This document shows positions 1 through 64,000 of a stretch of 64,000 nt of DNA, piece by piece. The notes under the pieces were generated by a model. That model saw only the letters and a list, made by a program, of their open reading frames with translations, did no database searches and had not been told where the DNA came from. Made by a program: the position numbers and the translations under genes. Numbering within the stretch: position 1 is the first letter of the stretch; each line of letters starts with the position of its first letter. The DNA is from Clostridia bacterium (lineage in GTDB: Bacteria > Bacillota > Clostridia > Lachnospirales > Anaerotignaceae). The stretch lies in NCBI GenBank assembly GCA_022651385.1, contig JALCQR010000012.1, forward strand, positions 1-64,000, written 5' to 3'.

Positions 1-276
<276 letters not shown>

Positions 277-277
277 C

Positions 278-313
278 AAAAATCCTGCCTCGTAATGAGA
301 CAGGATTTTTCTA
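278..313 (+). terminator. Rho-independent terminator of tRNA-Ala
   Basis: AAAAATCCTG pairs with CAGGATTTTT around a short loop, and the descending arm ends in a T run. It follows the tRNA CCA end directly. Confidence 0.85.
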
Positions 314-390
314 TACCATTTCGATTAACACGTGACCCAACAAAACGCATGACTCTTGAAACGCAGAGTATGTGCGGTAGTCAGAGCACT

Positions 391-406
391 TTTTGTTATG
401 ACAAAA
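391..406. promoter_or_regulatory. Short inverted repeat upstream of the defence operon
   Basis: TTTTGT and ACAAAA form a 6-bp inverted repeat around TATG, about 35 bases upstream of the proposed -35 element of the operon. It could be a binding site for the small HTH protein encoded first in the operon. This is only a placement argument. Confidence 0.25.
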
Positions 407-441
407 GCATTTAGAAAAGATGAAATATTTTCCACAGAGGC

Positions 442-470
442 TTGCTTCTGTTCAGATAAAAGAATATACT
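442..470 (+). promoter_or_regulatory. Candidate sigma-A promoter of the DISARM-type operon
   Basis: TTGCTT, a 17-base spacer and TATACT lie about 37 bases upstream of the first start codon. It is the best hexamer pair in the gap between the tRNA terminator and the HTH gene, and no other strong promoter is seen before the end of the gene row. Confidence 0.45.
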
Positions 471-506
471 GTAATATATAAAATTATAGTCCTTGAGGTG
501 TTGAAT

Positions 507-686
507 ATGGATTTTTTGACGACGAAGCAAGCTGCAAAATTGTGGGGGATCTCTCCCCGGCGTGTAGCATTGCTTTGCTCACAGGGACGTATTACCGGTG
601 TCATGAAGGCCGGTAAGACTTGGCTACTGCCCCCTGATGCTCAGAAGCCTGCCGACCCGCGCTTTGAAAGTAGAGAAGATAAATAG
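507..686 (+). CDS. Small helix-turn-helix protein heading the defence operon
   Basis: This is a 59-residue basic protein. The ATG at 507 has GAGGTG six bases upstream; an in-frame ATG at 420 lacks a site and is not used here. Residues about 5-45 (TTKQAAKLWGIS, then RVALLCSQGRI and AGKTWLLP) match the MerR/excisionase-type winged helix seen in many small helix-turn-helix domain proteins that lead restriction or defence operons. It probably binds DNA near its own promoter and tunes expression, but activator, repressor or excisionase roles cannot be told apart from sequence. It lies 49 bases upstream of the cytosine methyltransferase in the same orientation, which suits a controller protein. Confidence 0.75.
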   Translation: MDFLTTKQAAKLWGISPRRVALLCSQGRITGVMKAGKTWLLPPDAQKPADPRFESREDK

Positions 687-735
687 GAAAAAACGAGCAC
701 TCAGAAATAATAACACAGAACAACGAGGAATCTAT

Positions 736-2022
736 ATGCCTTTGAATAACATACAGTCAAATTACAATTTCATTGATCTTTTCGCAGGCGCAGGAGGTCT
801 GTCTGAAGGCTTTTTGCAGGCAGGGTTTAACCCTGTTGCCCATGTTGAAATGAATGAGTTTGCCGCAAAGACGCTCGAAACAAGAAGCGCTTACTACTAT
901 TTAAAAAGCACTAATAACCTTGGTTTATATAAGAAATACTTAAGCGGCAAAATCACACGCGATGAATTTGTGAAGCAGATTCCTGCTTCTATCACAAAGA
1001 CCGTAATCAATGAAACCATGTCCGATGATACTTTACCCGCTGTCTTCAAAACCATTGACGGAATAATGAAGATCAGGGGCATTTCAAAGGTTGATGTCAT
1101 CGTTGGTGGTCCTCCATGCCAGGCATACTCTCTTGTTGGCAGAGCACAGAGCAGCCACATGGAAGTTCCTATGGCTGAGGATCCGCGGAATTATCTGTAC
1201 AAACTTTATGCAAGATTCCTGAAGCGCTATCAGCCACGCATGTTTGTGTTTGAAAATGTCATCGGTATTGAATCGGCAAACGGCGGTACTACATGGAAGA
1301 ACATCCAGAAGTATCTGAAGCGCGTCGGATACGAAATAGAATGCCATGAGCAAAATGCGCAGACCTTCGGTGTCCTTCAGAACAGACGCCGCATAATTAT
1401 CGTCGGATGGCTGAAAAAAAGCGGATTGAAATATCCGGATTTTCTGAAAATCAAATCTGATGCCGTTGTCAATGACCTTTTCACCGATTTGCCAAAGCTG
1501 CATCCGGGCGAGAGTTCTGACAAATATGCCCGGACAAAGACAAGCCGTTATGTCCTCGAGTCAGGCATCAGAACTGCAGATGATATTCTGACGCTCCACA
1601 TCTGCCGCCCCAACAAGGAGCGCGATATAGAAATTTATCGGAGAGCCGTTGAATTATGGAATGACGGTCACAAACGTCTGAATTACAATGATCTTCCGGA
1701 AGAACTGAAGACTCATAAGAACAGGCATTCCTTCACAGACAGGTTCAAAGTGGTTGAAGGTGATGAGAAGTGCTGCCATACGATACTTGCACACTTGTCA
1801 AAGGATGGGCATTACTTTATTCATCCGGATATTGAACAACACCGCTCCATCACGGTGAGAGAAGCCGCAAGAATACAGTCTTTCCCCGACAGTTACTTTT
1901 TTGAGGGGCCCAGAACATCGCAGTTTATTCAGATTGGCAACGCTGTCCCTCCGCTGATGGCGAAGGGAATCGCCATGGGCATTTTTGAGCAGTTGCACAA
2001 AGGTGATTGCAATGGAAGGTAA
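736..2022 (+). CDS. DNA (cytosine-5-)-methyltransferase, DrmMII-like
   Basis: This 428-residue enzyme transfers a methyl group from S-adenosylmethionine to C5 of cytosine. The diagnostic motifs are in order: FAGAGG (about 16-21, cofactor loop), GGPPCQ with catalytic Cys128, ENV (173-175), QNRRR (215-219), the REAARIQSFPDSY block (375-387) and GNAVPP (401-406). An insertion-like segment of about 70 residues sits between motif I and the PPC loop. The start at 736 is chosen because CGAGGAA precedes it and the fold begins ten residues later. The end overlaps the next gene by 11 bases. In class 2 DISARM a 5-cytosine methylase (DrmMII) marks self DNA; here it stands next to class 1 components. Its target site cannot be read from sequence. 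Confidence 0.9.
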   Translation: MPLNNIQSNYNFIDLFAGAGGLSEGFLQAGFNPVAHVEMNEFAAKTLETRSAYYYLKSTNNLGLYKKYLSGKITRDEFVKQIPASITKTVINETMSDDTLPAVFKTIDGIMKIRGISKVDVIVGGPPCQAYSLVGRAQSSHMEVPMAEDPRNYLYKLYARFLKRYQPRMFVFENVIGIESANGGTTWKNIQKYLKRVGYEIECHEQNAQTFGVLQNRRRIIIVGWLKKSGLKYPDFLKIKSDAVVNDLFTDLPKLHPGESSDKYARTKTSRYVLESGIRTADDILTLHICRPNKERDIEIYRRAVELWNDGHKRLNYNDLPEELKTHKNRHSFTDRFKVVEGDEKCCHTILAHLSKDGHYFIHPDIEQHRSITVREAARIQSFPDSYFFEGPRTSQFIQIGNAVPPLMAKGIAMGIFEQLHKGDCNGR

Positions 2023-4630
2023 CCTGCTCCTCGAGCAATTCAGCAGATATAAAAAAATAGAGCTTGAGGACTCACCGTTTCATTTCCTGCTTGATGCCAA
2101 CATAGAACGGAACCCTCATCAGGTCAATGCTTTCTGTGCAGCTATCCAAGCTCTGAAAACTGGAGGAATTGTCCTTGCGGACGAAGTAGGACTTGGCAAA
2201 ACAATCGAGGCCGGTCTTGTGCTGAAATACGTGCTTGATTCAGGAGCAAAACGTGTTTTGATCGCTCTTCCCGCTTCCCTCCGGAAACAGTGGGAACTTG
2301 AACTTGAAGAGAAATTCGGACTGGAATCAACGATTCTCGACAGAATCATCGTCGAAAAGGATTCCTCCGGCTGGCGCGACAGATTCAATGACAGGAAAAA
2401 GGCGCAGATCATTCTGACATCGTATGACTATGCTTCCAAGTTGATGAAGAGATTTCCGGATGTAAAGTGGGACTTCATAATCATTGATGAGGCTCACAAT
2501 CTCAGAAATGTATTTCACGGGACAAAACGGGCAAAGAACCTGTACGACCTTTCCAAGGGTATTCCAAAGATTCTGCTGACTGCAACGCCTTTGCAGAATT
2601 CACTGACAGATCTTCACGGACTGATTTCTTTTATAGATCCCAGAATTTTCGGCAGTGAAAAGGTGTTCAACAAGCGCTATGTCGAAGGACAGAATTACGC
2701 GGATTTAAAGCTGGAATTATCCCCGGTGCTTTACCGCACACTTCGCAAAGATGTGACGAAGTACATGAATTTCAAGAAGAGAACCTGTAAAACAGTTGAT
2801 TTTACGCTTTCCCACGATGAAATGGAGTTGTATCAGAGAGTCAATGACTTTTTGAAACGGGATATCCTGTATTCCATTCCCATGTCAAACCGGGGGCTTA
2901 TTATCCTTGTTATCCGCAAACTCCTTGCCTCCTCCAGTTTCGCTCTGATAGAGACATTTGAAATTTTGAAGAAGAGGCTTCAGAAGCTCTGTGATGGAAG
3001 CAAGTCGGCAAACGCCCAGGAAGGCTTTGATTTGTTCTGGAGCTTTGTTGAGGATGAAATTGACGAGTCAGGTTTTGAAGAAACCGAGGATGAAGATACG
3101 GTTATTCAGAAACAGCAGATACAGGCGGAGCTCAATGAAGTGAACCTGATCATCGGTGTTGCAAAGCGCATTAAGACGAACGCCAAAATCGAGGCACTGA
3201 AAACTGCAATACATATAGCCTTCGATCACCAGCAGGAACAGGGTATTTCGCAAAAGGTTGTTATTTTCACCGAATCCAAGCGTACCCAGAAATACATTGC
3301 CGCAGAGCTTCGGAAAACAGGATATGAAGATGAGGACATTCTTCTCTTCAACGGGGATTTTGACGATACCATGACAAAGGAAATATACAGGACATGGCAG
3401 GTCAAGAACTTCGGAAAGACCAATTACGGCCGGAGTGTTGAGTACAAACACGCAATCGTGGATTACTTCCAGTACAACGCCAAGATTCTGATATGCACTG
3501 ATGCAGGTTCCGAAGGCCTGAACCTGCAGTTCTGCAACACGGTGATAAACTACGACCTGCCGTGGAACCCGCAGAAAATCGAGCAAAGAATCGGCCGCTG
3601 CCACCGTTACGGACAGCAACATGATGTAGTGGCCATAAACCTGCTGAATACGCAGAATGCCGCTGACCAGCGGGTTTACGACATACTGTCAAAGAAGTTT
3701 GAACTGTTTGAGGGCGTGTTCGGAGCCTCGGACATAGCTCTCGGAGTCTTGGAATCAGGGACAAACTTCGAAAAAATGGTGCTGCAGATTTACCAGACCT
3801 GCGATACCACTGCGGAATTCAAGAAAGCATTTGACAAACTGGACCGGAGGCTCGACGCCAGGATGGACAAAAAAGCCAGGGAACTGCGCTCTCTGTTTCT
3901 TACCGAGAGCAGCGGAGCCAAGGAACAGGCACTGGATAAAACAAAGGCTGATATAGCCCGGTATCTGCAGGAAGTTGAATTTTGGAACGGCTTTGACGAG
4001 CCGGAATTGGACGGGAAGCAATACTACTGGAAAATCGACAACTGGGGCAATGATGTCATGGGTTCGCATGGTGTTTTGTTTATAGGAGCATTCTGCAACG
4101 GAGCAAAACTCCTGTTTCCTGTGCTGCTACTCTGCGACGAACATGGGGACTATGTCGATTTCACTGAGAATGAAATGGTTCAAGCGTTAGGAAGCGCAAA
4201 TGATTCCAATATCCGTTATTTTGCTCCCTCTGATGAGGAAGTTCGCCGATATCAGAAGATATATGACCAGCTTACTGAAGAAATGACCATCCGGTACCGC
4301 CAGAGCGTGGAGCCGCAGATGGCCTATAATAAACGCAAGGTGGAAAACTGGGTTGAAATACAGACGGAACAGCTGAATATCCAGATTGAGGATATGTCGG
4401 CTGAAATTGATGAACTGATGACCCGGGCTGCAGAGGCTGTGGATTTCCTTGAAAAAGTGGATATCCGGAAAGAAGCGGATGAAAAGCGGAAACACCTGCA
4501 GAAATTCCAGCAGACATTTCACAAGAAGGTCTCCGCCATTCAGGAAGATGGACGGCGGGAAATCGGAACATTTAACAAGCAGTTCGATATTAACCCTATA
4601 CTGCTGGTTAATATTGTCCTGAAATTTTAG
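2012..4630 (+). CDS. drmD: SNF2-family helicase, DrmD-like
   Basis: This 872-residue superfamily 2 ATPase has Walker A DEVGLGKT at 57-64, DEAH at 159-162, TATP at 190-193, and helicase C motifs GSEGLNLQF (about 497) and QRIGRCHRYGQ (about 524-534). The C-terminal third (about 750-860) is charged and probably coiled coil. The architecture fits RapA/SNF2-like DNA translocases, and DrmD of class 1 DISARM is such a protein. The start ATG at 2012 has AAGGTGAT upstream and overlaps the methyltransferase stop by 11 bases, implying translational coupling. It probably translocates on double-stranded DNA as part of the defence complex. The name rests on family and neighbourhood, not on a search. Confidence 0.8.
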   Translation: MEGNLLLEQFSRYKKIELEDSPFHFLLDANIERNPHQVNAFCAAIQALKTGGIVLADEVGLGKTIEAGLVLKYVLDSGAKRVLIALPASLRKQWELELEEKFGLESTILDRIIVEKDSSGWRDRFNDRKKAQIILTSYDYASKLMKRFPDVKWDFIIIDEAHNLRNVFHGTKRAKNLYDLSKGIPKILLTATPLQNSLTDLHGLISFIDPRIFGSEKVFNKRYVEGQNYADLKLELSPVLYRTLRKDVTKYMNFKKRTCKTVDFTLSHDEMELYQRVNDFLKRDILYSIPMSNRGLIILVIRKLLASSSFALIETFEILKKRLQKLCDGSKSANAQEGFDLFWSFVEDEIDESGFEETEDEDTVIQKQQIQAELNEVNLIIGVAKRIKTNAKIEALKTAIHIAFDHQQEQGISQKVVIFTESKRTQKYIAAELRKTGYEDEDILLFNGDFDDTMTKEIYRTWQVKNFGKTNYGRSVEYKHAIVDYFQYNAKILICTDAGSEGLNLQFCNTVINYDLPWNPQKIEQRIGRCHRYGQQHDVVAINLLNTQNAADQRVYDILSKKFELFEGVFGASDIALGVLESGTNFEKMVLQIYQTCDTTAEFKKAFDKLDRRLDARMDKKARELRSLFLTESSGAKEQALDKTKADIARYLQEVEFWNGFDEPELDGKQYYWKIDNWGNDVMGSHGVLFIGAFCNGAKLLFPVLLLCDEHGDYVDFTENEMVQALGSANDSNIRYFAPSDEEVRRYQKIYDQLTEEMTIRYRQSVEPQMAYNKRKVENWVEIQTEQLNIQIEDMSAEIDELMTRAAEAVDFLEKVDIRKEADEKRKHLQKFQQTFHKKVSAIQEDGRREIGTFNKQFDINPILLVNIVLKF

Positions 4631-4642
4631 GAGAAATCTAAT

Positions 4643-6163
4643 ATGAAGAAAACGGGAAGATTAGAGCTGACCTGGGTTGGCAAGTATGATGAAAAAATTA
4701 TCGAGCCGAGGATTCTACTGGAGGACAAAAGCAAGTCCTACGGAGATCCTACAAGCAAAAACATGCTAATTCACGGGGATAATCTCATTGCCCTAAAGGC
4801 ACTGCAACAGGATTTTTCAGGGAGAATCAAGTGTATATATATTGATCCGCCTTATAACACGGGCAGTGCCTTTGAACAATATGATGACGGGCTGGAACAT
4901 TCCATATGGTTGTCGATGATCAGAGATAGGCTTGTTGTTTTAAAAGAGCTTCTTTCCAATGAGGGAACTATATGGATAAGTATTGATGATAACGAAGAAG
5001 CATATTTAAAAGTTCTCTGCGATGAAATTTTTGGTAGAGAAAACTTTATTAACACAGTTATCTGGCAAAAAATTCATAGCTTAAAAAATGATGCTCGTTA
5101 CTTATCTGAGAATCATGATTTCATTCTCGTATATGCAAAAGACAAGGAATCTGTCCAATTTAATTTATTAGGCCGAACAGAAAGCATGAATTCTCGATAT
5201 AAAAATCCTGATAATGATATAAGAGGGCCATGGCAATCAGGTGACTTAGTTGCAAGCGAAGAACGTACTAATGGGCATTTTATTGTTACATCGCCTATTA
5301 CAGGGAAGGCTTTCGATGTCCCAAGTGGAAAACATTGGGTTTATTCAGAAGAAAACCTGAGAATCATGGTTTCTGAAGGAAGAGTTTGGTTTGGAAAGAA
5401 TGGTGATGCCTTTCCCAGAAAAAAAAGGTATTTATCCGAAGTAATGCGAGGCCGCAAAGGAAGTACTATTTGGCTCAGCGAAGAAGTGGGTCATAACCAA
5501 GAAGCAAAAAGAGAGAGCATAAAACTTTTCGGCAAAGAATCTTCTTTTGCTACTCCTAAACCCGAACGATTAATCGCACAAATATTAACATTGGGAAGCA
5601 ATGAAAACGATATAATATTAGATTCTTTTCTTGGCTCAGGAACAACCATAGCAGTCGCGCAAAAAATGAATCGTCGATGGATAGGTATAGAAATGGGCGA
5701 ACAATGTTATACCCATTGCAAATCACGAATGGATATGGTTGTGGACGGAGAGCAAGGTGGAATAAGTACGTCATATAATTGGCAAGGTGGCGGCGGTTAC
5801 CATTTCTATGAACTTGCTCCGAGCCTGCTCGTGAAAAACGACAAGCTGCCGGTTTACCAGATAAACCCGTCCTACACCTTTGAAATGCTCTGCGAGGCCA
5901 TCTGCAAGATTGAGGGATTCAAATATAAGCCGGAGGATGTCTTCCATGGGTACTCCTCTGAAAAAAGGTTTATCCACATAACGAAGGAATTCGTAAATGC
6001 CGGATATGTCAAATCGCTGTCGGCCAGACTTGCCAATGGTCAGTCCCTCCTGATATACGGCACGAAGATCCAGTCGGACATGATTCTGCCCGATAACATT
6101 GAGGTAAAGAAAATACCGAAAGACCTTCTGGAAAAGTGCGATTTTGAAAGCGAGGCAGAATAG
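4643..6163 (+). CDS. Type III-like adenine-N6 DNA methyltransferase (Mod / DrmMI candidate)
   Basis: This 506-residue beta-class amino-methyltransferase has catalytic motif DPPYNTG at 68-74, ahead of the cofactor motif DSFLGSGTT near 327-335. That order is typical of type III Mod subunits. AGGAGAAAT precedes the ATG at 4643. The last 110 residues resemble the C-terminal domain of Mod proteins that contacts Res. The middle of the gene (roughly 5000-5780), which holds the target recognition domain, is much more AT-rich than both ends, suggesting exchange of the specificity segment. The next gene is a Res-like protein starting directly after this stop, so the two may form a Mod-Res pair. The enzyme could also serve as the DISARM class 1 methylase DrmMI. 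Confidence 0.85.
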   Translation: MKKTGRLELTWVGKYDEKIIEPRILLEDKSKSYGDPTSKNMLIHGDNLIALKALQQDFSGRIKCIYIDPPYNTGSAFEQYDDGLEHSIWLSMIRDRLVVLKELLSNEGTIWISIDDNEEAYLKVLCDEIFGRENFINTVIWQKIHSLKNDARYLSENHDFILVYAKDKESVQFNLLGRTESMNSRYKNPDNDIRGPWQSGDLVASEERTNGHFIVTSPITGKAFDVPSGKHWVYSEENLRIMVSEGRVWFGKNGDAFPRKKRYLSEVMRGRKGSTIWLSEEVGHNQEAKRESIKLFGKESSFATPKPERLIAQILTLGSNENDIILDSFLGSGTTIAVAQKMNRRWIGIEMGEQCYTHCKSRMDMVVDGEQGGISTSYNWQGGGGYHFYELAPSLLVKNDKLPVYQINPSYTFEMLCEAICKIEGFKYKPEDVFHGYSSEKRFIHITKEFVNAGYVKSLSARLANGQSLLIYGTKIQSDMILPDNIEVKKIPKDLLEKCDFESEAE

Positions 6164-8806
6164 ATGTCAGACATAGTGAAAAAAATCAAGTACGCGATGA
6201 GTCTGAGGACCCCGCAGGAGGAAGCGCTTTCCTGCCTCGACGCCATCAGCTCACATTGTGATTACAAGAAAGACAGCAAGGAGACCATCGAGAAAGCCGC
6301 GACGGAATACTGTGAAAAGCAGCGCAGGATTCAATCGGAATTTAACTTTCCGTCTTTCTGTTATGCCATGGCCACTGGCATAGGGAAAACACGTCTTATG
6401 GGAGCGTGCATTTATTACCTGTACAAGACAAAGGGATATAAGCATTTCTTTATCCTCGCCCCAGGCAGTACGATTTATGACAAGTTTCGCATGGAATCCA
6501 ATCCGAATCATCCGAAGTATATCTTCAAGGGGCTTGAATCGGAAATGGGAAGACCCAAGGTTTATGACGGCGAGAATTACGATACATATCCCGTGAAATT
6601 CGAGCAGATGACGCTGCGTGTTGAAAAGGCCTCCGAGATACAACTCTTCATTTTTAATATCGGAAAGATATTCAACAGTAAGACGGATGTGCAGTTCAAT
6701 TTCCACAAGTTTAAGGAAACGCTCGGCACTTCCTTTGCGGATGTGCTGGCGCAGTTTGATGACCTTGTGATATGCATGGACGAGGCTCACCGCTACTATG
6801 CCCCCGCTTCCATGAAAGCCATCAATTATCTGAAGCCGGTGCTCGGGCTTGAATTCACCGCCACGCCAAAGTCAACCTCCAATGTCATATACGCTTATGA
6901 TCTTGCAAGAGGCGCTGTCGAAGGATACCTCAAGATTCCTGTCGTTATGGGCCGCTCAAACATGGCGGGCTACAGCCAGAATGATATTGAGGAAATGAAG
7001 ATTCGTGATGGCCTTACCCTTCATGAACACCGAAAGACCGTCTTGAAACAATATTGCAGCGACAACGGACTGGATTATGTGAAACCTATTGTACTGATTG
7101 CCTGTAAGGACACCGACCATGCCAAGAAAATCCGTGCCCTCATAGACAGTGACGATTTTCAGAATGGTAAATACAAGGGTAAGGTAATAGAAATTCACTC
7201 CAAGCAGACCGGTGAGGAGTCAGATGAGAACATTCGTCTCCTGCTCTCCATAGAAAGCAACGCTAACCCAGTGGAGATTGTTCTGCACGTATATAAGCTG
7301 AAGGAAGGCTGGGATGTCAACAATCTGTTCACCATCATCCCGCTGAATGCCGCAAAGAGTGATATTCTGGCAATGCAGACAATAGGCCGCGGCCTGAGAC
7401 TTCCGTTTGGAGAACAGACGGGCAACGAAGACCTCGACACGCTCGATATTGTGGCACACGACCACTACAGGGAACTGGTTGATGAAATCAAAAGCAGTGA
7501 TATCTTCCGTTACCGTGACCTTGATAAGACAGCTGTCGAGCCGACAGAGTCAGTGGATGTTTCCAGTTCCGTTGACGACGGACAGCTTACTCTGTTTGAC
7601 GTTGCCATGACCGCATCTGGCGTAAAGACTTTTGCTGAAGTGAGCACTACAAAGACGCAGCTTGAAATCTATCAGGAATATGTCAAAACATTCATGGCTT
7701 CCCAGCGCAAAACAAAGACGGAAAACGATAATCAGATGTCGATATCCGACTTCATTCCCGGCGTGAAACCAGATAATACGCCAACAGAAGATACCGCCCT
7801 TTCACAGCCGCAGACTTCCCTGAAATCAGGTAAGCAGCCTTTGAGCAAAGAGGAATTTGTGAAGGCTGTGAAAGAATATTCCGCCAAGGCAATCTCTGTC
7901 CCCAAGATTCTCGTGCAAACGACCTCGGAGGTGAAATTCAACCGTTTTGAAGTAAAACGCACAATACCCGACTTTGAAGTGGCAATGGCAAAGATCGAGC
8001 GTTTCGACGCCATCAACCAGCAGCTTCTGACAGCTGTCGACGCCCAGATACTTGAGGTCAACGATTCGCTGAACACGCTCGCCTGTATGCTGCTGGATTC
8101 AATCAGCGAACTGTCTTATGACGACGCCGACTTCGTTATTGATGTAGTGGAACAATATCTCAGCCAGATTCCGGGTGATGAGGAGGACAAGCGCAGAATC
8201 GTCCGCCGCTATGCCACTCTGATTGTCTCTGACATCCGCCAGCAGATTTATGAGCATATGGACAAAACGACGCAGGACATCCACATTATTCAGAAGGATC
8301 TGATTCTGTTCCGCAAGTTTGTAAAAAATGTCAAGGAGGATGGCAAAGTAAGATTCGACAAGCCATTCACCGACAAGAGCAATATCAAGCAATATCTGTT
8401 TACAGGCTATAAGAAGTCCTATTATCCTTCGAACGCCTTTGACAGCGACACGGAAAGGTTGTTCTCCATCATTCTGGAGGAAGACCCGGATGTCATACGC
8501 TGGATAAAGCCTCCGCTGAACCAGCTCGGTCTGTTTTGGAAGGCAGGTCAGCAGTATAACCCGGATTTTCTGGTGGAGACTTTCTCCGGTAAATTCATGG
8601 TCGAGGTCAAGGCCTTAAACGAGGTGAATTCAGAAGAGGTTGTCTCAAAAGCCAAGGAAGGAATCAAATGGTGCCGGTTTGCATCAACAGCCGACCCTGA
8701 CCATAAAAAATGGGAGTACAAGCTTATATCGGATGATAATATACATCCCGGGAACACCTGCAAGTATACGCTTGGTACCGCCCACGCAGTAAAGGAGGAA
8801 TCATAA
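6164..8806 (+). CDS. Type III restriction Res-like DEAD/DEAH helicase with PD-(D/E)XK nuclease
   Basis: This 880-residue protein combines a superfamily 2 motor and a C-terminal nuclease. Visible are Walker A ATGIGKT (70-76), DEAH (206-209), FTATP (about 230), the IGRGLRLP motif VI (about 407) and, near 800-816, NPDFLVE followed by MVEVKA. The last pair fits the PD-(D/E)XK catalytic core that cuts DNA in type III Res subunits. The start codon follows the methyltransferase stop with no gap, and the stop overlaps the drmA start by one base, so it is expressed with both. Residues about 510-570 are rich in Ser, Thr, Pro and Gln and look like a flexible linker. Whether it cuts unmodified DNA as a Mod-Res enzyme or acts within DISARM is open. 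Confidence 0.85.
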   Translation: MSDIVKKIKYAMSLRTPQEEALSCLDAISSHCDYKKDSKETIEKAATEYCEKQRRIQSEFNFPSFCYAMATGIGKTRLMGACIYYLYKTKGYKHFFILAPGSTIYDKFRMESNPNHPKYIFKGLESEMGRPKVYDGENYDTYPVKFEQMTLRVEKASEIQLFIFNIGKIFNSKTDVQFNFHKFKETLGTSFADVLAQFDDLVICMDEAHRYYAPASMKAINYLKPVLGLEFTATPKSTSNVIYAYDLARGAVEGYLKIPVVMGRSNMAGYSQNDIEEMKIRDGLTLHEHRKTVLKQYCSDNGLDYVKPIVLIACKDTDHAKKIRALIDSDDFQNGKYKGKVIEIHSKQTGEESDENIRLLLSIESNANPVEIVLHVYKLKEGWDVNNLFTIIPLNAAKSDILAMQTIGRGLRLPFGEQTGNEDLDTLDIVAHDHYRELVDEIKSSDIFRYRDLDKTAVEPTESVDVSSSVDDGQLTLFDVAMTASGVKTFAEVSTTKTQLEIYQEYVKTFMASQRKTKTENDNQMSISDFIPGVKPDNTPTEDTALSQPQTSLKSGKQPLSKEEFVKAVKEYSAKAISVPKILVQTTSEVKFNRFEVKRTIPDFEVAMAKIERFDAINQQLLTAVDAQILEVNDSLNTLACMLLDSISELSYDDADFVIDVVEQYLSQIPGDEEDKRRIVRRYATLIVSDIRQQIYEHMDKTTQDIHIIQKDLILFRKFVKNVKEDGKVRFDKPFTDKSNIKQYLFTGYKKSYYPSNAFDSDTERLFSIILEEDPDVIRWIKPPLNQLGLFWKAGQQYNPDFLVETFSGKFMVEVKALNEVNSEEVVSKAKEGIKWCRFASTADPDHKKWEYKLISDDNIHPGNTCKYTLGTAHAVKEES

Positions 8807-11800
8807 TGGCTGACAGATTCAAATATTCAGAAGTCAGGCAGAAAATCATAGATGCCATAAGAACCGATCTCATCGGACCCCAGTCTGAAAATGAAGTTCT
8901 GGATGAGAATCCCAGGTATGCGTATCTTGTCGGCATGCTTGATTCACAGAATAAAGATAATAATTCATCCAGCGCTGGCGAGCAGGAAGTCGATACAGAT
9001 ATCGCTTACGAGGATGGTGAGGATTTTACTGCCGGTGAAGACGATGATAATGAACCGGTTTCCACAACTCATTTCCAGCTACCCTCCTCAATCGGAATCA
9101 GTTTCTATATACAGAGCGATACAAAAAGCATTAATCTGGATATAAGCTGGGGAGACTATGCAAAGTCATCCGAAAAGTACACTGGTAAGGACGGGAAGGA
9201 ACACAGCCGCGCAGTTTACACCCGACAGCCAATGAATGAAACACTGCGTGTCAATTTCAGCGAATTTACGCGCACAAAGGATTACCAGCTTGTCTGCGAT
9301 TCAAATGTCCATGTCCATGTTTCCCGCATTTCTCTGAAAGGCGGCTATTCTCTCGTAACGGCTTATGTCATTAACAAAAGAAGCAATCCGGCAAACAGTG
9401 CGGAAGCAATCATGTTCCAAGTAGGAATCAAGGCATATTCGGAAGACGGTTCAGCTGCTTTTATTGCAGAACATATCTGCAGGAAAATACTTACTGCAGA
9501 TGAGTTCTATTTTGAGCAGCGACCTATTATGGGACGCGGACGCGGTTGTGCGGCGGTATGGGAAGACCCTGCTGATGGCAGAACCACATATGTAAAATCC
9601 GATTTTATCCCGGAATATGAATTTCCCGGAGTCAGTGCCGCACTTGATGGTTTTGACAAATTGTACTTTTCCACTTGCCTGATGTCCGTGAAATCGAAAA
9701 AAAGCGAGACCATCGGAAAACTTAACACGCTCGCAGACTCTTATGAGAACTGGATAGACAAGAAATTAACTGGGAACGCAAAAATGAATGATGCCGGTTT
9801 CAGCGATAAAATCGGTAACAAGGTTATATCTAGGTGCAGGGACGCATTGAGGCGAATCCGTGAAGGAATGCATATCATTGAATCGGACGATATCTCATTC
9901 GAAGCCTTTTGTTTCATGAACCGTGTTATATTTCTTCAGAACAGCATCAAGAATTACTCCAAGAAGCACGGCGCGGGTATTGAATGCAATTTCCAGGACT
10001 TTATTGATCCGAGGAAACCTGAGAACGATTTCGGATGGCGTCCGTTCCAGATTGCTTTTATTCTTATGAACCTTGCAGGCATCGTTGATCCCAGACACCA
10101 CGACCGTGAAGTTGTGGACCTCCTCTATTTTCCAACAGGAGGCGGCAAAACCGAAGCCTATCTCGGCCTCATGGCGTTTGTCATCGCCAACAGACGGCTC
10201 CGTGCCGGCGAAGGCGATAAATATAACCTCGACGGAGGCGTGACCATTATTCTGAGGTACACGCTCCGTCTGCTGACCACACAGCAGAGAGATCGTATTA
10301 CAAAGATGGTGCTTGCCGCAGAAATGATACGCCGCCAGGCATATCCGATGTACGGCAGGGAACCTATCAGTATCGGCTTCTGGGTCGGAGATGGAGTTAC
10401 TCCGAATAAATTTGATGAATTCAATGAAAAGCCGGATAACCCTTACGCAGCAAGAAGCGCAAGGAATCACGTGTACAAGCAGCTTCTCACCTGCCCGTTC
10501 TGCGGAAATCCTCTCAAGGAAGACAACTTTTACATTGATCCGGACAGAAAGTCCATTGATATTTATTGTTCTGACCGGGACTGCAAATTTTACAAGTACA
10601 GAAATGACCGGATTCCGATTCCTGTGTATCTGGTGGATGAAGAAATATATTCCAAATGTCCAACCATCATTTTGTCTACTGTGGATAAATTTGCAAGACT
10701 GCCATGGGATGTCAGCACAAACGCCCTGTTTGGCCGCATTGACCGCAAATGCAGCCGCGACGGATATGTGGCTTACGGTGCAGCGCACAGTAAGCACAAC
10801 AGGACGGCATCAACACTGACGAATGTACGGCCGTTCCTTCCGCCGGAACTTATTATTCAGGACGAGCTCCATCTTATCACCGGCCCTCTTGGAACGGTGT
10901 ACGGTGCATATGAGACCATTATCGAAGATATGTGCACGCATGACGGGATAAAGCCGAAGTACGTGGTTTCGACAGCCACAATTAAAAATGCAGAGGCACA
11001 GACAAAGTGTCTTTATGCCAGGAGGAATACCACCCAGTTCCCGCCTAACGGATTTGAGATCGGTGACAGCTTCTTTATTAAGGAGATACCCGCTAAAGAT
11101 GATCCTTTCAGAAAATATGTGGGTGTCTGCGCTCCCGGTCAGTCAGTGAAAACAGCATTGTTAAGGGTATACGCAATTATCCTTCAGGCAGCATACACGT
11201 TCTCCCTGCAGGAAAAATATAAAGATGTGATTGACCCCTATTATTCCCTTGTCGGGTATTTCAACAGTATCCGTGAGCTTGGCGGTGCCGTGAGGCTTCT
11301 CCAGGACGATATTCCGAAGAGAATATACAGGATCAAGAACAAATATCATTTGGACAAGCAGCGTTATCTCAACCGCAACGTGGAAATAACATCACGCATG
11401 TCATCGTATAAAATCCCGGAGAAGCTCAATCAGCTTGAGACTACATACGAGTCAAGGGATTGTCTTGATACTGCCGTCGCCACAAACATGATTGCTGTCG
11501 GTATGGATGTTGATCGTCTGGGACTTATGGTCGTTACCGGTCAGCCTAAGCAGAATTCAGAATACATCCAGGCGACAAGCCGTATCGGTCGTGCTTTTCC
11601 CGGATTGGTGGTCACCCTGTACAACGCATACCGGCCGCGTGATTTGTCACATTACGAGAATTTTACAGGTTATCATTCCCAGATTTACAGATTCGTGGAG
11701 GGCACAACTGCGACTCCTTTCTCTGCCAGAGCAAGGGATCGTGTCATGCATGCCCTAGTAATCTCTGCAATACGGCTTAGCTATCCTGAAATGGCAGACA

Positions 11801-12117
11801 ATGCTGATGCGGCTGATATTGGATCGTTATCTGATGAACAGCTTGACTCGGTGAAAAAGCTGATCATCGACAGGCTGAATATCATTAAGCCGTCTGCCAA
11901 GGCAGATGCCGAAGAGGAAATAGACCGGTTTATCGACTGGTGGAAACTGCAGGCTGCACAGACAAAGCCGCTTCGTTACTATGTCGTGAAGACTGACAGG
12001 TACAGCAGGTTGATGAATCCCTATGAACTTCCGAGCAATGATAACGAGAAAGCTACTTTGCGTTCCATGCGTGAAGTTGAGAGTTCTGCAAATATGTTTT
12101 ATTACACGGAGGAATGA
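8806..12117 (+). CDS. drmA: DISARM DrmA-like helicase
   Basis: This large 1103-residue helicase-like protein has P-loop FPTGGGKTEAY near 442-452, a DELH box near 686, STATIK near 722 and, towards the C-terminus, ATSRIGRAFPG (about 923) in a conserved helicase C domain. Between the P-loop and DELH box lies a Cys cluster (CPFCG near 563, then CSDRDC about 25 residues on) that probably binds zinc. The N-terminal third is unlike a helicase and may be an accessory domain. This gene followed by DUF1998 and phospholipase D genes is the diagnostic DISARM core. In the known system DrmA and DrmB form a DNA-binding complex. The start overlaps the Res stop, and AAGGAGGAATCATA provides the ribosome binding site. 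Confidence 0.88.
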   Translation: MADRFKYSEVRQKIIDAIRTDLIGPQSENEVLDENPRYAYLVGMLDSQNKDNNSSSAGEQEVDTDIAYEDGEDFTAGEDDDNEPVSTTHFQLPSSIGISFYIQSDTKSINLDISWGDYAKSSEKYTGKDGKEHSRAVYTRQPMNETLRVNFSEFTRTKDYQLVCDSNVHVHVSRISLKGGYSLVTAYVINKRSNPANSAEAIMFQVGIKAYSEDGSAAFIAEHICRKILTADEFYFEQRPIMGRGRGCAAVWEDPADGRTTYVKSDFIPEYEFPGVSAALDGFDKLYFSTCLMSVKSKKSETIGKLNTLADSYENWIDKKLTGNAKMNDAGFSDKIGNKVISRCRDALRRIREGMHIIESDDISFEAFCFMNRVIFLQNSIKNYSKKHGAGIECNFQDFIDPRKPENDFGWRPFQIAFILMNLAGIVDPRHHDREVVDLLYFPTGGGKTEAYLGLMAFVIANRRLRAGEGDKYNLDGGVTIILRYTLRLLTTQQRDRITKMVLAAEMIRRQAYPMYGREPISIGFWVGDGVTPNKFDEFNEKPDNPYAARSARNHVYKQLLTCPFCGNPLKEDNFYIDPDRKSIDIYCSDRDCKFYKYRNDRIPIPVYLVDEEIYSKCPTIILSTVDKFARLPWDVSTNALFGRIDRKCSRDGYVAYGAAHSKHNRTASTLTNVRPFLPPELIIQDELHLITGPLGTVYGAYETIIEDMCTHDGIKPKYVVSTATIKNAEAQTKCLYARRNTTQFPPNGFEIGDSFFIKEIPAKDDPFRKYVGVCAPGQSVKTALLRVYAIILQAAYTFSLQEKYKDVIDPYYSLVGYFNSIRELGGAVRLLQDDIPKRIYRIKNKYHLDKQRYLNRNVEITSRMSSYKIPEKLNQLETTYESRDCLDTAVATNMIAVGMDVDRLGLMVVTGQPKQNSEYIQATSRIGRAFPGLVVTLYNAYRPRDLSHYENFTGYHSQIYRFVEGTTATPFSARARDRVMHALVISAIRLSYPEMADNADAADIGSLSDEQLDSVKKLIIDRLNIIKPSAKADAEEEIDRFIDWWKLQAAQTKPLRYYVVKTDRYSRLMNPYELPSNDNEKATLRSMREVESSANMFYYTEE

Positions 12118-12118
12118 A

Positions 12119-13870
12119 ATGACTGGATTTGATAATAACAAACTCGGCGAATTACGCCCGAATCAGATAATTACCACCTTCGGTCCTGGCTCGGTCGTGG
12201 ATGCCGTCAAGGACTCGGTAACCATACTGGATATATCCTACTGGAAACAAAAAGGAAAAAAGATTATTGACGGCAGGCTTGCTTCCTACCTTGGGGTAGA
12301 CTGCTTCTATATGCCACGTACAAGTTTCTCAGGTGATATACCTGTCGTGACATTCCCATACTGGCATGTTTGTTCCAATTTAAGATGCGGCAAACTATTT
12401 GACGCAAGAAAAAATTTTGACCTTGACAAGTATTTAAAATACGGTGTCACGTGCCCTGAATGCCACCGCCCCGCATATCCATCCCGTTTCATTATCATAT
12501 GTGAAAATGGGCACATGTCTGACTTTCCTTGGAAGTGGTGGGTTCACAGAGGCGATACCGACTGCAACGGTACATTAAAGATGTATTCGACAGGAAACAC
12601 ATCCACACTCGCTGATATGTGGGTCGAATGTTCATGCGGTGCAAAGCGAAGCATGAGCGGAGCAACACAGAGAGAGAATTTTGATGGCTTGACATGCCCC
12701 GGACATCATCCGTTCAGACCGAATGTGAAGAATCAGAGATGCGACAAGCCGATTATCCCGTCTCAGAGAGGTGCGTCGAATGTTTACTTCGCTGTGAGCA
12801 GAAGTGCCATATCGATTCCTCCGTGGATTAATCCACTTTATAACATGATTGATGAGCATCTAAGGGATATTGAGCTCGCAAAACAACTCATGGGGGACGA
12901 CGGTGTTACAAAGATATACGAGATGTATTTTGCCGCTTACACACGTGACGAATTCGACGAGGCTCTCGCCCGCCGCTTAAGCAATATAAAGGAGTTCACC
13001 GAAATCAAGCAGATGGAATACAACGCCATTACGCATCATAATGATCCGGCATATGAATCGAACAAGAAGCATTTCAAAGCTGAGGAAGACCCTCTGCCCG
13101 GATATTTGCAGAAATACTTCAGCAGGATTGTGCGCATCACCCGGCTTCGTGAAGTCAGGGTGCTACTCGGATTTACAAGAGTGGACGCTCCAGATCCAGA
13201 TGCCGATGAACAGGCAAATATCGTATATCTCAGCAAAGGAAGAACAGAACGCTGGCTTCCAGCTGCCGAAGTCAATGGTGAGGGAATCTTTATAGAGTTT
13301 AATAAGGATACCCTTGTCCAGTGGCTGAATTCAGATAAGGTAAAAGCACTCTCTCAGAAATATTCCGATTCATACAAAGAATTCTGCGAATCCAAGGGAT
13401 GGACGGTTACCGTACTTAGAAATGCAGTGTATGTGCTGATGCATACATTTGCTCACCTTATGATAAAGCAGATGTCCATGTCTTCAGGGTACTCCTCATC
13501 GGCGATCAGAGAAAGAATCTATTTCGGAGATAAAATGTCCGGCGTTCTCTTGTATACCGGGAGTTCTGATAAGGAAGGCTCATTAGGCGGTTTGGTTGAA
13601 CTTGGAAACATCGACCAGATGACCAGCCTGATGAGAGGTGCGTTCCAAGAAGCACTTGTATGCACTAACGACCCGGAGTGTATGAACAATCTTCCTGCAG
13701 GAAAAGACTCCAATGGTGCAGCGTGCCATTCCTGTTGCATGATTTCCGAAACTGCCTGTGAGAACGGGAACAGAATGCTTGACCGTGGTTTTGTCGTTCC
13801 TATCCCCGGTCGTGAAGAATGCGCATACTTTAAGGAATTGGTGAATGAACTATGTCAAGTGGAAATATAA
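12119..13870 (+). CDS. drmB: DISARM DrmB protein (DUF1998)
   Basis: This 583-residue protein starts at 12119 after CGGAGGA, one base past the drmA stop region. The N-terminal LRPNQIITTFGPGSVVD segment (about 12-30) is typical of DrmB. Several Cys pairs (CSNLRCG, CPECH, CENGH, CSCG) suggest zinc-binding knuckles in the first 200 residues. The C-terminal DUF1998 region has MHTFAHLMIKQM near 443 and a CHSCCM...ETACENGN...LDRG block near 536. No catalytic function is established for DUF1998; in DISARM it partners DrmA. It overlaps drmC by 19 bases. Confidence 0.88.
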   Translation: MTGFDNNKLGELRPNQIITTFGPGSVVDAVKDSVTILDISYWKQKGKKIIDGRLASYLGVDCFYMPRTSFSGDIPVVTFPYWHVCSNLRCGKLFDARKNFDLDKYLKYGVTCPECHRPAYPSRFIIICENGHMSDFPWKWWVHRGDTDCNGTLKMYSTGNTSTLADMWVECSCGAKRSMSGATQRENFDGLTCPGHHPFRPNVKNQRCDKPIIPSQRGASNVYFAVSRSAISIPPWINPLYNMIDEHLRDIELAKQLMGDDGVTKIYEMYFAAYTRDEFDEALARRLSNIKEFTEIKQMEYNAITHHNDPAYESNKKHFKAEEDPLPGYLQKYFSRIVRITRLREVRVLLGFTRVDAPDPDADEQANIVYLSKGRTERWLPAAEVNGEGIFIEFNKDTLVQWLNSDKVKALSQKYSDSYKEFCESKGWTVTVLRNAVYVLMHTFAHLMIKQMSMSSGYSSSAIRERIYFGDKMSGVLLYTGSSDKEGSLGGLVELGNIDQMTSLMRGAFQEALVCTNDPECMNNLPAGKDSNGAACHSCCMISETACENGNRMLDRGFVVPIPGREECAYFKELVNELCQVEI

Positions 13871-14511
13871 GCAGGGAAATACTGCTGAACACTATAAAGG
13901 GTGATGCCAATAACGGAACTTCAAATTCAATCACACTTTTGAAGAGAAGTTTTCCCGCATTGACAAATGAACAATGCAGTGATATCGCCGGACTCATAGC
14001 AAGTGCCATGAATACAAATGATACCGACAAAGTATCGCTTGTGGTTACCGCTCCACCGTCATTTGCAATAAAAGCGAGAACTACTATGAATGTCGTTCAG
14101 TCGATGATAAACAGTGCCAACAGGAATATCCTGATTACAGGATATTCCATGTCATCGTACTTTTCCGGCATTGTTGATACAATAATTCAGAAAAGCCAAA
14201 GCGGTGTTTTTATAAAGTTTTATGTAAACGATATAGAGAACCAGATAGGGTTTGACAAGATATTACGATATAAAGGTCATTTTCTGAAAATATACAACTA
14301 TCGTCAGTCCGAGGACCCCATGGCTGCCCTTCATGCCAAGGTGATATCCGTGGATCAGGAAAAAGCACTGATCACATCAGCAAATTTATCCTACCACGGT
14401 CAACAGGGGAATATAGAACTTGGTACTTTAGTCGAATCGAAAAACATAACGAAACAGATAGATGATGTTTTCACGAAGCTTATTTTTGCGAAAGTGTTTA
14501 ATGAGGTTTAA
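13852..14511 (+). CDS. drmC: DISARM DrmC, phospholipase D-fold protein
   Basis: This 219-residue protein carries one HKD motif, H161-A-K163-x4-D168, followed by TSANLS. It fits the single-motif phospholipase D/nuclease superfamily, whose members work as dimers. DrmC has this fold in both DISARM classes and is reported to be less essential than DrmA and DrmB. The start lies inside the drmB coding region with a 19-base overlap. Base composition falls compared with drmA and drmB. A hairpin follows the stop, then vsr. Confidence 0.85.
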   Translation: MSSGNISREILLNTIKGDANNGTSNSITLLKRSFPALTNEQCSDIAGLIASAMNTNDTDKVSLVVTAPPSFAIKARTTMNVVQSMINSANRNILITGYSMSSYFSGIVDTIIQKSQSGVFIKFYVNDIENQIGFDKILRYKGHFLKIYNYRQSEDPMAALHAKVISVDQEKALITSANLSYHGQQGNIELGTLVESKNITKQIDDVFTKLIFAKVFNEV

Positions 14512-14522
14512 CTGGTATATGT

Positions 14523-14547
14523 CAGCGATTCCTGTTTGCAATCGCTG
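14523..14547 (+). other. Hairpin between drmC and vsr
   Basis: CAGCGATT and AATCGCTG form a perfect 8-bp inverted repeat with a 9-base loop. No T run follows, so this is not a standard terminator. It may reduce or stabilise vsr-containing transcript ends. Confidence 0.5.
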
Positions 14548-14582
14548 AACAGCCATGCAAAAATTTTGAAGCGGGTGATCAT

Positions 14583-15014
14583 ATGCCGGATGTCATGACA
14601 AAAAAGCAACGAAGTTATAATATGTCACGTATCAGAGGTAAGAATACCAAGCCGGAGGAACTTATCAGGAAATATCTGTTTGCACAGGGATATAGATATA
14701 GAAAAAATGACAAGCGCTATCCCGGCAAGCCGGATATCGTACTGCCGAAATACCATACCATTGTCTTAGTACACGGATGTTTCTGGCATCAGCACCCCGG
14801 ATGCAAGGCTGCCCGGATTCCCGAAACAAACAGGGGGTTCTGGGCTGATAAGTTTGAAAAAAATGTCAGGCGTGACAAGGCTGAAAAACAGCAGCTTGAA
14901 GATATGGGCTGGCACGTAATTGTGGTATGGGAGTGTGAACTTTCAAACAAGGAGAAACGAGAGGAACGGCTTGCTGCTCTTGTGGAAGAAATCGAAGAAT
15001 GTCACAGATTTTGA
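14583..15014 (+). CDS. vsr: Very short patch repair (Vsr) endonuclease
   Basis: The 143-residue product matches Vsr throughout: MTKKQRSYNMSRIRGKNTKPE at the N-terminus, GKPDIVLP with Asp51 (metal ligand and catalytic residue in the family), FWHQHPGC (67-74) with conserved His and Cys, and a C-terminal VVWECEL. Vsr nicks 5' of T in T:G mismatches produced by deamination of 5-methylcytosine. Its usual partner is a cytosine-5 methyltransferase, and such an enzyme opens this gene row 12.5 kb upstream, so it probably limits C-to-T mutation at that target site. GGGTGAT precedes the ATG at 14583; an ATG four codons later is an alternative start. Confidence 0.9.
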   Translation: MPDVMTKKQRSYNMSRIRGKNTKPEELIRKYLFAQGYRYRKNDKRYPGKPDIVLPKYHTIVLVHGCFWHQHPGCKAARIPETNRGFWADKFEKNVRRDKAEKQQLEDMGWHVIVVWECELSNKEKREERLAALVEEIEECHRF

Positions 15015-15284
15015 ATTATCTAAACCCTGCCGTTCTGGCAGAAGACGGACTGGGTTGCCTTTTAACGATTATCCGAAATAGCAACCATTAACGATTACCT
15101 CTTACAATCGTTAACAGGCGTTCAACGCCGGCAAAGCAAGCCGGGTTGAGCGCCTGTTCTGTATTGCGGAAGAAAAACGGATTATAAAAAATGCTATGCA
15201 CAGCCGATTGATGACTCGCGTACAACTTTGGCCGGTATCCTCCTGTTCTCAAATCAATTCGGAATAGCGTCATACGCCTTGCAT
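15015..15284. repeat. Gene-free stretch with repeated 9-mer and long stem-loop
   Basis: TTAACGATT occurs at 15062-15070 and 15088-15096 and in inverted form (AATCGTTAA) at 15106-15114. Directly after it CAGGCG...CGCCTG at 15115-15156 folds into a long GC-rich stem with two small defects. The rest, to the XRE gene stop at 15285, shows no gene. The stem-loop could end the defence operon or be an element border. Confidence 0.55.
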
Positions 15285-15536
15285 TTACTTGAACAGAAGT
15301 AATTGGCTCGGATCAACATCCAGAGCCTTCGCAATCTTGTAGATAGCAATGATGGACATGCCATAGGAAGATGTACTTTCAATATGACTGATCGTGGTAT
15401 AGCTTAAATCAGCTTTTTCAGCAAGTTCATTTTGGCTGAGGCCCCGCTGCTTTCTGAAAAATTGAATTTTAAAACCGATATTTTTAAGAAATTGCTTTTC
15501 TTCCTCTGTGTATGATTTGCTGTTAATTGGGGGCAC
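15285..15536 (-). CDS. XRE-family transcriptional regulator
   Basis: This 83-residue protein is one Cro/C1-type helix-turn-helix domain: FRKQRGLSQNELAEKADLSYTTISHIE, then an IAKALDVDPSQLL C-terminal helix. I use the GTG at 15536 because GGAGGG lies six bases upstream on this strand; the longer frame to 15599 has no ribosome binding site. The gene diverges from a diguanylate cyclase, and an inverted repeat lies between them, so it probably regulates itself and its neighbour. Small regulators like this are common in integrative elements. Confidence 0.8.
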   Translation of the reverse strand: MPPINSKSYTEEEKQFLKNIGFKIQFFRKQRGLSQNELAEKADLSYTTISHIESTSSYGMSIIAIYKIAKALDVDPSQLLLFK

Positions 15537-15566
15537 AGCAATCCCTCCAATCAGATAAAATCTTCT

Positions 15567-15635
15567 CTTATATTTTATCCAATAGAGAGTTGCAATCATA
15601 CGCAGTATAGAGGTATAATATTGTAGTAATACTGC
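15567..15635. promoter_or_regulatory. Divergent promoters sharing a palindromic -35 box, with candidate operator
   Basis: TTGCAA at 15590-15595 is its own reverse complement. On the minus strand it pairs with TATAAG (15567-15572) across 17 bases, driving the XRE gene. On the plus strand it pairs with TATAAT (15614-15619) across 18 bases, driving the diguanylate cyclase gene. GCAGTAT at 15602-15608 and ATACTGC at 15629-15635 form a 7-bp inverted repeat around the plus-strand -10, a likely operator. Confidence 0.55.
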
Positions 15636-15672
15636 AAGTTACGACAAATAATAATGAAAACAGGAGTACATC

Positions 15673-16632
15673 ATGGCAGATCGTGAAATCCGGACAGAGC
15701 AGCAAGTGAAAGACAAGATAAAGGCTTTCAATAAGCAGAGGGCCGGATTGCTCTTTGCTTTTATCATATTTATTGGCATATTGATTTTTTCCCCAGCGGC
15801 TGAGGCGGAAGCGCTGCCTGTCTGCCTGACCGTGTTCTGCTCCGCCATTTTTTTACTATGCGGCGCGGCTTTCGTGATCTCATTCCGGGACTTGTTATTA
15901 TTGCTCATCGTGACAACAGGCATCCCGGCGGTCTTGCTTGGCTTGGGCCAAATACGCTTTGAACTGTTTTTAATTCTTCTGCTGACCAATGTCGGGACAG
16001 TTTTCACCGCCAGCATAACCGGTAAGGCCGTCACCCGTTCCTTTACGAACGAAATTGAGGAGATAAACCGTCTGAAAACGGAGGCAACAACGGATGCCTT
16101 AACGCACCTGCTAAACCGCAACGGTTTGGAGCAGGCGGCAGGAACCGCCTGGGCTCTTTGCAAGCGGGATAAGAAGAAAGTTGGCGTCATCCTTGCGGAT
16201 ATTGATTATTTCAAAAGCTACAATGACACCTTGGGGCACCCGGAGGGTGACAACATCTTAAGGCAGGTGGCGGACAGCGTAAAAAGCTGCTTCAGGAGGG
16301 AAACGGACATTATAAGCAGAATCGGCGGAGATGAGTTCTTAATTTTCCTTTCGGAAGTAAACGATGATCGTATTTTGGAAATGGCACAATCCCTTTCCTC
16401 ATCCATTATCAATTTGAAAGTCACAACAGCCTCGGAAAACAATCCAGGCGATTTTTTATCTGTCAGCATAGGCGTTGCGACGAGTACACCACAACCGGAC
16501 GATTTGCTGGTCGATCTTTATAAAGCCGTGGATAAAGCGCTGTACCGTGCCAAGAGAGCCGGAAGAAACTGCATTTCTTTTCACGATAAACTGATACAAT
16601 CGGGGTGCCTGTGGAGACATCATTTCCTGTAG
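15673..16632 (+). CDS. Membrane-bound diguanylate cyclase (GGDEF)
   Basis: This 319-residue protein starts after CAGGAG. The N-terminal 120 residues have about four hydrophobic membrane segments (near 25-40, 50-70, 73-90 and 92-115). A GGDEF domain follows (about 135-305) with ATTDALTHLLNRNG, DIDYFKSYND and the intact active-site loop RIGGDEF near 216-222. It should make cyclic di-GMP from two GTP. No sensor domain other than the membrane part is visible, and no inhibitory-site RxxD is evident just upstream of the loop. It diverges from the XRE regulator. A cyclase as element cargo could alter adhesion or motility of the host. Confidence 0.88.
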   Translation: MADREIRTEQQVKDKIKAFNKQRAGLLFAFIIFIGILIFSPAAEAEALPVCLTVFCSAIFLLCGAAFVISFRDLLLLLIVTTGIPAVLLGLGQIRFELFLILLLTNVGTVFTASITGKAVTRSFTNEIEEINRLKTEATTDALTHLLNRNGLEQAAGTAWALCKRDKKKVGVILADIDYFKSYNDTLGHPEGDNILRQVADSVKSCFRRETDIISRIGGDEFLIFLSEVNDDRILEMAQSLSSSIINLKVTTASENNPGDFLSVSIGVATSTPQPDDLLVDLYKAVDKALYRAKRAGRNCISFHDKLIQSGCLWRHHFL

Positions 16633-16762
16633 GCGTATTATCGGCAAGCACGACCAGCGGGGATGCTAAAAACTGATAGGCTGCCAGAGCCGCGGCCTTC
16701 ATTACGCGCAAAGATGTCTGATAAAACAGCTATGCCAAATAAATCATAGTGAGGTTGGAAGC

Positions 16763-17023
16763 GTGGGTAAGAAAAAGAGCGGAAGCAAAACAGCAAAGCG
16801 GATCGTAGCGGAAAACGCCATCAGGAAAATCGCCGAGCGTGACGGTGTTTCAACGGAATATGTAAGAAAGCAGATGCAGATTGCCATGCTGAACGGCCTG
16901 TGCAGCACCGATCCGAAGGTCAAGGCGTTTTGGGACGCTGTCCCATGCGAAAAAGATATACCCACGCCTGAAGAACTGATTCTATATATTTCCGAGATGG
17001 TAAGACGCAAGAAAATAATCTGA
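16763..17023 (+). CDS. Small Spo0A C-terminal-domain-like protein
   Basis: This 86-residue basic protein starts with GTG at 16763 after a GAGG element. After a lysine-rich start (GKKKSGSKTAKR) it has a predicted helical region, AIRKIAERDGVSTEYVRKQMQIAML, and then DPKVKAFWDAVP. Proteins with this pattern in Clostridia elements are often labelled Spo0A C-terminal-domain containing; I recognise the pattern but cannot verify it. It may bind DNA. It ends right beside a remnant of another element gene. The 130 bases before it hold no supported gene. Confidence 0.5.
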   Translation: MGKKKSGSKTAKRIVAENAIRKIAERDGVSTEYVRKQMQIAMLNGLCSTDPKVKAFWDAVPCEKDIPTPEELILYISEMVRRKKII

Positions 17024-17076
17024 TTTGACCTGCTCGTATGCCTGACAATCCGCCCAGCTTTTTTCCTCTGCCTTAT
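17024..17076 (-). pseudogene. Remnant of an element gene 3' end (copy A)
   Basis: These 53 bases align without gaps to 21320-21372 with 47 identities by my count. On the minus strand both encode a KAE-K-SWAD-QAYEQ peptide. Only this C-terminal scrap remains here; the larger copy is at 21305-21586. The ABC exporter cassette lies between the two copies. Confidence 0.6.
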
Positions 17077-17158
17077 GAGAGCGACTATATAAGAGAAAAG
17101 AGCAGTTACCATATCACATAGGACTTAAGCGGCAAATAGGGCCTGATTTCCCAAGCGG

Positions 17159-18811
17159 TTACAACTGGCCGCCGATCCGGATTATCCGCTGACCGTTGAC
17201 ATGCTCCTGCAGACGGTGGGAGATGGAGAGCACGGTCCGGCCCTTGGCGGCGCGCTCCAGCGCATCCAGCACGCGCTGTTCCGTGTCGCTGTCGAGATTT
17301 GCCGTGATTTCATCCAGCAGCAAAATCTCCGGCGAGGCCGCAATGGCCCGCGCGATAGAGAGAAGCTGGAACTGCCCCTGCGAAAAGGCAGCTTCCGAAG
17401 CGGGCGTATCGTATCCGTCCGGGAGGGCAAGGATACTTTCATGCAGCCCCACCAGTTTGGCCGCATTTTCAACCTGCTTTCGAGCAACGGCTGGGTCAAA
17501 CAGCGAAATCTGCTCCGCAACCGTGCCCTCTACCAGATGGAAGGACTGCTCCACATAGCCGATCAGACGACGCTTTTTTTCGTCCGGAATGCCGGAAGCC
17601 CCCGAGCCTTCAATAAGCACCCGCCCTTCAAGCGGCCGGTACAGCCCCAGCAGCAGACGGAAGACGGTGCTCTTGCCCGCGCCTGTCCTGCCGACAAACG
17701 TAACCGCTTCTCCTCTGCTCACTGTAAAGCTCAGATTTCGCAGTACGTCGCTGTCCTCGCCATACCCGAAACGAACATGGTCGAAGCGGACGATGGGGAC
17801 CGCGTCTGAGCTTTTTTCTGCGTTGGAATCGTCCGGCATCTCCCGCTCCGGCTCGACCAAGAACTCGTCGATCCGTTTCACTCCGGCCACGGCGGACTGG
17901 ATGTTCTGAATTTCCATGCCGAGGCTTTCGAGCGGTGCAAACACCTGGCCTACATAGGCAATCACAGCTACCGCCGTGCCCACGCTGATGCCGAAGAACT
18001 CTCGGATTCCCCCTCCCATAGAGGCGCAAACCATCATTACGGCAATGACGCAGGAACTGACAAAAATGACGATAGGCGAATAGATGGAGTCATAGAGATT
18101 GGATTTGTCCGTTGCGCGGTAGCTCTCGCCGATGTAATCGTCGTAGCGCTGTTCCATGTACTTCTCCCGAAGCAGCACATGGATCATACGGATATTGCGG
18201 ATTGTCTCGGGCACATGATTGTTCACCTTGCTCACAGCCACACGGTTTTCAAGCTGTGCTTTCAGCATCCGCTTCTGGAACAGGCGCGTCATGGCAAAGA
18301 GCAATGGCGTAACCAGCAGCATCAGAAAGCCAAGCCCCATGCTCTTGTAAAAAATCACGATCAGAATGCTGACCACCTTACACCCGTCGGCAAACATACT
18401 GACAATCCCGTCCGTAAAGAGAGAGTCCACCGTGTCCACGTCGTTCACGAAGCGGGAGGCAATTTTACCAGCTTCGTGGGAGGTGAAATAGGCCGCAGGC
18501 AAACGGCGGAGTTTGGCGCAGAGCGCGCTGCGCAGGCCGTGGGTGACTTTCTGACCGAATACGGTGATCATCACGTTCTGCCCGGATTCCAGCAAGCCGG
18601 ACAGGGCGATCAGTCCCAGATAGGAAAGCGCCAGACTCAGAGCAACTCCACGACCTGCCGTAAGGTTGTTGACCACCCGCTCAAGGACAAGCGGCGGGAA
18701 CAGGGCCGTTACCACGGCCAGCACGATGACGAGTACGGTCAAAATACTCGTCATCGTGCTGGCGGCAATGACCCGACGCAGCACCGTACCGAGGCATTTT
18801 TCATGCTTCAT
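17159..18811 (-). CDS. ABC exporter subunit, permease-ATPase fusion (second gene)
   Basis: About 550 residues: six membrane segments in the first 310 residues, then a nucleotide-binding domain with Walker A VGRTGAGKST, a degenerate signature FSQGQ in place of LSGGQ, and Walker B LLLDEI with the catalytic Glu. The start at 18811 follows GGGGGTGG and overlaps the upstream gene by 11 bases; an ATG at 18826 is an alternative. With its neighbour it forms a heterodimeric exporter: this subunit supplies the degenerate signature and an intact Walker B. The substrate is unknown. MarR control points to a toxic compound or antibiotic. Confidence 0.85.
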   Translation of the reverse strand: MKHEKCLGTVLRRVIAASTMTSILTVLVIVLAVVTALFPPLVLERVVNNLTAGRGVALSLALSYLGLIALSGLLESGQNVMITVFGQKVTHGLRSALCAKLRRLPAAYFTSHEAGKIASRFVNDVDTVDSLFTDGIVSMFADGCKVVSILIVIFYKSMGLGFLMLLVTPLLFAMTRLFQKRMLKAQLENRVAVSKVNNHVPETIRNIRMIHVLLREKYMEQRYDDYIGESYRATDKSNLYDSIYSPIVIFVSSCVIAVMMVCASMGGGIREFFGISVGTAVAVIAYVGQVFAPLESLGMEIQNIQSAVAGVKRIDEFLVEPEREMPDDSNAEKSSDAVPIVRFDHVRFGYGEDSDVLRNLSFTVSRGEAVTFVGRTGAGKSTVFRLLLGLYRPLEGRVLIEGSGASGIPDEKKRRLIGYVEQSFHLVEGTVAEQISLFDPAVARKQVENAAKLVGLHESILALPDGYDTPASEAAFSQGQFQLLSIARAIAASPEILLLDEITANLDSDTEQRVLDALERAAKGRTVLSISHRLQEHVNGQRIIRIGGQL

Positions 18812-20561
18812 GTCCGCCACCCCCATTCACCTGTTCCGAATAAAGCTTTGCATAATCGGGATTCTCCCGCATGAGTTCCTCATGGGTGGAGAAAATGCCC
18901 CTGCCGCCGCACAAGAACAGCACCCGGTCAAATTTGGGGAATTGATACAGCCGGTGGGAGAACAGAATCACAATTTTATCCTCCGCCAAAGTCCTCAGAT
19001 TTTTCAGTATGGTTAGCTCCGTGCCTCGATCCACAGCGGAGAATGGATCGTCCAATACAAGAATGCTCCGGGCATTGTACAGCGTCCGAGCCAGCGCCGC
19101 GCGGGCCTGCTGCCCACCGGACAGACGCACGCCGCCGCTGCCCACCGGCGTGTCGGCACCCTGCGGCATCTGCCGCACCTCTTCATCCAGGCACACCGTC
19201 CGCAAAAACGGTTCAATTTCTCCCGGCTCTCCCAACTGGATATTCTCCGCCAGCGTGTCGCTGATCAGTTCCGGCTCGTGCCCCATATAGGAGATCAGAC
19301 GGCTGCGCTCGCAGGGACTCAGATCTCTGAGCTCCCGCCCGGCCACGCGGATGCTGCCGCAGTAAGGGACTTCACCGATAAATGCCTTTCCCAGCGTGGA
19401 TTTTCCGCAGGCCACAGGCCCCGTTACTCCAATGATCTGTCCCGGGCGGGCAGAAAAGGAAATGTCCCTCAGTACGGTTTCTCCATCCGGCCAGCCCACG
19501 GATACGCCGGAAAGCGTCAACGCTGCGGACTTTGCGGTATCCGGCTGGGATACGGCGTCCGGCCCTATGTACGCTTTCATCAGCGGCTTGATGCGTGCCC
19601 AGGACACCTGGGCCTTCTGGACGGCATTGAAAAGCTTGGCCGCATGAGAGGATTTGAGAGCCATTTTTGTGAAGCAGGAGAGAAAGGTGGTGAAAGCGGC
19701 GATGTCCCAGCTTTTCCACCCCGTGCCCAGCACGTTCCGCGCGCCCAGATACAAAATCAGCACAGCGCCGCACATGGATATGATGTTGTAGAGCGGCTGC
19801 ATTGTGTTTTCCCAGAGATTGGCCGCAACAGCGCGTTTTTCGTAATCGCCCAACCGCGCCTCGTAAGCGGCGTCCCGGTTCTGCTCACAGCCGTAGACCC
19901 TATAGGTCACGGCGTTGGAGACGCGATCCATCGTGGCCCCGTTTAAGCGGCCGGCGCTTTTTTTATAGGCGGCGTTGCTTTGGAAAACCCGTCCCTTCAG
20001 GCGTCCGGCGATGAGGTAGGCGAAGGGCGTAAACGCGCAGGAAAGCAGCGCCAGACGCCAATCGTAGGAAAAAAGCATGACAGTATACGCCACAAGTACC
20101 ACGCCGGTGTCAAAGACCTCGGTTGTGAATTTCCGCATTCCCTCCACGCATGCGTCCACATCTGCCACAGCTTTCGTCATGACAGAACCAAGTTCTTCTT
20201 TTTCCAGTTCCTCCCGGCTCATGTGAACAAGACTGTTGTAAAGCATATGGCGCATATTGCGGCTCGTGTCGTTGGCGAACCGGCGCACACCGAAGCGTTT
20301 GACCGCCCGCATGGCTTGCACGAACAGGATCACGGAGACATACAACGCCGCCAGTGATACCATGGCGGACACAGTCCTGTAACCCTTCATGATATCAAAG
20401 AGGCACTGCGCAAGCTGTCCCTCGAAATATGGCCCTGCCACCATTCCCACGTTATAGAGAATGCCAGAGACCGTAACAAGTGCAAGCGGCCTTGCTTCTA
20501 ATCGGAAGTAGGACCAGACGCGGTCCGGCTGCGGGACCTTTTCAATCCGCTGATGGCTCAT
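18801..20561 (-). CDS. ABC exporter subunit, permease-ATPase fusion (first gene)
   Basis: About 586 residues, starting at 20561 after GGAGGGGG. It has an N-terminal six-helix transporter domain and a C-terminal ATPase with Walker A TGPVACGKST, an intact LSGGQ signature and Walker B LVLDD, where the usual catalytic Glu after the Asp is itself Asp. That change, with the abnormal signature of the partner, is the known layout of heterodimeric exporters with one inactive ATP site. Its start overlaps the marR stop by four bases (ATGA), so the three genes form one operon. Base composition is GC-rich compared with the chromosome. Confidence 0.87.
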   Translation of the reverse strand: MSHQRIEKVPQPDRVWSYFRLEARPLALVTVSGILYNVGMVAGPYFEGQLAQCLFDIMKGYRTVSAMVSLAALYVSVILFVQAMRAVKRFGVRRFANDTSRNMRHMLYNSLVHMSREELEKEELGSVMTKAVADVDACVEGMRKFTTEVFDTGVVLVAYTVMLFSYDWRLALLSCAFTPFAYLIAGRLKGRVFQSNAAYKKSAGRLNGATMDRVSNAVTYRVYGCEQNRDAAYEARLGDYEKRAVAANLWENTMQPLYNIISMCGAVLILYLGARNVLGTGWKSWDIAAFTTFLSCFTKMALKSSHAAKLFNAVQKAQVSWARIKPLMKAYIGPDAVSQPDTAKSAALTLSGVSVGWPDGETVLRDISFSARPGQIIGVTGPVACGKSTLGKAFIGEVPYCGSIRVAGRELRDLSPCERSRLISYMGHEPELISDTLAENIQLGEPGEIEPFLRTVCLDEEVRQMPQGADTPVGSGGVRLSGGQQARAALARTLYNARSILVLDDPFSAVDRGTELTILKNLRTLAEDKIVILFSHRLYQFPKFDRVLFLCGGRGIFSTHEELMRENPDYAKLYSEQVNGGGGHEA

Positions 20562-21031
20562 TTTTGCCCGTCCCCCTCCAAAAATCGCCGGGTCAGATTG
20601 GGAAAGCCCGCCTTGCTCTCGGCCTTTGAACGGGCGTAGAGTATATTCAGAATACGGCAGAATTCCGCGTTGTCCTCCGGGGTGAGCGCTTCTTCCAACC
20701 ATTCGTAATACAGTGCCTCCACGGAGGCTTTGGAGTTTTTCAGGCTGTCCGCCTTTTCCGTCGCGTACAGGAGCTGACTGCGCCCATCCTCCGGGTTGGG
20801 CTTGCGGATGAGATATCCCTTCGTCTCCAGACTCGCCGCGCGGCGCGCGGCCGCACCCTTGTCCAGTGTGAGAAGCTCCCGCAGCGCCGCCTGCGTGATG
20901 CCGGGGTTTTTCCGTACCGCATGGATAAAATCATATTCCGCCGTGCCGACGCCGTCTGTTTTCAGCATTCGCACGGTAAATTTACTTACCTCGCGCGCAA
21001 TTTTTGTTATTTGCCGCCTTGTACTGTCCAT
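20558..21031 (-). CDS. MarR-family transcriptional regulator
   Basis: The 157-residue protein has the MarR winged-helix layout: an N-terminal dimer helix, NPGITQAALRELLTLDKGAAARRAASLETKGYLIRKPNPEDGR (recognition helix and wing with conserved Asp-x-Arg), and a C-terminal dimer helix. It is first in the exporter operon, and its promoter is covered by a 13-bp inverted repeat, so it very probably represses itself and the exporter until a ligand releases it. AAGG adjoins the ATG and a GGGAAG lies eight bases upstream. Confidence 0.88.
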   Translation of the reverse strand: MDSTRRQITKIAREVSKFTVRMLKTDGVGTAEYDFIHAVRKNPGITQAALRELLTLDKGAAARRAASLETKGYLIRKPNPEDGRSQLLYATEKADSLKNSKASVEALYYEWLEEALTPEDNAEFCRILNILYARSKAESKAGFPNLTRRFLEGDGQK

Positions 21032-21050
21032 CCTTCACACTTCCCGCCTA

Positions 21051-21106
21051 ATAATAGATGTAGCATCAACTAAATATATGATACTACATCTATTATTTCA
21101 TGTCAA
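21051..21106 (-). promoter_or_regulatory. marR-exporter promoter with MarR operator
   Basis: On the minus strand TTGACA (21101-21106), a 17-base spacer and TATCAT (21078-21083) form a strong promoter. A perfect 13-bp inverted repeat, ATAATAGATGTAG at 21051-21063 and CTACATCTATTAT at 21084-21096, covers the spacer and flanks the -10. This is a typical arrangement for autorepression. Confidence 0.75.
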
Positions 21107-21304
21107 TGAATTACTACAATAAAGATAGAGGCAAAAGGAATTAAAAAAATAAGGTTGGCGGCGAGAATACAGCCATTTATGCCAAGTATATGCACGAAGG
21201 CGGAAACAAGATCGACATTATGAGCTGTGCAAAAGCAAAATGAGGAGCTGGTCATTGCCGCTCCCTCTCTTGCACTTCAAGATTCTTCCATACAGCTGTC
21301 ATTA

Positions 21305-21586
21305 TCAATATGAATCCGCTTTGGCCTGCTCGTATGCCTGGCGATCCGCCCAGCTTTTCTTCTCCGCCTTATTCAGCGCCTCCCAAGCGGAGCGGAACTG
21401 CTCCTGATGGGTATAGTTCTCCTCATAAAACTGCCGCAGCATCTCGCGCGGCTTCACCATGGCTCCGCCGTCCAGGCAATACTGGCGGCGGAGCTCTTTT
21501 TGCTTTTTATCCTTGGAGGTGAGATTGGCGACGATATCAAAGGTATTTGGTGTGCCGAGCCTCATCGGGACGCTGCTGACAAGCAT
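21305..21586 (-). pseudogene. Element gene remnant (copy B), 5' truncated
   Basis: Up to 93 codons remain, from about LGTPNTFDIVANL to YEQAKADSY and a stop at 21305. The sequence is charged and helical, with no motif I recognise. Upstream of its first ATGs there is no ribosome binding site, and the frame meets a truncated sigma-factor gene head to head, so the 5' part was probably deleted. A 53-bp part of its 3' end recurs at 17024-17076. Confidence 0.5.
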
Positions 21587-21596
21587 CTATTATGTT

Positions 21597-21836
21597 ATGA
21601 TTTTATATCTCAACGACAATCAGATCACGCAAAGGGAGATAACCGCTGTGATGATCGAACGGATGATGGCTTGTATTCGAACACTTCCATTGGAAGAGCG
21701 GAGTTTGATTCGTGAACTGTTTTTCCATAACAAAGGCGAACGCCAGTTGTCGGAGGAAACAGGGATTCCGCCGATGACGTTTCACTACCGGAAAAGCAAA
21801 ATCCTGAAGAAATTATGCAAGCTCTTGGAAAAGTAA
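21597..21836 (+). pseudogene. Truncated sigma-70-like factor (region 4 only)
   Basis: About 79 codons are left: YLNDNQITQREI, then RTLPLEERSLIRELFFHNKGERQLSEETGIPPMTFHYRKSKILKKL. This is a region 4 helix-turn-helix as found in the small sigma factors of clostridial mobile elements. The N-terminal regions are missing; the open frame continues upstream to 21459 only through sequence antisense to the neighbouring remnant. It is probably nonfunctional or acts only as a DNA-binding fragment. Confidence 0.6.
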
Positions 21837-21851
21837 TAACGCCGGAGAGAT

Positions 21852-21887
21852 AGCCGGGGTATGGCAATTGCCTCGGTTGTCTTTTTT
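21852..21887 (+). terminator. Terminator after the sigma-factor remnant
   Basis: AGCCGGGG pairs with CCTCGGTT (two G-U pairs) and is followed by a six-T run. A second perfect hairpin, TTGCACC/GGTGCAA at 21886-21904, follows directly. Confidence 0.6.
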
Positions 21888-21904
21888 GCACCAACTTGGT
21901 GCAA

Positions 21905-22364
21905 GTTTTCGCCCAGCGAAAGAAAAACAATAAGGAAATGCACCAACATGGCTCACTTTACAACTCAAAGTATACCATGATTTCATAACTTTTTTTATGC
22001 TTAGCCAAACGTATACCATCATGGCTAACATTTCCGTTGCCTATTGTCATCACCAGCCTATAAAAATTTCTACCATGGACATTTTTAACAATTATCTACC
22101 CAACTGTTTGTACGCCTATCTGAAATTTCTTGGTTTTCACAAAAAAACCGCTCAACACTTAATCCCGACGGGTAAAAGAGTAGAGAGACTTTCTCCAGTT
22201 TAAGAGCGATGAGTTCAAATCAAAACAAAATCAGTGAGCCAGATGGTTATAAAATGTACGGTTCCGCTGCCTACACAGTGGAGAGCCTTTAAGACATGCC
22301 TGCTGACAAAACGGTTTTGCTGTCGCTATCCGTACAAGCAGATTAGGAAGGATGTGTATTTTCA
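21905..22364. other. Gene-free stretch of the element
   Basis: No supported gene. GTATACCAT occurs twice, near 21970 and 22010, and TTAGCC/GGCTAA form a short inverted repeat near 22000-22025. The open frame at 21997-22203 has no ribosome binding site and no recognisable protein pattern. It may be the upstream region of the next gene. Confidence 0.4.
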
Positions 22365-22688
22365 ATGAAGCGCAGAAATTTCTTTATGGTGGACAACGAT
22401 GTGTTCCGGTACAAGCTGCCGCCCATCGCTTTTTATGTCTATTGCTACCTGCTCCGCTGTAACAGCCGGGAACGGGGGTGCTATCCCAGCAAGCGTACCA
22501 TTGCGGAAACCTGCGGCATCGCGGTCAGTTCGGCGAGCAAAGCGTTGAAGTTGCTCGAAGCTCGCGGACTAATCAGAGTACAGCATAATTTTAATGGCGG
22601 CAGGCAGATCAACAATACTTATGTGTTCCAGGCAGCCAGTTGCTTGGCGGACAGTCCCTCGGGTCATGGTGGACCATCCCCTGTCTGA
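22365..22688 (+). CDS. Winged-helix replication/regulatory protein
   Basis: The 107-residue product has a helix-turn-helix of the type in element replication initiators and GntR-like proteins: VFRYKLPPIAFYVYCYLLRC, then SKRTIAETCGIAVSSASKALKLLEARGLIRV and a wing with INNTYVF. The upstream AGGAAGGA is about 13 bases from the ATG, which is long. The protein is short, so it is either a compact regulator or an initiator N-terminus followed by loss of the rest. It lies upstream of a repeat array that could be its target. Confidence 0.65.
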   Translation: MKRRNFFMVDNDVFRYKLPPIAFYVYCYLLRCNSRERGCYPSKRTIAETCGIAVSSASKALKLLEARGLIRVQHNFNGGRQINNTYVFQAASCLADSPSGHGGPSPV

Positions 22689-22980
22689 CAGACGGATAGG
22701 AAACAATAAGAAGAATGCTAACTGCCCAGTATAACAAGCTTTAACATCAGAAAGAAAAGAAGAACCAAGCCTCGCTGTTGCTGCCTGTGTGCGGCCGTGT
22801 CGCGTTATTCGTACAAGGGCGGCATTTGTTTCTCGTCGGGAGAGGAAACACCCCGCGTTGGGGCGAATGAAAGCCCAAAATTCTCTCAGGTGTCCTCTTG
22901 CACGAGAAAACGAGCACTTTTATTTTCTCTGATGATACTGAAGGTGAACCATGGGGTTGAAAATGATGCTGGTTAAAGGA
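22689..22980. other. Gene-free stretch upstream of the repeat array
   Basis: No gene is supported. The reverse-strand open frame through here (22747-23265) has low-complexity content and no ribosome binding site. The sequence could belong to an origin of transfer or replication together with the repeats that follow, but no nick site is recognised. Confidence 0.35.
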
Positions 22981-23157
22981 GCGGGGTCGCAAGCGCCCCT
23001 CGCTCCGGCTCACATCGCCCCGCAATGCGGGTCGAAGGGCGTTTCCCAGCGGGGTCGGAAAATGCCCCTTGGGGTCGGCTTCGGGGTCGCAAATCAAGCG
23101 GATACCAAAGAAACCGCATGAAACCGGGCGATCCTGCGGGGTTATGAGCGGGGTTGC
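22981..23157 (+). repeat. Array of GCGGGGTCG-type short repeats
   Basis: Seven copies of a GCGGGGTYG-like motif occur in 177 bases: 22981, 23027 (one G fewer), 23049, 23069-23077 (core only), 23083 (core only), 23136 and 23149. All are in the same orientation with uneven spacing. It resembles an iteron array at a plasmid-type or element origin, between a winged-helix protein gene and the recombinase module. Confidence 0.5.
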
Positions 23158-23294
23158 GGTCTGTTTGCAGAGAAAATACCGTAGATAAGACGCATATTGC
23201 AAATTCATCAAAGTGAAAAACAACACAAGCCGCTGATGCCATGGTAAGCCTATAGAAGAACGCAATTCATGACAAGACGAGTAGGAGGAAAAAG

Positions 23295-23513
23295 ATGGAT
23301 AAAGAACGATTCATGGAAACGCTGGATAGGGTCGACGGCGTGATTTTGCCTGTGGAAAAAACCGCGCATACCGTAGAAGTCGATCAAGTGAATTTCTGCG
23401 TGATCAGTCACTTCTGCGGCTGGGAAACCATCGTCCCGAAACTGGGCGGGCTGATGATTGAAGATCTGGAACAGACGGACGAACCGGAAAATCAAAGTTC
23501 GGATTTATCCTGA
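23295..23513 (+). CDS. Small hypothetical element protein
   Basis: Seventy-two acidic residues with an excellent AGGAGG upstream of the ATG. Contains VDGVILPVEKTAHTVEVDQ and a short CVISHFCGW segment; no known domain is recognised. It lies 115 bases upstream of the serine recombinase in the same direction, so it may be an accessory or directionality protein of the recombination module, but nothing in its sequence proves this. Confidence 0.6.
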   Translation: MDKERFMETLDRVDGVILPVEKTAHTVEVDQVNFCVISHFCGWETIVPKLGGLMIEDLEQTDEPENQSSDLS

Positions 23514-23528
23514 TAATTCAATAGCTTT

Positions 23529-23589
23529 GGGGCCGCAAGTGTGGTATGTTGGACATACAGACAGGTTGCTGTTGCGAACAGGCGGCCCC
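23529..23589. promoter_or_regulatory. Large nested inverted repeat upstream of the recombinase
   Basis: GGGGCCGC (23529-23536) and GCGGCCCC (23582-23589) are perfect 8-bp complements. Inside, GTATGT (23544-23549) and ACATAC (23553-23558) form a second hairpin. It ends about 40 bases before the recombinase start and could be a regulatory leader or recombinase binding site. Confidence 0.4.
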
Positions 23590-23627
23590 GGCATACGGGG
23601 CAATATTGAGTCCGGGAAAGGAGCATT

Positions 23628-25250
23628 ATGCAGGCAACAGTCAACGCCGGCGTTTATTGCCGGCTTTCCGTAGATGACCCCGATACAGACGAAAGCGAAA
23701 GCATCCAGACCCAGAAAGCAATGCTGACCGACTACTGCCACCAGCACGGATTTCATATCGTAGATTATTTTATTGACGACGGCGTGAGCGGAACTTCATT
23801 CGACCGCCCGGATTTCCGGCGAATGCTGGATGCCATCGAATCCGGAACCATCAATACCGTGATCTGCAAGGATCTGAGCCGTTTCGGCCGAAACTATTAT
23901 GAGTCCGGAATGTACCTGGATAATTACTTTATCCGTAAAAACATCCGGTTCATCGCACCGGGCAACTCGGTGGACAGCGCCAACGGAGCTTACAATCTGA
24001 GCGTTCCAATTTTGAACATGATGAACGACTTCTACGCCCGTGATATTTCCACCAAAACCAGGGATGCAAAAAAAGCCCGCGCCAAACAGGGGATGTATCT
24101 TGCCGCAAAGGCCCCTTACGGGTATGTCAAAGATCCGGCCGACCGGCATCACCTGATTGTGGACGAGGAAGCGGCGGTGATTGTCCGTCGCATTTTTGAC
24201 ATGGCGGCCCACGGAGCGGGCTATAACAGGATCGCCCGAACGCTCCACACCGCGGGCATTCCTAATCCGCTGACCTACTTCAACCAGAAAAATCCGGACT
24301 ATTATCACAGCGACTACTGGAAACAGGGTACGCAATGGCATGTGACGTCCATCCAGTCCATCCTGAACAATCCCGTCTATCTGGGCTGCGTCGCCCACAA
24401 CCGGGTGGGCAGCAAGGTCATGAACGGGAAAACGGAGAAAAAAGCCAGGGAGGATTGGATTGTGGTGGAACATACGCATGAGCCGCTGGTCAGCGCGGAG
24501 CAATGGGAAATTGTTCATAAACAGATGGAATCCAGACGCAGAGCGCAAAAGGATGGAGAGCCGCAGATGTTCGCGGGACTCCTCCACTGCTCAGACTGTG
24601 GCAGCGCCCTTTCCTTCTCGGCCGTTCATCGCAAGACAAAGCCGGACGGCGGACAGTACAAATGCTGGTATTACATGCGCCACGGCAAGGAATACTGTTC
24701 CAGCCACTACATCACCCTGGATCAGCTCAGTACCGTTGTTCTGGACGATATCCGCAGGCAGGCCCGGTATGCGTATTTTTACCATGGGCAGTATCTGAAA
24801 ACGCTCAAGGAGGCCAAAGCCGAGCAGAGCGTCAAGCAGCTTCAGAGCCGGAAAAAAGAGGCTGAGAAATGTAAAAAGCGCCTTGCGGCGCTGGACGGCA
24901 TCCTCAAGAAGCTGCTGGAACAGAACGCGGCGGGAGCCATCACAAACGAGCGCTTCGCCGCCCTGTCAGCCGATTACGAGCAGGAACACAAAGCACTGGA
25001 GGAAACGGTCGCGGACTATGAAAAAGCCGCACAGAGCGCCCGTGAAGGCGAGGAACAGGCGGAGCAGTTCGTGAAACTGATTCAAGAATACACAAATCTG
25101 ACTGCACTGGACGCCCGGATTCTTAATAAGCTGATCGACAAAATCGTCGTTCATCAGCGGGAGAAGGACGCAGAGGGCAATATCACCCAACTGGTGGAAA
25201 TTTATTATAAATTTGTAGGAATGACCGTACTTAATTTTAAGGAACAATAA
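23628..25250 (+). CDS. Large serine recombinase (TnpX-like integrase)
   Basis: This 540-residue site-specific recombinase has an N-terminal resolvase domain (about 5-150) with YCRLSVDD containing the catalytic Ser, then CKDLSRFGRNYYE and the conserved Arg residues. A recombinase domain (about 170-290) with APYGYVKDP is followed by a zinc ribbon near 325-365 (CSDCGSAL with a later Cys pair) and a long coiled coil (about 390-500) ending in DUF4368-like sequence. It cuts and joins DNA through a Ser-DNA link to integrate or excise circular elements. AAAGGAG precedes the ATG at 23628. It ends four bases before an interrupted phosphodiesterase frame, the usual place for an element-end integrase. 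Confidence 0.92.
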   Translation: MQATVNAGVYCRLSVDDPDTDESESIQTQKAMLTDYCHQHGFHIVDYFIDDGVSGTSFDRPDFRRMLDAIESGTINTVICKDLSRFGRNYYESGMYLDNYFIRKNIRFIAPGNSVDSANGAYNLSVPILNMMNDFYARDISTKTRDAKKARAKQGMYLAAKAPYGYVKDPADRHHLIVDEEAAVIVRRIFDMAAHGAGYNRIARTLHTAGIPNPLTYFNQKNPDYYHSDYWKQGTQWHVTSIQSILNNPVYLGCVAHNRVGSKVMNGKTEKKAREDWIVVEHTHEPLVSAEQWEIVHKQMESRRRAQKDGEPQMFAGLLHCSDCGSALSFSAVHRKTKPDGGQYKCWYYMRHGKEYCSSHYITLDQLSTVVLDDIRRQARYAYFYHGQYLKTLKEAKAEQSVKQLQSRKKEAEKCKKRLAALDGILKKLLEQNAAGAITNERFAALSADYEQEHKALEETVADYEKAAQSAREGEEQAEQFVKLIQEYTNLTALDARILNKLIDKIVVHQREKDAEGNITQLVEIYYKFVGMTVLNFKEQ

Positions 25251-25253
25251 TCT

Positions 25254-25556
25254 GTGGTTTTATTAACATACCAAGGTCACAGACAGGGGGTATCGTATGG
25301 CCTTCTTAATCTGGGCCTTTGGGCAAAGGAAAATAAAGGTGACGCCGTACTTTTTGGACATATTCATATGCCTGTAATTGACGAGTACAACGGGGTTAAA
25401 ATTTTTAGTCCGGGAAGTATATCATTGCCTCGCAGCACAGACGCCCCAACCTTCGGAATACTTGAAATATCGGGAGAAAATATAGACTTTTCTCTCTATC
25501 TTTACAATGAAAACGGGAACGTTGAAAAAATGAAAAATTTTGAAAAAAACTTTTAA
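25254..25556 (+). pseudogene. 3' part of a YfcE/MJ0936-type phosphodiesterase gene, interrupted by the element
   Basis: The frame reads into the C-terminal half of a small metallophosphoesterase: GHRQGVSYGL, then DAVLFGHIHMP and FSPGSISLPR, which hold the last metal-binding His motifs of the family. The N-terminal metal motifs (DxH and GDxxD) are absent. The normal THGH motif is altered at the junction to TYQGH, which places the insertion point near 25275. The intact gene was probably about 160 codons. The remaining product lacks half of the active site. Confidence 0.8.
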
Positions 25557-25563
25557 AAAAGTG

Positions 25564-25592
25564 TTGACAAAAGTATATGTCATGAGTATAAT
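25564..25592 (+). promoter_or_regulatory. tRNA promoter
   Basis: TTGACA, a 17-base spacer and TATAAT, both consensus, lie 45 bases upstream of tRNA-Gly. Confidence 0.85.
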
Positions 25593-25636
25593 AGCTATTG
25601 TTGACCGATTCGAGCGGTTCGAACCGAGTAATAGTT

Positions 25637-25707
25637 GCGGGTGTAGTTCAATGGTAGAACGTCAGCCTTCCAAGCTGGACACGTGAGTTCGATTCTCATC
25701 ACCCGCT
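25637..25707 (+). tRNA. tRNA-Gly (anticodon TCC)
   Basis: Cloverleaf of 71 nt. The acceptor GCGGGTG pairs with CACCCGC, and the anticodon loop CTTCCAA gives TCC. The T loop is TTCGATT. No CCA is encoded; a T run follows directly. Confidence 0.95.
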
Positions 25708-25713
25708 TTTTTT

Positions 25714-25787
<74 letters not shown>

Positions 25788-26049
25788 GTAAACACACATA
25801 ATCCTAACCATTTATGGCAGGTTATTCTTGTTGGGATTTGTGGTATATCTGGGATGAATAATAGAGGGCTGGCATTATGCTTGTCCTCATGTTTTTATAT
25901 AATTAGATTTATTAGTAAGACGTATTATAAAAATGAAAGTATGTTATATACAAGTTTTTTGTGTCGACGGTTAGAATAAAATCTTCACTGCACTTATAAC
26001 CCATAATATAATCAACATTAGTAGAAAAATACAAACGAGGTAATGGGAA

Positions 26050-26661
26050 ATGCTTTGGCTATTATCAATATTAATAGATGTTGTTTCAGCATCTATTATT
26101 TGTGTTCCGGTAATAGTAATTATGCAAAATACACTATTCGAAGGAACATCCTTAAAACGAAGAGTTGTGACTATTCTTTTTGTTGCCTATTTTTCAGCTG
26201 TGTTATCAATAGTAGGCATTCCAAGCATAAATGCTTTAACAATTGATTTGTCCATAAATATTATACCGATTGTTGATATGATAAATGGTCTAAAAACGAC
26301 TGTGCTAAACATCATTCTATTTATCCCACTGGGTTTTCTGTTGCCATTGATTTGGCATAACTTTCGCTCTGCAAAAAACACTATTCTTTTTGGATTTGGA
26401 TTATCTTTGATTATAGAAATATCACAAATCTTCACATATAGAGCTACCGATATTGACGATTTGATAACTAATACGGCTGGAACTTTATTAGGATACCTAA
26501 TAGCAGGGTTTGTCAATGACAAATGGTCGAATAACTTCTATTTGACAGATGAGACACAAGGCAATAAGGAACTCATGTGTATTTGTGGGATAACATTTCT
26601 TGTAATGTTCTTGATTGCACCATTTATTTCTGGAGCATTATGGGAGATACTATTGAAATAA
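26050..26661 (+). CDS. VanZ-family membrane protein
   Basis: This 203-residue protein has five or six membrane segments and the VanZ-like core: NIIPIVD, then ILFIPLGFLLPLIW, FGLSLIIEISQ and DIDDLITNTAGTLLGY. VanZ itself gives low-level teicoplanin resistance; most family members have no known role. GAGGT precedes the ATG at 26050; an overlapping frame starting at 26043 is not coding. The preceding 260 bases hold no other gene. It stands alone, with a terminator behind it. Confidence 0.85.
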   Translation: MLWLLSILIDVVSASIICVPVIVIMQNTLFEGTSLKRRVVTILFVAYFSAVLSIVGIPSINALTIDLSINIIPIVDMINGLKTTVLNIILFIPLGFLLPLIWHNFRSAKNTILFGFGLSLIIEISQIFTYRATDIDDLITNTAGTLLGYLIAGFVNDKWSNNFYLTDETQGNKELMCICGITFLVMFLIAPFISGALWEILLK

Positions 26662-26733
26662 CAATTTGGGAATAATAGGCATGACAGAATTTAACGTTGC
26701 TAATATTATATAAGCTGTATTTTTGATGGTAAT

Positions 26734-26760
26734 AGGCCAAAGAAAATATGGCTTTTTTTT
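26734..26760 (+). terminator. Terminator downstream of the vanZ-like gene
   Basis: AGGCCA pairs with TGGCTT around a nine-base loop and runs into eight Ts. The rest of the gap to 27058 is AT-rich with no gene; a TTGACA near 26910 lacks a good -10. Confidence 0.55.
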
Positions 26761-27058
26761 ATATCAAAAATAATGTTAGAAGTTTGCAGGAATAAAAAGG
26801 TGATGTATTTTATGCATTTTGAGGAGATATTTAGTGAGAAAAAATACTGAGATTACAGCAAAAAATTTATTTAAAAAGCCTACTGATAAATAAGGTTTCT
26901 TGTTATGTGGTGTTTGACAGCCCAGAAATAATATGTTAACCTAAAATATATGTGTGCCTTTTATGTTACACTTTAACTAAAATTATACGTAATTGATAAG
27001 GGAGCACATTAATTATGCGCATAAATATTAATAAATCGAAAGGAAGGGATGTATAAAA

Positions 27059-28615
27059 TTGAAAAAAAGGATTGGTAAATATGTAACATCAGTATTTTGG
27101 ATTTCAATATGCATGGTTATTATTGTTGTATTTTTGGGAATTAATTTTTCATCAGAATTTCAGTCAGTAACAGAACAAGTAAGAAACTTCATCAGCAACT
27201 ATTTGGGATGGTACTATCTGCTTTTAGTAACCGGTATAGTATTCTTTTGTTTATTTGTCATAATTAATCCGGTAGGTCAGATACGGTTAGGAGATCCGGA
27301 TTCCAAACCTGAGTATTCTAAAATTTCGTGGATTTCTATGTTGTTTTCGGCTGGCATGGGAATTGGCCTTGTATTTTGGGGAGCAGCAGAACCGTTATCC
27401 CACTATGCTGTTTCAGCGCCACATGGTCAAATTGCTACTCAAGAAGCGTTAGCAGATGCTTTCAAATATACTTTTTTTCATTGGGGAATTCATGCGTGGG
27501 CAGTTTATGCTGTGGTTGCATTAGCATTAGCATACTTTAAATTTAGAAAAAAAGAGAAATCGTTAATATCAGTTACCTTAAAACCTATTTTGGGACAAAA
27601 CACAGATGGATTATTGGGTAAAATAATAGATAGTATTACCGTTTTTGCTACAGTTGTAGGTGTGGCAACGACCTTAGGATTTGGTGCTGTACAGATTAAC
27701 GGTGGTTTGAGATATTTATTTGGTGTTCCAAAGAATATATATGTTCAGATAATAATTATCACTGTTACAACGATATTATTTATAATGTCAGCTTTATCTG
27801 GTATAGGAAAAGGCGTGAAAATCTTATCTAATATTAATGCTATCCTGGCAATTGGATTGTTATCCATAGCAATAATAGTAGGGCCTACCATATCAATTAT
27901 GAATACTTTTGTGGATACATTAGGCGGGTATCTGCAAGACTTTTTTAGGCTGAGTTTCAGAACTGGTGCATTCAATACAGAGCAGCAGACTTGGATTAAA
28001 TCTTGGACAATATTTTATTGGGCTTGGTGGATTTCTTGGTCTCCATTTGTGGGTGTCTTTATTGCCAGAATTTCCAAGGGCCGTACAATTCGTGAATTTT
28101 TGACGAATGTTTTGCTGATTCCTACTATATTTTGTTTTTTATGGTTTTCCACATTTGGAATATTGTCAACAAATGCACAAAGCCAAGGTGCAGAGTTAAC
28201 AAAGCTAGCTACGGAGGAAGTTTTGTTTGGTACTTTTAATTACTATCCATTTGGAATGGTACTTTCAATTATAGCAATAATTTTAGTTTTCACTTTTTTT
28301 ATTACATCAGCGGATTCTGCAACATTTGTACTTGGAATGCTGTCTGAAGATGGCAGTTTAAATCCACACAGTAAAGTAAAGATTGTATGGGGAATATTAA
28401 TTTCTACAATTTCAGTAGTATTATTAATGTCTGGTGGCTTAAAAGCGCTACAAAACATTTTAATTATTGTCGCATTACCTTTTTCTATAATCATCCTGCT
28501 TATGGCAGTCTCTTTATACATTGAATTACGTCATGAAAAAAAAGAAATGGGATTGTATATTAAACCAGAGAATTATCCTTCAAAAGATGAACCATTTAAG
28601 TCTTATGAAGATTAA
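27059..28615 (+). CDS. BCCT-family betaine/carnitine/choline transporter
   Basis: This 518-residue protein has twelve membrane helices. The family signatures are clear: SAGMGIGLVFWGAAEPL, the Trp-rich segment FYWAWWISWSPFVGVFIARISKGR, and TSADSATFVLGML. Members import quaternary ammonium osmolytes with Na+ or H+, or exchange carnitine-type substrates. Which substrate is used here cannot be read. The start is TTG at 27059 with AGGAAGGGA nine bases upstream; no in-frame ATG has a better site. It stands alone between a terminator and a long AT-rich hairpin. In gut Clostridia such proteins feed osmoprotection or trimethylamine metabolism, but no such enzymes are nearby. Confidence 0.92.
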   Translation: MKKRIGKYVTSVFWISICMVIIVVFLGINFSSEFQSVTEQVRNFISNYLGWYYLLLVTGIVFFCLFVIINPVGQIRLGDPDSKPEYSKISWISMLFSAGMGIGLVFWGAAEPLSHYAVSAPHGQIATQEALADAFKYTFFHWGIHAWAVYAVVALALAYFKFRKKEKSLISVTLKPILGQNTDGLLGKIIDSITVFATVVGVATTLGFGAVQINGGLRYLFGVPKNIYVQIIIITVTTILFIMSALSGIGKGVKILSNINAILAIGLLSIAIIVGPTISIMNTFVDTLGGYLQDFFRLSFRTGAFNTEQQTWIKSWTIFYWAWWISWSPFVGVFIARISKGRTIREFLTNVLLIPTIFCFLWFSTFGILSTNAQSQGAELTKLATEEVLFGTFNYYPFGMVLSIIAIILVFTFFITSADSATFVLGMLSEDGSLNPHSKVKIVWGILISTISVVLLMSGGLKALQNILIIVALPFSIIILLMAVSLYIELRHEKKEMGLYIKPENYPSKDEPFKSYED

Positions 28616-28712
28616 ATATATAACTGGCATGTTATTCAATTTTAGTTCAAAAATAATCATTATAAAGAATTAAAAATTCGAATTTCTCAAATATTTATTA
28701 TCATATATAAGC

Positions 28713-28750
28713 ATTTATTTTGCAGAATTTATTTTTTCTGCAAAATAAAT
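28713..28750. terminator. Long AT-rich hairpin after the BCCT gene
   Basis: A perfect 15-bp inverted repeat (28713-28727 and 28736-28750) with an eight-base T-rich loop, TTTTGCAGAA against TTCTGCAAAA at its core. It lies about 100 bases past the stop. AT-rich flanks make it usable in both directions. Confidence 0.6.
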
Positions 28751-28789
28751 ATTTTATTCAAAAAAAGTAAAAATTTAGTTAATTCATGA

Positions 28790-28818
28790 TTGCTTAAATT
28801 TCACTTTAGGTGTACAAT
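28790..28818 (+). promoter_or_regulatory. Promoter of the MATE transporter gene
   Basis: TTGCTT, a 17-base spacer and TACAAT lie 38 bases upstream of the start. Confidence 0.55.
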
Positions 28819-28856
28819 ACCACCATGATTTTTTTAAGAGAAGAGTGGATTAAGTA

Positions 28857-30227
28857 ATGAAAGAGAAATCGCATGAAATAGATATGTGTTCATGCCCGCT
28901 TTTTAGCGGAATACTGCTGTTTGTAATACCTCTGATGTTTTCAAATATTTTGCAGCTCTTTTTTAATGCTGCAGATGTTATAGTTGTTGGGCGTTTTGTT
29001 GGAAAAGAGTCGCTTGCTGCTGTAGGCTCAACAACTTCAATAGTGTTTTTAATGATTAATCTCTTTATAGGATTTTCAATTGGAACAAATGTAATAACGG
29101 CAAGATACATAGGTGAAAAAAACAACGACGCTATATATAGGTCAATACATACTTCTGTTGCAATTAGCATTACAAGCGGCCTTATTTTAGCTTTTGTCGG
29201 TGTTTTGCTTGCCAGAAAAATATTAATTTGGATGGGCTCGCCTGGAGATGTTATAGACAAGGCAGAAATTTATCTTAAAATCTATTTTTGCGGGATGCCA
29301 GTTATTATGCTTTATAATTTTTCGGCGGCTGTGCTCAGAGCTTTTGGTGACACTAAAAGACCGCTTTATTATCTTACTCTTGCCGGAATTATAAATGTAA
29401 TACTAAATCTGTTTTTTGTTATTTATCTTAATATGGACACGGCAGGCGTTGCACTTGCTACTGTAATATCGCAGTTTGTATCGGCAATTCTTACAGTAAG
29501 ATGTCTTGCTAAGCTTGAAGAAAAATATAGACTTAGAATCAAAAAAATAAGATTTTATAAAACAGAATTGTTAAATATAATGAAAGTAGGACTTCCGGCA
29601 GGACTCCAAAATGTAATGTTTTCAATATCAAATGTTATTATACAAAGCTCAATAAACAGTTTCGGTTCATCAGTAATTGCTGCAAGTGCCGCTTCAGCAA
29701 GTATTGAGAACTTTACATATACTGCTATGAATTCATTTCAATTTGCTTCAATGAGTTTTGTTAGCCAAAATTTTGGTGCCAAAAACTTTATTAGAGCAAA
29801 AAAAGCTATTTTTACATGTGCTTTTTTGGTTATTGCGGTTGGTTTAGTTATGGGATTTTCTACTATTTTTTTCGGAAAAAGCATTTTATCCATATACTCA
29901 AATCAGCAGGATGTTATTGAAATAGCATTGGAACGTTTAAAAATAATGTGTCCATTTTACTTTACATGCGGACTGATGGATACATTTGCAGGAGGAACAC
30001 GCTCTCTTGGCTATTCGTTTATGGCAATGGTAGTAGCACTTGTATTTATATGCGGCTTAAGAATAGTTTGGATATATACGATTTTTATTAAAATACATAC
30101 TTTAACCATGCTTTTTGCTTCATACCCTATTTCGTGGATTGCAGGAATGGCATTCCAGCTTTTGTGTTTGGTTATTGTTTTTAAAAAGGTTAAAAGAGCA
30201 ACACTGCAAAATGCCGAAAAATGTTGA
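28857..30227 (+). CDS. MATE-family multidrug efflux protein
   Basis: This 456-residue protein has twelve membrane helices in two bundles of six. The first helix region, LLFVIPLMFSNILQLFFNAADVIVVGRFVG, and the inner repeat VGLPAGLQNVMFSISNVIIQ are typical of the MATE family (NorM/DinF-like group). It exports cationic drugs or metabolites by Na+ or H+ antiport. Length is normal. Promoter hexamers lie just upstream and a separate promoter follows for ddl, so it is probably a single-gene unit. Substrate unknown. Confidence 0.9.
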   Translation: MKEKSHEIDMCSCPLFSGILLFVIPLMFSNILQLFFNAADVIVVGRFVGKESLAAVGSTTSIVFLMINLFIGFSIGTNVITARYIGEKNNDAIYRSIHTSVAISITSGLILAFVGVLLARKILIWMGSPGDVIDKAEIYLKIYFCGMPVIMLYNFSAAVLRAFGDTKRPLYYLTLAGIINVILNLFFVIYLNMDTAGVALATVISQFVSAILTVRCLAKLEEKYRLRIKKIRFYKTELLNIMKVGLPAGLQNVMFSISNVIIQSSINSFGSSVIAASAASASIENFTYTAMNSFQFASMSFVSQNFGAKNFIRAKKAIFTCAFLVIAVGLVMGFSTIFFGKSILSIYSNQQDVIEIALERLKIMCPFYFTCGLMDTFAGGTRSLGYSFMAMVVALVFICGLRIVWIYTIFIKIHTLTMLFASYPISWIAGMAFQLLCLVIVFKKVKRATLQNAEKC

Positions 30228-30271
30228 ATTATATAAGATTTCTGATTTTTATAACCTTTTTAAGTTCTGTA

Positions 30272-30300
30272 TTGTCATTCTTTAGCAAAATGAATATAAT
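30272..30300 (+). promoter_or_regulatory. Promoter of ddl-murI
   Basis: TTGTCA, a 17-base spacer and a consensus TATAAT lie 46 bases upstream of the ddl start. Confidence 0.7.
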
Positions 30301-30346
30301 AGTAATATTGACGGGTAAATTGCCCAAAAAGAAAGAGGGATAAACT

Positions 30347-31405
30347 TTGAATAAGAAAACTATTGTTGTTCTATTTGGTGGTCAAAGCTCAGAGCATGAA
30401 GTGTCAAGAGTTTCTGCTTCAACTATAATTTCAAATTTAAGTCAATCGAAATATTACGTTCTTCCTGTAGGCATTACAAAAGAGGGTAAATGGATGCTTT
30501 ACAGTGGTCCTGTTGATAATATAAAAAACGGTGATTGGGAAAAATATGGTATACCTACGGTATTAAGTCCAGACTCAACTCAAAAAGGACTAATTAAAAT
30601 AGTCGGCAATCAGGCAAAAATAATACCTGTCGATGTTGTTTTTCCAGTGCTTCATGGGAAATGGGGAGAAGACGGTACGGTACAGGGATTGCTTGAGCTT
30701 GCAAAAATTCCTTATGTTGGCTGTGGTGTGCTAAGTTCAGCGATTTCAATGGATAAGGTTTTTACAAAAATTGTAGCTAAGAATGCTAAAATTAATCAGG
30801 CAAATTTTGTGGTTGTACACAAAGATGAAATTAACAAAAAAAGTATTCTGAATAAAATTAACAAAAAACTCGGATTTCCTTGTTTTATAAAGCCTTCAAA
30901 TGCTGGTTCTTCCGTAGGAATTACAAAGGCACATAACATGGATGAATTGAAAAAGGGACTTGGCATAGCAGCAGTACATGACAGAAAAATTCTTGTTGAA
31001 GAATGTATTGTAGGACATGAAATTGAATGCGGTGTTCTTGGAAACGGAAATGATATAAGTGCCTCAACGGTTGGCGAGATTAAAGCGGCTGCTGAGTTTT
31101 ACGATTATGATGCAAAATACAATAATGCTCAGTCGGAAACGGTGGTTCCTGCCGACCTTGACGAAGACACAATTAATGCTGTAAGAAAAGAAGCTATAAA
31201 AGTTTTTAAAGCAGTTGACGGTGCCGGCCTTGCAAGGATTGACTTTTTCCTTGAAAAAGACACGAACAAGATTGTGTTTAATGAGCTTAATACCATGCCT
31301 GGCTTTACATCTATAAGCATGTATCCTAAACTTTGGAAATGTGTTGGAAAACCGATAGATAAGCTTCTTGATGAATTAATTGAGCTTGCTTACTGCGGCA
31401 AATAA
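30347..31405 (+). CDS. ddl: D-alanine--D-alanine ligase
   Basis: This 352-residue ATP-grasp enzyme joins two D-alanines with ATP to make the terminal dipeptide of peptidoglycan precursors. Seen are LFGGQSSEHEVS at the N-terminus, HGKWGEDGTVQGLLE, KPSNAGSSVGI (ATP-binding loop), YDYDAKY (omega-loop) and FNELNTMPGFT with metal ligands. The YDYDAKY form is that of ordinary D-Ala-D-Ala ligases rather than D-Ser or D-Lac ligases. The start is TTG at 30347 after AGAGGG. It is followed after 13 bases by murI, so both D-amino acid steps of wall synthesis are co-expressed. Confidence 0.93.
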   Translation: MNKKTIVVLFGGQSSEHEVSRVSASTIISNLSQSKYYVLPVGITKEGKWMLYSGPVDNIKNGDWEKYGIPTVLSPDSTQKGLIKIVGNQAKIIPVDVVFPVLHGKWGEDGTVQGLLELAKIPYVGCGVLSSAISMDKVFTKIVAKNAKINQANFVVVHKDEINKKSILNKINKKLGFPCFIKPSNAGSSVGITKAHNMDELKKGLGIAAVHDRKILVEECIVGHEIECGVLGNGNDISASTVGEIKAAAEFYDYDAKYNNAQSETVVPADLDEDTINAVRKEAIKVFKAVDGAGLARIDFFLEKDTNKIVFNELNTMPGFTSISMYPKLWKCVGKPIDKLLDELIELAYCGK

Positions 31406-31418
31406 CGGAGGCATAGCT

Positions 31419-32222
31419 ATGGATAACAGACCAATCGGAATATTTGATTCAGGTGTTGGAGGCCTTACAGTTGCAAGCAGAGTAATGAGCCAGCTTCCAA
31501 ATGAGAAAATTGTATATTTCGGAGATACGGCACGAGTTCCATATGGCAGTAAATCAAAAGAGACAGTTACAAAATTCGCAAAACAGGATGTTCGTTTCCT
31601 TTTGAGCAAGAATGTGAAGGCTATAATAATAGCGTGTAATACAGTAAGTTCAAACAGTCTTGAAGAATTAAAAAAAATGTTTGCTATACCGATTTTCGGT
31701 GTTGTAAGACCAGGAGCGAAAGAGGCTGCAAAAATTACTAAAAACAGTAAAATAGGCGTAATTGCAACAAGTGCAACTGTAAGAAGCGACGCATATAAAA
31801 AAGAAATACTTAAAATAAAGCCAAATGCTGAGGTATTTTCGAAGGCTTGCCCTTTGTTTGTGCCTTTGGCTGAAGAAGGCTGGGCCGATGAAGAAATAAC
31901 GAGGCTTACAGCGGAAAAATATATTTCGGAGCTTCTGGAAAAGGGAATAGATACTATGGTTATGGGATGTACACATTATCCTCTTTTGAAAAACTGTATA
32001 AAAAAAGTTGTTGGTGATAAAATCGTGCTTGTGGACCCGGCATATGAAACGTCTTTAGTGGCAAAACAATATCTTACAAAAAATGATATGCTTAGAGATT
32101 CTCAAAAGGAGCCAAAACATGAATTTTATGTAAGTGACACAACTGAAACTTTTGATAAAATATGTTATGAGGCTCTGCACAAAAAATATGAAACAAAAGA
32201 AATTAACATTGAAAGTTTTTAA
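31419..32222 (+). CDS. murI: Glutamate racemase
   Basis: This 267-residue enzyme converts L-Glu to D-Glu for peptidoglycan. Motifs: IGIFDSGVGGLTV, YFGDTARVPYG, the catalytic IACNTVSS (first Cys) and MGCTHYPLL (second Cys). The start at 31419 follows CGGAGG, six bases upstream; the open frame reaches back into ddl but the family N-terminus begins here. A terminator lies directly after the stop, closing a ddl-murI operon. Confidence 0.95.
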   Translation: MDNRPIGIFDSGVGGLTVASRVMSQLPNEKIVYFGDTARVPYGSKSKETVTKFAKQDVRFLLSKNVKAIIIACNTVSSNSLEELKKMFAIPIFGVVRPGAKEAAKITKNSKIGVIATSATVRSDAYKKEILKIKPNAEVFSKACPLFVPLAEEGWADEEITRLTAEKYISELLEKGIDTMVMGCTHYPLLKNCIKKVVGDKIVLVDPAYETSLVAKQYLTKNDMLRDSQKEPKHEFYVSDTTETFDKICYEALHKKYETKEINIESF

Positions 32223-32229
32223 ATTTACG

Positions 32230-32259
32230 GCTGTCACATATAAGTGGCAGCTTATTTTT
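32230..32259 (+). terminator. Terminator of ddl-murI
   Basis: GCTGTCAC pairs with GTGGCAGC (one T-G pair) around a six-base loop, followed by TTATTTTTA. Confidence 0.75.
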
Positions 32260-32281
32260 AGTTTATAATTAGGTGATAAAA

Positions 32282-32971
32282 ATGGTTTATGGAATAATAA
32301 AAAAAGCTGTGTTTATAGATAGACCGAATCGTTTTATTGCACATGTTTTGTTAGACGGGAAAGAGGAAACGGTACATGTAAAAAACACAGGAAGATGCAG
32401 AGAACTTCTTATAAACGGAACAACTGTTTTGCTTGAGAAAAGTGAAAACCCAAAAAGAAAAACCAAATATTCATTAGTTGCCGTTTATAAAGGTGATATG
32501 CTTATAAACATGGATTCACAAATTCCAAATGATGTAGCAGAAGAAGGTATAATGAAGGGTATTGTTACTAAAATAGGTATGCCCGACTTGGTTAAAAGAG
32601 AAGTGCCCTTTTCAAAATCACGGTTTGACATATATTTTGAAAAAGATGACATAAAGGGCTTCATAGAAGTTAAAGGGGTTACCCTTGAAAAAAACGGAAC
32701 GGCAATGTTTCCGGACGCTCCTACTCTTAGGGGGCTTAAGCATGTAAATGAGCTAATAAAGGCAAAGGAAGAGGGGTATTATGCAGCGCTTTTATTTGTG
32801 ATACAGTTTGAAGACGCATCTGTGTTTAGGCCAAATGAGGATACGGACCCGGAGTTTGCTGAGGCTTTAAGAAATGCCAAAAAAGCGGGTGTTAATATAA
32901 TAGCTTATAAATGCAAGGTTAAGGAAAATGAAATTATACTGGATAAGGAAGTAGAAGTTTGCTTATACTGA
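32282..32971 (+). CDS. sfsA: SfsA family protein
   Basis: This 229-residue protein matches SfsA: RPNRFIAHVLLDG and HVKNTGRCRELL at the N-terminus, then RFDIYFE, GFIEVKGVTLE and MFPDAPTLRGLKHVNEL. SfsA was named for sugar fermentation stimulation in E. coli; its C-terminal half has a PD-(D/E)XK-like nuclease fold (visible here as DIYF...EVKG), and its N-terminal half an OB-like fold. The molecular role is not settled. The ATG at 32282 has AGGTGAT upstream and is preferred over the GTG at 32273. Confidence 0.9.
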   Translation: MVYGIIKKAVFIDRPNRFIAHVLLDGKEETVHVKNTGRCRELLINGTTVLLEKSENPKRKTKYSLVAVYKGDMLINMDSQIPNDVAEEGIMKGIVTKIGMPDLVKREVPFSKSRFDIYFEKDDIKGFIEVKGVTLEKNGTAMFPDAPTLRGLKHVNELIKAKEEGYYAALLFVIQFEDASVFRPNEDTDPEFAEALRNAKKAGVNIIAYKCKVKENEIILDKEVEVCLY

Positions 32972-33092
32972 CGTTTTATAAGGTAGCCATTTGCAGCAAA
33001 TTATATATTGTCTCCTTTTTATATCTATGTTCAGAATAGAATTTCATCAAAACACATAGATTAATATTGATAAATCCAAATGGAGAGTTAAT

Positions 33093-34274
33093 ATGAAAGC
33101 TCATAAAATAATTTTGACTACTATATTGGCTTTGGTGCTTATTATTCATCCCGTACCATCGTTTGCGGAAGATAATGAGGATAATACTAATGATACGCTA
33201 AACATATCATCCCAAAGTGCTGTGCTTATGGAACAGTCCACAGGCAAGGTGCTCTATGAAAAGAACAGCCATGAGAGTCTGCCTCCAGCAAGTATTACGA
33301 AAATAATGACGCTTTTACTTATATATGAGGCGCAAAAGGCAGGTAAATTTTCGTGGGATGACATGGTTACAGTAAGTGAACATGCTGCTTCAATGGGTGG
33401 AAGCCAAGTGTTTCTTGAACCAAATGAACAGCAGACTGCGGCAACTATGACAAAATGTATAGCCATTGCGTCTGCAAATGATGCAGCGGTTGCTATGGCT
33501 GAGTTTATAGGCGGCAGTGAAGAAGGATTTGTAAAAATGATGAATGATAAGGCTGCCGAGCTTGGTATGAAAGATACGACATTTAAAAATGCATGCGGTC
33601 TTGATACAGACGGCCATGTGTCAAGTGCATATGACATTGCACTGATGAGCAGGGAACTTATGAAAAACTTTCCTGAAATTCAGAAATATACGACAACTTG
33701 GATGGATACAATAACACACAAGACATCCAAAGGTGAATCGGAATTCGGGCTTACAAATACGAATAAACTTATAAAATGGTACAGCGGTGCTACTGGACTT
33801 AAAACAGGCTCAACGGGAAAAGCAAAATATTGTCTTTCCGGAACAGCTCAAAAGGACGGTATGAATTTAATTGCTGTTGTTATGGCAGCGCCAGACAACA
33901 AATCAAGATTTCAAGAGGTAATGAAAATGCTAAACTACGGTTTTGCAGGATATGAGGTTAAAAACGTTGCCAAAAAAGGCGGGGATGCCGGAGATATTAC
34001 AGTAACAAAAGGAAAATTGGAAAAAGTACCTATTGAAACAGCCGATGACGTATCAGTGCTTATGAAAAAGGGAAGCGATAAGAAAATAACAGAAGACCGA
34101 TATATCAAAGACAGTCTTCAGGCACCTTTTAATAAGGGAGAAAATGCCGGTGAAGTGGTCTACATGCTTGACGGCAAAGAAGTGGGACGAACAGAAATAG
34201 TGACGTCCGAAGGTGTTGAAAAAGCCGGATATACATATAATTTGGGACGGATACTTAAAAAGTGGGCTGCTTAA
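33093..34274 (+). CDS. D-alanyl-D-alanine carboxypeptidase (PBP5/DacF type)
   Basis: This 393-residue low-molecular-weight penicillin-binding protein removes the terminal D-Ala from pentapeptide stems. A signal peptide ends near residue 26 (LIIHPVPSFA). The three active-site motifs are intact: S67-I-T-K70, S127-A-N129 and K237-T-G239. A C-terminal beta-rich domain (about 275-370) and an amphipathic tail anchor it at the membrane. GGAGAG precedes the ATG. It is a target for beta-lactams. A long hairpin follows. Sporulation or vegetative role cannot be decided from the sequence. Confidence 0.93.
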   Translation: MKAHKIILTTILALVLIIHPVPSFAEDNEDNTNDTLNISSQSAVLMEQSTGKVLYEKNSHESLPPASITKIMTLLLIYEAQKAGKFSWDDMVTVSEHAASMGGSQVFLEPNEQQTAATMTKCIAIASANDAAVAMAEFIGGSEEGFVKMMNDKAAELGMKDTTFKNACGLDTDGHVSSAYDIALMSRELMKNFPEIQKYTTTWMDTITHKTSKGESEFGLTNTNKLIKWYSGATGLKTGSTGKAKYCLSGTAQKDGMNLIAVVMAAPDNKSRFQEVMKMLNYGFAGYEVKNVAKKGGDAGDITVTKGKLEKVPIETADDVSVLMKKGSDKKITEDRYIKDSLQAPFNKGENAGEVVYMLDGKEVGRTEIVTSEGVEKAGYTYNLGRILKKWAA

Positions 34275-34410
34275 TATTTTTAGAAGATTTTTCTTTATGA
34301 TTTATATTATGTGCTCTTAATGGCTGAGTACACATTTTAATATTTTAAGATATTAATAATAAAAAATAACACAGAAAAAATGTAAATATTTTAGTTTTGA
34401 GATTTAAAAA

Positions 34411-34443
34411 GTGCAGAGAAAAAAATTTTCTCTGCACTTAGTT
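34411..34443. terminator. Hairpin terminator after the carboxypeptidase gene
   Basis: GTGCAGAGAAAA (34411-34422) pairs perfectly with TTTTCTCTGCAC (34426-34437); AT-rich sequence follows on both sides. Confidence 0.6.
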
Positions 34444-34452
34444 TAAAAACAC

Positions 34453-34481
34453 TTGATTATTTTAATTTGTCATGGTATTAT
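34453..34481 (+). promoter_or_regulatory. tRNA-Thr promoter
   Basis: TTGATT, a 17-base spacer and TATTAT lie 24 bases upstream of the tRNA. Confidence 0.6.
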
Positions 34482-34504
34482 TATTACTGCTGAATTTCAT
34501 TTGC

Positions 34505-34577
34505 GCTAAAGTGGCTCAGTTGGTAGAGCAGCTGATTCGTAATCAGCAGGTCGTGGGTTCGAGTCCCATCTTTAGCT
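34505..34577 (+). tRNA. tRNA-Thr (anticodon CGT)
   Basis: Cloverleaf of 73 nt. GCTAAAG pairs with CTTTAGC, the anticodon stem GCTGA/TCAGC has loop TTCGTAA and anticodon CGT, and the T arm is GTGGG TTCGAGT CCCAT. No CCA is encoded. Confidence 0.95.
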
Positions 34578-35066
34578 TAACTGCCCCATATATTTTGGGG
34601 CTTTTTTAAATAGAAGAACTGCAATAATTTTTTCTGTTTTATCTCCAAGCATTTCCATTTTTAATGCCGTCTCTCCTGCACACAATGACACGGCACTGAA
34701 AATATGTTCTTCATCTGATATTGCAGCTGCAATTCCAGATGTCATACCTAAAGCGGTATAAAGTTCATCTTTCTTTAATTCTTCAATATTTTCTGCCTGT
34801 ATTTCATTTGTATTTGATATACCTATTAATATAGCAATGTCACAGCGTGAAAGCATATCGGATTCGTATTTTACATTCGAAAAACCTACACAAAGATTAT
34901 TTTCCGACATTGTGACGGCAATTTTTTCTTTATCATCATTTGTTACTAATGCTGATGAGATTTTATATTTGCTGAACATGTACTCAGTTTTTTTTACTGC
35001 TGTGCAAATTTTTTCTGCAACTGTGAAAACATGATTTTTTTCGGCTTGCATACCTCTTAAAAACAT
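34572..35066 (-). CDS. Hypothetical protein convergent with tRNA-Thr
   Basis: A 164-residue frame with no domain I recognise. Features: an N-terminal helical part, an alternating beta segment AILIGISN near 75-85, and a Gly/Ala-rich GMTSGIAAAISDEEH near 107-121. AAGGGCG lies upstream of the ATG at 35066. The stop codon lies inside the last six bases of the tRNA-Thr gene on the other strand, and the tRNA terminator falls within the coding region. That is unusual, and either the 3' end is recent or the gene is marginal. Codon use looks like the neighbouring chromosome. Confidence 0.5.
   Translation of the reverse strand: MFLRGMQAEKNHVFTVAEKICTAVKKTEYMFSKYKISSALVTNDDKEKIAVTMSENNLCVGFSNVKYESDMLSRCDIAILIGISNTNEIQAENIEELKKDELYTALGMTSGIAAAISDEEHIFSAVSLCAGETALKMEMLGDKTEKIIAVLLFKKAPKYMGQLS
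34583..34607. terminator. Terminator after tRNA-Thr
   Basis: GCCCCA pairs with TGGGGC around seven bases, then six Ts follow. It lies inside the 3' end of the convergent gene on the minus strand. Confidence 0.85.
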
Positions 35067-35184
35067 AAATACGCCCTTGTTTGATATGGTTACTTATATA
35101 TTTACGTGCATATATTAAAATATATTCATAAATATTTTTTTAACAAAAATGTATGTTTTTGATGAAATTACAACTGTTTAGTCA

Positions 35185-35212
35185 TTGACTTTTTTTTTTG
35201 GTGTTCTATAAT
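35185..35212 (+). promoter_or_regulatory. Promoter of the GntR-family gene
   Basis: TTGACT, a 16-base T-rich spacer and TATAAT lie 38 bases upstream of the start. Confidence 0.65.
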
Positions 35213-35249
35213 AAAAGATGGGAAATAATTAAGATAACGGGGGAAAACA

Positions 35250-35948
35250 ATGGAAATAAAATCAATTCAAACAAAAAAAATATATAAAAATATAGTAGAA
35301 CAGATTGTTTACCTTATTAGAGAAGGCAGCTTAAAAAGCGGTGACAAGCTTCCGCCTGAGAGAACTTTAGCGGAAATGCTTGATGTCAGCCGGGCTTCGT
35401 TAAGGGAAGCTTTAAGCGTGATGGAGATAATGGGCATTGTAGATATAAGGCCAGGTGAAGGTTCATTTGTTTCTGATTTGAATGTTCTGCCTTTTATTTC
35501 GCTTGTCCTGCCTCTTTTACTTAAAGAGGGGGGAATTGAGGACGATTTTTTAGAATTCAGAATGCTTTTGGAAAGCTGCAATATAAAACTTGTTGTTAAA
35601 CACGCCGACGAAAATGCCGAACTTCTTAACGAGCTTCATAAAACTGTGCTTGAAATGGGGGAAACTGTGGATGACCCTGATATAGGAGTAAAACTCGATG
35701 TTAAATTCCACAGTCTTCTTTTTGAAATGTCAGGTAATGTTGTTCTTAAAAAAGTATATGAATATATAGGCTTTATACTTGAAAGAACAGTTAAATTTAA
35801 TAGAAGCAAAATTCTTGAGCAGCGTAACAGGGCTTCTGAAATTTTTAACTATCACAAGCAAATATATGAGGCAATAGTGAAGAGAGATGCTGCGCTTTCT
35901 CAAAGTTTACTTGAAAAGCATTTTGAACTTATAAATGAGGCTATGTAA
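35250..35948 (+). CDS. GntR/FadR-family transcriptional regulator
   Basis: This 232-residue protein has an N-terminal winged helix (LKSGDKLPPERTLAEMLDVSRASLREALSVMEIMGI, about 28-65) and an all-helical C-terminal FCD ligand domain (about 90-225) with FHSLLFEMSGN, where metal-binding Asp and His residues usually lie. Such regulators sense carboxylic acids and control nearby transport or catabolic genes. None is obvious here; the next gene is DUF2461. CGGGGG precedes the ATG. The two genes are 16 bases apart and probably co-transcribed. Confidence 0.9.
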   Translation: MEIKSIQTKKIYKNIVEQIVYLIREGSLKSGDKLPPERTLAEMLDVSRASLREALSVMEIMGIVDIRPGEGSFVSDLNVLPFISLVLPLLLKEGGIEDDFLEFRMLLESCNIKLVVKHADENAELLNELHKTVLEMGETVDDPDIGVKLDVKFHSLLFEMSGNVVLKKVYEYIGFILERTVKFNRSKILEQRNRASEIFNYHKQIYEAIVKRDAALSQSLLEKHFELINEAM

Positions 35949-35964
35949 AAAGACCGGGAGTAAT

Positions 35965-36621
35965 ATGCAAACATTTAATGGATTCCCTGAAGAAATGACT
36001 GATTTCTTGTGGGAACTTAGATTTAACAATAACAGAGAATGGTTTAATCAAAACAGAAAAAGATATATGTCTTTATTAAAAGAGCCGCTGGATACTTTTT
36101 CATCTGAAATGAATGAGGCTTTGTCAAAAAAAATAGGTGTTCCTTTATACTACTCTGTTTCAAGAATAAACCGCGATATACGCTTTTCAAAAAATAAAGA
36201 GCCATACAGAGATCATAAATGGGTAGTATTTAAAAGAGACAGCGGAAAATGGAAAGACAGGCCTGTTCTATTTTTTGAGATAGGACCTGATTACTATTGT
36301 GTTGGGATGGGTATATATGAAACGATACCTTCTTATGCAAGGGCTTTTAGAAAAAAGATTGATTCCAATGTTCCTGAATTTGAAAGGCTTATAAAGCTCT
36401 ATGACGGAAGCAATTTTGAACTTGTTGGAGATATGTATAAACGAAAATTAGCCGACTATCCGGAATACATAATGAAATGGTATCAGAAAAAAAATATGGC
36501 TCTTGAATATAATGCCTCTATAGGAAATGAAGTATATACCAGAAAAATTTTTGATATTTGTCTTGAAAAGCTTGTTTATTTGTTACCGATGAATGAATAC
36601 ATGCTTTCAGTATCTCAATAA
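35965..36621 (+). CDS. DUF2461 family protein
   Basis: This 218-residue protein belongs to DUF2461: FNGFPEEMTDFLWELRFNNNREWF at the N-terminus, RINRDIRFSKNKEPYRDH and FFEIGPDYYCVGMGIY. Proteins of this family are widespread and uncharacterised. GGGAGT precedes the ATG at 35965; an earlier in-frame start overlaps the GntR gene but lacks a site. It shares a terminator region with the convergent C_GCAxxG_C_C gene. Confidence 0.88.
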   Translation: MQTFNGFPEEMTDFLWELRFNNNREWFNQNRKRYMSLLKEPLDTFSSEMNEALSKKIGVPLYYSVSRINRDIRFSKNKEPYRDHKWVVFKRDSGKWKDRPVLFFEIGPDYYCVGMGIYETIPSYARAFRKKIDSNVPEFERLIKLYDGSNFELVGDMYKRKLADYPEYIMKWYQKKNMALEYNASIGNEVYTRKIFDICLEKLVYLLPMNEYMLSVSQ

Positions 36622-36629
36622 AAACAAAA

Positions 36630-36668
36630 AAAGCTGCTGCGAACCTTATAAGGACACAGCGGCTTTTA
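36630..36668. terminator. Bidirectional terminator
   Basis: AAAGCTGCTG pairs with CAGCGGCTTT around a 17-base loop between two convergent genes; A-rich and T-rich flanks suit both directions. Confidence 0.75.
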
Positions 36669-36677
36669 TATGTAAAA

Positions 36678-37190
36678 TTATTTTAGGAGTCCTTCTTCGT
36701 CAAGGATTTCAGCAACCCAAACGGCTGCTTTTCCTACAACGCTTGTACATCCTTTAGGACCATGCCCGCCCTCTGCAAGAAATGCCTGCTTTTCTTCAGG
36801 TATGCACATATGATATACTTTGCCGTAAAGTTTTTTATGGATATCGGCGCAATTGCATGAGCCGTATTCGTTTTCGAATTTTGCAAGAAGTTTTCTTGAA
36901 AGTGCTGTTGCTTTTGCTTTATTATCAAGGCCTTCAGGAGTTCCGAAATTTGCAAAATCTCTGCCGAGGAATGAACTTATGGCCAATATTCCTCCGGTAA
37001 ATCCTCCACAGCAATGACCGCTTGCGGCAGCTCCCCCTGCAAGACCTGTAGCAGCTTTAAAAACGTCTTCGGAAATCACACCAAGATTTTCTTTAATTGA
37101 ACCAAGAGTGCACTGTGCGCATCCGCCGCATTTTTCCTCAAAATTAAATCCGGTATCATAGAGTTTCTTTTTTTGTTCTTCACTTAACAT
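36678..37190 (-). CDS. C_GCAxxG_C_C family (putative redox) protein
   Basis: The 170-residue protein shows the family Cys pattern: CGGCAQCTLG near 21-30, ASGHCCGG near 56-63, then CNCADI (about 112) and GPKGC near 148. Members are thought to be redox proteins, some attached to flavin or molybdenum enzymes, but function is unproven. GGAGGT precedes the ATG at 37190. An attenuator-like leader lies upstream, so expression probably responds to a specific signal. It is transcribed away from rpoB. Confidence 0.85.
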   Translation of the reverse strand: MLSEEQKKKLYDTGFNFEEKCGGCAQCTLGSIKENLGVISEDVFKAATGLAGGAAASGHCCGGFTGGILAISSFLGRDFANFGTPEGLDNKAKATALSRKLLAKFENEYGSCNCADIHKKLYGKVYHMCIPEEKQAFLAEGGHGPKGCTSVVGKAAVWVAEILDEEGLLK

Positions 37191-37215
37191 ATTTGTACCT
37201 CCGTATTGAAAAATT

Positions 37216-37350
37216 ATGCCTGCAAATGCAAAAAAAGCCTTGACAGGCAGGCATGACGATGATAAGATAATGAGTAATCAGCTAAGAAGTAGGGCGTACT
37301 ATGCCCTTTTTCTACGCGTTAATTATAGCATATGAAATATTATAATTCAA
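37216..37350 (-). promoter_or_regulatory. Promoter and attenuator-like leader of the C_GCAxxG_C_C gene
   Basis: On the minus strand TTGAAT (37345-37350), 17 bases and TATAAT (37322-37327) form a promoter. The leader of about 120 nt folds into GGGC/GCCC, then a short GCCT-GTCA-AGGC hairpin followed by seven Ts (complement of 37230-37248). An alternative 8-bp stem joins 37247-37254 with 37216-37223 and would break that hairpin. Two exclusive structures, one terminator-like, suggest a riboswitch or protein-controlled attenuator; no known class is recognised. Confidence 0.45.
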
Positions 37351-37441
37351 TAATAATTTATTTAATGTAAAAAAGTAATAAAAATATTACAGAAAATGTG
37401 GTGAAAAAACATCTTTATTTTGTATACATTTAATGAAATTT

Positions 37442-37471
37442 TTGATAAAACTCAATAAGAAACCTTAAAAT
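37442..37471 (+). promoter_or_regulatory. Candidate rpoB promoter
   Basis: TTGATA, an 18-base spacer and TAAAAT. If it is used, transcription starts within the structured leader listed next. A weaker pair about 20 bases further upstream is possible. Confidence 0.35.
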
Positions 37472-37472
37472 A

Positions 37473-37522
37473 GCGACTTTTGTGCTACCGCTGATCAAAG
37501 GCGGCCGTTACAAAGGTCTCGC
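37473..37522 (+). promoter_or_regulatory. Structured leader upstream of rpoB
   Basis: GCGA/TCGC and CTTTTGT/ACAAAGG (37473-37483 with 37510-37522, two-base bulge) close a stem around an inner CCGC/GCGG hairpin (37488-37504). It lies 65 bases ahead of the rpoB start and is GC-rich in an AT-rich gap, which suggests a conserved RNA element. The remaining gap to the start codon has no gene. Confidence 0.45.
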
Positions 37523-37586
37523 TTTGTTTATATGGGTTTTGATATATAATTGTGTTTTTCTAAACAATTCAAGGAGTGAAGAAGCC

Positions 37587-40500
37587 ATGAAGAAAAACAG
37601 GATTCATTCTGTTAAGATGGGCAACAGCACAAGGAAAAGCTATTCTACAATAAAAGAAGTGCTTGAAATGCCTAATCTAATCGAGGTACAAAAGGACAGC
37701 TACAAATGGTTTTTGGAGGAAGGGCTTAAAGAAGCTTTTGAGGACATTTCGCCTATTACCGATTTTAGCGGAAATCTTGTACTGGAGTTTACAGATTTTT
37801 CTTTAGACGATGAACCTAAATATTCAATTGAAGAATGTAAGGAAAGAGATGTAACATATGCAGCTCCACTGAAAATAAAAGCAAGACTTAATAATAAAGA
37901 ATTAGATGAAATTAAAGAACAGGAACTTTTTATGGGAGATTTTCCTCTCATGACAGATACAGGTACATTTGTAATAAATGGTGCTGAACGTGTTATAGTA
38001 AACCAGCTTGTACGTTCTCCTGGTATTTATTATGCTTCGGATTTTGATAAAGTTGGTAAAAGACTTCTTTCAGCAACTGTTATTCCTAACAGAGGCGCGT
38101 GGCTTGAATATGAAACAGATTCAAATGATGTTTTTTATGTTCGAGTAGACCGTACAAGAAAGGTCCCTGTAACAGTTCTTATTAGAGCCCTTGGCATTGG
38201 GTCCGACAGCGAAATTATCGAGCTTTTTGGCGATGAGCCGAAACTTACTGCTACAATTGAAAAAGATGTCAGCAAGTCATATGAAGAGGGGCTTATAGAA
38301 ATATACAAAAAACTTCGTCCTGGCGAGCCTCCTACAGTTGAAAGCTCAGAAAGCCTTTTAAGAGGTATGTTCTTTGATCCTAAAAGATATGACCTTGCAA
38401 AAGTAGGACGTTATAAATTTAACAAAAAGCTTGCTTTTAAAAACCGTATTAATGGCGCAGAACTTGCCGAAGCTGCCGTTGATCCTATGACAGGTGAGGT
38501 GCTTGCAGAAGAAGGCACTAAGCTTAGCATGGAAATTTGCGACACCATTCAAAACAGCGGAATAGGATATGTTTATGTTTATTCCGAAGACAGAAAAAAG
38601 AAAAAGATACTTTCAAACCTTGCTGTAGATATTGATGAATTCATAGGCGAATATGGACTTTCCGGGAAAGAACTTGGCATAAAGGAAAAAGTATATTTCC
38701 CCGAGCTCAAAAAAATACTTGAAGAATTTTCAACCAAAGAGGAAATTGAGCAGGCTGTTAAAAACAGGAAACATTCTCTCGTACCAAAACACATTACCTT
38801 TGAAGATATTATGGCTTCAATTAATTATGTTATGCATCTTGATGCGGGCTTTGGAAATGTGGACGATATCGACCACCTTGGAAACAGACGTATTCGTTCT
38901 GTTGGCGAACTTCTCCAAAATCAGTTCCGCATCGGTCTTTCAAGGATGGAAAGAGTTGTACGTGAAAGAATGACTATTCAGGATCTCGATATAGTTACAC
39001 CGCAGGCACTTATTAATGTAAGGCCTGTTACGGCAGCTATAAAGGAATTTTTTGGAAGTTCACAGCTTTCTCAGTTTATGGACCAAAACAATCCGCTTTC
39101 AGAGCTTACACATAAAAGAAGACTATCAGCGCTTGGACCGGGCGGACTTTCAAGAGAAAGAGCAGGATTTGAGGTGCGAGACGTACATTCTTCGCATTAC
39201 GGCAGAATGTGCCCTATTGAGACGCCTGAAGGTCCTAATATAGGACTTATAAATTCCCTTGCATGTTTTGCAAGAATAAATGAATATGGATTTATAGAGG
39301 CTCCGTACAGAACTATAGATAAATCTGGACCTGAACCTCGTGTAACAGATGAGTATATTTATATGACGGCGGATGAGGAAGAAAATTATAATGTTGCCCA
39401 GGGAAATGAGCCTCTTGACGAACACGGATATTTTCTCCACACAAAAATATCAGGACGTCACCGTGACGATATTATAGAGGTAGGTAAAAATGAAATAGAC
39501 CTTATGGATGTTTCTCCTCGTCAGATGGTATCGGTTGCTACGGCTCTTATACCTTTCCTTGAAAATGATGATGCTAACCGTGCCCTTATGGGGTCAAACA
39601 TGCAGCGTCAGGCAGTGCCCCTTCTTGTTACCGAGTCACCAATTGTTGGGACAGGAATGGAATATAAAACAGCAAGGGACTCCGGAATATGTATTGTGGC
39701 AAAGCATTCCGGTATTGTTGAGAAAGTAACGGCAAACGAAATTGATGTAAAGACTCAAACAGGCAGAGATGTTTATAAACTGATAAAATATCAGAGAAGC
39801 AATCAGTCGACGTGTTTAAACCAAAGACCAATAGTAAGTCTTGGACAGGAAGTCAAAGAAGGAGAAATAATTGCTGACGGTGCTTCAACTTCAAACGGTG
39901 AACTTGCTCTCGGCAAAAACCCTCTTATAGGGTTCATGACATGGGAAGGCTATAACTACGAGGACGCTGTTCTTATAAGTGAAAGACTTGTTCAGGAAGA
40001 CGTTTACACATCTGTACACATTGATGAATATGAGGCCGAAGCAAGAGATACAAAGCTTGGACCTGAGGAAATAACAAGAGATATACCTAATGTTGGGGAT
40101 GATGCTCTTCGTGACCTTGATGAAAGGGGTATAATACGTATAGGCGCCGAGGTTAGGCCAAACGATATACTTGTAGGAAAAGTAACTCCAAAGGGCGAAA
40201 CTGAACTTACGGCAGAGGAAAGGCTTCTGCGTGCTATTTTTGGTGAAAAAGCAAGAGAAGTAAGAGATACATCCCTGCGTGTGCCTCATGGTGCAACTGG
40301 TATTATAGTTGACGTTAAGGTGTATACAAGAGAAAACGGGGATGACGTGGGACCTGGTGTAAACCAGCTTGTAAGGGTTTATATTGCTCAGAAACGTAAG
40401 ATTTCTGTAGGCGATAAAATGGCAGGACGTCACGGCAACAAAGGTGTTGTATCAAGGGTGCTTCCAGTTGAAGACATGCCTTTTCTTCCAAACGGCAGAC

Positions 40501-41558
40501 CGCTTGATATAGTTCTTAATCCCCTTGGTATTCCTTCACGTATGAATATTGGGCAGGTACTTGAGACACATTTAAGCCTTGCGGCAAATGTTTTGGGCTG
40601 GAAAGTTTCAACACCTGTATTTGATGGTGCAAACGAAGTTGATATAATGGATACACTTGAAATGGCAAATGATTATGTAAATACTCCATGGGAGGAATTT
40701 TCTGAAAAATGGAAACCGCTCCTTGAAGGCGATATATATGACGAACTTTATGAAAACAGAAATCACAGAGAAGTTTGGAAAGGTGTTAAAATTAGCCGTG
40801 ACGGAAAAGTTGAGCTTCGTGACGGACGTACAGGCGAACTTTTTGATAACCGTGTAACGATAGGCTTTATGCACTACCTTAAACTTCATCATCTTGTTGA
40901 TGATAAAATTCATGCTCGTTCAACAGGACCTTACTCACTTGTTACTCAGCAGCCTCTTGGCGGCAAGGCACAGTTTGGCGGCCAGAGATTTGGAGAAATG
41001 GAAGTTTGGGCTCTTGAGGCATACGGCGCAGCTTATACGCTTCAGGAAATTCTTACTGTAAAATCTGATGATATTGTGGGACGTGTAAAGACATATGAGG
41101 CTATTGTTAAAGGTGAAAATATACCTGATCCTGGTATCCCTGAATCATTTAAAGTTCTTCTTAAAGAACTGCAGTCCCTTGCTCTTGATGTAAGAGTGCT
41201 CAGAGCCGACAAGACTGAAGTTGAGATTAAAGAATCTATTGATGATGTGGATGATCTTAATGTAAATATCGACGGCTACGAAAAAGGCTGTGACGACGAT
41301 GACGACGATTACTATAAAAAGAAGAAAATGAGTTTTGCAAAAGATGAAAATCCAGATGCAAAACTTAACGAGATTCTTTTTGGCGATTTAGAGGAAAACT
41401 CTGATGATTATGAAGATGACGGTGATGCACTGCTTGGCGACGATCTTCTCGATGATGATAGTGACGACGATAATGCTGACAACAACAGTGCTGACAACAA
41501 TAATGCTGACAACAACAGTGCTGACGACGACAATGCTGCTGACAATGATGAGAAATAA
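37587..41558 (+). CDS. rpoB: DNA-directed RNA polymerase beta subunit
   Basis: This 1323-residue subunit forms, with beta-prime, the catalytic core of RNA polymerase. AAGGAGTG lies nine bases before the ATG at 37587. Hallmarks: the rifampicin region [22 protein letters not shown] with the sensitive-type Gln, Asp, His and Ser residues, GRHGNKGV and [16 protein letters not shown] near the end. After the conserved C-terminus the protein continues for about 90 residues with acidic patches and an Asp/Asn/Ala/Ser repeat tail. rpoC follows after 18 bases. Unusually there is no rplJ-rplL upstream; the gene has its own leader region. Confidence 0.97.
41475..41534 (+). repeat. 15-bp tandem repeat in the rpoB 3' end
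   Basis: Four 15-bp units, each beginning GCTGAC, encode [15 protein letters not shown] and ADDDN. Units differ by few bases. Slippage here would change tail length in five-residue steps without shifting the frame. Confidence 0.8.
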
Positions 41559-41576
41559 GAAAGGGGAGCATAAATA

Positions 41577-44500
41577 ATGGCAGTTCAAGAACAGGGAATA
41601 GTTTTTGATTCAATTAAAATTGGCCTGGCGTCTCCTGAAAAGATCCTTGAATGGTCAAGAGGCGAGGTAAAAAAACCTGAAACCATCAACTACAGAACGC
41701 TTAAGCCTGAACGTGACGGCCTTTTCTGTGAAAGGATTTTCGGACCTACAAAAGACTGGGAATGTCATTGCGGCAAGTACAAAAGAATAAGGTACAAGGG
41801 AGTAGTATGCGACAGATGCGGCGTTGAAGTTACAAAGTCAAAAGTAAGACGTGAAAGAATGGGACATATTGCGCTTGCTTGCCCTGTATCGCATATTTGG
41901 TACTTCAAGGGCATACCTTCAAGAATGGGGCTTATTTTGTCAATGAGTCCAAGAGCTCTTGAAAAGGTGCTTTATTTTGCTTCGTATATTGTACTCGACC
42001 CTGGAGACACATCTCTTACGTACAAACAGCTCCTTACTGAAAAAGAGTACAGGGATGCCTGTGATAAATTTGGTAGCGGCTCATTTGTGGCTCAGATGGG
42101 AGCTGAAGCCATAAAAAAGCTTCTTCAAGATATTGATATAGATAAAGAAAGCGCTGAGCTTAAGAAACAGTTTACTGAAACAACAGGCCAAAAACGTATT
42201 CGTATTGTCAAAAAACTTGAGGTTGTAGAAGCATTCAGGCAAAGCGGAAACAAGCCTGAATGGATGATACTTGATGTTATTCCTGTAATACCGCCTGATA
42301 TTCGTCCTATGGTACAACTTGACGGTGGAAGATTTGCTACATCTGATCTTAATGACCTTTACAGACGTGTTATAAACAGAAACAACCGCCTTAAAAAGCT
42401 CCTTGAACTTGGGGCTCCCGATATTATTGTAAGAAATGAAAAGAGAATGTTACAGGAAGCTGTTGACGCTCTTATTGATAACGGACGCCGCGGCAGAGCT
42501 GTTACTGGCCCTGGAAACAGGCCTCTTAAATCACTTTCGGATATGCTTAAGGGAAAACAGGGGCGTTTCCGTCAGAATCTTCTTGGTAAACGTGTCGATT
42601 ATTCAGGACGTTCGGTTATAGTTGTCGGACCTGACCTTAAAATATATCAATGCGGTGTGCCGAAAGAAATGGCTATAGAGCTTTTCAAACCGTTTGTTAT
42701 GAAAAAGCTTGTTGAGGACGGAATTGCACATAATATTAAATCGGCAAAACGTATGGTTGAAAGACTTCAGCCTGAAGTATGGGATATACTTGAAAGTGTT
42801 ATAAAAGAGCATCCGGTTATGCTTAACCGTGCCCCGACGCTTCACAGACTTGGTATTCAGGCATTTGAACCTGTGCTTGTTGAAGGACGTGCCATAAGGC
42901 TTCATCCTCTTGTATGTACAGCTTATAACGCCGACTTCGACGGCGACCAAATGGCTATCCATGTTCCTCTTTCTGTTGAGGCACAGGCTGAATGCAGGTT
43001 CCTTCTGCTTTCGCCTAACAATCTTCTTAAACCGTCAGACGGTGCTCCTGTAACAGTTCCTTCACAGGATATGATACTTGGTATGTACTATCTTACATTA
43101 AGAAGAGATGACTTTAATAAACGCTATGAAGAAGATGTCATAGATGAAAACGGAAAGATTGTTTTCCATAAAGGTGATATTGTAAAGAGAAAATTCAAAG
43201 ATGAGCTTGAAGCGATACTTGCTTATGACAACTTTGAAATAAAGCTCCAGGAACTGATAGATGTAAAACGTACTCTTGAGTTTAACGGTGTTAAAGAATC
43301 AAGAATTGTTGAGACAACTGTAGGATGTATCATATTTAATGAGGCTATTCCTCAATATCTCGGATATGTTGACAGAACAGATGACAAAGAAAAATTCAGA
43401 TATGAGATAGACTTCCTTTGCGATAAGAAAGCTGTAGGAAAGATAATAAACAAATGTATAAATATATGCGGTGCAACTGCAACTGCAACAGTTGTTGATA
43501 AAATTAAGGCTCTTGGATACAAATATTCTACAAAAGGTGCACTTACAGTTTCGGTTTCAGATATGGTTATACCTGAAAAAAAGGGAGAATACCTTGCTGA
43601 GGCGGAAGCTCAGGTTGACCTTATTACAAAGAAGTTCAAACGTGGTCTTATGACCGATGATGAACGTCATACTAAGGTAATAGAAGCATGGAATGTTGCC
43701 AATGACAAGATTACTGATGCGCTTTTAAAGGGTCTTGGCAAATATAATAATATATATATGATGGCTAATTCAGGTGCCCGTGGTTCCAATGCACAGATTA
43801 AACAGCTTGCCGGTATGCGTGGACTTATGGCCAATACGTCAGGCGGTATTATAGAGCTTCCTATAAAATCAAATTTCCGTGAAGGTCTTTCTGTTCTTGA
43901 GTATTTCATATCAGCTCATGGCGCAAGAAAAGGTCTTACAGATACAGCCCTGAGAACTGCGGATTCAGGCTATCTTACAAGACGTCTTGTAGATGTTTCG
44001 CAGGATATTATTATTCGTGAATGGGACTGCTCGGAAGGCTCCGGTGAGGTTCCTGGACTTTGGGTTTCAGCTTTTACAGACGGAAATGAGCTTATTGAAA
44101 GCCTTCAGGACAGAATAAGAGGCAGATGGTCTATAAATGAGGTAAGAGACCCTAAGACAAATGAAGTCATAGTTCCGGCAGATACTCTTATAACTGCAAG
44201 TATGGCTGAAAAAGTTGAAAAAGCCGGCATTAAAAAAGTTTATATTAGAACTGTTCTTACATGCCGTTCGACTATAGGTATATGTGCTAAATGCTATGGT
44301 GCCAACATGGCGAGCGGACGTATAGTTCGTATTGGTGAGTCTGTAGGTATTATTGCGGCACAGTCAATAGGTGAGCCTGGTACACAGCTTACAATGCGTA
44401 CATTCCATACAGGCGGAATTGCAGGAGACGATATTACACAAGGTCTTCCTCGTGTTGAGGAGCTTTTTGAAGCAAGAAAGCCTAAGGGCCTTGCAATTAT

Positions 44501-45197
44501 TGCAGAGTTTGGCGGAAGTATATCTCTTAGCGATACAAAGAAAAAGAGAGAAATTACAGTCACAAACCCTGATACAGGTGAAACTAAAGACTATCTTATT
44601 CCTTATGGTTCAAGGCTTAAAGTATTCGACGGCGATTATGTGGAAGCCGGAGATGAAATAACAGAAGGTTCCGTAAATCCGCATGACATACTTAAGATTA
44701 AAGGCTTAAGAGGTGTTCAGGATTATATGATACAGGAAGTGCAGCGTGTTTATCGTTTGCAGGGCGTTGAGATAAATGATAAGCATATTGAGGTTATTGT
44801 TCGTCAGATGCTTAAAAGAGTCAAGATTGAAGATAACGGAGATTCCGATTTCCTTCCGGGAAGTCTTGTTGATTGGCTTGAGTTTGAAAACGCAAACAAG
44901 GCTCTTGTTGAGCAGGGGCTTGAGCCGGCAAAGGGCAACAGGATACTTCTTGGTATTACAAAGGCATCACTTGCTACGGATTCTTTCCTTTCGGCTGCTT
45001 CATTCCAGGAGACAACAAGAGTACTTACGGATGCGGCAATTAAGGGCAAAATTGACCCGCTTATTGGTCTTAAGGAAAATGTTATTATAGGCAAACTAAT
45101 ACCGGCCGGAACGGGTATGCCAAGATATAGAAATATAGGCATAGAAAAAAATATCAGCGAAGAAGCTGAGAATAAAACGGAAAACGCAGATTTTTAA
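41577..45197 (+). CDS. rpoC: DNA-directed RNA polymerase beta-prime subunit
   Basis: This 1206-residue largest polymerase subunit has the N-terminal zinc ribbon ([20 protein letters not shown]), the catalytic [10 protein letters not shown] with three Mg-binding Asp residues, the bridge helix/trigger loop region, and a second Cys cluster ([13 protein letters not shown]). Length is normal for Clostridia. AGGGGAG precedes the ATG at 41577. A terminator closes the rpoBC operon. Confidence 0.97.
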
Positions 45198-45214
45198 TAG
45201 TTAATTGATGTTTT

Positions 45215-45256
45215 AAGCCATATCTCTTTATCTATGTTGAGGTATGGCTTTTTTAT
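45215..45256 (+). terminator. Terminator of rpoB-rpoC
   Basis: AAGCCATA pairs with TATGGCTT around a 20-base loop and is followed by a T run. Confidence 0.75.
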
Positions 45257-45525
45257 ATGTCTGCAGGATTAATTATAAAAACACTATAAGTTAGTTAATT
45301 AGATTTTTCCACATCATTATAAAGATACAATTATACATTATAATAGATTCGAAAAATGGAAATAATCATTGAATAGACGCAAACTGTGCCAAATAATAGA
45401 CTTATATTTGAACAATAATTTACACTTTTATAACACTTATTATTTGTGTATAAGAAGTATAAAGATAATTGTGAAAAAAAACGAAAAAAATTGTAAAAAA
45501 TATATAAAAAAAATTAAGTTTGTGC
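45257..45525. other. AT-rich gap between rpoC and rpsL
   Basis: No gene is seen. The L7Ae-like ribosomal protein gene often found between rpoC and rpsL in Bacillota is absent. The end of the stretch is A-rich and may act as an upstream promoter element for the str operon. Confidence 0.5.
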
Positions 45526-45554
45526 TTGACAAGTATTGATTTAGATGATATTAT
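45526..45554 (+). promoter_or_regulatory. str operon promoter
   Basis: Consensus TTGACA, a 17-base spacer and TATTAT, with A-tracts upstream, 114 bases ahead of rpsL. The untranslated leader contains a short TGATGACATCA palindrome near 45611-45621. Confidence 0.8.
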
Positions 45555-45668
45555 TTTACGGTGTCTGAAAACAGGATATTTATGTGATTAACGTTAATAT
45601 AGACCTGATTTGATGACATCAAATACATGCAGAAGGCAGAAAGTATTAATTATAAGGAGGTGCACTTA

Positions 45669-46085
45669 ATGCCAACATTTAATCAGTTAGTAAGAAAAGG
45701 CAGACAGACTGCTGAAAAGAAATCAACAGCCCCTGCTCTTCAGAAGGGTCTCAATTCTCTTAAGAAGAAAACAACAGATATTTCTTCACCACAGAGAAGA
45801 GGCGTTTGCACAGCAGTTAAAACTGCTACACCTAAAAAGCCTAACTCAGCTCTTAGAAAAATTGCCAGAGTAAGACTTACAAACGGAATCGAAGTTACAG
45901 CTTATATCCCTGGTGAAGGTCATAACCTTCAGGAACACAGTGTTGTTCTTATCAGAGGAGGAAGAGTTAAAGACTTACCTGGTGTTCGTTATCATATTAT
46001 CCGTGGTACTCTTGATACCGCAGGTGTTGCAAACAGAATGCAGGCTCGTTCAAAATACGGTGCTAAACGTCCAAAGAAGAAATAA
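45669..46085 (+). CDS. rpsL: 30S ribosomal protein S12
   Basis: This 138-residue decoding-centre protein starts with [12 protein letters not shown] after AAGGAGGTG. The segments [11 protein letters not shown] and [12 protein letters not shown] carry the wild-type Lys residues whose change gives streptomycin resistance, so no resistance is expected here. First gene of the str operon with rpsG, fusA and tuf. Confidence 0.97.
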
Positions 46086-46224
46086 TCAGTTGAAAGTAAT
46101 GCCTTGTATGATTAATACAGAATTCTGCAATTGCGTGAATTATGATGTTTATTATGAGGCATGAAACGTGTGACTATGTATACACGAGTACCTATGAGTT
46201 AAATATATTAAGGAGGGAAGAATC

Positions 46225-46695
46225 GTGCCAAGAAAAGGTCATGTATCAAAAAGAGAAGTATTGCCAGATCCTTTATATAAGAGCAAAAATGTAACGAAAC
46301 TTATAAACAGTATAATGCTTGACGGTAAAAAAGGTGTGGCTCAAAAAATAGTTTACGGTGCTTTTGATAAAGTATCCGAAAAGACAGGCAAAGATCCTAT
46401 TGAAGCGTTTGAAGAAGCAATGAACAATATAATGCCTGTACTTGAGGTTAAGGCTCGCCGTGTTGGCGGTGCAACATATCAGGTACCAATAGAAATCAGA
46501 CCGGACAGAAGACGTACTTTAGGTCTCAGATGGCTTACAGCTTACAGCAGAAAGCGCGGCGAAAAAACTATGGTTGATCGTCTTGCTGGAGAAATTATGG
46601 ATGCACTTAACAATGCAGGCGGTGCTTGTAAGAAGAAGGAAGAAACACATAAAATGGCAGAAGCTAATAAGGCTTTCTCACATTATAAGTGGTAA
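46225..46695 (+). CDS. rpsG: 30S ribosomal protein S7
   Basis: This 156-residue 16S rRNA-binding protein of the small-subunit head starts with GTG at 46225 after AAGGAGGG. It begins [17 protein letters not shown] and contains the conserved [20 protein letters not shown]. It is second in the str operon. S7 represses this operon in E. coli; the 139-base gap before it contains no clear copy of the 16S-like site. Confidence 0.97.
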
Positions 46696-46708
46696 TGTTA
46701 AATTGTCT

Positions 46709-46730
46709 GCCTTCCGTACTGCCGGAAGGC
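46709..46730 (+). other. Hairpin between rpsG and fusA
   Basis: GCCTTCCG pairs with CGGAAGGC around six bases. The following ATAATTTTAA is a weak T tract, so it may partly terminate or set RNA processing within the operon. Confidence 0.55.
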
Positions 46731-46784
46731 ATAATTTTAAATATTTGTATTTGTTATTATTAATCTAAAAAGGAGGAGTCAATT

Positions 46785-48872
46785 TTGGCAAGAGAGTTTT
46801 CACTGGAAAATACCAGAAATATTGGTATTATGGCACACATTGATGCCGGAAAAACAACTCTCACTGAGCGTATCCTTTACTATACAGGTCGTAACTATAA
46901 AATAGGCGATACTCATGACGGTACAGCAACTATGGACTGGATGGAAGAGGAACAGGAAAGAGGTATTACTATTACTTCAGCTGCTACTACTGCTCATTGG
47001 AAAGGCAACAGAATCAATATTATAGATACACCGGGGCACGTTGACTTTACTGTAGAGGTTGAACGTTCACTTCGTGTACTTGATGGTGCTGTTGGTGTAT
47101 TCTGTGCAAAAGGCGGCGTTGAACCACAGTCAGAAACTGTTTGGAGACAGGCCGACACATATAATGTACCAAAGATGGCATTTGTAAATAAAATGGATAT
47201 TATGGGTGCAAACTTCTTTAATGTCCTTGATATGATGAGAGACAGATTGGGATGTCATCCTGTAGCTTGCACACTTCCAATCGGTGCGGAAGCTTTCTTT
47301 GAAGGTATAATAGACCTTTTTGAAATGAAGGCATATTATTACAGAGATGAACTGGGAACAAAAATTGATATAGTTGATATTCCTGATGATATGGTTGATC
47401 AGGCAAAAGAATATAGAGAAAAACTTATTGAAGATATTGCTGAGACTGATGAAGGTCTTATGGAAAAGTATCTTAACGGTGACGAGCTTACAATTGATGA
47501 ACTTAAGAAAGCTTTAAGAAAGGCTTGTATTTCTCGTGATCTTATTCCTGTATTCTGCGGTTCAGCTTACAGAAATAAAGGTGTTCAGAAGCTGCTTGAC
47601 GGTATTATTGAATATATGCCTGCTCCTACGGACATTGAATCAATAAAAGGAACTGATCCTACAACAAATGAGGAAGTTGTAAGACATCCATCGGATAGTG
47701 AACCTTTTTCAGCTCTGGCGTTTAAGATTATGAACGACCCATTTGTTGGTAAGCTTGCATTCTTCAGAGTATATTCAGGAACTTGTAAAGCAGGTTCTTA
47801 TGTATATAATGCAACAAAAGATAAAAAAGAACGTTTCGGACGTATCCTTCTTATGCATGCTAACCACCGCCAGGATGTTGAACAGGTATATGCTGGCGAT
47901 ATAGCAGCAGCAGTTGGTTTTAAATCAACAACTACAGGTGATACAATATGCGATGAAGATCATCCGGTTGTACTTGAGTCAATGGTATTCCCAGAACCTG
48001 TTATTTCGGTTGCAATTGAGCCAAAGACAAAAGCCGGCAGAGATAAAATGGGTATAGCTCTTGCAAAGCTTGCTGAAGAAGATCCAACATTTAAAACACA
48101 TACGGATCAGGAAACAGGCGATACAATTATTTCAGGTATGGGCGAACTTCACCTTGAAATTATTGTAGACAGACTTTTAAGAGAATTCCATGTTGAAGCT
48201 AATGTAGGTGCACCGCAGGTTGCTTACAGAGAAACATTCCGAAAAGCAGTTGACGTTGAAGGAAAATTTATTCGTCAGTCAGGCGGACGTGGCCAGTATG
48301 GTCATTGTAAAGTTAAATTTACACCTATTGAAACAGATGCAGAGCATAACTATGAATTTGTTAACAGTGTAGTAGGTGGTGCTATTCCTAAAGAATACAT
48401 TCCTGCTATTGACAAAGGTATCCAGGATGCAATGCAGAGTGGTATACTTGGCGGTTATCCTGTTCTTGGTGTAAGAGCTGAAGTTTATGATGGTTCTTAT
48501 CATGAAGTCGACTCATCTGAAATGGCATATCAGATTGCTGGTTCTCTTGCTTTTAAAGAAGCAATGAAGAAAGGTGATGCTGTTCTTCTTGAGCCTGTAA
48601 TGAAGGTTACTGTAACAGTGCCTGAAGAATATATGGGTGATGTAATTGGTGATATTAACTCACGCCGTGGCCGTATTGAGGGTATAGACGATAGAAGCGG
48701 TGCAAAGGTTATCCACTCATTTGTACCACTTGCCGAGATGTTCGGATATTCAACAGACCTTCGTTCAAGAACGCAGGGTCGTGGAAACTATATTATGGAA
48801 GTTGACCATTATGAACAGTGTCCTAAGAATATTCAGGAAAAGGTACTTGAAGGCAGAAAAAACGCTGAATAA
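46785..48872 (+). CDS. fusA: Elongation factor G
   Basis: This 695-residue GTPase moves tRNAs and mRNA after peptide transfer. It has P-loop AHIDAGKTT (17-25), DTPGH and NKMD motifs, followed by the EF-G domains II-V. The start is TTG at 46785 with AAAGGAGGAG upstream. Length is normal. The usual fusA-tuf order follows. Confidence 0.96.
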
Positions 48873-48906
48873 TTAAAAGTATACAGGTAATTACTGCAAA
48901 AAAGTA

Positions 48907-48935
48907 TTGCAAAAGATTATTTAATTTTATATAAT
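48907..48935 (+). promoter_or_regulatory. Internal tuf promoter
   Basis: TTGCAA, a 17-base spacer and TATAAT lie in the 161-base gap between fusA and tuf, allowing extra tuf transcription. Confidence 0.6.
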
Positions 48936-49033
48936 TAAGTCGATAGTTTACACCTACGCAATTTTGGAATTGTGTGGATAAAATCGAAATGAAACACTAA
49001 ATACGAATATATATTTTAAGGAGGATTTTCAAA

Positions 49034-50227
49034 ATGGCAAAGGCTAAATTTGAAAGAACTAAACCACATGTTAACATTGGTACAATCGGTCATGTTGACC
49101 ACGGCAAAACAACATTAACAGCTGCTATCACTAAGGTTCTTCACGACAGACTGGGTCTTGGTGAATCTGTAGCATTCGATAATATCGATAAAGCTCCTGA
49201 AGAAAGAGAAAGAGGTATCACAATTTCTACAGCACATGTTGAATATGAGACTGAAAAGAGACATTATGCACATGTTGACTGCCCGGGTCATGCTGACTAC
49301 GTTAAGAACATGATTACAGGTGCAGCTCAGATGGATGGTGCTATTCTTGTTGTTGCCGCAACTGATGGTCCTATGGCTCAGACAAGAGAACATATTCTTC
49401 TTGCTCGTCAGGTTGGTGTTCCTTATATCGTAGTATTTATGAACAAATGTGATATGGTTGACGATGAAGAACTTCTTGACCTTGTTGAAATGGAAATCAG
49501 AGAACTTCTTTCAGAGTATGATTATCCAGGTGATGATACACCTATTATCAGAGGTTCAGCATATCAGGCTCTCCAGGATACTTCTGGAAAATGGGGCGAT
49601 GATATACTTGAACTTATGAACACAATTGATGAATATATCCCTGAGCCAAAGAGAGATATTGATAAACCTTTCCTTATGCCAGTTGAGGACGTATTTACAA
49701 TTACAGGCCGTGGTACTGTTGCAACAGGTAGAGTTGAAAGCGGCGAGGTAAAAGTATCAGACGAAGTTGAAATCGTTGGCCTTACAAAAGAAAAGAAGAA
49801 AGTTGTTGTTACAGGTGTTGAGATGTTCAGAAAGACCCTCGACTTTGCTGAAGCAGGCGACAACATTGGTGTTCTTCTTCGTGGTGTTCAGAGAAATGAA
49901 GTTGAAAGAGGACAGGTTCTTGCAAAACCTGGTACAATTACACCTCATACAAAATTTAAAGCTCAGGTTTATGTTTTAACAAAAGATGAAGGTGGACGTC
50001 ATACACCATTTTTCAACAACTATCGTCCACAGTTTTATTTCAGAACAACAGATGTTACCGGTGTTATCAATCTTCCAGAAGGCACTGAAATGTGTATGCC
50101 TGGTGATAACGTTGAAATGAGTGTTGAACTTATCACACCTGTAGCTATGAGTGTTGGCCTTCGTTTTGCTATCCGTGAGGGCGGCAGAACAGTTGGTGCT
50201 GGATCAGTTACAGAGATTATTGAGTAA
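49034..50227 (+). CDS. tuf: Elongation factor Tu
   Basis: This 397-residue GTPase delivers aminoacyl-tRNA to the ribosome. Motifs: GHVDHGKTT (19-27), DCPGHADY and NKCD. AAGGAGGA precedes the ATG at 49034. It is the last gene of the str operon, with a strong terminator right after it. Confidence 0.97.
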
Positions 50228-50247
50228 TTTTTAATTTTATGATAGAG

Positions 50248-50274
50248 GAGTGCAGATATCTGCACTCTTTTTTT
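50248..50274 (+). terminator. tuf terminator
   Basis: GAGTGCAGAT and ATCTGCACTC form a perfect 10-bp palindrome followed by seven Ts. Confidence 0.92.
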
Positions 50275-50331
50275 ATTTTATTTTGCAGATAATATAGTAT
50301 AATAAAGTAAAAAGAAATAGGAGTGATATAA

Positions 50332-50799
50332 TTGCCTTTTTATATTGTCCATGGAGATATAACTAAAATGAAAACAGATGCAATTGTAAATGCTGCAAAT
50401 ACTCATTTGACAATGGGAAATGGGGTATGCGGTGCAATATTTTCGGCTGCCGGTGCAAAAGCACTTCAAAAAGAATGCAAAAGCAAGGCTCCGTGTGCAA
50501 CAGGTAATGCTGTTATTACTAAAGGCTATGCACTGGCAAAATATATAATTCATACTGTGGGACCGGTGTATATTGACGGTAAGCATAATGAGTCCGAACT
50601 TCTTAAGGCAGCATACAAAAACTCTTTGGAGCTTGCAAAAAAATATAAATGCAACTCTGTTTCTTTCCCACTTATTTCAGCTGGGATTTTTGGATATCCC
50701 AAAATTGAGGCGTTAAAATTAGCAAAAGATACAATTAATGAATTTATTAATAAAAATAACATGGATGTTTATCTTGTGTTGTTTGATAAAGGATTATAA
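50332..50799 (+). CDS. Macro-domain protein (ADP-ribose binding/hydrolase)
   Basis: The 155-residue protein is a single macro domain: DITKMKTDAIVNAANTHLTMGNGVCGAIFSAAG (ADP-ribose loop), CATGNAVITKGY, HTVGP and PLISAGIFGYP. Relatives bind ADP-ribose or remove it from proteins or O-acetyl-ADP-ribose. The start is TTG at 50332 after AGGAGTGAT. It is followed 21 bases later by a small Cys-containing protein gene, so the two may work together. No ADP-ribosyltransferase or sirtuin gene is seen nearby. Confidence 0.9.
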   Translation: MPFYIVHGDITKMKTDAIVNAANTHLTMGNGVCGAIFSAAGAKALQKECKSKAPCATGNAVITKGYALAKYIIHTVGPVYIDGKHNESELLKAAYKNSLELAKKYKCNSVSFPLISAGIFGYPKIEALKLAKDTINEFINKNNMDVYLVLFDKGL

Positions 50800-50820
50800 T
50801 TAACTTAAGAGGTGATAGCA

Positions 50821-51024
50821 ATGAGCATTCAGTCGGCAAATATCAAGCTGGTAAAAAAATGTGCGTTTTGTAAACATTGGGATGATAAATCAAATTTGAT
50901 TATTAGTGAAAAGAAGAAAAACTACTGGGAATTTGAAAGTGAAGAAAAAAGAATGTGCCTTTTAAAAAATTATAAAACATCGGCAGGGGCATTTTGTGAA
51001 AAATATGTTTGTAAATTAAGATAA
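50821..51024 (+). CDS. Small cysteine-containing hypothetical protein
   Basis: Sixty-seven basic residues with KKCAFCKHWDD near the N-terminus and later single Cys residues (RMCLL, GAFCEKYVC). Two CxxC/CxxxC-type pairs could bind zinc or an iron-sulfur cluster. AGAGGTGAT lies upstream of the ATG at 50821. Family not recognised. A weak terminator lies about 110 bases after the stop. Confidence 0.7.
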   Translation: MSIQSANIKLVKKCAFCKHWDDKSNLIISEKKKNYWEFESEEKRMCLLKNYKTSAGAFCEKYVCKLR

Positions 51025-51133
51025 AATTTTACTTTGGTTTATTCTGTTTTTTTTAAGACTTGTGACCATAAGTTGACTTTTTAAGCTTTTAGTATCAATA
51101 ATTTTAACAAAATTAAAATATAGATAAAATCGT

Positions 51134-51160
51134 TGATGTATCTTAAAGGTACATCTTTTT
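51134..51160 (+). terminator. Terminator of the macro-domain operon
   Basis: GATGTA pairs with TACATC around a ten-base loop, followed by five Ts. Confidence 0.6.
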
Positions 51161-51203
51161 ATAACTAAATAAGTGAAAAAAACTGAATGTTTATAAAAAA
51201 AAT

Positions 51204-51231
51204 TTGCATTTTAAAATTTTTGTGATAGAAT
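51204..51231 (+). promoter_or_regulatory. Candidate metA promoter
   Basis: TTGCAT, a 16-base spacer and TAGAAT, about 75 bases before metA. No SAM-riboswitch-like core is seen in the leader. Confidence 0.4.
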
Positions 51232-51304
51232 TAATAAACATATCACTTATTAAGAGATAACAAATTAAACTGCTTTAATATAAGCGAAAAAGGAGGAAAA
51301 TGTG

Positions 51305-52228
51305 ATGCCTATAAAGATTAAAGAATCATTACCGGCACGTAAAATACTTGAAAGGGAAAACATATTTGTCATGACGGAGTATCGTGCCATGCACCAGGAC
51401 ATCCGTCCTTTGAATGTACTTATATTAAATCTAATGCCTACTAAAATTGTAACTGAAACGCAATTGCTGCGTAAGCTTTCAAACACACCTTTGCAGATAA
51501 ATGTTGAATTTTTAAGACTTGCAAGCTACCAGCCAAAGCACACAGATCCAAACCATTTGGACTCATTTTATAAAACTTTTGATGAAGTTAAGAAAAGAAA
51601 ATTTGACGGTATGATAATTACGGGAACCCCTCTTGATTTTGTTTCATTTGAGGACGTTATATATTGGCAGGAATTATGTGACATAATGGAGTGGAGCAAG
51701 GTACATGTACATTCGGTTTTTCATTTATGCTGGGGTGCTTTTGCCGGACTTTATTATCATTACGGAATTAATAAACGTGACCGTTTGCCAAAACTTTCAG
51801 GAATTTATTCACATAAAGTGCTTAAAAGTACATCGCCGCTTTTTAGAGGCATGGATGATGTGTTTTATGCGCCTCATTCAAGAGCAACCGAGGTTTTGCC
51901 TGAGCAAATAACTGCTGACCCAAGATTAGAGCTTTTGGCAATATCAGATGAAGCCGGAGTTTCAATAGTAAAAAGTGATGACAGTCATCATTTCTTTCTG
52001 CTGTGTCATCCTGAATACGATTCCGATACTCTTGCTTTGGAATACTATCGAGATAAAGAAAAGGGCTTAAATCCAGAAATTCCGGTAAATTATTTCCCGA
52101 ACAATGACCCGACTCAAAAACCTATTGTCACATGGCGTTCAGTAGGCCAGCTTATATTTTCAAATTGGCTCAATTACTATGTATATCAGTCAACGCCTTA
52201 TAACTGGATTGACGAAGAAGAAAAGTAA
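51305..52228 (+). CDS. metA: Homoserine O-acyltransferase MetA
   Basis: This 307-residue enzyme activates homoserine for methionine synthesis by transferring an acyl group from acetyl- or succinyl-CoA. Catalytic residues are in register: Cys142 (LCWGA), His235 and Glu237 (CHPEYD). Position 111, which selects succinyl-CoA when Gly and acetyl-CoA when Glu, is Asp here (TGTPLD). AAAGGAGG precedes the start; a GTG directly before the ATG at 51305 is an alternative. Single-gene unit with its own terminator; no other methionine gene is adjacent. Confidence 0.93.
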   Translation: MPIKIKESLPARKILERENIFVMTEYRAMHQDIRPLNVLILNLMPTKIVTETQLLRKLSNTPLQINVEFLRLASYQPKHTDPNHLDSFYKTFDEVKKRKFDGMIITGTPLDFVSFEDVIYWQELCDIMEWSKVHVHSVFHLCWGAFAGLYYHYGINKRDRLPKLSGIYSHKVLKSTSPLFRGMDDVFYAPHSRATEVLPEQITADPRLELLAISDEAGVSIVKSDDSHHFFLLCHPEYDSDTLALEYYRDKEKGLNPEIPVNYFPNNDPTQKPIVTWRSVGQLIFSNWLNYYVYQSTPYNWIDEEEK

Positions 52229-52299
52229 TGTGGCAATTGCATAGACCTTCCATTAAGAAATATTTTACAAACTGTCTGGCAGTATAATATCGGTAAACT

Positions 52300-52327
52300 A
52301 AAACAGTCTTATAAGGCTGTTTTTTTT
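52300..52327 (+). terminator. metA terminator
   Basis: AAACAGTCTT and ATAAGGCTGTTT form a near-perfect palindrome (one T-G pair) that runs into a T tract. Confidence 0.85.
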
Positions 52328-52438
52328 ATTTTTATATGCCTTAGTATAAAATTTATGCTGACTTATATTATATATTTTGTTATCATAGAGAAAAATAATG
52401 AATATAATATTAAAAAAGGTTCAAAAGAACTGAGGACA

Positions 52439-52585
52439 ATGGAGAAAAAGTTAATAGGTATAATACTGCTGTCCGTAGCGTTTGGAATGTTTATTGCAAA
52501 ATTAGTTCCGTGGTGGGGATACATTGCTGCATTTATAATGGGTGTTGCAGGCATATTGCTGATTTTTGATGACAGATGTTTATAA
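52439..52585 (+). CDS. Small two-helix membrane protein
   Basis: Forty-eight residues from the ATG at 52439: two hydrophobic segments (IGIILLSVAFGMFIAKLV and GYIAAFIMGVAGILLIF) joined by a PWWG turn, ending DDRCL. GAGGA lies only three bases before the ATG, which is close. Small membrane proteins of this kind are common in Bacillota; no function is known. A bidirectional terminator follows. Confidence 0.5.
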   Translation: MEKKLIGIILLSVAFGMFIAKLVPWWGYIAAFIMGVAGILLIFDDRCL

Positions 52586-52593
52586 TAAAAAAA

Positions 52594-52620
52594 AACTCCC
52601 AAAAATTGGGAGTTAGTTTT
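52594..52620. terminator. Bidirectional terminator
   Basis: AACTCCC pairs with GGGAGTT around seven bases, with A and T tracts on either side. It serves the small membrane protein gene and rpmB on the opposite strand. Confidence 0.85.
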
Positions 52621-52624
52621 ATAA

Positions 52625-52825
52625 TCAAATGGCGCGAGTAACCTTACCTGAACGGAGACATCTTGTACAAACATATATTGATTTGATAGTACCGTTGTCA
52701 TTGATCTTAACTTTTTTTACATTTGCTTTCCAAGTCTTTTTAGCACGTCTTGAAACCTGACTACGGTTTATACTGATTCTACGACCTGTCTGCATTGCTT
52801 TTTCGCAAATTTCGCACTTTGCCAT
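52625..52825 (-). CDS. rpmB: 50S ribosomal protein L28
   Basis: This 66-residue large-subunit protein starts MAKCEICEKAMQTGRRIS after AGGAGGTG. The CxxC at the N-terminus and YVCTRCLRSGK near the C-terminus show the zinc-binding (C+) form of L28. In many Clostridia rpmB lies opposite the Asp23-FakA-RecG cluster, exactly as here. Confidence 0.95.
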   Translation of the reverse strand: MAKCEICEKAMQTGRRISINRSQVSRRAKKTWKANVKKVKINDNGTIKSIYVCTRCLRSGKVTRAI

Positions 52826-53018
52826 TACTTGCACCTCCTTATTTCTATCCATGACACTTAGCCTATTTTAACAGAATATTATTGCCAATGCAAGAGAAAT
52901 AAGCGTATTTTTTGAATTTTTTTATTCATAGTAATTATATCCTTTTATTTAAGTAAATAATATGGTAAAATATCTTTATAATTTCAAAGTGATAATAAAC
53001 CAGACAGGAGGTATCCTT

Positions 53019-53375
53019 ATGTCAGCTGTAATAGAAAACAAATTCGGTGTAATTAGCATTGAAGATGAAGTAATAGCAAGGGTTGCAGGCTGTACCGCCA
53101 TGGAGTGTTACGGAATAGTGGGAATGGCGGCTAAAAATATGAAGGATGGAATTTTTCAGCTTTTAAAAGTTGATAGTCTTACAAAAGGAATAAATGTAGA
53201 TGTGGATATGAATAAAGTATCAATAGATTTCCATATTATCGTAGAATATGGTACAAATATCACAGCTATAGCTGAAAATATAGTTAGCACAGTAAAATTC
53301 CGTATTGAGGAATGTTTTGCTCTTACTATAGAAAAAATCAACGTCTTTGTAGAAGGCGTAAGAGTAGATTCGTAA
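53019..53375 (+). CDS. Asp23/Gls24 family protein
   Basis: This 118-residue protein matches the Asp23 (DUF322) family: FGVISIEDEVIARVAGCTAMECYGIVGM and VDFHIIVEYG-like strands. Members are envelope-associated or cytoplasmic proteins of unclear role. ACAGGAGGT precedes the ATG at 53019. It is followed 18 bases on by the FakA-like gene, a conserved pair in Bacillota. Confidence 0.9.
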   Translation: MSAVIENKFGVISIEDEVIARVAGCTAMECYGIVGMAAKNMKDGIFQLLKVDSLTKGINVDVDMNKVSIDFHIIVEYGTNITAIAENIVSTVKFRIEECFALTIEKINVFVEGVRVDS

Positions 53376-53393
53376 CTTAAGGAGGAAACTAAG

Positions 53394-55028
53394 TTGGCAC
53401 TAAAAAGCATAAACGGACGGGTATTGCGCAGACTGATAATTGCAGGCGCAAATGAGCTGAATTTAAACAGACAGCTTGTTGACTCACTTAATGTTTTTCC
53501 CGTTCCGGATGGAGATACAGGAACTAATATGTCCCTTACTATACTTGCGGCGGCAAGAGAAGTGGAAAAAAGCAATTCCGAGAGTATTTCTGAAATTGCA
53601 AAACTTGCGTCAAACGGCTCTTTAAGAGGTGCAAGAGGAAACTCCGGTGTAATACTGTCGCAGTTGATAAGAGGTTTTGCTAAAGGACTTGACAGTCTTG
53701 ATGAAGCTGATATTTCCGATTTGAGCGAAGCATTCCAAAATGCAAGAAGCACAGCTTATAAAGCTGTAATGAAACCTAAAGAAGGCACTATACTTACAGT
53801 TGCAACTGCTGTTGCCGATGCTTCTGCAGCTGCGGCACTCGAAACAGATAATTCGGATGATTTTCTTGAAAGAGTTATAAAAAACGGCAATGAAATGCTT
53901 GAAAAAACAACTGAAATGCTTCCAGCGCTTAAGCAGGCAGGAGTTGTTGATGCAGGCGGCAAAGGACTTATGTTTATTCTTATAGGTGCTCTTTCAAATC
54001 TTAAAAACGGCAAGGATGAAACAATCGAAGACAATATTAATCAGACACAGCAGAAAATTTCAACTCCGATTGCCAACACTGCTCAGCAAGATATAAAATT
54101 TGGTTACTGCACGGAGTTTTTTGTTTTGAAGAAAAATCCTTCTGAAAAAGAAGTTGATATGCTTAGAAAGTATCTGTCGTCAATCGGCGACTCGCTTATT
54201 GTTGTTGCAGATGATGACGTAATAAAAGTTCATGTGCATACCAATCATCCGGGACAAGCTATTGAAAAAGCTTTATCAATAGGAGCGCTTAATGGTCTTA
54301 AAATAGACAATATGCGCATTCAGCATACAAGTAAAATAAATTTTGAAAATCAAATAGAAGAGCCTCAAAAAGAAAGGGGCTTTATAAGTGTTTCTTCAGG
54401 AGCCGGGCTTTCTGAAATATTTAAGAACATGGGTGCTGACGTAATAATTTACGGCGGGCAGACAATGAACCCGAGCACTGATGACATTTTAAAAGCTATT
54501 GAAAAAGTAAACGCAAAAACTGTTTTTGTGCTGCCTAACAATAAGAATATAATATTGGCGTCCGAACAGGCGTCTGAAATGTGTACTGATAAAAAAGTAA
54601 TAGTAATACCTACAACGTCAATTCCTGAGGGAATTGCTGCTCTTATAAATTATGATGAATCTTTGGATGAAAAAACCGCTGTTGAAAATATGAAAGACGG
54701 AATGGAATATATAAAATCCCTAAGTATGACTTTTGCTGTAAGAGATACATCCATGGGCGGGATTGAAATTAAAAAAGGCGATTATCTTGGTATGAACGGC
54801 GGCAAGATAGTTGCTGTAAGCAATGATATGAAAAAGTGCTTATCTAAGCTTATAGAAAAAGCAGTAGACAGGGACAGTGAAGTTATAACCGTATATTACG
54901 GCAGTGATGTAAGTGAGGAAGATGCCGAAAAAACGGCGGAGGATATACGTGGTAAATATCCTGACTGTGAAGTTGAACTTTATGACGGAGGCCAGCCGGT
55001 ATATTACTACATAATATCCGTGGAATGA
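53394..55028 (+). CDS. fakA: DAK2/DegV-domain protein, FakA-like fatty acid kinase subunit
   Basis: This 544-residue protein has an N-terminal DhaL-type ATP-binding domain (about 10-200) with NVFPVPDGDTGTN and SLRGARGNSGVILSQL. A middle domain and a C-terminal DegV-like fold (about 320-540) follow. FakA phosphorylates fatty acids held by FakB, feeding exogenous fatty acids into phospholipids. The start is TTG at 53394 after AAGGAGGA. A strong terminator separates it from recG. Confidence 0.88.
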   Translation: MALKSINGRVLRRLIIAGANELNLNRQLVDSLNVFPVPDGDTGTNMSLTILAAAREVEKSNSESISEIAKLASNGSLRGARGNSGVILSQLIRGFAKGLDSLDEADISDLSEAFQNARSTAYKAVMKPKEGTILTVATAVADASAAAALETDNSDDFLERVIKNGNEMLEKTTEMLPALKQAGVVDAGGKGLMFILIGALSNLKNGKDETIEDNINQTQQKISTPIANTAQQDIKFGYCTEFFVLKKNPSEKEVDMLRKYLSSIGDSLIVVADDDVIKVHVHTNHPGQAIEKALSIGALNGLKIDNMRIQHTSKINFENQIEEPQKERGFISVSSGAGLSEIFKNMGADVIIYGGQTMNPSTDDILKAIEKVNAKTVFVLPNNKNIILASEQASEMCTDKKVIVIPTTSIPEGIAALINYDESLDEKTAVENMKDGMEYIKSLSMTFAVRDTSMGGIEIKKGDYLGMNGGKIVAVSNDMKKCLSKLIEKAVDRDSEVITVYYGSDVSEEDAEKTAEDIRGKYPDCEVELYDGGQPVYYYIISVE

Positions 55029-55042
55029 TAGAAATTGTTGGA

Positions 55043-55073
55043 CGCACTGCATTTTCATGCGGTGCGTTTTTTT
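55043..55073 (+). terminator. Terminator between fakA and recG
   Basis: CGCACTGCAT pairs with ATGCGGTGCG (one T-G pair) around a four-base loop and is followed by seven Ts. The recG ribosome binding site begins at the next base. Confidence 0.9.
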
Positions 55074-55083
55074 GGAGGGGAAT

Positions 55084-57138
55084 ATGCGTTTATCTGATCC
55101 TGTTACGAAAATCAAAAATGTCGGGGCTGCAAGAGCCAGAATGCTTCAGAACATGGGAATATTTACAGTTGAAGATATCTTGGAGTTTTTTCCGCGCAGG
55201 TATGAAGATAGAAGCGAGGTAAAAACAATAGATGAGCTTGAAGAAAATGCCGAAAATACATTCAAGGCGGTTATTGCGAAAACTCCCGAAAATGTACATG
55301 TCAGAAAAATGGTAATAACAAGGGCGGAACTTGCTGATGAGACAGGACATATCATGGCTGTATGGTATAATCAAGGTTATTTAAAAAATGCTCTTAAGAT
55401 GGGTGAAAAATATATTTTTACAGGGACAGTGTCCAGAAAGTACAGCCGCATTGAAATTACTTCTCCTGAATTTGAAAAATTAGACAGTGAAATTTTGGGA
55501 GCGGGACGTATTGTACCTGTATATGCGCTTACTAAGGGTATGAGCCAAAAAGTTTTAAGGGGTATGATAAAAAGTACCATTGAAAATATAAGCGAACAAC
55601 TACCTGAATTTCTGCCAAAAAAAATAAGAATGGAATATAAATTGTGTGACAGAAATTTTGCTATAATGAATATTCATTTTCCGGAAAGCGATGATAAGTT
55701 TTTTATTGCACGGCACAGGCTTGTGTTTGAAGAGCTTTTTCTTCTCCAAACTGCTCTTTTTAAGTTTAAACAAAACTATAATAAACCTGATGTAGGACTG
55801 GTTTTTAAAAAAATAAATAATATTATACCTGTTTGTGAAAAAGCTTTGGGTTTTTCATTTACCACTGCACAGAAAAAAGTGATTTCAGATATTGAAAAAG
55901 ACGTCTGCTGCGGAAATACAATGAACAGACTTGTTCAGGGAGATGTTGGAAGCGGAAAGACAGCTGTTGCAATGGCGGCGGCTCTTTTGGCTATAAACAG
56001 CGGTTATCAGGCTGTAATAATGGCGCCTACGGAAGTTTTGGCATCACAGCACTATGAAAGTTTTAAGCAGTTTTTTGACTGTTTTAACATTGAAGTTTGT
56101 CTGCTTTCGGGTTCACTTAAGAAAAAAGAGAAGGATTTGGCTATAGAGAAAATAGCTTCAGGGCAGGCAAAAATGATTATAGGAACACATGCGCTTATTC
56201 AAAAAAACGTGGAATTTTTTAACCTCGGTCTTGTTATAACTGACGAACAGCACCGCTTTGGAGTAAGACAGCGTACACTTCTCAGCGAAAAGGGAAACAA
56301 TCCGCATATAATGGTTATGACTGCTACGCCTATTCCGAGAACTCTTGCAATTATACTTTACGGTGACCTTGATATATCAATTATAGACGAGCTCCCTCCG
56401 GGAAGACAAAAAATAGACACACGTGCAGTAAACAGTACATATAATCACAGAATATATACTTTTATAAGAAAGCACCTTGATGCCGGACATCAGGCATACA
56501 TAGTTTGTCCTATTATAGAAGAAAGCGACTCAATTGACGCAAAAGCCGTAATGACTCTTGTTGATGAAATAGCAGGCACTGAATTTAGGGATTATTCTGT
56601 AGGCATACTTCATGGAAAAATGAAAAATGATGAGAAAAACAAAGTTATGACTGAGTTTGCGGAAGGAAAAATACAGGTTCTTGTATCAACAACCGTAATA
56701 GAAGTTGGAATAAATGTGCCGAATGCAACAATAATGCTTATTGAAAATGCGGAAAGATTTGGGCTTTCACAGCTTCATCAGCTAAGAGGACGTGTTGGCA
56801 GGGGAAAAGATGCAAGTTACTGTATACTTGTAACCGACTCAAAAGGCAAAGTTACAAGAGAGAGAATGAAAATTATGCAAAAGACAAACGATGGTTTTGA
56901 AATAGCTGAAACCGACCTTAAGTTAAGAGGACCTGGAGAATTTTTCGGCACAATGCAGCATGGACTTCCTCAGCTTAAAATTGCAAACCTTTATAAGGAT
57001 GCTCAAACATTAAAAGAATCTCAGTCTGCCGCAAGAAAACTGTTGAAGGAAGACCGCGAATTAAAAAAAGACGAAAATGCACTGCTTGCGGAAAGAATTG
57101 TAAAAATGTTTTCTTCAGTAGAAAAAATAGGTATATAA
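55084..57138 (+). CDS. recG: ATP-dependent DNA helicase RecG
   Basis: This 684-residue branch-migration helicase rescues stalled replication forks. It has an N-terminal wedge/OB region (about 1-250), then GDVGSGKT (near 288), DEQH (near 387), TATPIPRTLA and QLRGRVGRG. GGAGGGG lies just before the ATG at 55084; an earlier in-frame ATG at 55057 lies inside the terminator stem and is rejected. The gene follows an intrinsic terminator with no room for a separate promoter in between, so it depends on readthrough or on a promoter inside fakA. Confidence 0.95.
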   Translation: MRLSDPVTKIKNVGAARARMLQNMGIFTVEDILEFFPRRYEDRSEVKTIDELEENAENTFKAVIAKTPENVHVRKMVITRAELADETGHIMAVWYNQGYLKNALKMGEKYIFTGTVSRKYSRIEITSPEFEKLDSEILGAGRIVPVYALTKGMSQKVLRGMIKSTIENISEQLPEFLPKKIRMEYKLCDRNFAIMNIHFPESDDKFFIARHRLVFEELFLLQTALFKFKQNYNKPDVGLVFKKINNIIPVCEKALGFSFTTAQKKVISDIEKDVCCGNTMNRLVQGDVGSGKTAVAMAAALLAINSGYQAVIMAPTEVLASQHYESFKQFFDCFNIEVCLLSGSLKKKEKDLAIEKIASGQAKMIIGTHALIQKNVEFFNLGLVITDEQHRFGVRQRTLLSEKGNNPHIMVMTATPIPRTLAIILYGDLDISIIDELPPGRQKIDTRAVNSTYNHRIYTFIRKHLDAGHQAYIVCPIIEESDSIDAKAVMTLVDEIAGTEFRDYSVGILHGKMKNDEKNKVMTEFAEGKIQVLVSTTVIEVGINVPNATIMLIENAERFGLSQLHQLRGRVGRGKDASYCILVTDSKGKVTRERMKIMQKTNDGFEIAETDLKLRGPGEFFGTMQHGLPQLKIANLYKDAQTLKESQSAARKLLKEDRELKKDENALLAERIVKMFSSVEKIGI

Positions 57139-57174
57139 TTTTTTAATTGCATTAATTTTATACAGCCTTTTCTA

Positions 57175-57203
57175 TTGTTTTTTGGGCGCTTGTTTGGTAT
57201 AAT
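57175..57203 (+). promoter_or_regulatory. Promoter of rsmD-coaD
   Basis: TTGTTT, a 17-base spacer and TATAAT, 80 bases before rsmD. Confidence 0.6.
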
Positions 57204-57283
57204 CTAATATATTTGTAAAATTTATGCTTCTGTTTTGTGTATATTTATGTATACACCTAAATCATAAACGGAGGAAAAAGTAA

Positions 57284-57841
57284 ATGAGAGTAATCGCGGG
57301 AAGTGTCAGAGGACATAAACTTAAAGCTCCGGAAGGCCAAGAAACAAGGCCAACTGCTGAGAGAATAAAAGAATCATTGTTTAATATAATTGCTCCTGAT
57401 CTTTATGACTGCTGTTTTCTTGATTTATTTTCAGGAAGCGGAAGCATAGGCATAGAGGCACTGAGCAGAGGAGCAAAAAGGGCGGTTTTTGTTGACAGTT
57501 CTTTGCAGGCAGCTCAAATAATTGAAGAAAATATTGAGCATACGAAAATGGAAGAAAAGTCAAGGCTTTTAAAAATTGACGTTTTCAAAGCTCTTGATTT
57601 ATTAGCAGAAAATGGAGAATTATTTGATATAATTTTTATAGATCCGCCATATAAATCCGGTCTTTATAAAGACGTATTGCAAAAAATAGTTTTGTCGGGT
57701 TTGCTTGCCGATAACGGATATATAATTTCGGAACATTCATCAAAAGACGAAATACCATCGGTAAACGGCCTTAAAAGTTTTAGAATAAAAGATTATAAAA
57801 CGACAAGAATGTCCTTCTGGACTAAGGAGAGAAACAAATGA
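57284..57841 (+). CDS. rsmD: 16S rRNA (guanine(966)-N2)-methyltransferase
   Basis: This 185-residue SAM-dependent methyltransferase has [17 protein letters not shown] (about 46-62, cofactor motif) and IDPPY (about 120-124, catalytic). It begins [13 protein letters not shown] with KESLFN, typical of RsmD. CGGAGGA precedes the ATG. It overlaps coaD by four bases (ATGA), a conserved pair across Bacillota. Confidence 0.95.
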
Positions 57842-58320
57842 TTAAGGCAATATATCCGGGAAGCTTCGATCCCGTTACAAACGGCCATCTTGATATAATA
57901 AAACGGGCATCAAAACTTGTGGACAAGCTTGTGGTGAGCGTTCTTGAAAACCCACATAAAAAATCTTCGCTTTTTACTGTTGAAGAAAGAATTGAAAATC
58001 TGAAATTGGTTACAAAAGATATAAAAAATATTGAAATTTCATCATTTCGCGGACTTCTTGTGGATTATGCACAGCAGATTGATGCACAAGTTATTATAAG
58101 GGGACTGCGTGCGGTTACGGACTTTGAAAGTGAGTTCCAAATGGCTCTTACAAATAAAAGTCTTTTTCCGAATATAGAAACGCTTTTTATTCCTACAAGT
58201 ATTGAATACCTTTACTTAAGCTCCAGCACTGTAAAAGAAATTGCTATGTTTGGGGGAAATATATGCGGAATGGTACCGTGCGAAATCAAAGAAAGTGTGC
58301 TTAAAAAATTCAGGAAGTGA
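57838..58320 (+). CDS. coaD: Phosphopantetheine adenylyltransferase
   Basis: This 160-residue enzyme makes dephospho-CoA from 4'-phosphopantetheine and ATP. Signature [15 protein letters not shown] is at 5-19, with [10 protein letters not shown] and the ATP-binding LSSSTVKE near the C-terminus. It is translationally coupled to rsmD by the ATGA overlap. Confidence 0.96.
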
Positions 58321-58329
58321 GGGGTATAA

Positions 58330-58842
58330 ATGGATGCAGTATTAAAACTTTTGGAAGAGCTTGAGGATATAATCGATTCGAGCCGTGCAGTGCCTTTTTC
58401 AAGTAAGGTGGCTGTTGACAAAGAAGAAATATATGAGATAATTAACGAGATAAAAACAAGACTGCCTAACGATATTAAACAAAGTAAATTTATTGTTCAG
58501 GAAAGAAATAAAATACTGCTTGATGCCCAAAAGGAAGCCGAGGATCTAAAAGCACAGACACAAGAAAAGATTGCAAAGCTTGTAGATGAGCATGAAATTA
58601 CAAAACAGGCTTATGAACATTCGGCCGAAATCGTTGAAAACGGCCGAAGAGATGCAAGAGAAATGCGAATTGGGGCAACGGAATATGCTGACCAAGTGCT
58701 TGCCATAGCTGAAGACAGAATGAAGAAAATGCTTGATGCAATAAGAGGCGAAAGTGTGCAGATAGATGATTTCTTTAATCATAGTCTTGATGTGATATAT
58801 CAAAACAGACAAGAACTCAAAAACATAAACAACGAAAGATAA
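58330..58842 (+). CDS. Coiled-coil protein downstream of coaD
   Basis: This 170-residue charged protein is mostly helix. Residues 55-130 (KFIVQERNKILLDAQKEAEDL and following) form a long coiled coil resembling ATP synthase b-subunit or DivIVA-like proteins, with no membrane segment. Proteins like this often follow coaD in Clostridia and have no assigned function. It starts nine bases after coaD and ends before a terminator. Confidence 0.8.
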   Translation: MDAVLKLLEELEDIIDSSRAVPFSSKVAVDKEEIYEIINEIKTRLPNDIKQSKFIVQERNKILLDAQKEAEDLKAQTQEKIAKLVDEHEITKQAYEHSAEIVENGRRDAREMRIGATEYADQVLAIAEDRMKKMLDAIRGESVQIDDFFNHSLDVIYQNRQELKNINNER

Positions 58843-58850
58843 AATAAGAG

Positions 58851-58888
58851 AAAAGCTGTTTAAGGCATGGGCTTTAGACAGCTTTTTT
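58851..58888 (+). terminator. Terminator of rsmD-coaD operon
   Basis: AAAAGCTGT pairs with ACAGCTTTT around an 18-base loop, ending in six Ts. Confidence 0.8.
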
Positions 58889-58925
58889 GGCAATCATACA
58901 AAATATTGAAAGGCGGATGAAAGCT

Positions 58926-60437
58926 GTGGCGGAAAGAAGAAACAATTCACATTATTATTCGCAGCATCACCCTGTAGGAAAAAGAAGAAATATAAAACGC
59001 GGAAATCATAAAGCGCTTACAATATTTATTTTTGTCGGTCTTTTTGTTTATTTAATGGGGTATGTAATTGCTTTTGCAACAAAGCCTCAAATATCTATTG
59101 AAACTGTTAATTATGGTACAATTGATTCGCCTCAGTCACTTAAAGGGCTTATAATAAGGGATGAGTATGTTGTAAAAAGCACTATGGCGGGGGAACCTGA
59201 ATACTTTTATGCTGAAAATGAAAAAGTGCCTAAAAATGCTGTTGTATGCACTGTAAAGGATACCGGCACCACAGATACAATTGAGGGTGAAATTAAAAAA
59301 ATTGATAAAAGTATATTGGAAATTCAGAAAAAAAGAACAGATATTTCCTCGTACTCCGATGATGTACAGCGTGTTGAGGAAAGTATAACAAACAGCGTAG
59401 ACAATACTGCATATAAATTTGTAAACAATAATGTTTCAGATATGTATAACCTGAAGCTGGACATACAAAGCCAAATTAATATAAGAAACAATATTTGGAT
59501 AAATGAAAGCACTGAAAGTACTGGAGATCTTACTGCACAAAGAAACAAATACCAAAGCCAGCTTTCCGGAGCATCGGCATCTTTTAAAGCATCTGAAAGC
59601 GGAATAATGACTCTTATGATTGATAATCTCGAAAACACAATTACTCCGGATGTGAGGACAAATATCAGTGCCGACCAGATTGCAATGACTGTGCAGCCTA
59701 AATATATTTCTAAGAGCATGAATGTTGAAAAAGACAGTCCGCTTTTTAAGATTATTAAAAGCAACACGTGGTATGTTGTGTCATATGTGCCTAATGATGT
59801 GGCAAGCAAATGGAAAGTGGGAGATACCATGAATCTTTATACTACATATGACGAACAGGAACTGAGTACCGATGTTAAAATAGAATCTATGAAACAAGAT
59901 AAAAAAGAAACATATGTTGTTTTCAAGGCGGATAAAAAACTTATAGATTTTCTTCCAATAAGAACTATGGAATTTAAAATTCGACAGGAATCATATACGG
60001 GCTTTAAAATACCAAATGACTCAATTGTTGAAAAAACATTTTTGAAAATACCAAATGACTGCATAATAGACAACCTTGATTCAAAATCGGTTATTGTAGC
60101 AAACGCAAATGGAGAAGGAAATGCCGTAAAAGTTAAAATACTTAAAAGCGATGACAATTATTCATATGTCTGCCAAGATTTTAAAACGCTTAAAATCGGC
60201 GACGTAATAATGCGCGGGACTGGCAAAGATGCGGGGAAATTCACTATAAGCGATGTTGTGACATACAAATGCGTGTATGTTGCAAACAGCTCTATTGCTG
60301 AATATGTAATAGTTGATGTTTTGGGTTCAAATTCAGAATATTCGATCGTTAAGGCAAATACCCAATACGGTCTCAAAGTATATGATAAAATCGTTTCCGA
60401 TGCAAAAAGTGTTAAGGAAGACGAAAGTGTTAATTAA
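58926..60437 (+). CDS. HlyD-like membrane-fusion protein next to the sepF cluster
   Basis: About 503 residues. The GTG at 58926 is chosen since AAAGGCGG lies nine bases upstream; an ATG at 58917 adjoins the site, and the TTG at 58887 falls in a terminator. A basic N-terminus (KRRNIKRGNHK) precedes one membrane helix (TIFIFVGLFVYLMGYVIAFA). The large outside part has lipoyl/barrel-like segments and a helical region, as in HlyD-type adaptors. No partner exporter is nearby. In Clostridia this gene regularly precedes yggS-sepF, so a role at the division site or envelope is more likely than toxin export. Confidence 0.75.
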   Translation: MAERRNNSHYYSQHHPVGKRRNIKRGNHKALTIFIFVGLFVYLMGYVIAFATKPQISIETVNYGTIDSPQSLKGLIIRDEYVVKSTMAGEPEYFYAENEKVPKNAVVCTVKDTGTTDTIEGEIKKIDKSILEIQKKRTDISSYSDDVQRVEESITNSVDNTAYKFVNNNVSDMYNLKLDIQSQINIRNNIWINESTESTGDLTAQRNKYQSQLSGASASFKASESGIMTLMIDNLENTITPDVRTNISADQIAMTVQPKYISKSMNVEKDSPLFKIIKSNTWYVVSYVPNDVASKWKVGDTMNLYTTYDEQELSTDVKIESMKQDKKETYVVFKADKKLIDFLPIRTMEFKIRQESYTGFKIPNDSIVEKTFLKIPNDCIIDNLDSKSVIVANANGEGNAVKVKILKSDDNYSYVCQDFKTLKIGDVIMRGTGKDAGKFTISDVVTYKCVYVANSSIAEYVIVDVLGSNSEYSIVKANTQYGLKVYDKIVSDAKSVKEDESVN

Positions 60438-60451
60438 AGGAGCTGATTATT

Positions 60452-61156
60452 TTGGGTAGTATTAAGGAAAATATAGATAATGTTGAAAAAAGAATTCAGG
60501 CAGCCTGTGACAGAAGCGGAAGAAAAAGAGAAGATGTTCTTTTGCTTGCAGTAAGCAAAACAATAGATGTACCAAGAATAAAGGAAGCTGTAGACTGCGG
60601 TCTTACAAGCCTTGGAGAAAACAAGGTACAGGAAATAATGGATAAGTATGAGCCTATGGGAGAGGGAATACACTGGCATCTTATAGGCCATCTTCAGACA
60701 AATAAGGTAAAATATATTATTGACAAGGTAGAATTAATACATTCCGTTGAAAGCATGAAGCTTGCAGAAAAAATAAGTAAGTTGGCACAGGAAAGGAATT
60801 TAACAGCCAATATACTGCTTGAAGTAAATGTTGCAGAAGAGGAGTCAAAATTCGGCATTAAACCATCGGAATGTGAAGAAATGGTAAGGAAAATAAGCGT
60901 TTTGCCAAATATCTGCATAAAGGGCCTAATGACGGTGGCACCTTTTGTCGAAAATCCTGAACAAAATAGGGTATATTTCAGACAATTAAGGCAATTACTT
61001 GTTGACATTAACTCAAAAAAAATTGATAATGTAAATATGGATGTCCTTTCAATGGGAATGACAAATGATTATGAGATTGCAGTAGAAGAAGGGGCTACCA
61101 TAGTTAGAGTTGGCACAGGCATTTTTGGCGCAAGAGTATATCCTAATAAAAAATAA
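60452..61156 (+). CDS. YggS-family PLP homeostasis protein
   Basis: This 234-residue protein is the single-domain alanine-racemase-like fold that binds pyridoxal phosphate without enzyme activity. Seen are the PLP Lys in LLAVSKT, HLIGHLQTNKVK, and SMGMTNDYEIAVEEGATIVRVG. It buffers PLP supply. The start is TTG at 60452 after AAAGGAG. Next to sepF as in most Bacillota. Confidence 0.93.
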   Translation: MGSIKENIDNVEKRIQAACDRSGRKREDVLLLAVSKTIDVPRIKEAVDCGLTSLGENKVQEIMDKYEPMGEGIHWHLIGHLQTNKVKYIIDKVELIHSVESMKLAEKISKLAQERNLTANILLEVNVAEEESKFGIKPSECEEMVRKISVLPNICIKGLMTVAPFVENPEQNRVYFRQLRQLLVDINSKKIDNVNMDVLSMGMTNDYEIAVEEGATIVRVGTGIFGARVYPNKK

Positions 61157-61180
61157 TTAAGCACTGGGGAGGAAAGCAAA

Positions 61181-61675
61181 GTGATTTTTGATAAGGTTAA
61201 AGAGTTGTTCGGCGGTAATTATGACGATGATGATTATGACGATGACGATGAATATGAATATGACAGCCCGTCGAGAAGTGACAGAGGCTCTGATTATCAG
61301 TCATCAAGACCTTCGCTTAGAAGTGTTTCATCTTCAAAAAGAAGCGATTCTCAGGTAGTTAGTATTAATACAAAAGTACAAATGGAGGTATGTATAATCA
61401 AGCCTACATGCTACGAAGACGCTCAGGAAATATGTGACCAGATAAAATCGAGAAAACCTGTAGTTGTAAACCTTGAAAAAGTTGAATATCCTACGGCACA
61501 AAGAATAATGGATTTTCTCAGCGGTACATGCTATTCTTTAAATGGTACCATACAGAGGGTTGCAAACAATATTTTTGTTATTGCTCCGGAAAATGTTGAT
61601 GTATCGGGGGATTTTAAAGAAGAACTGAAAACGAAAGGCGTAATACTCCCATGGGTAAGTCAGGGAGGAAAATAG
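61181..61675 (+). CDS. sepF: Cell division protein SepF
   Basis: This 164-residue FtsZ-binding protein forms rings that tether FtsZ to the membrane. The N-terminal VFDKVKELFG-type amphipathic helix is followed by an Asp/Tyr-rich acidic linker (about 12-35), a Ser-rich segment and the conserved C-terminal domain (about 70-160) with VVNLEKVEYPTAQRIMDFLSG. The start is GTG at 61181 after GGGGAGGA. The acidic linker is encoded by GAT/GAC runs. Confidence 0.94.
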   Translation: MIFDKVKELFGGNYDDDDYDDDDEYEYDSPSRSDRGSDYQSSRPSLRSVSSSKRSDSQVVSINTKVQMEVCIIKPTCYEDAQEICDQIKSRKPVVVNLEKVEYPTAQRIMDFLSGTCYSLNGTIQRVANNIFVIAPENVDVSGDFKEELKTKGVILPWVSQGGK

Positions 61676-61722
61676 GCCTTTCTCCGTGAAAGACGGAAAT
61701 ATTTACGTAAAGAGGACGATGT

Positions 61723-62004
61723 ATGCAAAATCTTTTGCTTCAAACAGTTAACAAGTTTTTTTCGCTGCTGTATTTTCTTATATTGATTAGGATTATAATG
61801 TCATGGATTCCAGGTTTAAGAAACAATGGCTTCGGAAGAATTATATACGGCCTTACTGAACCTATTCTTGGTCCGATAAGGCATATGCTTGATAATTCAC
61901 CTATAGGCGGAGGAATGATGCTTGATTTTTCACCTATAATCGCTTTATTTATAATGAAAATAATAAGTATGATACTCCAGGCGGTAATTACTGCTATATT
62001 CTAA
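61723..62004 (+). CDS. YggT family membrane protein
   Basis: Ninety-three residues with two membrane helices and the family motif RIIMSWIPG near residue 22, then TEPILGPIRHMLD. Function in division or osmotic balance is not established. AGAGGACG precedes the ATG. Lies between sepF and ylmH, the conserved order. Confidence 0.92.
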   Translation: MQNLLLQTVNKFFSLLYFLILIRIIMSWIPGLRNNGFGRIIYGLTEPILGPIRHMLDNSPIGGGMMLDFSPIIALFIMKIISMILQAVITAIF

Positions 62005-62023
62005 AATGAACGAGGTAAGACAT

Positions 62024-62803
62024 ATGTCAGCAGGACAGGAAAAAAACTGCAAAGCTGAAAACAAAATACTTATTGCAAGTATATGTGACAGGGCAAGGCT
62101 CTGCGAAAAAAAACATGAGAATACGTTTACTGATTTTTGCTCACCTACAGAAATGGAGGATGTATATAATGCTGCTTCAGCTTTTAGGGAAGTAAAGTTT
62201 AAAGCTTTTGGCGGCAATGAAAATTGTGAAAGACGTGTTGGATGCTTTTATTATGAATATACTGAGCCGAGTGAGAGTGACTTCCCGTTAAAAGCAATAA
62301 AAATTACAAACAATAAATTTTCAACCGAGGTCAGTCACAGAGATTATCTTGGCTCTGTCCTCGGTCTTGGCATTGACCGTGCAAAAGTAGGAGACATTTT
62401 TGTTTTTGACGGCAGTGCCATTATGTTTATTAAGAACGAAATTGCGGAATATGTAAACACAAACCTCGAAAGGGTTGGAAAAAACACTGTAAAAACTCAG
62501 TTATATGATATTTTTAACTGTGATATTCCGGATGCCAAAACGGAGGATAAGCGAATAACTGTTTCGTCATTAAGGCTTGATACACTTGTAGGGGCGGCAT
62601 TTAATATTTCAAGAGGAAAAGCCAGGAATCTAATAGTTGGTGAAAAAGTAGCTGTTGACTGGATACGTGTAACTAATCCATCTAAAAATATAAATGAGGG
62701 AAGCATGTTAAGTGTTAGAGGCTTCGGCAGGGCAAAACTTATGGAATTAACTGGAGTTACAAAAAAAGAACGAATTGCAGTTGTTATGAGAAAATTTATT
62801 TAG
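62024..62803 (+). CDS. YlmH-like RNA-binding protein with S4 domain
   Basis: About 259 residues. An N-terminal YlmH region (YLGSVLGLGIDRAKVGDIFV near 105-125) is followed by a C-terminal S4 domain (about 180-245) with SSLRLDTLVGAAFNISRGKA. YlmH binds stalled 50S-peptidyl-tRNA complexes in B. subtilis ribosome quality control. The ATG at 62024 follows GAGGTAAG; an earlier ATG at 62006 has no proper spacing. In many genomes DivIVA follows; here aroB does. Confidence 0.9.
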   Translation: MSAGQEKNCKAENKILIASICDRARLCEKKHENTFTDFCSPTEMEDVYNAASAFREVKFKAFGGNENCERRVGCFYYEYTEPSESDFPLKAIKITNNKFSTEVSHRDYLGSVLGLGIDRAKVGDIFVFDGSAIMFIKNEIAEYVNTNLERVGKNTVKTQLYDIFNCDIPDAKTEDKRITVSSLRLDTLVGAAFNISRGKARNLIVGEKVAVDWIRVTNPSKNINEGSMLSVRGFGRAKLMELTGVTKKERIAVVMRKFI

Positions 62804-62814
62804 GAGAGTTTTGA

Positions 62815-63897
62815 TTGGAGAAATTATTTGTCAGTACGGAAAATAAAAAATATCCTATATACTTTGAAAGAAATTTCGACGGGCTTATGGAAGCCTGTGA
62901 AGAAGCCGGTTTTTCAAATGGCAAAATTTGCATAATTGCTGATTCTAATGTCGGCAAACTTTATATGAATAAAGCAAAGGATGATTTCGGAAAAATATTT
63001 TCCGAAGTTTATGGCTATGAATTTCAAGCTGGTGAACAAAGTAAGAATCTTAAAACTATAATGAAAATATATGATTTTTGTGCTGAAAAACATATCGACA
63101 GAAAATCGGTTATAGCATGTTTAGGAGGCGGTGTATGCGGGGATATGGCCGGATTTGCAGCCGCTACATTTATGCGTGGTATAAAATTTATACAGATACC
63201 TACGTCGCTGCTTGCTCAGGTTGACTCATCAGTTGGCGGAAAAGTTGGCGTTGATTTTAAGGGCAATAAAAATATGATTGGGGCTTTTTATCAGCCGGAA
63301 TTTGTTTATATGGCTCTTGATGTATTGGATTCGTTGCCGGAAAGGGAGTTTGCAGCCGGAATGGCGGAAGTAATAAAATACGGCCCCATATCATCGGAGA
63401 ATTTTTTAAATTTCATAGAAAAAAACAAAGAAAAAATAAAAGCACGTGACAAAGAAATTTTAAAGGAAATAATAACAAAATGCTGTGAGATAAAAGCTGA
63501 TGTGGTTTCAAGAGACGAAAAAGATACAGGTAAAAGGGAAATACTGAATTTCGGCCATACAATAGGTCATGCCGTTGAGACCAAAAAGGGATTTGAACTT
63601 TTACATGGCGAATGTGTTGCCCTTGGCATGAAAGCGGTACTTAATATATGTGAAAAAAGAGGTTACATAACAAAAGAAATCGTTAATAAAATATGCTCTC
63701 TTTTATCTTTTTTCGGGCTGCCTTTGCAAACATCGGGTATTACGGCCGAAGAAGTATACAAACAGATGTTTTTGGATAAAAAAGTAAAAAATAATGTGAT
63801 AAGGTTTGTGCTTATGAAAGATTTCGGCGTTTTAAAAAGAACCGGAAACGTAAATAAAGAAGAAATTATATCAGCTATTAATAATATTTTAAGGTGA
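62815..63897 (+). CDS. aroB: 3-dehydroquinate synthase
   Basis: This 360-residue NAD-dependent enzyme makes 3-dehydroquinate from DAHP in the shikimate pathway. Seen are the nucleotide-binding GGGVCGDMAGFAA, PTSLLAQVDSSVGGKVGV, the Lys-Asn-rich GNKNMIGAF and metal-binding residues in GHTIGHAVE and HGECVALGM. The start is TTG at 62815 after AGGAGAG. It is isolated from other aro genes in the window and sits between ylmH and lspA. Confidence 0.95.
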   Translation: MEKLFVSTENKKYPIYFERNFDGLMEACEEAGFSNGKICIIADSNVGKLYMNKAKDDFGKIFSEVYGYEFQAGEQSKNLKTIMKIYDFCAEKHIDRKSVIACLGGGVCGDMAGFAAATFMRGIKFIQIPTSLLAQVDSSVGGKVGVDFKGNKNMIGAFYQPEFVYMALDVLDSLPEREFAAGMAEVIKYGPISSENFLNFIEKNKEKIKARDKEILKEIITKCCEIKADVVSRDEKDTGKREILNFGHTIGHAVETKKGFELLHGECVALGMKAVLNICEKRGYITKEIVNKICSLLSFFGLPLQTSGITAEEVYKQMFLDKKVKNNVIRFVLMKDFGVLKRTGNVNKEEIISAINNILR

Positions 63898-63901
63898 TGA
63901 A

Positions 63902-64000
63902 ATGATTTTTATAATATCAGCTATTGTACTTGCGCTGATTGACCAGATAAGCAAGTTTTATGTGTTGGCAAATTTAAAGCCTGTCGGCTCAGTGCAGTTT
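63902..64000 (+). CDS. lspA: Lipoprotein signal peptidase (5' part, runs off window)
   Basis: The 33 codons visible encode a hydrophobic first helix followed by ALIDQISKFYV, the conserved N-terminal block of signal peptidase II including its Asp, Gln and Lys. AAGGTGATGA precedes the ATG at 63902, four bases after aroB. The rest of the gene, with the catalytic Asp pair, lies beyond the window. Confidence 0.85.
   Translation, partial: MIFIISAIVLALIDQISKFYVLANLKPVGSVQF

Follow-up and report, generated by a model that had tools for sequence, protein, structure and literature searches.

Analysis of the window, a 64,000-nucleotide stretch that opens at the start of a contig from a 2.6-Mb Clostridia bacterium genome, revealed a tRNA-Ala gene that precedes, on the same strand, the nine genes listed in Table 1. 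The original prediction had described nine co-directional genes with small gaps or overlaps at positions 507–15014; all nine open reading frames were found intact on the plus strand, and the genes are genuine. From drmMII to drmC, neighboring genes either overlap or lie no more than 12 bp apart, with looser junctions between the HTH gene and drmMII (49 bp) and between drmC and vsr (71 bp). Start sites were improved using homologue alignments, by which those of DrmMII, DrmD, and DrmB were moved to 736, 2012, and 12119, respectively.

Table 1. Genes of the operon region and the swapped segment of Mod; enzymatic activities are those inferred from protein families.
Feature	Position	Strand	Basis and remarks
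HTH_17/excisionase-like small DNA-binding protein	507..686	+	Pfam HTH_17 28.4 bits (cut-off 27); optional
DrmMII, C5-cytosine DNA methyltransferase	736..2022	+	PADLOC DrmMII PDLC02649 570 bits; longest ORF from 637, homologues from 736
DrmD_b, SNF2-type helicase/translocase	2012..4630	+	NF038318 DISARM_DrmD_b 1467 bits (cut-off 950); PADLOC DrmD 1503; longest ORF from TTG 1985
Mod, type III R-M N6-adenine methyltransferase and specificity subunit	4643..6163	+	PADLOC MTase_III 558 bits; Pfam N6_N4_Mtase
Swapped centre of Mod (residues ~150–315), probable target recognition domain	5090..5587	+	Low identity across relatives; pairwise swaps
Res, type III R-M subunit, a helicase ending in a PD-(D/E)XK nuclease	6164..8806	+	PADLOC REase_III 408 bits; top solved match EcoP15I Res (RadD tied)
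DrmA (short form), YprA-family helicase	8806..12117	+	NF038325 DrmAS 1262 bits (cut-off 950)
DrmB, DUF1998/MZB zinc-binding partner of DrmA	12119..13870	+	NF038324 590 bits (cut-off 240); longest ORF from 12023
DrmC, phospholipase D-type nuclease (HAK motif)	13852..14511	+	PADLOC DrmC 319 bits; NCBIfam DrmC_I 119 bits, below cut-off 133
Vsr, short-patch repair nicking endonuclease	14583..15014	+	TIGR00632 146 bits (cut-off 97.85); optional

Scans of the operon for promoters and terminators returned nothing usable. An exact 123-nt tandem duplication occupies positions 1–246 at the contig start and runs into the tRNA-Ala(CGC) gene (201–276); it looks like an assembly-end artefact. A copy of the tRNA-Ala 3′ end, sought downstream as an attachment site, was found nowhere else in the genome. 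About 8.6 kb 3′ of vsr, a large serine recombinase and, after it, tRNA-Gly and tRNA-Arg genes (23628–25250) represent a possible mobile-element edge.

Profile scores supported the predicted DISARM core, namely the adjacent DrmA helicase, DUF1998 protein DrmB, and PLD protein DrmC, together with DrmMII as the DNA methyltransferase (DrmMI and/or DrmMII) by which a DISARM operon is recognized. Across relatives, Res, Mod, DrmMII, DrmD, and DrmA retain their catalytic motifs; the PCQ and ENV motifs of DrmMII are invariant in 66 aligned rows, and the HAK motif of DrmC is kept in 43 of 43. The SNF2 helicase proved to be a DrmD-type protein, as anticipated. It passes the cut-off for the distinct DrmD_b family and scored just 257 bits on the class 1 model DISARM_DrmD (cut-off 610); its assignment to the proposed class 1 form was thus not supported. 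Operon DrmB matches the solved DrmB 7s9v_B (E 3e-90), and DrmA aligns with Serratia DrmA (7s9v) from Serratia residue 136 onward (E 2e-171), its first ~135 residues having no counterpart in the window protein. In class 1 DrmA, an EVE-like N-terminal domain lies ahead of the trigger loop, according to a YprA-family study (PMC12458937), and, judging by the alignment, this region is probably missing here. A conserved acidic loop (residues ~47–88) is located at the position of the Serratia trigger loop, and V1091, a valine in all 57 ungapped rows, aligns with Serratia V1296, which Bravo et al. proposed as a methylation sensor.

The Mod–Res pair that had been placed between drmD and drmA is indeed present, as established by type III profiles and by the homology of both adjacent subunits to those of EcoP15I. 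The Mod relatives of solved structure are the type III Mods 6k0w and EcoP15I (4zcf_A), and its motifs follow the order DPPY, variable region (TRD), and FLGSGTT, the arrangement of type III Mods. The same gene had also been counted as the class 1 methylase DrmMI, an identity that was ruled out: MTase_III matches, DrmMI is absent from the best 25 models listed, and the models listed for the other operon genes do not include it either. Res carries the helicase motifs ATGIGKT, DEAH, and GRGLR and the PD-(D/E)XK motif PDFL-X10-EVK, and its Walker, DEAH, and PD-(D/E)XK residues are kept in 48–50 of 50 rows. In the predicted structure of Res (mean pLDDT 78, pTM 0.49), domain placement is uncertain; the best match among solved structures was EcoP15I Res (Foldseek E 1e-13; VIA-align Z 23.5 over 391 residues, spanning the helicase part only), with which RadD tied (Z 22.8). 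With Res, DrmC, and Vsr, the locus would encode up to three nucleases, as proposed.

As published for PADLOC, class 1 DISARM requires DrmA, B, C, D, and MI and prohibits DrmE, while class 2 is defined by DrmA, B, C, E, and MII (PMC9252829). The adenine methylase of the operon is MTase_III and not the DrmMI required for class 1, and no operon protein matched DrmE, the class 2 requirement, among the families listed; the operon thus fits neither class, and the published rules, with five core genes per class, would report neither. It shares with class 1 the order of drmABC, an upstream SNF2 helicase, and, as in the class 1 loci L114 and L111, an adenine methylase between drmD and drmA, exactly where Mod–Res is located in the window; the trigger-loop-like acidic loop and sensor valine of the Serratia class 1 system are likewise kept. 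It differs from class 1 in its type III Mod and Res in place of DrmMI, its DrmD_b, and its DrmA, which is shorter by ~220 residues and is without the N-terminal region. With class 2 (drmE, drmMII, drmABC), it has DrmMII and the DrmABC core in common, and the C5 methylase of an L. plantarum plasmid is 44% identical to the window DrmMII, whereas DrmD_b replaces DrmE and Mod–Res is added. In the DrmA tree, which has long branches and gives no class assignment, the window group forms a separate, fully supported clade.

The original prediction further emphasized two methylation marks. Genes for a C5 and an adenine methylase are both present, but two marks are not new for DISARM since the Serratia system studied by cryo-EM combines a C5 with an N6A methylase (PMC9142583). 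Databases have also met the operon proteins, as the close matches to NF038318 and PADLOC PDLC02619 reveal; the components are therefore known and modelled. Among the full texts that could be read, we found no published description or name for a DISARM system with a built-in Mod–Res pair, and a prior description is possible; the YprA-family study, in its accessible part, mentions many uncharacterised DISARM-like classes and does not describe the Mod–Res operon (PMC12458937).

To survey related loci, one genome per species and four viral contigs were scanned with a DrmD alignment, and up to 80 loci were annotated gene by gene; the counts include identical or near-identical copies and thus represent loci, not independent events. 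Among the loci listed, 49 of 59 DrmA-bearing relatives (variant A) hold Mod–Res between drmD and drmA in the order DrmMII-DrmD-Mod-Res-DrmA-DrmB-DrmC, with median gaps from DrmMII to DrmC of -3.5, 11, -1, -1, -16, and -19 bp, Mod/Res and Res/DrmA each standing at -1; one member (L096) has no drmMII. The hosts comprise Lachnospiraceae, Oscillospiraceae, Clostridiaceae, Butyricicoccaceae, Erysipelotrichaceae, Selenomonadaceae, Bifidobacteriaceae, and Treponemataceae, the identical gene order being found in Bacillota, Actinomycetota, and Spirochaetota. Positions in the DrmD tree, such as that of the Treponema operon inside Lachnospiraceae, suggest horizontal transfer. This order, which recurs in dozens of species, is a conserved operon and not a mixture of class 1 and class 2 genes special to this locus, as had been thought. 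The original prediction was to fall if the order were a standard and already named DISARM subtype; half of this holds, since the order turned out to be standard and a name for the arrangement was not found in the texts that could be read. Res was also sought in viral contigs, and none was found.

In variant B, which comprises 8 of the 59 loci listed, a Mod of ~700 aa and a Res of ~950 aa, an unrelated pair, are located upstream of drmMII. In the DrmD tree, the eight operons group in a single supported clade that lies inside variant A, so that Mod–Res was exchanged rather than lost, and the simplest history is a single exchange of the resident pair for an unrelated one elsewhere in the operon. 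Altogether, 57 of the 59 loci listed carry a pair, either the resident or the exchanged one. The sole clear loss among them is that of Bifidobacterium indicum (L058), where the 686-bp drmD–drmA gap holds, at 12930–13268, a nuclease-domain fragment matching Res residues 751–870 (tblastn E 4.5e-15), and the rest of the genome gave no Mod match; this species apparently retains DISARM without Mod–Res. In L079, the drmD–drmA interval also holds no pair, and the locus is cut by contig ends.

Several relatives displayed individual departures. L048 (1185–8465) and likewise L067 carry, directly upstream of the operon, a second, divergent DrmA–DrmB pair (34% and 31% identical) and a GajB-like UvrD helicase, making two DISARM-like systems in tandem. 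An OLD/AAA_15 ATPase (PtuA/AriA-like) is inserted between drmD and mod in L061 (12634–14406) and L064 (12623–14608). In Lacrimispora defluvii (L104, 16889–22587), drmA is shortened to 492 aa, and the place of drmB and drmC behind it is taken by genes of 533, 616, and 233 aa that gave no match. The operon of an uncultured Treponema (L039) is 98% identical in Res and 93% in DrmD to a Lachnospiraceae operon (L032) and just 78% in DrmMII; here, apparently, only the cytosine methylase was replaced.

Vsr and the HTH protein, which had been counted as parts of a nine-gene system, are optional extras. Vsr adjoins the operon at differing places in the window, L021/L082, L030, L056, L066, L075, and L090/L116, and a Vsr match is absent from 31 of 50 operon-bearing genomes; just 8 of 67 relatives have an HTH gene upstream. 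Both were accordingly ruled out as fixed operon parts.

Comparison of Mod with 49 relatives revealed that residues 176–300 have a mean identity of only 11–24% to the window protein, against ~60–80% in the N- and C-terminal flanks, and a variable centre was likewise found in the Mod of variant B. No comparable block is swapped in Res or DrmMII, Res displaying only a poorly conserved linker at residues ~500–560. Of the 15 operon pairs whose Res proteins share 95% identity or more, 73% fall below 35% identity in the Mod domain. For instance, the two Ruminococcus flavefaciens operons L048 and L067 are identical in DrmMII (100%), 99% in DrmD, and 98% in Res, with a Mod domain of 20% identity, and L068 and L069 share Res at 98% and the domain at 22%. 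The converse is found in the distant operons L043 and L091, which share a Mod domain (85%) with Res at 60%. On these alignments, the central segment, which probably recognizes the target, is swapped inside the DISARM operon while the cytosine methylase stays constant. Simple repeats that could support phase variation were sought in the window mod, and no repeat tract was found.

The hallmark of type III R-M is one-strand 6mA at an asymmetric site together with ATP-dependent cutting of two unmethylated sites. The window pair resembles EcoP15I (Mod2Res1) in its adjacent mod and res genes, in the motif order of Mod and the variability of the recognition domain at its centre, and in the helicase fold and PD-(D/E)XK motif of Res, and differs in being embedded in a DISARM operon and in the length of Res (880 aa versus 970 in EcoP15I). 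SNF2–Mod–Res loci without DrmABC are L023, L026, L027, L107, L119, and the plasmids L109 and L110. The closest relatives of DrmD_b outside DISARM are the SNF2 helicases followed by Mod and Res in such loci (L023, L107, L119, and the two plasmids); they scored 640–720 bits on DrmD_b and 266–302 on class 1 DrmD, and their loci also lack DrmMII and have Res proteins just 32–37% identical to that of the window. The operon can therefore be seen as an SNF2–Mod–Res unit joined to a DrmMII–DrmABC core. In L109 (Salmonella IncFIB plasmid) and L110 (Deinococcus plasmid), an Abi or AIPR gene lies between the helicase and Mod–Res; the L109-type helicase is found on at least 15 Salmonella plasmid records, neighboring genes having been read in L109 and L110. 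A different, accidental arrangement is that of Cutibacterium acnes, in which a type III R-M element is inserted into drmMI and breaks it.

Since the combination recurs in dozens of species with only its recognition segment swapped, the operon, a predicted anti-phage system of gut bacteria, looks like one working machine, and we consider the best explanation, with a probability of about 60%, to be a DISARM subtype in which the type III R-M enzyme is an integral part. A need of the operon for a type III pair is suggested above all by the exchange in variant B, which, as a single event, is not proof. More tentatively, and with somewhat less than even confidence, the operon may constitute a third type of DISARM, in which type III restriction and DISARM form one machine and either Res cutting or Mod-marked DNA feeds DrmAB and DrmD.

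In the working that we propose, DrmMII and Mod would methylate host DNA, placing 5mC at a fixed motif and 6mA at a motif set by the exchangeable Mod domain, and Mod2Res would recognize unmethylated Mod sites in incoming DNA and cut there, as EcoP15I does. DrmD, as an SNF2 motor, and DrmAB would load on unmarked or broken DNA and unwind it, the DrmAB helicase firing on unmethylated, 5′-ended single strands; DrmC would then degrade the unwound DNA, and Vsr, where present, would repair T:G mismatches arising from deaminated 5mC. We infer the coupling of Res cutting to Drm processing in this scheme, and several observations count against an integral enzyme, among them the absence from the window DrmA of the first ~135 residues of Serratia DrmA. 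The loci without DrmABC reveal that Mod–Res and a helicase can work without the DISARM proteins, and Bifidobacterium indicum apparently keeps DISARM without the pair. Moreover, type III enzymes leave overhangs of only 2–3 nt, while Serratia DrmAB prefers 5′ overhangs, so that the ends made by Res may by themselves be poor DrmAB substrates; exposing longer strands may require translocation by DrmD or Res.

The chief rival, which we regard as rather unlikely, holds that DISARM and an ordinary type III R-M system share one promoter and transcript and travel together while each works alone. In its favour, SNF2–Mod–Res loci without DrmABC exist, stand-alone type III mod genes are known to swap recognition domains, and in L043, L044, and L062 the Res part (~85% identical) and the DrmA part (~70%) differ in history. 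However, Mod–Res is located inside the operon at median gaps of -1 bp and not at its edge, hardly any of the loci listed is without a pair, and a piece of Res persists even where the pair was clearly lost. In a Res-anchored search of samples of 398 genomes (phylum) and 392 genomes (order), close homologues were found only beside DrmA: every Res at least 50% identical (window, G418, and G801, small numbers) adjoins DrmA, and those at 32–38% identity lie elsewhere.

A still less probable alternative is that Mod stands in for DrmMI, both in position and in marking self DNA for DrmAB, with Res a passenger or regulator and not an effector. The position of the class 1 adenine methylase in L114 and L111 is compatible with such a takeover, as is the retained valine proposed to sense methylation in DrmA, but conservation of the Res catalytic residues in nearly all rows speaks against it, and the pair that replaced Mod–Res in variant B also brought a Res; loss of Res, which this alternative predicts, was seen once. 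Chance neighbors in a defence island or misnamed helicases can practically be dismissed: although the gene calls rest on annotation-named profiles, the scores are far above curated cut-offs, and the survey refutes this explanation with the same order in three phyla.

The rule by which DISARM tells self from non-self and its sequence-independent action are unsettled, and the operon, which is widespread and nearly always pairs DISARM with a sequence-specific type III enzyme, makes a link testable, namely that DrmAB is triggered by restriction cuts or by unmarked sites. Natural experiments are offered by the operons of Ruminococcus flavefaciens MA2007 and 007c, near-identical and differing only in the Mod domain, by those of Clostridium manihotivorum and Clostridium sp. 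LS, near-identical except for that domain, by the variant B clade with its exchanged Mod–Res, and by Bifidobacterium indicum, where the pair was lost. If the operon is one machine, the swap of one Mod–Res pair for an unrelated one would show that it needs some type III enzyme, and exchange of a single Mod domain would re-target the operon as a whole, in its self-mark as well as in its attack.
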